The notes under the pieces: model-generated | The model's database searches: none | Told to the model about the DNA's origin: nothing | The model's input: the letters and a program-made list of their open reading frames with translations, nothing else | Virus record (IMG/VR): IMGVR_UViG_3300035216_000306 | Coordinates: 1-22,212 of that record | Strand: one strand, 5' to 3' | Source of the DNA: a virus | DNA: 22,212 nt | Program-made: the position numbers and the translations under genes | Shown: positions 1 through 22,212 of the stretch, piece by piece | How the letters are laid out: every line of letters begins with the position of its first letter | Position numbering within the stretch: position 1 is the first letter of the stretch

Positions 1-77
1 GATGCCCACCATACGGCACCAGCACCCTGGACAAGTAGGAATGATACAATCGCAAAAGGAACCTTTAAGTCTTTCAT
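1..77 (-). CDS. Unknown small membrane protein, N-terminal part only
   Basis: The frame opens with ATG at 77-75, two bases after the stop of the neighbouring 81-residue gene, and runs off the left edge. The 25 visible residues begin MKDLKVPFAIVSFLLVQGAG and continue hydrophobic, so they look like a membrane segment or signal anchor. The tight spacing suggests cotranscription and translational coupling with the upstream gene. The family cannot be named from this fragment. Confidence 0.6.
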   Translation of the reverse strand, partial: MKDLKVPFAIVSFLLVQGAGAVWWA

Positions 78-79
78 TA

Positions 80-325
80 TTAGAATGGAAGTCCACCTCC
101 ACCCATGGGAAGAATACCGCCAGTAGCACCGGGGACCTCAGGCATACTAGAATCCATCATGTCAGGAAGGGAATCTGTAATCGCCTCTCCGGCAGCAGCT
201 GCGACTTGAGATTTGATGTTCTCAACAATAGAATCTTTATTGAGATATAGTGCAGTACCACCTCCGACGATACCTGCAGTTCCAACAAAAGAAAGAACTG
301 CTAAAACATTAATTACTTTTTGCAT
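80..325 (-). CDS. Small membrane-anchored unknown protein (81 aa)
   Basis: I do not recognise this protein. Residues about 5-30 form a hydrophobic stretch rich in Val, Gly and Ala, suggesting a membrane anchor or uncleaved signal. A short amphipathic part (about 31-55) follows, and then a Pro/Gly/Met-rich tail ending GGILPMGGGGLPF. The next gene starts two bases after its stop, so the two are probably translated together. An exported or envelope/virion-associated peptide is possible, but nothing in the sequence proves a role. Confidence 0.65.
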   Translation of the reverse strand: MQKVINVLAVLSFVGTAGIVGGGTALYLNKDSIVENIKSQVAAAAGEAITDSLPDMMDSSMPEVPGATGGILPMGGGGLPF

Positions 326-350
326 GATTTTATCAGTGTCATTATACTAT

Positions 351-557
351 CTAGTCATCAACAAAGTATCGGTCCAGAACATCAAGACGTTCCTGTTCTT
401 TCGCAATCAGATCAATTTGGTCTTGAATGGCACTCATAATATCTGGATGCTCACCAATACCAACAGGACTTTTAAAATAAACCTCAATGTTAATCTTAGC
501 TCTTTTAATATTTCCAATAGCACTTGCTTTGAGTGCATCGATCATTTCGTTTCTCAT
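351..557 (-). CDS. Unknown small soluble protein (68 aa)
   Basis: I do not recognise this gene. The product is hydrophilic and probably mostly helical, with a Lys/Ile-rich first half (NIKRAKINIEVYFKSP) and an acidic C-terminal half with heptad-like spacing (IQDQIDLIAKEQERLDVLDRYF), compatible with a short coiled coil. The ATG lies one base after the TAA of the proposed Cys-motif gene. A GAGG-like ribosome binding site falls inside that upstream stop region, which supports this start. No signal peptide or membrane segment is visible. Confidence 0.65.
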   Translation of the reverse strand: MRNEMIDALKASAIGNIKRAKINIEVYFKSPVGIGEHPDIMSAIQDQIDLIAKEQERLDVLDRYFVDD

Positions 558-558
558 T

Positions 559-723
559 TTAGTCCTCAGTAACGTTACAAGTTAATTCGCAGTTTTCACC
601 TTCAAATTCAGAGTTAGGAATGAATACATCCCCTCCACATACGGCACTCCTACACCATCGTGCCGTGAGCCCTTCTGATTTCTCTGAGTGCTTCAAGGTC
701 CATGTTTTTTGTTCCTCCATCAT
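559..723 (-). CDS. Cys-motif small protein (54 aa), start uncertain
   Basis: This open frame is too short for routine gene calling. It begins ATG-ATG-GAG inside the last 74 bases of the nuclease gene and ends with TAA one base before the next ATG. The non-overlapping part (from about residue 22) carries two cysteine pairs, C24-x4-C29 and C45-x3-C49, separated by an acidic segment containing GGDVFIPNSEFEGEN, consistent with metal binding or disulfides. The junction is typical of real genes here, because GAGGAC next to its stop can serve as the following gene's ribosome binding site. The overlapping N-terminal part may be spurious, and a non-ATG start nearer the first Cys is possible. Confidence 0.4.
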   Translation of the reverse strand: MMEEQKTWTLKHSEKSEGLTARWCRSAVCGGDVFIPNSEFEGENCELTCNVTED

Positions 724-1123
724 ATGCATGAGCATAACCTTCAGTAATCATTTGTTCGTTGAGGGACACACTGTCGTCCCCAATGTAAAGCCAACCCAGA
801 AGACGCCCGTATTTGCCAGTGCCACCAACAAGTTCAGTCCTAACAGACAACTCATCATCACCAGCCAACGTGCCTTCGAGTTTTTCTTTGAGCCAGTTGG
901 TTGCTTCGATTCCAAGTGCTTTCTCCTCTAGATTTCTCGTCCTTTTCTCTGGCGTATCAACTCCTGCAACTCTAACTCTTTCTTTCTTGTATAAATCAAA
1001 CCCGAGGTCAATAGTGACATCGATAGTATCGCCATCAAGAACACGATTGATCTCCGTCACTCGGAAGTTGTAACAACTCTTTCTGCTTGGTGGTGTCAGT
1101 GCTCCCATGGGATTCTCTCTCAT
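650..1123 (-). CDS. Staphylococcal-nuclease-like (SNase fold) endonuclease
   Basis: This is a predicted Ca-dependent nuclease of the SNase/thermonuclease family, which cuts DNA or RNA. Counting from this start, the expected active-site residues are all visible: D32 in DGDT (Asp21 of staphylococcal nuclease), then R51, D56 and E59 in RVAGVDTPE (Arg35, Asp40, Glu43), and R107 in KYGRLLG (Arg87). The family core runs from about residue 19 to 150. No clear signal peptide is visible, so it may act in the cytoplasm, for example in breaking down host nucleic acid (inference). The start could be M1 or M6. Either way it overlaps the upstream small membrane gene by 74-89 bp, which is unusually long for this window. 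Confidence 0.85.
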   Translation of the reverse strand: MRENPMGALTPPSRKSCYNFRVTEINRVLDGDTIDVTIDLGFDLYKKERVRVAGVDTPEKRTRNLEEKALGIEATNWLKEKLEGTLAGDDELSVRTELVGGTGKYGRLLGWLYIGDDSVSLNEQMITEGYAHAYDGGTKNMDLEALREIRRAHGTMV

Positions 1124-1241
1124 CTATTCCTAGTATGTATATGATAGTATAAACTGCCATAGCCACAACAATGATTACCATAATAATCACTGACCATACA
1201 GGATCATTTGGATTATCAAGTGGTCTTAATAATAAATTCAT
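1035..1241 (-). CDS. Small single-helix membrane protein (68 aa)
   Basis: The N-terminus MNLLLRPLDNPNDPVWSVII leads into a strongly hydrophobic segment (about residues 15-38, rich in Ile, Val and Met), followed by a polar tail. It therefore looks like a one-pass inner-membrane peptide. The ATG overlaps the TGA of the preceding gene (ATGA), a typical coupled start. The last 30 or so residues lie in the nuclease gene in another frame, so the C-terminal tail may be little constrained. Function unknown. Confidence 0.6.
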   Translation of the reverse strand: MNLLLRPLDNPNDPVWSVIIMVIIVVAMAVYTIIYILGIDERESHGSTDTTKQKELLQLPSDGDQSCS

Positions 1242-1399
1242 GGGTTCCTCGGGTCAATCCCTAAGTCTTTTAAATATTCTATCCACCAATCTTGGTCTTT
1301 GATGTATCTCCAGTTGGGAATAGGTTTCCCTTGCTCCACAACATAGTGTTGATATAAAACATCATCGATAGTCTGTGCGATCTGTAAATTCCTCTTCAT
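1238..1399 (-). CDS. Unknown small protein rich in aromatics (53 aa)
   Basis: The C-terminal part (PIPNWRYIKDQDWWIEYLKD) is Trp/Tyr-rich, polar and clearly protein-like. It ends in TGA overlapping the next gene's ATG. I chose the ATG at 1399. The frame stays open further upstream to 1534, but that extension lies inside a membrane-protein gene in another frame and reads like noise. The overlap with the upstream gene is 38 bp. No strong ribosome binding site is seen, so a start at 1417 or 1423 is possible. Function unknown. Confidence 0.55.
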   Translation of the reverse strand: MKRNLQIAQTIDDVLYQHYVVEQGKPIPNWRYIKDQDWWIEYLKDLGIDPRNP

Positions 1400-1568
1400 C
1401 CTCGTCAACGTCTGCATATGCATTGTCCACGTATGGTCCTCGTTTTCTAAAGGGTTCTTTTCCGACATAATTTTTTTCGTCGTTAACAGCAGATACCCAT
1501 ACAGCAAGTTTGAGAATGATAAAGATAATAACAAGTGGTGACAATGACAATATTAGAGCTAGTTTCAT
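1362..1568 (-). CDS. Small membrane protein with acidic tail (68 aa)
   Basis: The start at 1568 is supported by AAGGGGGA six bases upstream and by overlap with the previous gene's TGA. The first 30 residues are hydrophobic (MKLALILSLSPLVIIFIILK), forming one membrane helix. A basic/aromatic stretch follows (FRKRGPYVDN), then a very acidic segment (DVDEDEEEF). It is a one-pass membrane protein of unknown role. A longer frame starting at 1598 exists but lacks a comparable ribosome binding site. Confidence 0.65.
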   Translation of the reverse strand: MKLALILSLSPLVIIFIILKLAVWVSAVNDEKNYVGKEPFRKRGPYVDNAYADVDEDEEEFTDRTDYR

Positions 1569-1726
1569 ATTCCGTCCCCCTTCCAAAACTCTTCCCAATC
1601 ATATTGTGAGTGTGTAACATCCACCCAACCAGGTTCACAATTGTGTTCTGAATTATCAATTAAGTTTTCAAGAAAGATTTCAGATACCCTACTCTGCAAT
1701 GATCGATATAAATCCTTAGTGTTCAT
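1565..1726 (-). CDS. Unknown small soluble protein (53 aa)
   Basis: The frame begins MNTKDLYRSLQSRVSEIFLE and ends WEEFWKGDGI. The first half is predicted helical, and the second half has many Trp, Asp and Glu residues plus one Cys. Its TGA overlaps the ATG of the next gene, and its start overlaps the end of the upstream gene by 11 bp. The encoded protein fits the coupled tiny-gene pattern on both sides. No known motif recognised. Confidence 0.6.
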   Translation of the reverse strand: MNTKDLYRSLQSRVSEIFLENLIDNSEHNCEPGWVDVTHSQYDWEEFWKGDGI

Positions 1727-1871
1727 AGTGTTTCTTAGTGAATGGTTCCCAATGTTGCCAGTCGTACTTATGTACAGCCCACATACCTAACACCGGCACA
1801 TATACTAAAAACAAGCATAATCCACCGAGTGTTATAGGATTATTTAACAACCACGCTGAAAAATGAATCAC
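1716..1871 (-). CDS. Tiny membrane protein, GTG start (51 aa)
   Basis: This frame starts with GTG at 1871. The GTG overlaps the TGA of the preceding gene and has a GGGGGGA run as ribosome binding site about six bases upstream. Residues about 6-32 are hydrophobic (a single membrane helix containing LGGLCLFLVYVPVLGMW). A polar, His/Lys/Trp-rich tail follows (HKYDWQHWEPFTKKHYEH). No function can be assigned. Confidence 0.6.
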   Translation of the reverse strand: MIHFSAWLLNNPITLGGLCLFLVYVPVLGMWAVHKYDWQHWEPFTKKHYEH

Positions 1872-2077
1872 AAATTTCCCCCCCAGGCATCCCACCTGTC
1901 TTTAAAGTAAAAATTAATTGATACTAAAGTTCCATCCGGTGTCTCTTCATTAGACTCTGACCACTTATGGCAGAATTCATGGATATCTTTTGAAGCATTA
2001 ACTGCATTTGTTCCATACATTCTAGAAAAAGCACTCATGGAAAAATTATAACGTAATTTAATCCTTTCAGAATTCAT
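1868..2077 (-). CDS. Unknown soluble protein (69 aa)
   Basis: This is a hydrophilic protein with mixed charge and many aromatics (NFYFKDRWDAWGGNL at the end), with no membrane helix and no motif I recognise. It starts immediately after the TAA of the upstream 47-residue gene (TAAATG) and ends in the stop that overlaps the next gene's GTG. An internal start at residue 14 (MSAFSRMYGT) is an alternative. Confidence 0.6.
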   Translation of the reverse strand: MNSERIKLRYNFSMSAFSRMYGTNAVNASKDIHEFCHKWSESNEETPDGTLVSINFYFKDRWDAWGGNL

Positions 2078-2221
2078 TTATTTTAAAACCTTATGTGCTG
2101 TACCATGACCATCATACTTATTACTTTCATAATAAAAATTTTCACCTCTATAAAATCCAAAGATTACAGTAAGGAACACGAATGGGATTGGTACCCATAT
2201 TAAAACGTCTGATAAAATCAT
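2078..2221 (-). CDS. Tiny membrane protein (47 aa)
   Basis: The ATG at 2221 has an AAAGG element about ten bases upstream. The product opens MILSDVLIWVPIPFVFLTVI, a membrane helix, followed by the polar tail YRGENFYYESNKYDGHGTAH. Its TAA directly abuts the next ATG. It belongs to the run of one-helix peptides in this region. Function unknown. Confidence 0.6.
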   Translation of the reverse strand: MILSDVLIWVPIPFVFLTVIFGFYRGENFYYESNKYDGHGTAHKVLK

Positions 2222-2234
2222 CTGAAGAATACCT

Positions 2235-2432
2235 TTACTTTATACTTAAATCTAACCAATCTGCCAATGGCGGAATGATCCCAAGCAATCTGAGTAGACC
2301 CTCAGAAAATAAAGCGAGAACAACCCACCCGACAGAGAAACTGATAATAGAAGCGTTGCGATTATGTCGTCGAATAGCATCATCAATCATCTCCTGACAT
2401 TGTTCTTTGGTTATGTAATTCTTACTCGACAT
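2235..2432 (-). CDS. Small membrane protein next to plastocyanin (65 aa)
   Basis: The product has a polar helical N-terminus (YITKEQCQEMIDDAIRRHN), a hydrophobic segment at about residues 28-55, and a short amphipathic end. Its start overlaps the 3' end of petE by 11 bp, so it is probably coexpressed with plastocyanin. The ITKEQ-x4-I-x2-A pattern also occurs near the C-terminus of the two-helix protein at 3390-3836, which may be chance or a shared helical motif. No function assigned. Confidence 0.65.
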   Translation of the reverse strand: MSSKNYITKEQCQEMIDDAIRRHNRNASIISFSVGWVVLALFSEGLLRLLGIIPPLADWLDLSIK

Positions 2433-2745
2433 GAACTACGCCAGTCATACCTGCACTCTGATGGGGACCACAAAAAAAGTTATAGTCTCCTACGTCAGCA
2501 AATACAACGTCCTGTGTCTCTCCAGGAGCAAACAACAATGCTTCTCTCGAAAGATCGGGGCGAGCTTCTACAATGATATTATGAGGAGGTAGTGATTCAT
2601 TCATGAAATGAACTGTGTCACCCGCAGAGATTGTGATCTCATTCGGTGAAAATTCTAGGTTGCCATTAGCACCCATTGTTACATCTACTGCCCACACTGG
2701 AGCAGCAAGAAAAAGTGTAGCGATTAGTGCAAAAAGAAATTTCAT
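2422..2745 (-). CDS. petE: Plastocyanin (blue copper electron carrier)
   Basis: Plastocyanin carries electrons from cytochrome b6f to photosystem I in the thylakoid lumen. The 107-residue precursor has a signal peptide (about residues 1-19, ending APVWA), so the mature part can be exported to the lumen. The type-1 copper ligands are all present with the usual spacing: H55, C92, H95 and M100 in FFCGPHQSAGM. The mature length (about 88) is slightly short for the family but complete. It is a host-type auxiliary metabolic gene and pairs functionally with the ferredoxin at 4596-4886. A 65-residue membrane-protein gene overlaps its 3' end. Confidence 0.95.
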   Translation of the reverse strand: MKFLFALIATLFLAAPVWAVDVTMGANGNLEFSPNEITISAGDTVHFMNESLPPHNIIVEARPDLSREALLFAPGETQDVVFADVGDYNFFCGPHQSAGMTGVVHVE

Positions 2746-2769
2746 ATTAATTACGCAACTACACTATCT

Positions 2770-2775
2770 ATTATA
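2770..2775 (-). promoter_or_regulatory. Possible -10 box upstream of petE
   Basis: A perfect TATAAT lies 25 bases upstream of the petE start codon in an AT-rich 73-base gap. Unlike the other promoters here, no TTGAC-like -35 lies 16-18 bases further up. It may be a weak or activator-dependent promoter, or chance. Confidence 0.3.
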
Positions 2776-2818
2776 GTAGTATATTCTTATTGTGGTAGTT
2801 TGTTAGTGAGTCCTAACC

Positions 2819-3385
2819 TTAACAATCGTTAAACACACTACCAATTTCTGATCCCATTGTTGATCCAATTTGACCTCCAAGAAGAGATACCCATCCAGCA
2901 GCTAACCACCCAACATAAGGGATACCAATTACAGCAGGAACACCAACACCAGCAGCAATACTAGTTCCCGCCATCGCACCTTGTGACCGTGCTCCAGCGT
3001 CCGCCACGATACACTCTATGTCTTTTGCAGACTTTCCCTCGCCACCTAATGTGGCACCTCCTAAATTCCTAGTACCATCCATAGTAAATTGATCTTTACG
3101 CCACTCACGGCGACTCTCAGTACCACCTCCAAAGAATCCTTTCTTATTTTTATCTGAGGATAATGATCTTTGAGATTCTAGAATTGCAGGATCGTTTGCT
3201 TTATATTCTATACTATAACCTTCTTTACCTGCTTCAATTTTATATGAAGAATAATTACCCCTAGGGAAATTAATAACTGGTGCTTCTGGTACTTTAGTTG
3301 CTTTAATGATGTGCCCCAGAACACCGATATGAGCTATAGCAACAACACCACCAACTCCCAATGCAGTCCATTTAAAGAAGTTCAT
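2819..3385 (-). CDS. Membrane protein with Gly-rich C-terminal region (188 aa)
   Basis: I do not recognise a family with certainty. Residues about 5-28 form an N-terminal membrane anchor. The middle (about 40-125) is polar and charged. The last 60 residues are Gly/Ala-rich and hydrophobic with repeated small-xxx-small spacing (AAGVGVPAVIGIPYVGWLAAG, then GGQIGSTMGSEIG), like glycine-zipper segments that pack in membranes. Two cysteines flank this zone. It starts five bases after the upstream two-helix protein ends, so the two likely form one unit. A role in the virion or in membrane remodelling is only a guess. Confidence 0.7.
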   Translation of the reverse strand: MNFFKWTALGVGGVVAIAHIGVLGHIIKATKVPEAPVINFPRGNYSSYKIEAGKEGYSIEYKANDPAILESQRSLSSDKNKKGFFGGGTESRREWRKDQFTMDGTRNLGGATLGGEGKSAKDIECIVADAGARSQGAMAGTSIAAGVGVPAVIGIPYVGWLAAGWVSLLGGQIGSTMGSEIGSVFNDC

Positions 3386-3389
3386 AAGT

Positions 3390-3836
3390 TTACACGGTAG
3401 GTTTTACAGGTGGTTCACTATCCTTTGTAGTGAACTGAATTGGAGCTTGTTCCACACGAATAGTTTGAGCAGGTGCTATCTGTGCTGCCTTCTCAATCAA
3501 TCTCTCCATCTGTTCTTTGGTGATTCCACCACCATTAGAAGATCCATTACCATTGCCGTTAGCACCTTTCTTTGCTGCTTGAACACCAAAAGTAGCCAAA
3601 ACCCCAGTAAACACACTGGCAATAAAAGTTGGATCTAGTTTTTGTTCGGGAATACCAAGTACTGGTGGTAATTGAATATACGCCAACGTGAGTATTCCGC
3701 CGCTCCAAACAAGGATGCCAAGCCTAACAAAAGTAGACAGAATATCAAGCTGTTCTTCTTTGTCACTTGCTGCCTCCTTCATCTTTCCAAGAATACTTTT
3801 CTTTTTCTCGATGGGAGATACTTTCTTCTCTTCCAT
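3390..3836 (-). CDS. Two-helix membrane protein, holin-like layout (148 aa)
   Basis: From ATG at 3836 the protein has a very basic N-terminus (KKVSPIEKKKSILGKMKEAA), a membrane helix at about residues 36-58 (LGILVWSGGILTLAYI), and a second hydrophobic stretch at about 66-86. An Asn/Gly/Ser linker and a polar helical C-terminus follow. This layout resembles small holins but is not diagnostic. The frame is open from a GTG at 3857. However, a late-promoter-like AATAAATA lies just upstream and a hairpin covers the GTG, so the later ATG is preferred. It is next to the 188-residue membrane protein. Confidence 0.7.
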   Translation of the reverse strand: MEEKKVSPIEKKKSILGKMKEAASDKEEQLDILSTFVRLGILVWSGGILTLAYIQLPPVLGIPEQKLDPTFIASVFTGVLATFGVQAAKKGANGNGNGSSNGGGITKEQMERLIEKAAQIAPAQTIRVEQAPIQFTTKDSEPPVKPTV

Positions 3837-3844
3837 ATGAAGTG

Positions 3845-3868
3845 CTGGTGTGGGCACCAGTATTTATT
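3845..3868 (-). promoter_or_regulatory. Late-type promoter and leader hairpin
   Basis: AATAAATA (3868-3861) differs by one base from the T4-type late box TATAAATA. Immediately downstream, CTGGTG and CACCAG form a six-base-pair stem with a four-base loop (3860-3845), before the ATG at 3836. The hairpin would sit at or near the 5' end of a transcript from this box. A run of eight T lies just upstream of the box. Confidence 0.45.
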
Positions 3869-3885
3869 GCAAAAAAAAGAGACTA

Positions 3886-4032
3886 TTAAGCCCCTGTTCC
3901 TTGATATACTGGTGTCATAAGACCACCGTCTGGTGGTCCGTTGTCATCATCTTCAGTTTCAATCAAAAGTAACATAAAAAAGAACGGTGCTAATAAAAAA
4001 ATAGTTGTCTGTGCCCATTCCATATTCATCAT
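3886..4032 (-). CDS. Small membrane protein with acidic tail (48 aa)
   Basis: I chose the ATG at 4032, which overlaps the TGA of the 21-residue peptide; ATGs at 4029 and 4023 are alternatives. The product has one membrane helix (TIFLLAPFFFMLLLI), then an acidic stretch (ETEDDDNG) and a Pro/Gly-rich end (PPDGGLMTPVYQGTGA). The much longer open frame starting at 4137 lies over hli in another frame and is rejected. It is the last gene of the hli operon. Function unknown. Confidence 0.6.
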   Translation of the reverse strand: MMNMEWAQTTIFLLAPFFFMLLLIETEDDDNGPPDGGLMTPVYQGTGA

Positions 4033-4094
4033 GATTTTCTGACTGCTGCTCCAATTGGAACTAGCAACAGCAGTGCTGCTACTAAAAAACCCAT
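4029..4094 (-). CDS. 21-residue membrane peptide coupled to hli
   Basis: This tiny frame starts with ATG overlapping the TGA of hli and stops with TGA overlapping the next gene's ATG. The peptide MGFLVAALLLLVPIGAAVRKS is one hydrophobic helix with a basic C-terminus, in size and layout like the one-helix small subunits of photosystems or cytochrome b6f. I could not match it to a named subunit such as PetM, PetN, PsbX or PsbT. Evidence that it is real: exact coupling on both sides and the membrane-peptide character. It could still be chance in a GCA/CTG-rich gap. Confidence 0.5.
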   Translation of the reverse strand: MGFLVAALLLLVPIGAAVRKS

Positions 4095-4201
4095 CAAAAA
4101 ATACCGGGGATGATTTGGCCTGTGGTTGCGTATGCACCCATAGCGGCTACGACACCAATCATGGCAGCCCAGCCATTAATTCTTTCTGCTCTTTCGTTCA
4201 T
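4094..4201 (-). CDS. hli: High-light-inducible protein, minimal form (35 aa)
   Basis: Hli proteins are one-helix relatives of chlorophyll a/b-binding proteins that bind pigment and protect photosystem II in the thylakoid membrane. This copy has the signature ERINGWAAMIG (E-x-x-N-G-x-x-A-M-I-G) at residues 6-16, followed by the rest of the helix and a short PGIF end. At 35 residues it is barely longer than the pigment-binding helix. AAGGAG seven bases upstream gives a strong ribosome binding site. It starts inside the upstream 76-residue gene and is coupled to two tiny membrane genes downstream. This is the second hli in the window. Confidence 0.88.
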   Translation of the reverse strand: MNERAERINGWAAMIGVVAAMGAYATTGQIIPGIF

Positions 4202-4406
4202 TAGTTTTCTCCTTAAATCCTTTTTGTTTGGTTTCTTTGTCTAATACTTCTATATGTGATAGAAGTTGTTTACTTTGGAACCAGATTGCTCTAACCTGTT
4301 CATAGTCATCGAGGATGTGTGTCCTACCTGTTTTGGTATGAACCTTATACTTGTGTCGATCATATGGAAGATCTGAAGTTCTTTCAAACCAATCTGGTAA
4401 ACTCAT
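4176..4406 (-). CDS. Unknown basic protein (76 aa)
   Basis: This is a soluble, strongly charged protein opening MSLPDWFERTSDLPYDRHKY. Its middle region appears to contain beta strands followed by a helix (THILDDYEQVRAIWFQSKQL), and its tail is Lys/Arg-rich (KEKTNERKSRKN). The start overlaps the previous gene (ATGA). The last 26 bases overlap hli, and its tail contains the AAGGAG that serves hli. No catalytic motif recognised. Confidence 0.68.
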   Translation of the reverse strand: MSLPDWFERTSDLPYDRHKYKVHTKTGRTHILDDYEQVRAIWFQSKQLLSHIEVLDKETKQKGFKEKTNERKSRKN

Positions 4407-4549
4407 TTTTCAATTTGTGTTTTGTTAATAATAAAGACCTTCTCACCGTCGTGAGTGAAAACTAATTCATCACCATTGTCCCAACATAACTCTTCGAAAA
4501 GGGCATTTAGTTTTTCCATGTCCTCATAGAGTTGGTTGGGGTTAGACAT
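4403..4549 (-). CDS. Unknown small acidic protein (48 aa)
   Basis: The frame starts MSNPNQLYEDMEKLNALFEE and ends with strand-like FIINKTQIEK. It is probably a helix followed by a beta hairpin. It follows a good promoter (4599-4571), has a GGA element before the ATG, and its TGA overlaps the next gene. It is the first gene of the operon that carries the short hli. Function unknown. Confidence 0.65.
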   Translation of the reverse strand: MSNPNQLYEDMEKLNALFEELCWDNGDELVFTHDGEKVFIINKTQIEK

Positions 4550-4570
4550 TATTCCATCCGGGCTACTTGT

Positions 4571-4599
4571 ATTGTAGTTATAAGAATTTGATCTGTCAA
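4571..4599 (-). promoter_or_regulatory. Sigma70-type promoter for the short-hli operon
   Basis: TTGACA (4599-4594) and TACAAT (4576-4571) are separated by exactly 17 bases. The -35 box contains the TGA stop codon of petF, so the promoter overlaps the gene end. It would drive the 48-residue gene, the 76-residue gene, hli, the 21-residue peptide and the last membrane gene. Confidence 0.75.
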
Positions 4600-4886
4600 T
4601 ACAGATTTTCTTCTTGTTCCGTCAGGAGTGTCACATCTGATGTTGCATAAGCTACACAGGTCAATACAAATCCTTCTTCAATTTGATCATCATCAAGAAA
4701 GGATTGATCACTTTGGTCCACTGTACCTGATTCAATCTTAGTAGCACATGATGAACATGCACCAGCTCTACAAGAATAAGGAAGATCAATCCCAGCCTCT
4801 TCAGCTGCGTCTAAAATGTATTGATCAGATTCAACTTGAATTGTCTCTTCACCATCAGGTGTCTTAAGTATAACGGTGTAGGCCAT
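4596..4886 (-). CDS. petF: Plant-type [2Fe-2S] ferredoxin
   Basis: Ferredoxin accepts electrons from photosystem I and passes them to soluble reductases. The 96-residue protein has the full family length, and the cluster cysteines C39, C44, C47 (in [10 protein letters not shown]) and C77 (in LTC) are in standard positions. It begins [12 protein letters not shown], as in cyanobacterial PetF. In the phage it could feed ferredoxin-dependent enzymes or divert electrons from host NADPH formation (inference). It has its own promoter with a 36-base leader after the -10 box, and its stop codon lies inside the promoter of the next operon. Confidence 0.95.
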
Positions 4887-4911
4887 AGTTATTTTTTATG
4901 TTTGACAATAT

Positions 4912-4950
4912 AATTTATATCATTGTAACCAATGATGTACCAATTGTCAA
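4912..4950 (-). promoter_or_regulatory. Promoter for petF, with a late-like box
   Basis: TTGACA (4950-4945) and TACAAT (4927-4922) have a 17-base spacer. Three bases downstream of the -10, TATAAATT (4919-4912) differs by one base from the T4 late box, so both early-type and late-type transcription of petF is conceivable. The early-type call is stronger than the late-type call. Confidence 0.7.
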
Positions 4951-4956
4951 GAAATG

Positions 4957-5175
4957 TTAGAATCCGAAGACTCCAAAGAAAAATACACTACCACTGACAC
5001 TATAAGAGATAACAGCAGCAACAAATCCAAGCATAGCAGTCCGTCCATTTAGTTTTTCTGCTTTCTCTGCGTATGTCTCAAAACCATAACGTTGTGCGTC
5101 TGTATCAGAAATATACATTTGTGGTTCTGTAGCGAACATGTTTGTGCGCCCACCATCTTCAGTTGTTACAGTCAC
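4957..5175 (-). CDS. hli: High-light-inducible protein (72 aa)
   Basis: This is an Hli/Scp family photoprotective protein. The C-terminal half has the signature EKLNGRTAMLGFVAAVISY (E-x-x-N-G-R-x-A-M-x-G) followed by a hydrophobic end. The N-terminal half (about 35 residues) is a polar extension containing DTDAQRYGFETYAEKAE. I use the GTG at 5175 because GGAG lies eight bases upstream and a promoter lies just before; an internal ATG at residue 13 is possible. It is monocistronic by layout, with its own promoter, and is followed by the petF promoter. Confidence 0.9.
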   Translation of the reverse strand: MTVTTEDGGRTNMFATEPQMYISDTDAQRYGFETYAEKAEKLNGRTAMLGFVAAVISYSVSGSVFFFGVFGF

Positions 5176-5202
5176 GATACACTCCGTAATGTTTCTTTAC
5201 AT

Positions 5203-5231
5203 ACTATATAGGAAATATAAAGTTTTGTCAA
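5203..5231 (-). promoter_or_regulatory. Sigma70-type promoter for the longer hli
   Basis: TTGACA (5231-5226) and TATAGT (5208-5203) have an exact 17-base spacer. The promoter lies in the 60-base gap between the 67-residue membrane gene and hli, leaving a short leader with a GGAG ribosome binding site. Confidence 0.75.
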
Positions 5232-5235
5232 GTTA

Positions 5236-5439
5236 TCAATCCATGTCTCCACCATAACTGATGCAGGTCTTTTTGTTTTCTGCTGATGACCTACACCACT
5301 GTCTCACATAAGAATCTGCATCTGTGGTCATTCTGAGATGAGCGTCGTTATGGACTATCCCTATGAATGTTATCGTTCCCAACATAATAAGACTGATCAG
5401 CACCCCTGGATGCGTTAGAGATTTTAGAAATAATTTCAT
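5236..5439 (-). CDS. Small membrane protein with two Cys (67 aa)
   Basis: The product starts MKLFLKSLTHPGVLISLIML, with a membrane helix at about residues 12-30. A polar part with a His, Arg/Asp-rich region and two cysteines follows (RQWCRSSAENKKTCISYGG). The ATG lies at the very end of the T-run of an intrinsic terminator and has no visible ribosome binding site other than the hairpin bases. It may therefore be expressed only by read-through, or start at a later codon such as residue 19. Function unknown. Confidence 0.55.
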   Translation of the reverse strand: MKLFLKSLTHPGVLISLIMLGTITFIGIVHNDAHLRMTTDADSYVRQWCRSSAENKKTCISYGGDMD

Positions 5440-5466
5440 AAAAAAAGGGGATGCCGTCGCACCCCC
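5440..5466 (-). terminator. Intrinsic terminator after the porin-like gene
   Basis: GGGGGTGC pairs with GCATCCCC (eight pairs including one G-T) around the four-base loop GACG, followed by seven T. It lies 38 bases past the stop of the 121-residue secreted protein. The T-run leads straight into the next ATG. Confidence 0.88.
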
Positions 5467-5504
5467 AGTATAACATCTAGATGTTTATGTGTTTATATGA
5501 ACAA

Positions 5505-5870
5505 TCAGAAGTTGAACTTAGCGCCCAACTTACCACCAAGACCGAAGTCATCATCGTCGTCAGCCGTCAGGAAGGAGAGCTCACCGTATACTCCGATAGA
5601 ATCGGTGACAGGGACGCCAACTCCTGCTTTACCAGAGAACTGGGTGTCAGTTTCTTCACCGTCAACAGCGACGATTGCAGGACCAGCCTGGACGTAGTAA
5701 GAAGCATCACCTGCTTCTCCTTCAAATCCTACGTGCAGGTCTGTGGTTGCAGCGGTATAGTCATCGCCAACCCAACCAGCATTGGTTTCGATATTGACGT
5801 AGGGACCTGCAAGGGCAGCGCCTGCGGACATGGACAGAGCAGCAGTTGCTGCGAATACAGATTTAAACAT
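5505..5870 (-). CDS. Secreted porin-like beta-rich protein (121 aa)
   Basis: A clear signal peptide (about residues 1-21, MFKSVFAATAALSMSAGAALA) is followed by alternating short strands rich in Gly, Asp, Tyr and Val (GPYVNIETNAGWVGDDY; TDLHVGFEGEAGDASYYVQAG). The protein ends in FGLGGKLGAKFNF, a C-terminal aromatic residue typical of outer-membrane beta barrels. The size would allow a small barrel of about eight strands. Placement in the outer membrane of the infected cell is likely but inferred. It has a strong dedicated promoter, a long structured leader and its own terminator, suggesting high monocistronic expression. Confidence 0.75.
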   Translation of the reverse strand: MFKSVFAATAALSMSAGAALAGPYVNIETNAGWVGDDYTAATTDLHVGFEGEAGDASYYVQAGPAIVAVDGEETDTQFSGKAGVGVPVTDSIGVYGELSFLTADDDDDFGLGGKLGAKFNF

Positions 5871-5889
5871 TTGTTTTACCTTTTTGTCT

Positions 5890-5980
5890 CGTAGAGTTTA
5901 ACCTACGGATGGAAAGAGACTCGACGCGTCTCTGTTTGTTTGAACTACATGCCCCCAACCTAAGTTTGCGAGGGTAGGGC
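5890..5980 (-). promoter_or_regulatory. Structured 5' leader of the porin-like gene
   Basis: Between the terminator-like hairpin and the start codon the leader contains three further foldable elements. GCCC...GGGC with inner ACC/GGT pairs spans 5980-5951. AGAGAC/GTCTCT, a perfect six-pair stem with a seven-base loop, spans 5933-5915. CGTAG/CTACG, a five-pair stem, spans 5907-5890. AAAGG lies close to the ATG as ribosome binding site. It matches no riboswitch class I can name with confidence. It may control stability or translation. Confidence 0.45.
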
Positions 5981-5987
5981 ACTGTTG

Positions 5988-6020
5988 AAAAAATCTTGTG
6001 AGGAATTGTCGTCTCACAAG
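5988..6020 (-). terminator. Intrinsic terminator of the glycan operon, or 5' hairpin
   Basis: CTTGTGAG and CTCACAAG form a perfect eight-pair stem around a ten-base loop, followed by ATTTTTT. It lies about 30 bases after the stop of the last glycosyltransferase. It also begins exactly where transcripts from the overlapping promoter (6056-6028) would start, so the same hairpin could protect the 5' end of the porin-like mRNA. Confidence 0.75.
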
Positions 6021-6022
6021 CT

Positions 6023-6056
6023 TATTTATTATAATATAAAACTATCAACCCGTCAA
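6023..6056 (-). promoter_or_regulatory. Strong promoter with overlapping late-type box
   Basis: TTGACG (6056-6051) and a perfect TATAAT (6033-6028) are spaced by 17 bases. The -35 overlaps the TGA stop of the last glycosyltransferase. AATAAATA (6030-6023), close to the T4 late consensus, overlaps the -10. This would drive the porin-like gene early and possibly late. Confidence 0.8.
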
Positions 6057-6850
6057 TCTTGTGTTGGTTGATGTGAGGATTCCACTACTCTTCCAAAATA
6101 AGGATCAAAGTTCATTAGTTCCTCAATGGTCATCTGTGCTCCGGCATTGGACCAGAAGTTGAATTGTGCATTGAAGTTATGCTTATGGAAAGCATCAACA
6201 TGATCAGGATGAATACTGGATCCCAGTTCAATCTTATACAGAAGAAGTGGGATAGAGTAGGTGTTACCAGAGTTGTAGATGAGATCATCAGCTACAGGTC
6301 TCGGACGTACACCATTGTCTAGTTTGTACTTGTCCCCTCTTGTATGAAGTCTTAATAACTTCTGAGCGTGATGTCTAGTGATTAGATAACAAGCTGTAGA
6401 GAACTCATTCACGAACCTTTTATGGATCTTGATATTGATATCACCAGTACAGATGATAGCGATTTGGACAACGTCCCAATCATAAGGAACTTTACCATAG
6501 AAATCTTTCCATGTAAAGTTCCAGAACTTTACTAGATCGAGACTACAATCGTCTTCCATTATAATTGCATAGGGATCATCCGTCTCCTCTACGAAGTGTC
6601 GGAGAGCCCTGAGATGTGACGTTACACACCCTACCTCACCAGAAGACATCATATCAGGGTAACGACCCTTCAAAATCTCTCCTAGATCACTTTCACGGCC
6701 GTCATAGGCAGAAATACGATGGTAGTTCTTTACCTCCCAGTATTTGAACTGGTCCTCCATGAATTCCCATCTCTCAGGTTGCCCATCCAGATTAATACAA
6801 TAAATGGGTCCAATGTTCTGGAGTTTATAAACTGACTTATTCTTGTCCAT
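6053..6850 (-). CDS. Glycosyltransferase family 25 (LPS-type)
   Basis: GT25 enzymes transfer galactose or related sugars in lipopolysaccharide and glycoprotein synthesis. From ATG at 6850 the 265-residue protein has the family start IYCINLDGQPERWEFME, then GEVGCVTSHLRALRHFVE and the acidic nucleotide-sugar/metal site YAIIMEDDCSLD. A later basic region contains RPRPVADDLIY. The frame is open 29 codons further upstream, but that part overlaps the previous gene and reads poorly, so the start with a 14-bp overlap is preferred. It is the last gene of the glycan operon, directly before the terminator. Confidence 0.85.
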   Translation of the reverse strand: MDKNKSVYKLQNIGPIYCINLDGQPERWEFMEDQFKYWEVKNYHRISAYDGRESDLGEILKGRYPDMMSSGEVGCVTSHLRALRHFVEETDDPYAIIMEDDCSLDLVKFWNFTWKDFYGKVPYDWDVVQIAIICTGDINIKIHKRFVNEFSTACYLITRHHAQKLLRLHTRGDKYKLDNGVRPRPVADDLIYNSGNTYSIPLLLYKIELGSSIHPDHVDAFHKHNFNAQFNFWSNAGAQMTIEELMNFDPYFGRVVESSHQPTQD

Positions 6851-7661
6851 TGATACGTCGTTTGTAATAATCTTGGGATGTAATATATTCTCGGAGTGTT
6901 TCGGAATCCATCTTCTGGACTCTACTCCACTCTTCATTATTCTCAGTCATATGGGGGTTGGTAAACCAAGAGTTGGGTGTCCTCTCATGTTCTAGGTGAT
7001 AGACCATAGAATTCAACCTTCCAACATTATACCCCAGAGTGCCAAACCTGTAAAATCTTTCAACGTCTTCTGGAGCATATGCAATAAAGTTCTCATTCTC
7101 CAACCCACCTTCAATATAGACATTACGATTGAAGAACTGACAGAACCCATACTTAGAATCATACTTAGTAGATTTCTTTCTAAGGATAGAAAAATCAAAT
7201 TCTTCAGTCAAGAATTCAGATACAAGTTCATCATCAGCTATAACACGATACTGGTAATCACCATCACCATATGGGTACACTACATCAGACTCTTTGTCAA
7301 GAATAGTGTTATATGCACTTAGATAAGACTCTACAGGGAGAAGGATATCACAATCATAGTTGACCACAATCTCAGTCTCACTCTCCATAATCATGTCATT
7401 TAGGATAGACTGACGATGAAATGTTTGTGATTCGGAGAATACAAACTGATGAATGAGACCTTTGATATCACCACAAAATTCAATGATCTGAGGTAGTGCC
7501 TCTTCAACAAATATAGAACGGTCATCAACCTCTCTAAGAATGATAGTAGTATCAAAATTTGATAACAAATAACAAACTGAAGTGATAACATTCCTAAGTC
7601 TATCGTCTGACTCAATTCTGACAGGGATAATAAAAGTTGCTTTAGTTAAGTCATGTTTCAT
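6837..7661 (-). CDS. GT-A fold glycosyltransferase, GT2/galactosyltransferase-like
   Basis: The N-terminus KATFIIPVRIESDDRLRNV is the usual GT-A nucleotide-binding opening. The metal-binding D-x-D is NYDCDILLP (about residues 100-106). The C-terminal acceptor half has YGFCQFFNRNVYIEGGLENE followed by YAPEDVERFYRFG, like the GG-(x)n-E-D-x-x-x-x-R segment of galactosyltransferase C-terminal domains. At 274 residues it is complete. It overlaps its neighbours by 11 and 14 bp. The sugar and acceptor are unknown. Confidence 0.8.
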   Translation of the reverse strand: MKHDLTKATFIIPVRIESDDRLRNVITSVCYLLSNFDTTIILREVDDRSIFVEEALPQIIEFCGDIKGLIHQFVFSESQTFHRQSILNDMIMESETEIVVNYDCDILLPVESYLSAYNTILDKESDVVYPYGDGDYQYRVIADDELVSEFLTEEFDFSILRKKSTKYDSKYGFCQFFNRNVYIEGGLENENFIAYAPEDVERFYRFGTLGYNVGRLNSMVYHLEHERTPNSWFTNPHMTENNEEWSRVQKMDSETLREYITSQDYYKRRINGQE

Positions 7662-8403
7662 CTGGGTACTCCCTTGTGTCTTTATTTTTCTCCAAAACGT
7701 AATCCAATTCTTCTTTGTTTACTAACCATGGGCCTTCAGGATGTTCAATTCTAGTATCATATTGAACACTAGATGAACTTACACGATTGTCATGTTCCCG
7801 ATTCGATGTCAAGACATCAGATATAATGTACGGCATTCCATAATTATATCGCATCCTATGGTAGAAGTCAGTATCCATGAGAAGAACCAACCTTTCGTCG
7901 AATTTAACAAACTTATCAGTCAAAAATGAGACACAAGATGGACTACCTAATAGGTTCCTACCCTCCAACATCATGTCAGTCCACCTAGGAACCTTCATTC
8001 TTGAGTGAGTGCATCCATCTTCAGTATGGGCAAAACCATTGAAACACCAACTAAATCCTTTGTCGAAACAATGAATGATATAGTTTAATGCCCAGGGATC
8101 TATGAATAGATCGTCCTGAAACATAATCTTAGTAATCTTACCTTCACACATCTCTATAGCAGAGTTTGTGTTGGAGGGCCCATTACCTCTATTCTTTTCA
8201 TTCTTGAAGTATTGGATTTTGAAATTATCAGCAAACTCTCCACAAACATTTAATATTTCATCGTTCTGAGAGTGATCAGAGATGCAAACTTCATAGTTCT
8301 TGTACTTCTGATTCTTTATACTTTCAAACAATTGATAAAGATACTGAGGGCCTGTGCCTTTCATCTCATATGTGGGAATGGCAATTGAGATGGTAGGACT
8401 CAT
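7651..8403 (-). CDS. Family 2 glycosyltransferase (GT-A)
   Basis: The product begins TISIAIPTYEMKGTGPQYLY, a standard GT2 opening. YEVCISDHSQND follows (donor-binding strand and acidic residue), then NRGNGPSNTNSAIE and the metal site KIMFQDDLFID. The C-terminal half (about 130-250) has the aromatic and acidic pattern of acceptor sites. It is complete at 250 residues with no membrane helix, so it acts on a soluble or membrane-face acceptor. Its ATGA overlap with the fucosyltransferase-like gene argues for coupled translation. Confidence 0.85.
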   Translation of the reverse strand: MSPTISIAIPTYEMKGTGPQYLYQLFESIKNQKYKNYEVCISDHSQNDEILNVCGEFADNFKIQYFKNEKNRGNGPSNTNSAIEMCEGKITKIMFQDDLFIDPWALNYIIHCFDKGFSWCFNGFAHTEDGCTHSRMKVPRWTDMMLEGRNLLGSPSCVSFLTDKFVKFDERLVLLMDTDFYHRMRYNYGMPYIISDVLTSNREHDNRVSSSSVQYDTRIEHPEGPWLVNKEELDYVLEKNKDTREYPDET

Positions 8404-9191
8404 ATTTTAGTCCATCTTTTGGGGACAATATCTTCAGTGTTATTAGAAGCCGTATAACCATTAGTACCAAACCATTTCTTAGGTGCAATGACCTTAGGGT
8501 CTGGATTATGACTCAACCATGCACCCCACCAAGAGAATGAACTATTAGCAATGATATAGTCATCACAGAGGGTCATCAAACACATATCATAGACATTGTC
8601 CTCGGTCTCAGAGACCATAAACCTATCTGGTTGAAAGATGTCTTGACTCTTACACCACTCGATGTCGTCAGTGAAGATGACAACAGGTCTCTTTACATCA
8701 AATTTACTCAATGCCTCTTTATAATACTCAAGGCTACAAGGTGGATGATCTTGAGACTTCTCCACATAGTCAGTCCTACGAACATGAAGTGCAATAGGTT
8801 CAACGAACTCTTCCATTACTTCCTTACAATTGGCAATCACATCATCTTTGAATGTGAAGTCCTCTCGGATTGAGTCAGCAATTTTATTGAAGTATCGTTC
8901 TGTTTGAAAGTAACCATAGAGGCTAGTGTCATCAGGACATTTATCAAAAAGTTCTGGATCAAAGTTAAATTGTTTTTCTTGCAGATACTTATCAGCAACT
9001 TTACCCCTGTTCTTTAGGTGAGGCATCGTGAAAACATCAAATAGTTGATGATCATTCCATTCATCCTTAAAATCACTTTCAGGGATAGTGAAATCATATC
9101 CTCTATTGTGTGCAATACCTCTAAGGGTTGCGTATTGGAACATCTGATTTCCCAGTCTTCCAATAATACCAAGGTGATTAAAACCAATCAT
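8400..9191 (-). CDS. Family 11 glycosyltransferase (alpha-1,2-fucosyltransferase type)
   Basis: GT11 enzymes move L-fucose from GDP-L-fucose onto galactose. All three signatures are seen in order: GRLGNQMFQYATLRGIA at about residues 11-27, ALHVRRTDYVE at about 133-143 (the H-x-R-R-x-D motif that binds the GDP sugar) and ANSSFSWWGAWLS at about 215-227. At 263 residues it is slightly short for the family but complete. The operon contains a GDP-mannose 3,5-epimerase-like gene, so the donor here could be GDP-L-galactose or a related sugar instead of GDP-L-fucose (inference). Confidence 0.9.
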   Translation of the reverse strand: MIGFNHLGIIGRLGNQMFQYATLRGIAHNRGYDFTIPESDFKDEWNDHQLFDVFTMPHLKNRGKVADKYLQEKQFNFDPELFDKCPDDTSLYGYFQTERYFNKIADSIREDFTFKDDVIANCKEVMEEFVEPIALHVRRTDYVEKSQDHPPCSLEYYKEALSKFDVKRPVVIFTDDIEWCKSQDIFQPDRFMVSETEDNVYDMCLMTLCDDYIIANSSFSWWGAWLSHNPDPKVIAPKKWFGTNGYTASNNTEDIVPKRWTKI

Positions 9192-10054
9192 AATAATTTT
9201 AAAATGTTGTTGACACGGTTGACATAAGTGTGTTTGTCCTTAATGAACTGCATGGCCTCCCTCATATTAATACTACCACTCTTCTCTGCCTGGACAAGGT
9301 TATTGTAGAGAGTTTCTGGAGTACCACCGAAAACTACATAATCACCAAAGGATTCCTTGATAAATGGTGAGTTTGTTCCTGTAACTCTACCATAACTGAT
9401 GTTTTTTTGAATACGACAGGGGATATAACCACACTGAAGATGCCAGTCACTTCTAAAATCTGGACAGACATAAGAATCACGAATCAATCTACGATTATCC
9501 GAGTGTTCGATTGATTGGGTATATAGTTCAATTTGTTTACCATCTTTTTCTGCATAATATGCAAAGTTTTCAAGCCAATAAGGGCCCTGTTCATACATCA
9601 TCCCCACATAGTTGATATTTTTCTTTGATGGATCAAACTTCTCATAGTTATCCACATCAATTTCATGAGGTAAAAGATCTGTTCCCCATGTTTGATAGAG
9701 AGTTCTGGTTGATTCATCCCAGTGACAAAGATCTTCTACTTTCTCAAAATCAACTGTATTACGAATACAGTTACCAAGTTTCAATACGTTCTCATATGGT
9801 ATACCATTGTCAGTAAAATACTTTGTATCAATATGATGAGTGATATACTTACAATCTTTCCTGAGAGGCATATTAGACTTTTGTGAATCCTCCACAAAGA
9901 ACACCGTATCAGTATAGTCAAGGTGGTGTGTATATTCATTAGACACCCATTTCACATCATGACCCAAGTGTTCAAAAGTTTTGAAGTATGTGTCATGAAT
10001 ATATCCATGTGTGGACGTGTGGATGGGGTAATGTCCCCAGATAATAATCTTCAT
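9188..10054 (-). CDS. Putative GT-B type glycosyltransferase (288 aa)
   Basis: The N-terminus MKIIIWGHYPIHTSTHGYIH, with a following TFEHLGHDVKWVSNE, resembles the first Rossmann-like domain of GT-B enzymes. YVGMMYEQGPYWLENFAYYA is like the start of their second domain. The C-terminal part contains PCRIQKNISYGRVTGTNSPF and GDYVVFGGT, similar to the donor-site region where a conserved Glu/Asp follows. The match is by pattern only, and no single family can be named. Position and 4-bp overlaps on both sides place it in the glycan pathway. Confidence 0.6.
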   Translation of the reverse strand: MKIIIWGHYPIHTSTHGYIHDTYFKTFEHLGHDVKWVSNEYTHHLDYTDTVFFVEDSQKSNMPLRKDCKYITHHIDTKYFTDNGIPYENVLKLGNCIRNTVDFEKVEDLCHWDESTRTLYQTWGTDLLPHEIDVDNYEKFDPSKKNINYVGMMYEQGPYWLENFAYYAEKDGKQIELYTQSIEHSDNRRLIRDSYVCPDFRSDWHLQCGYIPCRIQKNISYGRVTGTNSPFIKESFGDYVVFGGTPETLYNNLVQAEKSGSINMREAMQFIKDKHTYVNRVNNILKLL

Positions 10055-10728
10055 AAAACAGTTCCCGCAGGGAGATGATAATGGAATCCAAATGGGGTGA
10101 TACCCCTAGTTTCTGGTACAGGTTTCTCATGAGCGAACCTGGCAGCAACAGTAACAGGTGCAAACTTACAACCTAATACCTCGTATATATGTTTGTTGTG
10201 GACACAGATACATCCGTCTTCTGCGGTATTGTTAGCACCCATATGTTTATAGAAGTCACCCCAGTTCACATCAAAATGAACATAAGCATGTTGTGGTACT
10301 TCTAATAGTTTCTTTGACCTGAGGGTAAATCCACCATTACCAACTCTTTGGTGGCCACCCCAAGGGTCAATATATGCCCCATCAGAGTGTTCCCATGGAG
10401 CTCCAATGTAGTCATACTCTAGCCATAATGGGTCCCACTTTTCAGGGTTAATAATAAACCCATCAGCCTGGATAGTAATACAGTGAGTTGTATCTACATG
10501 TTTCTGTAGATCATAGATCATATAGTGACTATACTCATCAATAGAAGTAATCTTTGGACACTTCTCTACAGTGATACCTGCGTCTTCAAAGTCAGGACGA
10601 TCCTGATCTGATACAAGTTTAACATCACCAAAACGAATACCCTGTATGCTCTTACGAAAAGCATACAGGGTCTGTTCAAAATTTACACTGGATACACAGA
10701 TAAGTGTTACATCAGGTAAATCAATCAT
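10051..10728 (-). CDS. DUF5672-type glycosyltransferase-like protein
   Basis: The protein shows the features of the DUF5672 family, often found in glycan clusters: HCITIQADGFIINPEKWDP (a D-containing donor site), then YDYIGAPWEH and RVGNGGFTLRSKKLLE. A histidine-containing region follows, with AEDGCICVHNK and FAHEKP. I use the ATG at 10728 because AAGGAG sits seven bases upstream. A start 15 bases further up would put that site inside the gene. The 225-residue protein has no membrane segment and overlaps its neighbours by 4 and 8 bp. Confidence 0.75.
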   Translation of the reverse strand: MIDLPDVTLICVSSVNFEQTLYAFRKSIQGIRFGDVKLVSDQDRPDFEDAGITVEKCPKITSIDEYSHYMIYDLQKHVDTTHCITIQADGFIINPEKWDPLWLEYDYIGAPWEHSDGAYIDPWGGHQRVGNGGFTLRSKKLLEVPQHAYVHFDVNWGDFYKHMGANNTAEDGCICVHNKHIYEVLGCKFAPVTVAARFAHEKPVPETRGITPFGFHYHLPAGTVL

Positions 10729-11722
10729 TGAAGACTCCTTCACTCAATAGTTTAGTGAAAGCCTCAGTCTTCTTTGAATTGTAAACGCTATTAGCCCATG
10801 CCATATAGTTACTACCAGCTTTGTAGTGAAAGATAAAAGACTCCTTTATTGTATCATCTTTTTCCAATTTTAGGAAGTCCACGAAGGTTGGTTTAGGAAA
10901 TCCAGTTTTGTTAGTCTCATTGATAATATCAATGAAGTTATCAGAGAAGTAATCCCAGTAATTATCTCTGGGTGATTGATGGTCAAAAGTATTGTGGTCA
11001 CTAGCTTGTCTGTTCTTGACATCGATACTCATCTCTTCAAGATTGATGAAGAACTGGGCACAACCATTCACATTAACTTCAATTTCATCACCCCTATCAT
11101 CAAGGACACCCCATTGTTCAATATTGAGTGTCCTTAGTTGGTTCTGATACTTCTTAAGATAGTGATGACCCTGTCCACCAACGTCAACTCTTTCTCCAAG
11201 AACCTCACCACAACCCCAATCCATCTCTTCAGGATTAGGCATGTTGGGAATATCAGCAATAAAGAAACCATTCCAGGGGTAATGTACCCTGTGATCATTC
11301 CCCCTATACGCATGAACAATACCAAAGTTATTATTACCCATCATCTCCTTGAAACTGACATCCTTAATGAGGAACATGTCAGAATCAATGTTGATAACAA
11401 GGTCATCATGTTTAGTCATGTAGTTAATCCAAGCCCACTGGGTGGGATAAGAACATGCTAGATTGGCATTTGCATATTGGTCACCTGTGAAGTTTACCTC
11501 ACCATGAGATACCCTCATCGATGGATCCAGGATAACCTTGAGAGATTCAACCCCAAGTGACTCACAGATACTATCAATCTCTGCAGTCCTCTCAACACTA
11601 TCTACGGCATTGTTGATGACAATGTACTCAAAGTCATCAGTCACATGTTTCTTGATCGTCTCGTACTGAAGATTAATAAAGTCAGGTCTCTTGTCAGACA
11701 GAGTGTAAATTTTAATAGTCAT
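10721..11722 (-). CDS. Putative GT-A glycosyltransferase (333 aa)
   Basis: The protein opens MTIKIYTLSDKRPDFINLQY and has FEYIVINNAVD, a beta strand with donor contacts. WAWINYMTKHDDLVINIDSD then contains a clear D-x-D (NIDSDMFL, about residues 111-118), as expected for a metal-dependent sugar transferase. HAYRGNDHRVHYPWNGFFIA follows. The C-terminal 150 residues look like a separate acceptor domain (IEVNVNGCAQFFINLEE; FIFHYKAGSNYM). No exact GT family can be given from sight. It is coupled by overlaps to a GT11-like gene and a DUF5672 gene. Confidence 0.7.
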   Translation of the reverse strand: MTIKIYTLSDKRPDFINLQYETIKKHVTDDFEYIVINNAVDSVERTAEIDSICESLGVESLKVILDPSMRVSHGEVNFTGDQYANANLACSYPTQWAWINYMTKHDDLVINIDSDMFLIKDVSFKEMMGNNNFGIVHAYRGNDHRVHYPWNGFFIADIPNMPNPEEMDWGCGEVLGERVDVGGQGHHYLKKYQNQLRTLNIEQWGVLDDRGDEIEVNVNGCAQFFINLEEMSIDVKNRQASDHNTFDHQSPRDNYWDYFSDNFIDIINETNKTGFPKPTFVDFLKLEKDDTIKESFIFHYKAGSNYMAWANSVYNSKKTEAFTKLLSEGVFND

Positions 11723-12684
11723 CGTGTGCGCTTATAGAATTGTTTGGACTCTTTGAACATCTCATATTCAATCTTACAGTCGGTTCCTGTCATCAAATCA
11801 CCTTGACGATCCAACCAGTACCACTCATCAACGATAGATTCGTCAGGTCTCCACCAACCATTAGAATTTTTCCAATCGAACCAGTATCTTGGAGCAATAA
11901 CATCACACTCTTTATTGGTCCAAACAGGCCAGAAAGAAAAAGTGGATGCGGAAATGATTGCGTTCTTTGATGTATTAAGGATAGAGTAGTCAATACCAAC
12001 AGGACCACCTGGGTACTTGTACCACCCAATACTTCCCTGGTATGGATCCTTCTCCTCCATGATTGCAGAACCAACAACCTCAGCAAAAGGAATGAACTTC
12101 CTTGCACTCTCTGCATCATCAGTAACACAGACAAACTTCATGTTTGGATTCTTCTCCAACATGTGTTTTGCTGCATTCTGATAATACTCAGGAGGAAGCC
12201 AAGATGCACCAGTGAGATAGTCACCGCCCCGGAACTGGATTACGCAAATATTGTCAGAAGAATACTGAGTAATCTTCTCATCATAGTCCAACCACTTGAT
12301 GATATCATCACGATACTCCTTGATATATCCCATCTTCTGGAAACATCCTTCAACTTTTGTATTGTCTGAAAGATTGTTCCACAGATTGTCATCAAAGAAC
12401 ATCACTTCCTCTCCACCGAGATGGGGAGGATAACGTTCATCACGTTCTTTGTAGTAGTTTTCAATCCCTTCTGGTAGGGTTTCAGGTGGCCCTCCTTCTG
12501 GACCCGAACCACCCACAACTTCCTTACCAAAGTCGAAGTTTGTCATGAAGGCACATGCCTTGAATGGGTTGGACTTCTTTACTCCCCACTCATAACCATT
12601 TTTTTCTGCAAGAATTCTAGGAACAACCAGATTCCACAATTGGTTTCCGAGTCCAGAACCACTATAAAGTTCAGATACAATCAT
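11719..12684 (-). CDS. Divergent GT11/fucosyltransferase-like protein
   Basis: The N-terminus SGSGLGNQLWNLVVPRILAE matches the GT11 opening (G-x-G-N-Q-L/M-x-x). ICVIQFRGGDYLTG corresponds to the H-x-R-R-x-D-Y motif but with Gln-Phe-Arg-Gly-Gly-Asp. ISASTFSFWPVWTN corresponds to the third motif (N-S-S-F-S-W-W). The altered second motif means donor specificity may differ from the canonical GT11 at 8400-9191. A long insert (about residues 55-95, Gly/Pro/Glu-rich) is unusual. At 321 residues it is longer than its relative. Confidence 0.7.
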   Translation of the reverse strand: MIVSELYSGSGLGNQLWNLVVPRILAEKNGYEWGVKKSNPFKACAFMTNFDFGKEVVGGSGPEGGPPETLPEGIENYYKERDERYPPHLGGEEVMFFDDNLWNNLSDNTKVEGCFQKMGYIKEYRDDIIKWLDYDEKITQYSSDNICVIQFRGGDYLTGASWLPPEYYQNAAKHMLEKNPNMKFVCVTDDAESARKFIPFAEVVGSAIMEEKDPYQGSIGWYKYPGGPVGIDYSILNTSKNAIISASTFSFWPVWTNKECDVIAPRYWFDWKNSNGWWRPDESIVDEWYWLDRQGDLMTGTDCKIEYEMFKESKQFYKRTR

Positions 12685-13517
12685 TTAATTAAGTCTGCAA
12701 ATTTGTCTTTATTCTTCAAGATATACTCTGGGTAATCATCAAGGGGGACAGGTTGATAGTTAGTATAATGTCTACCTAACGGATCCTTATTATCCTTGAC
12801 TCCAGCTACATTCTGTTTGATTTGTTCGGTATTTAGTTCCGAGTGTGCAGCACACTCAATTTTCTTCAATACCCTTTCCTCAACAGAGAGACCTTCACTT
12901 CCAACATAGCTCCAGTGCCACCCACCAGGGAAAATTCTGGAGTTCTTTTCTTTCTCCTGTATGCTACGGAGTTCTGACAGGGTATATTTCTCAAGAATAG
13001 ATCTTCCAAATACTTTTGTACCCATCCATCTTGGTCTATCCCCATAGTCCCAGTCTGGAGTCATACCACGAATTGTACCACTAACTTCCACAAGATTCAA
13101 GTATCCCATGCAGTTTTCTTGAGCAAAATGGAAGATAACATTCTGTTCAAAGTATTCTCTTATGTCTTTAATTGCCTCTGGATTAGGAACCTCATCAATA
13201 TCACTCCAAATAATAATGTCATCTTCAGATGAGTTTTCCAATACTACATCCTTGATCTTATCTTTCTGAAATACATCCCTCTGATATGGATGAAGATCTG
13301 AGGAGGTTGTGTCCTCAACAATGTTGTGGATAATCTTATGACTAAACTTAGAGAACCTTTCCTTATTCTCACTATAGAAGAGAGGTTTGTCTATCCCAGA
13401 GAAGGTTTTGGTTGCCTCACTGATGATAAAATAATCAACATAAGGATCCAGAACATTCAACCTTATTTCTAGGATATCTAGTTCATTGAAGAATGGAAAT
13501 ACGTCAATTACTTTCAT
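12681..13517 (-). CDS. Family 17 glycosyltransferase
   Basis: GT17 is the family of the eukaryotic enzyme that adds bisecting GlcNAc, with many bacterial and viral members. The N-terminus VIDVFPFFNELDILEIRLNV, then DYFIISEATKTFSGIDKPL, a central DDIIIWSDIDEVPNPEAI with the metal-binding D-x-D-E, and GGWHWSYVG near residue 198 are all typical. It is complete at 278 residues. AGAAGAG lies two bases before the ATG. It overlaps the epimerase gene by 14 bp and the GT11-like gene by 4 bp. The donor may be UDP-GlcNAc by family analogy, which is untested here. Confidence 0.88.
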   Translation of the reverse strand: MKVIDVFPFFNELDILEIRLNVLDPYVDYFIISEATKTFSGIDKPLFYSENKERFSKFSHKIIHNIVEDTTSSDLHPYQRDVFQKDKIKDVVLENSSEDDIIIWSDIDEVPNPEAIKDIREYFEQNVIFHFAQENCMGYLNLVEVSGTIRGMTPDWDYGDRPRWMGTKVFGRSILEKYTLSELRSIQEKEKNSRIFPGGWHWSYVGSEGLSVEERVLKKIECAAHSELNTEQIKQNVAGVKDNKDPLGRHYTNYQPVPLDDYPEYILKNKDKFADLIK

Positions 13518-14361
13518 AACTCTTCTTCATTTCATTAAATACTTTTCTGATTCCAGCATCAATAGTGGTCTTGGGGACCCACCAGTTTAAAATATAAGTG
13601 TCTGCCTCATTTCTTTTGTCCATCTGAACACTGTCTTTAGCCAGTCCAGAGTTAATCTTTACATCATATCTATCAATTAATCCAAAACAACCCTGAATGA
13701 TATTAGCAATCTCTCTAACAGTATTAGAGTGGAATGATGTAATGTGAAGTGGATCTTCTGGTTTGAAGTCGGTATAGTTTTCCATAACCGTCTCTAATGC
13801 TTCACAACAGTCCTCAGCATATAAGAACTGACGTTCTTCAGTACCATCAGTCATCATTTCAAACTGACCCTCTTCAAATCCTTTACGAATAAAGTCAGTG
13901 ATCACATGTGCCTTATCCATGTCTTTCTCAATACCATACACATTCCAGAACTTAACAGTTAGTCCTTTCAGTGCTGTAGTGTGAAGTTCACCCATTCTTT
14001 TAGCAACACCATATGGTGAGTGACTCATATTGCTCATTTGAGAAGAAGCAAAGATGAATCTCTTATTGAACTTTTTCAATAATTTAAAGGTGTTCGCCAT
14101 CATACGAGTATTATTGTTGACAAAGTCAAACGTATGTTGATACTTCTTCAAGTAACGTGAACCACCTACATCAAAAGCAAGAAAGAATACAAAATCAGCA
14201 TACTGAATTGCATTCTCTACCACAGTGTTAGGTGTCACTCTCAAATCATATTGAACACCATTTACAATATCAACATTGCTTACATGATGTCCTTTGTCTT
14301 TTAGGTACTCAGATAGATAAGCACCGATCTGACCAGCAGATCCTAGGATTGTAATATTCAT
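13504..14361 (-). CDS. NAD-dependent epimerase/dehydratase (extended SDR)
   Basis: This is a nucleotide-sugar-modifying enzyme of the extended short-chain dehydrogenase class. The dinucleotide site is ITILGSAGQIGAYL (G-x-x-G-x-x-G, residues 7-13). VFFLAFDVGG, a serine in RFIFASSQMSN and the catalytic Y-x-x-x-K in HSPYGVAKRMGE follow in the usual order. TEERQFLYAEDCCEAL is the C-terminal substrate-domain signature. The exact reaction (epimerase, reductase or dehydratase) cannot be told. It probably acts with the upstream GDP-mannose 3,5-epimerase-like enzyme. Confidence 0.85.
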   Translation of the reverse strand: MNITILGSAGQIGAYLSEYLKDKGHHVSNVDIVNGVQYDLRVTPNTVVENAIQYADFVFFLAFDVGGSRYLKKYQHTFDFVNNNTRMMANTFKLLKKFNKRFIFASSQMSNMSHSPYGVAKRMGELHTTALKGLTVKFWNVYGIEKDMDKAHVITDFIRKGFEEGQFEMMTDGTEERQFLYAEDCCEALETVMENYTDFKPEDPLHITSFHSNTVREIANIIQGCFGLIDRYDVKINSGLAKDSVQMDKRNEADTYILNWWVPKTTIDAGIRKVFNEMKKSYESN

Positions 14362-15068
14362 ACTCCTTTTAACAAAACGTCACCACCGTCGGCGTCACCA
14401 CATCTCCAGTTATGCTCAAGAACATAGTTGGGAAGAAGTGATTGAATTTCTTCAAGACCTGCACAGTTTTTATACATCTCTTCATCATAATACTCAGTAT
14501 AGACATAGTCAGTTTTTGAAAGCATCCTTTGAGCACCTTTAAGGACTTCTCTTTCAGCCCCCTGAGTGTCCATCCAAAGAAAATCAATATGATCAATATC
14601 ATTTTCTTCACAGAAAATATCAACAGAGGTACACTCTGCCTCTACAGTCTCCTCAAATACAGTCTTTGGCCATCGGTTACCATATTTATCACTCCCTAAG
14701 TGGGTGACTGGTCGGTGAATTGAACCAGAGTATCTACCAATATTCTCACCACCATCTGGCCAACCAACATCTCTAGACCGATTGAAGGTAATGGTTCCTT
14801 TACGATCACACATTGCATAGGGATGGAAAATGTGTCTCTCATCGGTTACAAGTTGGTCATTGTTGCCCCCCATAGCATCGGTTTGGCCAAGATTAGTAAG
14901 AGCACGAATGTTGATAGGTTCTGGATCAAAGGTATAGATAGTCAACTCCTTACCAAAAGTGTTCAAGAAAGTCTTAGTGTCCCTACCATCTGCACACCCA
15001 ACCTCAAAGATGATGACCTTTTCCCTTGATTTCATCAAGTTTTTAATTTGTGTATGTGTAATAGCCAT
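14358..15068 (-). CDS. FkbM-family methyltransferase
   Basis: FkbM enzymes methylate hydroxyls on sugars or polyketides using S-adenosylmethionine. The SAM-binding motif I is IFEVGCADGRDTKTF (residues about 20-34). IYTFDPEPINIRAL is the acidic ribose-binding loop, and the family hallmark IDFLWMDTQGAEREVLKGA lies at about 160-178. At 236 residues it is a usual length. GAGG lies seven bases before the ATG. It probably O-methylates a sugar of the glycan built by this operon (inference). Confidence 0.88.
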   Translation of the reverse strand: MAITHTQIKNLMKSREKVIIFEVGCADGRDTKTFLNTFGKELTIYTFDPEPINIRALTNLGQTDAMGGNNDQLVTDERHIFHPYAMCDRKGTITFNRSRDVGWPDGGENIGRYSGSIHRPVTHLGSDKYGNRWPKTVFEETVEAECTSVDIFCEENDIDHIDFLWMDTQGAEREVLKGAQRMLSKTDYVYTEYYDEEMYKNCAGLEEIQSLLPNYVLEHNWRCGDADGGDVLLKGV

Positions 15069-15104
15069 AATAATCCTCAGTTAATTAAATCTTTTTAGAT
15101 AGTT

Positions 15105-15692
15105 TCATTCAACGTGTCTAATTGCCATCATAGAGTCATCAAATCTTCCACTAACATCCCTCAAGTCATGGAAGACATAGGTGTACTCTTCAGGGAGAGC
15201 CGATTTAAGCATTCCATAAGGATCTTTGCTGTGTCCTTCCAAAGGCCATCCATGTTGAATGTCTTCAATAACATAAAGACCACCCTTTTTAAGTAGTGGT
15301 AAGTAAAGTTCCATAGCCTTTATTTGATGATCTGTCCAGTGATTACCATCATCGATGATGATATCAAACTTAGGAAGTTTGTCTACCATTTCCTGTGTAT
15401 ACGCATCACCAAAGTGATATTCCACACCTGGAATCGACCTATTGACCTGTTCAACTACCTCAGGTCTATTATCAATACCGACAACAGTTTTAGCGTTTTT
15501 GAAATACTCTCTCCAAAGTCTTAAAGAATATCCTCCACTGATTCCAATCTCTAGGACTGATACTTTCTTATCTCTGTATGGTTCAAATGCTTCTTCATAG
15601 AAGTAATCAACATAACAATGTGTAGAGTTTTTATCGGTTCCACCACCAGAAAACTCCAGATTGTTCTGGAGTATAACATCTTTTATTTTCAT
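15105..15692 (-). CDS. Class I SAM-dependent methyltransferase, MycE/sugar type
   Basis: The opening (GGTDKNSTHCYVDYFYEEAF) followed by KVSVLEIGISGGYSLRLW (SAM motif I), TVVGIDNRP (acidic loop) and FDIIIDDGNHWTDHQIKAME (metal-binding D-D-G-x-H region) is the pattern of macrolide-sugar O-methyltransferases such as MycE and of related cephalosporin-hydroxylase-like proteins. At 195 residues it has only the catalytic domain. It starts within the stop of the upstream epimerase (4-bp overlap). The 36-base gap to FkbM is the only spacer in the operon. Sugar O-methylation is the likely role. Confidence 0.82.
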   Translation of the reverse strand: MKIKDVILQNNLEFSGGGTDKNSTHCYVDYFYEEAFEPYRDKKVSVLEIGISGGYSLRLWREYFKNAKTVVGIDNRPEVVEQVNRSIPGVEYHFGDAYTQEMVDKLPKFDIIIDDGNHWTDHQIKAMELYLPLLKKGGLYVIEDIQHGWPLEGHSKDPYGMLKSALPEEYTYVFHDLRDVSGRFDDSMMAIRHVE

Positions 15693-16735
15693 GAGTTAAT
15701 TTGTTCTTGAATCCATTTGTATGTTTTACGGATACCCTCTTCAAGGGTTTGACTATAATTCCAATCAAGTTTCTCTCGGATAAGATCATTGTTGGAGTTA
15801 CGACCACGAACACCCAGAGGAGCATCCAGTTTATACATCTTCTTAACAACCTTACCAGAAATTTTAGCAGTTGTCTCTACTAGTTGATTAATAGTAACCA
15901 TCTCTTCAGATCCAATATTAACAGGACCCATGAAGTCACTATCCATCAGTCGTCTAGTTGCTTCAATGCATTCATCAACGAACAGGAAGGAACGAGTTTG
16001 TAAGCCATCTCCCCACACCTCGATGGCTCCACCAACCTCCGGGAGGTAAGCGACTTTACGGCAGATTGCAGCTGGTGCCTTCTCTCTTCCACCGTCCCAG
16101 GTTCCTTCGGGACCAAATATGTTGTGATAGCGAGCAACCCGAACAGGAATCCTATGATTACGGTTGTAAGCAAAGTAAAGTCTTTCGCTAAAGAGTTTTT
16201 CCCAACCGTACTCCGAGTCAGGAGCAGCAGGGTACGCAGATTCTTCACGGCAATCGGGGTTATCGGGGTCTAGTTGATTGTGTTCTGGATACATACAGGC
16301 TGATCCAGAATAGAAAATCTTAGTTTTATTTGTCTCAGTCTTCTCATTCAACTTACGTTGTTCTTCCAAGACATTCAGATTGATTGTCACTGAGTTGTGC
16401 ATAATATCTGCATCATTCTCACCAGTGAATACGAAACCAGCACCACCCATATCAGCAGCGAACTGGTAGATCTCATCAAAAGATTCAATTAGTTTATCGG
16501 GAACACTATTGTAAAAGTTTCCACGATATCCGCTGAATTGAAGAGCACGGCGAACAAAATCTACTTCACGAAGATCACCAAGGATGAACTCATGAGATTC
16601 TGAAGAGGAAAACTCAGGGCGTTTTAGATCGACACCACGGACCCAATACCCCTCATCACGGAGACGTTTGACCATATGACTTCCAATAAAACCACCCGCA
16701 CCGAGAACCAGTGCGGTTTTTGTATATTCACTCAT
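15689..16735 (-). CDS. GDP-mannose 3,5-epimerase-like enzyme
   Basis: The plant homologue converts GDP-D-mannose to GDP-L-galactose and GDP-L-gulose. This 348-residue SDR has the NAD site VLGAGGFIGSHM, QFAADMGGAGFV, the active-site SGSACMYPE with Y-x-x-x-K in SEYGWEKLFSER, and RYHNIFGPEGTWDGGREKAP. It also has WGDGLQTRSFLFVDECIEA and GVRGRNSNNDLI. These long stretches closely track the plant enzyme from memory. It is the first gene of the operon behind a TTGACA promoter. Other sugar epimerases of the SDR class are possible but match less well. Confidence 0.88.
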   Translation of the reverse strand: MSEYTKTALVLGAGGFIGSHMVKRLRDEGYWVRGVDLKRPEFSSSESHEFILGDLREVDFVRRALQFSGYRGNFYNSVPDKLIESFDEIYQFAADMGGAGFVFTGENDADIMHNSVTINLNVLEEQRKLNEKTETNKTKIFYSGSACMYPEHNQLDPDNPDCREESAYPAAPDSEYGWEKLFSERLYFAYNRNHRIPVRVARYHNIFGPEGTWDGGREKAPAAICRKVAYLPEVGGAIEVWGDGLQTRSFLFVDECIEATRRLMDSDFMGPVNIGSEEMVTINQLVETTAKISGKVVKKMYKLDAPLGVRGRNSNNDLIREKLDWNYSQTLEEGIRKTYKWIQEQINS

Positions 16736-16756
16736 TTTGATAATTTGTTTGTTACT

Positions 16757-16785
16757 ATTTTATAGGTCTAGATCTCAGATGTCAA
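16757..16785 (-). promoter_or_regulatory. Promoter of the glycan operon
   Basis: TTGACA (16785-16780) and TAAAAT (16762-16757) have a 17-base spacer. The -35 lies within the last codons of the 90-residue gene. The -10 is part of CTATAAAATAG, which also resembles the T4 late box with one inserted base. The start codon follows 22 bases later. No other promoter is evident until the far end of the cassette. Confidence 0.75.
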
Positions 16786-17047
16786 TTCTCCTAACTCCAT
16801 CATTATCTTTCTGACAATATTGAGTAATAACTGGAATACTATTCAGTGCATTAATCAAAGCATCAACTCTACTACTATCACCACTAGACTTCTTAGCAGC
16901 AGGAGCAGCATGTTTGTGAGAAGCCACTTCTTTCTTCAGTTCAGCAATAGCTGTTTCAAGATCTTGAAGTCTACCTTCAACTTCAACATCATATTTTGAC
17001 ATGGAAGCACCACTAGAGGACTTACCCGCAGTTCCTTTATAAGCCAT
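16775..17047 (-). CDS. Late coiled-coil protein (90 aa)
   Basis: The first 18 residues are Gly/Ser/Lys-rich. Residues about 19-45 (YDVEVEGRLQDLETAIAELK) form a heptad-like coiled coil. A HKHAAPAAKKSSGDSS linker and a helix with DALINALNSIPVITQY follow. It sits directly behind a perfect TATAAATA late box, so I infer a late product, possibly a virion component such as a small fibre or capsid decoration protein. No family recognised. Its 3' end contains the promoter of the glycan operon. Confidence 0.7.
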   Translation of the reverse strand: MAYKGTAGKSSSGASMSKYDVEVEGRLQDLETAIAELKKEVASHKHAAPAAKKSSGDSSRVDALINALNSIPVITQYCQKDNDGVRRIDI

Positions 17048-17072
17048 ATGTTCAGTAATAATTATACGACCC

Positions 17073-17080
17073 TATTTATA
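17073..17080 (-). promoter_or_regulatory. T4-type late promoter TATAAATA
   Basis: This is an exact match to the T4 late consensus, 25 bases upstream of the 90-residue gene's start. Its first T-A step overlaps the T-run of the preceding terminator. A separate TATAAT (17066-17061) lies just downstream but has no -35 partner. Confidence 0.7.
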
Positions 17081-17106
17081 AAAAAAGGACGGGGGTCATC
17101 CCGTCC
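17080..17106 (-). terminator. Intrinsic terminator of the tRNA/talC/def region
   Basis: GGACGGG and CCCGTCC form a perfect seven-pair GC-rich stem with a six-base loop, followed by seven T. It stands after the three small unknown genes and directly before the late promoter. Confidence 0.9.
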
Positions 17107-17158
17107 TGAAGAGGTCTTGCATGCACGCCACTTGTTCTTTAGAGAAACAAGAAACTCA

Positions 17159-17410
17159 TCAGGTTGTATCCCGACCAGTGCTGTTAGAGTCCATCCGTGA
17201 CTTAATGAGATCAATCCTTGCTTTTAAATTTACTTCAGAATCTCTTTGAAGATGTCCATAAAACATATTCATATGAGTCTGAACATTACTCCATCCATGA
17301 TACTTTTTATGAGATCTTACTCTCATATAGTAATCATGGAGTAAAAGTTTGGCATCATATACCGTCATCCACTCATGTATTAGAGTTAAGTTGATGGCAT
17401 CTTGTTCCAT
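17159..17410 (-). CDS. Unknown helical protein (83 aa)
   Basis: The protein is soluble, His/Met/Tyr-rich and mostly helical (INLTLIHEWMTVYDAKLLLH; MNMFYGHLQRDSEVNLKARI). No motif identifies it. It directly follows the stop of the 79-residue gene and is the last gene before the terminator at 17106. It is probably cotranscribed with two upstream genes from the promoter at 17913-17885. Confidence 0.65.
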   Translation of the reverse strand: MEQDAINLTLIHEWMTVYDAKLLLHDYYMRVRSHKKYHGWSNVQTHMNMFYGHLQRDSEVNLKARIDLIKSRMDSNSTGRDTT

Positions 17411-17650
17411 TTAAATTGATGACACAGTGTCTTTTACATAACAAGGTACATCTTCAGGATCTAACCATTTAGTGTACTCAAAATCATCTATTGCAGTTAG
17501 AAGTTGCATTTGATTATCAAGGAGATACATATCACTATATCTCTTTGACCAACTATTTGCTTTCTGAATGCGATAGTCTGGCATACCATTTATTTCCAAT
17601 GTGCCACACTCAACATACCGATATGGAAAACGTTCTAGTAAAACTTTCAC
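17411..17650 (-). CDS. Unknown small protein (79 aa)
   Basis: This product has an apparent beta-strand N-terminus (MKVLLERFPYRYVECGTLEI) and a polar, Trp/Tyr-containing middle (YRIQKANSWSKRYSDMYLLD). The ending is acidic (YTKWLDPEDVPCYVKDTVSS). It starts with a 4-bp overlap on the previous gene and ends one base before the next. I cannot name its family. Confidence 0.65.
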   Translation of the reverse strand: MKVLLERFPYRYVECGTLEINGMPDYRIQKANSWSKRYSDMYLLDNQMQLLTAIDDFEYTKWLDPEDVPCYVKDTVSSI

Positions 17651-17862
17651 ACTACCTCCGAAGTTTCAAGATCTTCAGCGATACAATCAATCAGGATATC
17701 ATAGTCATCAAGTGGATCACCAGAAAACTCAACACCATTGTTCTGATAAAACTTACGGATCTTCTTGTAAAGTTTCGGATTCTTTACATCGAGATAGAAA
17801 TCACCACCGACAGCAGATCGGAGAGTACTGATATCTTTCTTGAACTTGGAAGTAATAGTCAT
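17647..17862 (-). CDS. Unknown small protein (71 aa)
   Basis: The protein opens with basic MTITSKFKKDISTLRSAVGG. It then has strand and helix segments (FYLDVKNPKLYKKIRKFYQN) and an acidic C-terminus (DPLDDYDILIDCIAEDLETS). It is the first gene after a strong promoter, with a short leader of about 20 bases. No function recognised. Confidence 0.65.
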   Translation of the reverse strand: MTITSKFKKDISTLRSAVGGDFYLDVKNPKLYKKIRKFYQNNGVEFSGDPLDDYDILIDCIAEDLETSEVV

Positions 17863-17884
17863 CTTCTGTATGGATTACTCTGTA

Positions 17885-17913
17885 ATTATAGGGGGTGTAC
17901 CCATATAGGTCAA
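17885..17913 (-). promoter_or_regulatory. Sigma70-type promoter for three small genes
   Basis: TTGACC (17913-17908) and a perfect TATAAT (17890-17885) have a 17-base spacer, placed between tRNA-Met-type and the 71-residue gene. Confidence 0.78.
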
Positions 17914-17938
17914 GGGGCCAATCAAGGAACTGACCCGA

Positions 17939-18011
17939 TGGGGGTTGTGGGGATCGAACCCACCTTCGGCACGTTATGAGCATGCTGCATTCTCCAGATT
18001 GCTAAACCCCC
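17939..18011 (-). tRNA. tRNA with CAU anticodon, probably elongator Met
   Basis: A 73-base cloverleaf is visible: acceptor GGGGGTT/AACCCCC, D arm with GCA/TGC, anticodon stem GCATG/CGTGC with loop CTCATAA, T arm GTGGG/CCCAC with TTCGATC and discriminator A. The G1-C72 pair argues against initiator tRNA. A CAU tRNA can also be Ile2 after lysidine modification. The separate Ile(UAU) tRNA next door makes Met more likely. CCA is not encoded. Confidence 0.9.
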
Positions 18012-18013
18012 AA

Positions 18014-18085
18014 TAGGACTGCTGGGAGTTGAACCCAGGTCACACCGTTATAAGCAGTGGGCCTTAACCGTTAGGCGACAGTCCC
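18014..18085 (-). tRNA. tRNA-Ile (UAU anticodon)
   Basis: Acceptor GGGACTG/CAGTCCT (one G-T pair), D stem GCCT/AGGC, anticodon stem CACTG/CGGTG with loop CTTATAA giving anticodon UAU, and T stem CTGGG/CCCAG with TTCAACT. It reads AUA, a codon many bacteria decode only with a lysidine-modified CAU tRNA. It is 72 bases without encoded CCA and starts directly at the end of the antitoxin-like gene. Confidence 0.9.
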
Positions 18086-18256
18086 TCAGGATCCTTCGTT
18101 GTTCTGTTCTGTGTATATGCGTATGAGTTCATCATCCGCCGGAACCATCACTGCTCTATTTTTTCCATTTGTTATTCCTATTGACTCACCATTCTCAACC
18201 TTTGAAATCAGTTCTTCCCAGTTCTCTTGCCAGTGTTCCACTGAATAAAATTTCAT
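18086..18256 (-). CDS. Phd/YefM-like orphan antitoxin (56 aa)
   Basis: The short frame starts MKFYSVEHWQENWEELISKV and continues ENGESIGITNGKNRAVMVPADDE. This follows the Phd/YefM antitoxin layout: a first strand, a helix ending in a V-E-N-G-E turn, then a strand pair with a charged turn and A-V-M-V-P. Antitoxins of this family bind DNA and neutralise a partner toxin through their C-terminal tail. Here the tail is short (about 10 residues) and no toxin gene adjoins: neighbours are tRNA-Ile (its first base follows the stop) and tRNA-Val. It may be an anti-toxin decoy or a regulator (inference). Confidence 0.7.
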   Translation of the reverse strand: MKFYSVEHWQENWEELISKVENGESIGITNGKNRAVMVPADDELIRIYTEQNNEGS

Positions 18257-18318
18257 AGTTGATTATATGTATAAAGGAATTCTACTTCGGATTATCTAGA
18301 CTAAGATAAGTTCTATGA

Positions 18319-18390
18319 TGGGAGATACAAGGATCGAACTTGTGACAATCTCGGTGTAAACGAGGTGCTCTACCTCTGAGCTAATCTCCC
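18319..18390 (-). tRNA. tRNA-Val (UAC anticodon)
   Basis: Acceptor GGGAGAT/ATCTCCC is perfect, D stem GCTC/GAGC, anticodon loop TTTACAC with UAC anticodon (the outermost anticodon pair is C-A mismatched) and T stem ACAAG/CTTGT. Its first base is also the last base of the def stop codon. CCA is not encoded. Confidence 0.92.
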
Positions 18391-18821
18391 TAGTAATCTG
18401 TCATTAACACACCATCTAGGTGGTCAATCTCATGTTGAACAACACGAGATTCCCATGATTTGAGTTTCCACTTTTTGTACTTACCACTCAAATCTTGAAA
18501 CTTAATTGATACTTTTGTTGGTCTAGTTAAATCAAAATATGTATCAGGGATACTGAGACAACCTTCTTGGAGGTTACAAGTACCTATAGAGTGCCACTTA
18601 ATAACAGGATTGATCATTTCTTGAATTGTATTATCCAAGAGTTTAACGACAATCACTCTGATATTTTTGCCAACTTGAGGAGCTGATAGACCCATACCAT
18701 CAGCATGAATCATAGTTTCTTTCATGTCTTCGATCAACTTTCTAACTTCATTAGTTAAAATGACAGGACAAGATTCTTTTCTTAGTATCTCATCACCGTC
18801 TTTTAGTATCTCTAAAATCAT
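18390..18821 (-). CDS. def: Peptide deformylase
   Basis: The enzyme removes the formyl group from new proteins. All three metal/active-site motifs are present: GMGLSAPQVG (residues 42-51, Gly-x-Gly-x-Ala variant with Ser46), EGCLSIP (86-92, Cys88 ligand) and QHEIDHLDG (129-137, HExxH with His130, Glu131, His134). At 143 residues it is shorter than most bacterial forms, as in other phage deformylases that lack a C-terminal extension. Known cyanophage copies are thought to help maintain photosystem II D1 turnover (family knowledge). It starts one base into the talC stop and is followed by tRNA-Val. Confidence 0.95.
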   Translation of the reverse strand: MILEILKDGDEILRKESCPVILTNEVRKLIEDMKETMIHADGMGLSAPQVGKNIRVIVVKLLDNTIQEMINPVIKWHSIGTCNLQEGCLSIPDTYFDLTRPTKVSIKFQDLSGKYKKWKLKSWESRVVQHEIDHLDGVLMTDY

Positions 18822-19489
18822 TACTCTTCATCTGGATGAGGTGCCCTGTGAGTAACCTCTGACCAATCCTTGTCAAAGATCTCAAGACCCTTGTCAGTTA
18901 GTATGTGATCATACATCTTCTTAAAGATTTCAGGAGGCATTGTCACTACCTGAGCTCCATTATAGAATGACCTTACAACTCTTTGAACACTACGAATTGA
19001 AGCCGAGAGAACCTGAGTACGGATACCATGAATACGATACAATTCAGAGATCGAACGTACAACTTCAAGACCAGCGATAGACTGATCATCAAGTCTTCCC
19101 ACAAAAGGTGAGACATATGTGGCTCCAGACTTAGCTGCCAGGATTGCCTGAGCCGCTGAGAATATTAATGTCACATTTACATTAATTTTTTCTTTGGACA
19201 GGTAATTGCAGGCCATCAGACCATCTTCAGTACAAGGTACTTTGATAGTAGCCACAGAACCAAAACGATTATGGAGTCTCTGACCTTCCTTCACCATCTC
19301 ATTAAAATCACCTACAACCTCCATACTAATATCTTTAATACCAATATCTTTGATTGCCTCATATACATCACCAGGAGATCTACCACTCTTCATGATGAGG
19401 GTGGGGTTAGTAGTGACTCCATCAATTAAACCAGTATTGTAACACTGACGGATAATATCTGTATCAGCAGTATCCAGGAAGATTTTCAT
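18821..19489 (-). CDS. talC: Transaldolase, TalC (fructose-6-phosphate aldolase) type
   Basis: TalC transfers a dihydroxyacetone unit in the pentose phosphate pathway and is a common cyanophage auxiliary gene, thought to steer carbon to NADPH and ribose for nucleotides. The 222-residue protein opens MKIFLDTADTDIIRQ and has DGVTTNPTLIMKSG. The Schiff-base lysine K83 is in VATIKVPCT, and VNVTLIFSAAQAILAAKSGA and YVSPFVGRLDDQ follow. It is complete. A short leader with a GC-rich hairpin separates it from tRNA-Thr. It is coupled to def at the stop codon. Confidence 0.95.
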   Translation of the reverse strand: MKIFLDTADTDIIRQCYNTGLIDGVTTNPTLIMKSGRSPGDVYEAIKDIGIKDISMEVVGDFNEMVKEGQRLHNRFGSVATIKVPCTEDGLMACNYLSKEKINVNVTLIFSAAQAILAAKSGATYVSPFVGRLDDQSIAGLEVVRSISELYRIHGIRTQVLSASIRSVQRVVRSFYNGAQVVTMPPEIFKKMYDHILTDKGLEIFDKDWSEVTHRAPHPDEE

Positions 19490-19541
19490 GAATCTTTACT
19501 TCTTTAAATTGACTAGTTGATTAATATATATGTTAAGTGGT

Positions 19542-19599
19542 GGGGGTGTTACCACCCCCAGACCTCTTCACACGGAAGGGAAATTCGGGATTAACCCGA
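19542..19599 (-). promoter_or_regulatory. Two hairpins between tRNA-Thr and talC
   Basis: TTCGGG/CCCGAA forms a six-pair stem starting just after (and touching) the 3' end of tRNA-Thr. GGGGGTG/CACCCCC (19559-19542) forms a perfect seven-pair stem with a four-base loop. Neither is followed by a real T-run, so they are not clear terminators. They may direct RNA processing between tRNA and talC or protect the mRNA 5' end. Confidence 0.4.
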
Positions 19600-19671
19600 A
19601 GCCTCTGACAAGATTTGAACTTGCGACCTGAGCTTTACAAAAGCCCTGCTCTACCACTGAGCTACGGAGGC
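19600..19671 (-). tRNA. tRNA-Thr (UGU anticodon)
   Basis: Acceptor GCCTCCG/CAGAGGC has one C-A mismatch. Anticodon stem GGGCT/AGCTC with loop TTTGTAA gives UGU, and T stem GCAAG/CTTGT pairs. Length 72 with T discriminator and no encoded CCA. Confidence 0.9.
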
Positions 19672-19682
19672 ATACATTACAC

Positions 19683-19814
19683 TTATCCATATACTATATG
19701 GGCATCACACCCAGTATACTGACAGTTTGCAATGGAGTAAGACGCAGGTCCTCCGCGAATATCCAAAGAGGGCTGACTCCACCAAGTATTAGTGGCACCT
19801 TTGGTTGGAACGTC
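19683..19814 (-). other. Start-less but protein-like reading frame between tRNAs
   Basis: After a TGA at 19817-19815 this frame is open for 43 codons and ends in TAA. It reads DVPTKGATNTWWSQPSLDIR followed by GGPASYSIANCQYTGCDAHI and VYG, which is polar, aromatic and Cys-containing like a real protein, not like random translation. No ATG or GTG exists in frame; only a TTG at codon 17 does. It could be a gene with an unusual start, a frameshifted gene (TTG at the end of tRNA-Asn spacer is one base out of frame), a decayed gene, or chance. Confidence 0.35.
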
Positions 19815-19826
19815 TCAAGTTCCTAA

Positions 19827-19899
19827 CTCCTCCACCTGGACTCGAACCAGGGACAGGGTGATTAACAGTCACCTGCTCTACCAACTGAGCTATAGAGGA
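19827..19899 (-). tRNA. tRNA-Asn (GUU anticodon)
   Basis: Acceptor TCCTCTA/TGGAGGA (one T-G pair), D arm with GCTC/GAGC, anticodon stem GGTGA/TCACC with loop CTGTTAA and G discriminator, as usual for Asn. CCA is not encoded. Confidence 0.93.
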
Positions 19900-19904
19900 T
19901 TGAA

Positions 19905-19978
19905 CGACTCGCGAAGGACTTGAACCTTCGACCGACTGCTTAGAAGGCAGTTGCTCTATCCATCTGAGCTAGCGAGTC
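19905..19978 (-). tRNA. tRNA-Arg (UCU anticodon)
   Basis: Acceptor GACTCGC/GCGAGTC is perfect. D arm GCTC/GAGC, anticodon stem ACTGC/GCAGT with loop CTTCTAA giving UCU, T stem GAAGG/CCTTC. It reads AGA. It is the first tRNA after the cluster promoter and lies five bases before tRNA-Asn. Confidence 0.93.
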
Positions 19979-19982
19979 ATAT

Positions 19983-20035
19983 GGTAGTTCCTATCGCCGC
20001 TAACCCTGAACTACCAAGGGAGTCACCGCAGTGAC
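19983..20035 (-). promoter_or_regulatory. Hairpins in the leader of the tRNA cluster
   Basis: GTCAC/GTGAC (20035-20022, five pairs, four-base loop) and GGTAGTTC/GAACTACC (20015-19983, eight perfect pairs, 17-base loop) lie between the promoter and tRNA-Arg. There is no T-run. They could be processing signals for the tRNA precursor. Confidence 0.45.
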
Positions 20036-20052
20036 CTCTCGATCACCCCTTT

Positions 20053-20081
20053 ACTATAACAGACCCACTCCTGACTGCCAA
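20053..20081 (-). promoter_or_regulatory. Promoter of the tRNA cluster
   Basis: TTGGCA (20081-20076) and TATAGT (20058-20053) with a 17-base spacer. The -10 covers the stop codon of the 102-residue gene, repeating the gene-end placement of other promoters here. Confidence 0.65.
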
Positions 20082-20362
20082 CCCTCTTGGAATGTCTCGG
20101 AACCACCGCCAATTGATAGTGGAGGGTTCAGTTGAAGAGTGATTGGTGCACTCTCTGTAGCTATATCATACATCAGTTGATGGATGTTTTCTGGTTCTTT
20201 ACTCACACTCCAAGAACCACCAACACCATCATCCATGTTGACAACAATATCATCTTCTTCTCGAACACTGTAGAATTTCATATACTCCATTTGTGTTTCT
20301 GTCATAATAGGTTCACTAAACCATTCATCATAAGGACATATCATTGATGCTGGATAGGTCAT
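20054..20362 (-). CDS. Unknown acidic protein (102 aa)
   Basis: The start is the ATG at 20362, which overlaps the stop of the hydrolase gene (ATGA); a TTG nine bases earlier is less likely. It begins MTYPASMICPYDEWFSEPIM. The middle is strand-like and acidic (SVREEDDIVVNMDDGVGGSW), and the end is Gly/Ser/Pro-rich (NPPLSIGGGSETFQEGWQSG). No motif identifies it. It has no signal peptide. Confidence 0.65.
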   Translation of the reverse strand: MTYPASMICPYDEWFSEPIMTETQMEYMKFYSVREEDDIVVNMDDGVGGSWSVSKEPENIHQLMYDIATESAPITLQLNPPLSIGGGSETFQEGWQSGVGLL

Positions 20363-20757
20363 GTTTGCCAATGATAGTGAAAGAAGTTACCTTTTCGATC
20401 ACACATTGGGTCTTCTTCTACCACACGATATGGTAGCATTCTTTGTCCTTTAAAGTCAGTCCTATCTCCAATGATGCTATATGCTTGTAGGAGTTTAGAA
20501 AGACCAAGTTTAGATTTAAATTTATTTACCATATCAGTAGGAGCAACAGGTCTCTGATAATCAAATCCTTGATACTGACCAGGAGCATATACTACATTAG
20601 CAACAGTGTTGGGGTAGTGAGGTGATCTAACACGATTAAGAATAGATACTGCCACACAGTACTCATCCATAGTGTTGAGTTTCGCTTCAACAGAGACCGC
20701 TCTGGCAAGGTGGTCATAATCGATGGCGCTAAGTGCCAGAATCGTTTCCAAAATCAT
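20359..20757 (-). CDS. SleB-like cell wall hydrolase
   Basis: This is a predicted peptidoglycan hydrolase (Hydrolase_2/SleB family, lytic-transglycosylase type). The segment LARAVSVEAKLNTMDEYCVA, with the likely catalytic Glu in S-V-E-A, runs into SILNRVRSPHYPNTVANVVY and APGQYQGF, which matches the family core. The C-terminus has a FHYHWQT ending. The length (132) equals one catalytic domain with no signal peptide, so it would need a holin or act as a virion protein. It overlaps the endonuclease gene by 29 bp. Confidence 0.85.
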   Translation of the reverse strand: MILETILALSAIDYDHLARAVSVEAKLNTMDEYCVAVSILNRVRSPHYPNTVANVVYAPGQYQGFDYQRPVAPTDMVNKFKSKLGLSKLLQAYSIIGDRTDFKGQRMLPYRVVEEDPMCDRKGNFFHYHWQT

Positions 20758-21223
20758 AATAATCTTTCTTGTAGTACCTGCCTAGGACGTTACTATTGTA
20801 GTAGGTGGGGGTCCCATCTGTCAAGCCCTCTGTCAGCACATTATTCAAAAATAACTGACGGGTCTCTTCGTAGTTAACTTTCCCAGGAGTTTTATGTAGG
20901 CTTAGTATAGTTCTTCTAAAGGATTCCTTTCCGAACCGCTTAACATCTTCTTTAAGCTCTGGACAACTACCGTAGTATTCTCTCCAGTCACTTTCAGACG
21001 TAACTCTCCTTGGTTTGGGATTACTAGTTGTAGGTCTAGGCTTTCTTCGTTGCCAAAAATACTTTCTCCCAATGTACTGTCGTTGGTTCTTGAGATTGGT
21101 AATGTTATACACAAAACCGTGAAAGTCCCGAATAAGGCTCCCGTCAAAAGGAACGCCACTATATCTCCAGGGATTGGGGTACTCAGGGTACTCTTGATTT
21201 TCTTCCACATGACAAATTTTCAT
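20729..21223 (-). CDS. GIY-YIG endonuclease, SegE-like
   Basis: T4 Seg proteins are freestanding GIY-YIG homing endonucleases. This 164-residue protein has the variant GIY-YIG pair GFVYNITNL ... RQYIGRKYFWQRRK (residues about 36-61, catalytic Arg in Y-I-G-R-K). SDWREYYGSCPELKEDVKRF and GKESFRRTILSLHKTPG follow, and a Glu-containing NYEETRQLFLNN carries the metal-binding acid. These match the SegE-like subclass. It sits two genes from nrdB and overlaps both neighbours (41 and 29 bp). A homing role is inferred. Confidence 0.82.
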   Translation of the reverse strand: MKICHVEENQEYPEYPNPWRYSGVPFDGSLIRDFHGFVYNITNLKNQRQYIGRKYFWQRRKPRPTTSNPKPRRVTSESDWREYYGSCPELKEDVKRFGKESFRRTILSLHKTPGKVNYEETRQLFLNNVLTEGLTDGTPTYYNSNVLGRYYKKDYYDFGNDSGT

Positions 21224-21365
21224 CTACCATATTTAGTGGTTCCTCATGGAACCACCAGTCATCTGTCTTTTTTGCTTTTACTAAGGGAGTAAGAGGTTCA
21301 ATATCCTCCATTTCCCACCAGATATCTTCAAAGTTTGAATCCTGAGAAGGTGTCTTTTTTGACAT
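21183..21365 (-). CDS. Unknown small acidic protein after nrdB (60 aa)
   Basis: From ATG at 21365 (GGAGG 13-17 bases upstream) the product is MSKKTPSQDSNFEDIWWEME, then an acidic and Trp-rich segment (KKTDDWWFHEEPLNMVDE), ending basic. It overlaps nrdB by 38 bp and the endonuclease by 41 bp. A start eight codons earlier is possible. No function recognised; one could imagine a partner of the reductase, but only from position. Confidence 0.6.
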   Translation of the reverse strand: MSKKTPSQDSNFEDIWWEMEDIEPLTPLVKAKKTDDWWFHEEPLNMVDENLSCGRKSRVP

Positions 21366-22212
21366 CTTGTTTGATTCCTCCAACAACATAACTCTCTACC
21401 TCTGTTTCCTGTGGTGCTACTTGGAGTCCTTTAGAAGAGATCCAATGTTGAGTCCATGGTAGTGGATTATTCTTTGCAGGAATATCATATACAGGTTTCA
21501 TACCAAGTGACTTCAGTCTGCGATTGGCTGTCCACTCAACATACTGTTTCAAGAGAGTATCATTCAGACCAATCATTGATCCATCTTTGAATAGGTAGTC
21601 AGCCCATCTTTTCTCCTCGTTTACTGCCCTGTCATACATGGCATAAACCCACTCTTCTTCTTCCTTGGCGATCTGTTTCATCTCGGGATCATCACCCTGT
21701 TTCCACTTGTTCAGAATGTTTTGAGTGATGGCGAGATGTTGGTTCTCGTCTCTTGCAATAAGGGAGATAATTTTAGCTGATCCTTCCATAAGTTTGAGTT
21801 CACCGAAGGCGAAACTACAAGCAAAAGAAACATAAAAACGAATACCTTCCAGTATGTTGACATTCGCTACTGCTCTATAAAGTTTTCGTTTGACATCAAG
21901 ACGAGACCAACGTGCAGACGGTGAATCTTTCCAATCTTCCTGCCACATATGACCAGCACCCCATTCATGTGCACTTCTAATGAAGTCGTCATAAGATTCT
22001 GTTACACTCGAAGCACGTTCTAGAATACGTGGATCAGTAACAATCGTATCAAAGATCTCTGACGGGTCTGCATATATGTTCTTGATAATATAAGTATAGG
22101 AACGACTATGGATCATCTCCATAAATCCCCAAACCTCCATACAGGCTTCCAGTTCAGGTAAGGAACAGTAAGGAATAAATGCCATACCAGGACCACGACC
22201 CTGAATAGAATC
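21328..22212 (-). CDS. nrdB: Class Ia ribonucleotide reductase, small subunit (5' end missing)
   Basis: NrdB holds the di-iron tyrosyl radical that lets NrdA reduce ribonucleotides to deoxyribonucleotides for phage DNA. The gene runs off the right edge; 294 of about 375-390 residues are here. The first visible codon is the Asp of DSIQGR (iron ligand Asp84 in E. coli). EMIHSRSYTY gives Glu115, His118 and the radical Tyr122; LEGIRFYVSFACSFAF gives Glu204; and LIARDENQHLA gives Glu238 and His241. All are intact. The acidic-to-hydrophobic tail (DTFSGFKL) would dock to NrdA. An ATG at 22185 is internal, not the true start. Confidence 0.95.
   Translation of the reverse strand, partial: DSIQGRGPGMAFIPYCSLPELEACMEVWGFMEMIHSRSYTYIIKNIYADPSEIFDTIVTDPRILERASSVTESYDDFIRSAHEWGAGHMWQEDWKDSPSARWSRLDVKRKLYRAVANVNILEGIRFYVSFACSFAFGELKLMEGSAKIISLIARDENQHLAITQNILNKWKQGDDPEMKQIAKEEEEWVYAMYDRAVNEEKRWADYLFKDGSMIGLNDTLLKQYVEWTANRRLKSLGMKPVYDIPAKNNPLPWTQHWISSKGLQVAPQETEVESYVVGGIKQDVKKDTFSGFKL

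Follow-up and report, generated by a model that had tools for sequence, protein, structure and literature searches.

How can a single stretch of 69 bases close one transcription unit and open the next? The question is raised by positions 5988-6056 of a 22,212-nt virus record (IMGVR_UViG_3300035216_000306, positions 1-22,212; hereafter the window), whose relatives are T4-like cyanophages infecting Synechococcus or Prochlorococcus and whose minus strand carries most of its genes. A sequence-only reading had described here a promoter and a terminator that share one hairpin, and all of the elements that it named are indeed present on the minus strand (Table 1). Our preferred explanation, to which we give a probability of about two in three, is that these bases mark the boundary between a glycosyltransferase operon and an outer-membrane-protein (OMP) unit, and combine a dual promoter, a protective hairpin at the transcript start and a terminator particular to one clade, with a leader RNA for the OMP gene downstream. 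Each part belongs to an established type, and what is new is a variant in how they are combined.

Table 1. Features of the glycosyltransferase/OMP boundary in window coordinates.
Feature	Position	Strand	Remarks
GT25 glycosyltransferase gene that closes the upstream cluster	6053..6937	-	Glyco_transf_25 PF01755, E 2.3e-13; phrog_2835, E 1.5e-124
-35 element TTGACG, sigma70-type (early) promoter	6056-6051	-	Invariant in all 9 clade members
GT25 stop codon TGA	6055-6053	-	Inside the -35 TTGACG
-10 element TATAAT	6033-6028	-	17-nt spacer; TAYAAT in all clade members, spacer sequence varies
Late-type (gp55) box AATAAATA	6030-6023	-	Overlaps the -10; kept in all clade members
Predicted early transcript start	6021 or 6022	-	Lies 6-7 nt past the -10
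Start-site hairpin, 8 bp, 10-nt loop	6020-5995	-	Stem invariant in 9 contigs
Stem arms CTTGTGAG and CTCACAAG	6020-6013 with 6002-5995	-	
Predicted late transcript start	6017	-	Falls within the stem's 5' arm; a G here in every clade member
T-run ATTTTTT	5994-5988	-	Makes the hairpin intrinsic-terminator-like; 6-8 T in clade members
Leader hairpin A	5915..5933	-	Invariant GUCGA loop; 6/6 pairs with two-sided changes
Leader hairpin B (CGTAGG..TCTACG)	5890..5907	-	Immediately before the ribosome-binding site; cells 100% paired, two-sided changes in 3 pairs
AGG, probable Shine-Dalgarno core	5879..5881	-	GGT shortly before ATG in all 33 aligned leaders
Phage_OMP outer-membrane beta-barrel gene	5505..5870	-	PF24653, E 1.2e-49; phrog_417, E 2.3e-46
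Terminator closing the OMP gene	5440..5466	-	8 bp, 6 G-C, TTTTTTT

The early promoter agrees with the consensus at 11 of 12 box positions (TTGACG-N17-TATAAT); its -10 is the perfect hexamer that had been reported, and the stop codon of the last glycosyltransferase gene does fall within its -35, as a stop codon falls within TTGAC in S-B05, RN05-S, RB11-B, Bellamy and S-SCSM2R. The late-type box over the -10 matches the S-PM2 late motif NATAAATA (PMC2984593), and A at -13 is a variant of the late box at nine T4 sites (PMC2988020). The start sites are predictions, made to within 1-2 nt. Since the T4 late box spans -13 to -6, we place the late +1 six nucleotides after the last base of the box, which puts it within the stem. 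The predicted early start adjoins the stem, much as had been claimed, but the stem begins at +2 and not at the first transcribed base. The downstream gene, previously called porin-like, encodes an outer-membrane barrel, and as a strong terminator ends the unit, it should be transcribed as a one-gene message.

Near-consensus promoters of this form exceed chance expectation in the window. TTGAC-N18-TATAAT with at most one mismatch occurs nine times in the window against 0.76 expected, and strong promoters other than that at 6056-6028 are present. With one mismatch likewise allowed, TATAAATA occurs 33 times against 34 expected; being unenriched, the late box is uninformative by count alone. Folding the 39 nt that hold the hairpin gives -10.2 kcal/mol (z -3.2), and 2 of 200 shuffles do as well. 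A stronger argument for the element as a whole comes from comparison. A pattern scan of viral contigs recovered this hairpin with its T-run from eight contigs besides the window, and the exact pattern nowhere else. TTGACG and its 17-nt distance from TAYAATAAATA persist in these relatives, as do the stem and 6-8 T after it, whilst the spacer sequence, the discriminator (two bases ahead of the stem) and the loop have drifted. Hairpin energies across the window and its clade range from -9.1 to -10.2 kcal/mol. The clade members are closely related, and no compensatory changes are seen among them within this stem.

As in intrinsic (rho-independent) terminators, a stem containing G+C is followed directly by the T-run (-10.2 kcal/mol, ATTTTTT). 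Unlike typical examples, however, this one is only moderately stable, its T-run is preceded by an A and it lies downstream of a promoter start; it also misses the strict -11 energy cut-off used for cyanophage terminators (PMC3037559). A further predicted hairpin, GTGCCC..GGGGGCAT, lies between the T-run and the leader at 5985-5947 (minus strand); its sequence is found only in the window's clade.

To place the element in a wider context, we collected 80 viral loci encoding Phage_OMP and read their upstream regions. Most carry TTGACA-N17-TAgTATAAATA, in which the -10 of an early promoter overlaps a perfect late box of the T4 type, and the TATAAATA box is present in most of them. A promoter could be recognised in 55 distinct upstream regions, which are related sequences; among these, the best hairpin near the predicted start averages -8.4 kcal/mol against -3.8 when shuffled, and 43 of the 55 have a hairpin of -7 kcal/mol or below, mostly starting at +2 to +5; the automatic choice of promoter fell inside the upstream gene for five loci (L024, L040, L044, L046 and L062). 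These hairpins are unrelated to one another in sequence (CCTTTTGT..ACAAAAGG, TGTCACAC.., CTTGTGAG.. and others). Some relatives deviate from the common layout: the early and late promoters stand apart, or the early one is missing, as in the tRNA-preceded L045, L050 and L080, and in S-RSM4, S-CAM8 and S-SSM5 a separate early promoter starts directly before leader hairpin A. The idea that the hairpin serves as both cap and terminator thus divides in two. A start-site hairpin is a general property of the OMP gene, whereas the T-run is confined to nine contigs, the window included; hence capping or stabilising the mRNA would be the general role and termination a local addition. The sequence-only reading is in part supported by these comparisons, the general feature being a 5'-end hairpin on a dual early/late promoter and the terminator a local elaboration.

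The same architecture is shared with psbA, which the sequence-only reading had passed over together with a conserved two-hairpin leader at 5933-5890. A search for dual boxes in 15 cyanophage records returned 21 sites, about two per genome, against none for a reversed-pattern control in the same records; 12 lie before psbA and seven before OMP, making 19 of the 21. The remaining two, L151 (P-HM1 41865-41898) and L166 (record G001, 176833-176866), precede neither gene; that of P-HM1 has small hypothetical genes downstream and no start-site hairpin. When all viral contigs were scanned, 89 of 126 sites stood before other genes, a lack of specificity that follows from the collection holding every kind of phage. 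In these contigs, a hairpin of -6 kcal/mol or below accompanied 32 of 35 dual sites before OMP and 17 of 25 before psbA, against 20 of 89 elsewhere.

We considered whether such hairpins are simply a trait of strong promoters in general, and rejected this. On the plus strand of Bellamy, hairpins at the starts of ordinary promoters average -2.97 against -2.93 shuffled, with no excess on either strand of this genome, and the plus strand of S-SCSM2R shows a slight excess at most; on its minus strand, start-site hairpins occur at 6 of 18 ordinary promoters against one when shuffled, though these numbers are small. The dual sites of both genomes, unlike most of their ordinary promoters, carry start-site hairpins beyond chance.

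Overlapping early and late promoters have been proposed as a middle mode of expression in cyanophages (PMC2984593), and S-PM2 psbA has early and late motifs and a hairpin in its 5'-UTR (PMC5931967). The window's promoter resembles both these cases, the former including RB49 alongside the cyanomyoviruses, in carrying a sigma70 -35/-10 pair, here with 17-nt spacing, and a gp55 late motif of the NATAAATA type over the -10 in one region; with S-PM2 psbA it also shares the hairpin. It differs from them in standing before an outer-membrane-protein gene, in the stop codon within its -35 and in the U-run of its hairpin.

Downstream of the start-site hairpin, the OMP leader is a conserved RNA. In an alignment of 33 leaders, 9 of 12 pairs are changed on both sides and 94.7% of cells are paired; the covariation score is 0.623, compared with 0.259 after shuffling and at most 0.212 for slid pairings. 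The covariance model, R1, matches the window at 5946-5868 (E 6.1e-19), the window being one of the 33 sequences from which the model was made. It matches 16 of 20 records, with one confident copy per record in most; a second match in Syn10 has an E-value of 0.67, and those in P-HM1 (E 6.5e-4) and P-SSM7 (E 0.011) are weak. Among the 20 records, no match was obtained in two cyanopodoviruses, ACG-2014f or the IMG/VR record G001. The association with the gene is exclusive: in an exact-pattern scan, an OMP gene lies downstream in 119 of 119 matches with enough flank.

Membership of a known RNA family was rejected, as a search of Rfam gave no matching family for the window apart from two chance-level hits; no paper describing the leader was found in the open-licence literature. 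The nearest parallel is PhotoRC-II (RF01717), the psbA leader, which is likewise a conserved structured leader behind a cyanophage dual early/late promoter, and into which the psbA dual promoters lead. The two differ in structure and in gene, and the PhotoRC-II model finds no match at gathering score in the window while it does match psbA leaders. A host origin was also rejected: 84,980 bacterial and archaeal genomes yielded two matches, both on contigs of metagenome-assembled genomes (MAGs) with a Phage_OMP homologue. These contigs, assigned to Rhodobacteraceae (L289) and Lewinella (L290), carry the cyanophage leader with the Phage_OMP gene, L290 with two adjacent OMP copies, and are probably misbinned cyanophage DNA. 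Exclusive as it is to the Phage_OMP genes of cyanomyoviruses, the two-hairpin leader is probably of more value than the 69 bases originally reported. Indeed, the dual-promoter architecture common to psbA and OMP, together with the OMP-specific leader RNA, is the more general and better supported finding.

From these elements a sequence of events can be proposed. Early in infection, the host sigma70 RNA polymerase would use TTGACG/TATAAT, and later the gp55 polymerase would use the overlapping late box; since both promoters share one TATA region, OMP could be transcribed early and late, as proposed for psbA. The transcripts would begin at or near the hairpin, and protection of the mRNA 5' end is the most likely role of that structure. 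Structured 5' ends stabilise phage and bacterial mRNAs. Stabilisation by structure at the 5' end has also been argued in PMC5931967. In the window's clade, transcription running on from the glycosyltransferase operon is probably terminated by the hairpin with its U-run. Some of the early OMP transcripts should likewise end there, at a length of about 34 nt: a terminator 34 nt below its own promoter should cut OMP transcription too, which counts against this reading. Before the ribosome-binding site, the two leader hairpins would form a dedicated OMP leader, probably controlling translation or stability. The sequence, its conservation, the covariation and the exclusive tie to OMP are shown directly, whereas start sites, termination, protection and timing are inferred. 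A literature search for a cyanophage transcriptome with start sites returned none.

It is possible, if unlikely, that the element is mainly a mobile cassette, a recombination joint between swappable gene modules. Such composites are described as promoter-early stem-loops (PeSLs) of T4-type phages (Arbiol 2010 and Comeau 2014, as cited in PMC4503421), and the architecture of promoter and stem-loop found here fits that outline: a host-like early promoter is joined to a stem-loop/terminator at a gene boundary, and the flanks look mosaic. Compared with the window over 6937-5200, one relative (L090) is 96% identical on the glycosyltransferase side and 73% in OMP, while another (L009) is 91% identical in OMP and 40% in the promoter region; L009, L023 and L024 together show 90-91% in OMP and 40-54% in the promoter region. 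These discordant identities on the two sides suggest that recombination joined different modules near the boundary between promoter and OMP, as is described for PeSLs. Nevertheless, no special cassette is needed to explain a small number of recombinations between genes. PeSLs have many similar copies dispersed through one genome and dense in its shuffled regions; these have no counterpart among what was searched, namely viral contigs, of which eight carry the hairpin pattern, and the 22 kb of this phage. The pattern occurs at this locus only, and the R1 leader has a single confident hit per genome. From PeSLs the element differs further in its added overlapping late box and in a stem placed at the transcript start, mostly without a U-run in relatives. 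As no dispersed copies were found, we do not claim membership of this class.

Similarly improbable in our estimation is a plain overlap, in which the terminator of the glycosyltransferase operon and the promoter of the next gene are independent and without functional link. Crowding of this kind could be expected where intergenic regions are short, as in cyanophages (median 6 bp in S-PM2; PMC5931967), and the window holds other strong promoters as well as another terminator beside a late box. There, at 17107-17073 (minus strand), a strong terminator (AGGACGGGATGACCCCCGTCCT and a T-run) runs into a perfect late box, TATAAATA, at 17080-17073, upstream of a 90-aa ORF at 17047-16775; its order of terminator and late promoter is opposite to that at 5988-6056. 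Here the promoter precedes the hairpin, which is the wrong order for a simple terminator followed by a promoter, and hairpins recur at the same position in relatives with different sequences and without the U-run.

A more elaborate alternative, which we hold to be rather improbable, is that attenuation depends on the start site. Early transcripts from 6021/6022 would fold into the complete 8-bp stem and end near 34 nt. Late ones from G6017 would lack the bottom three base pairs, leaving a gap before the U-run, and would escape termination; OMP would then be a late gene despite a promoter active early. The predicted late +1 does lie three bases inside the stem in all nine clade members; a start there leaves a stem of 5 bp, lowers its stability from about -9 to -5.5 kcal/mol and places 3 nt before the U-run, from which late transcripts might escape termination. 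In the commonest class of relatives (TATAAATACTTAACC), moreover, the late +1 is the first base of the stem, and the U-run is absent. Against this, the positions rest on predicted starts, a shift of 2-3 nt would abolish the effect, and the arrangement belongs to one small clade. That early RNA terminates itself after some 34 nt and late RNA starting 4-5 nt further in escapes, as a working timing switch, we accordingly rate as slightly more doubtful still; if true, timing would be set solely by which sigma factor picks the first base. Attenuation in its classic form, by an alternative antiterminator fold, was rejected as unsupported: no such competing fold was found, and stem pairing probabilities were at least 0.97 at every transcript length tested up to the full leader.

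The OMP leader adds to the known RNAs a conserved one without an Rfam entry that is directly testable. In cyanophages, it is chiefly at psbA and the OMP barrel that dual early/late promoters come together with start-site hairpins and a structured leader dedicated to the gene. The product of psbA keeps photosynthesis running in infected cells. This places the barrel beside psbA, as a gene that the phage seems to want expressed throughout infection.
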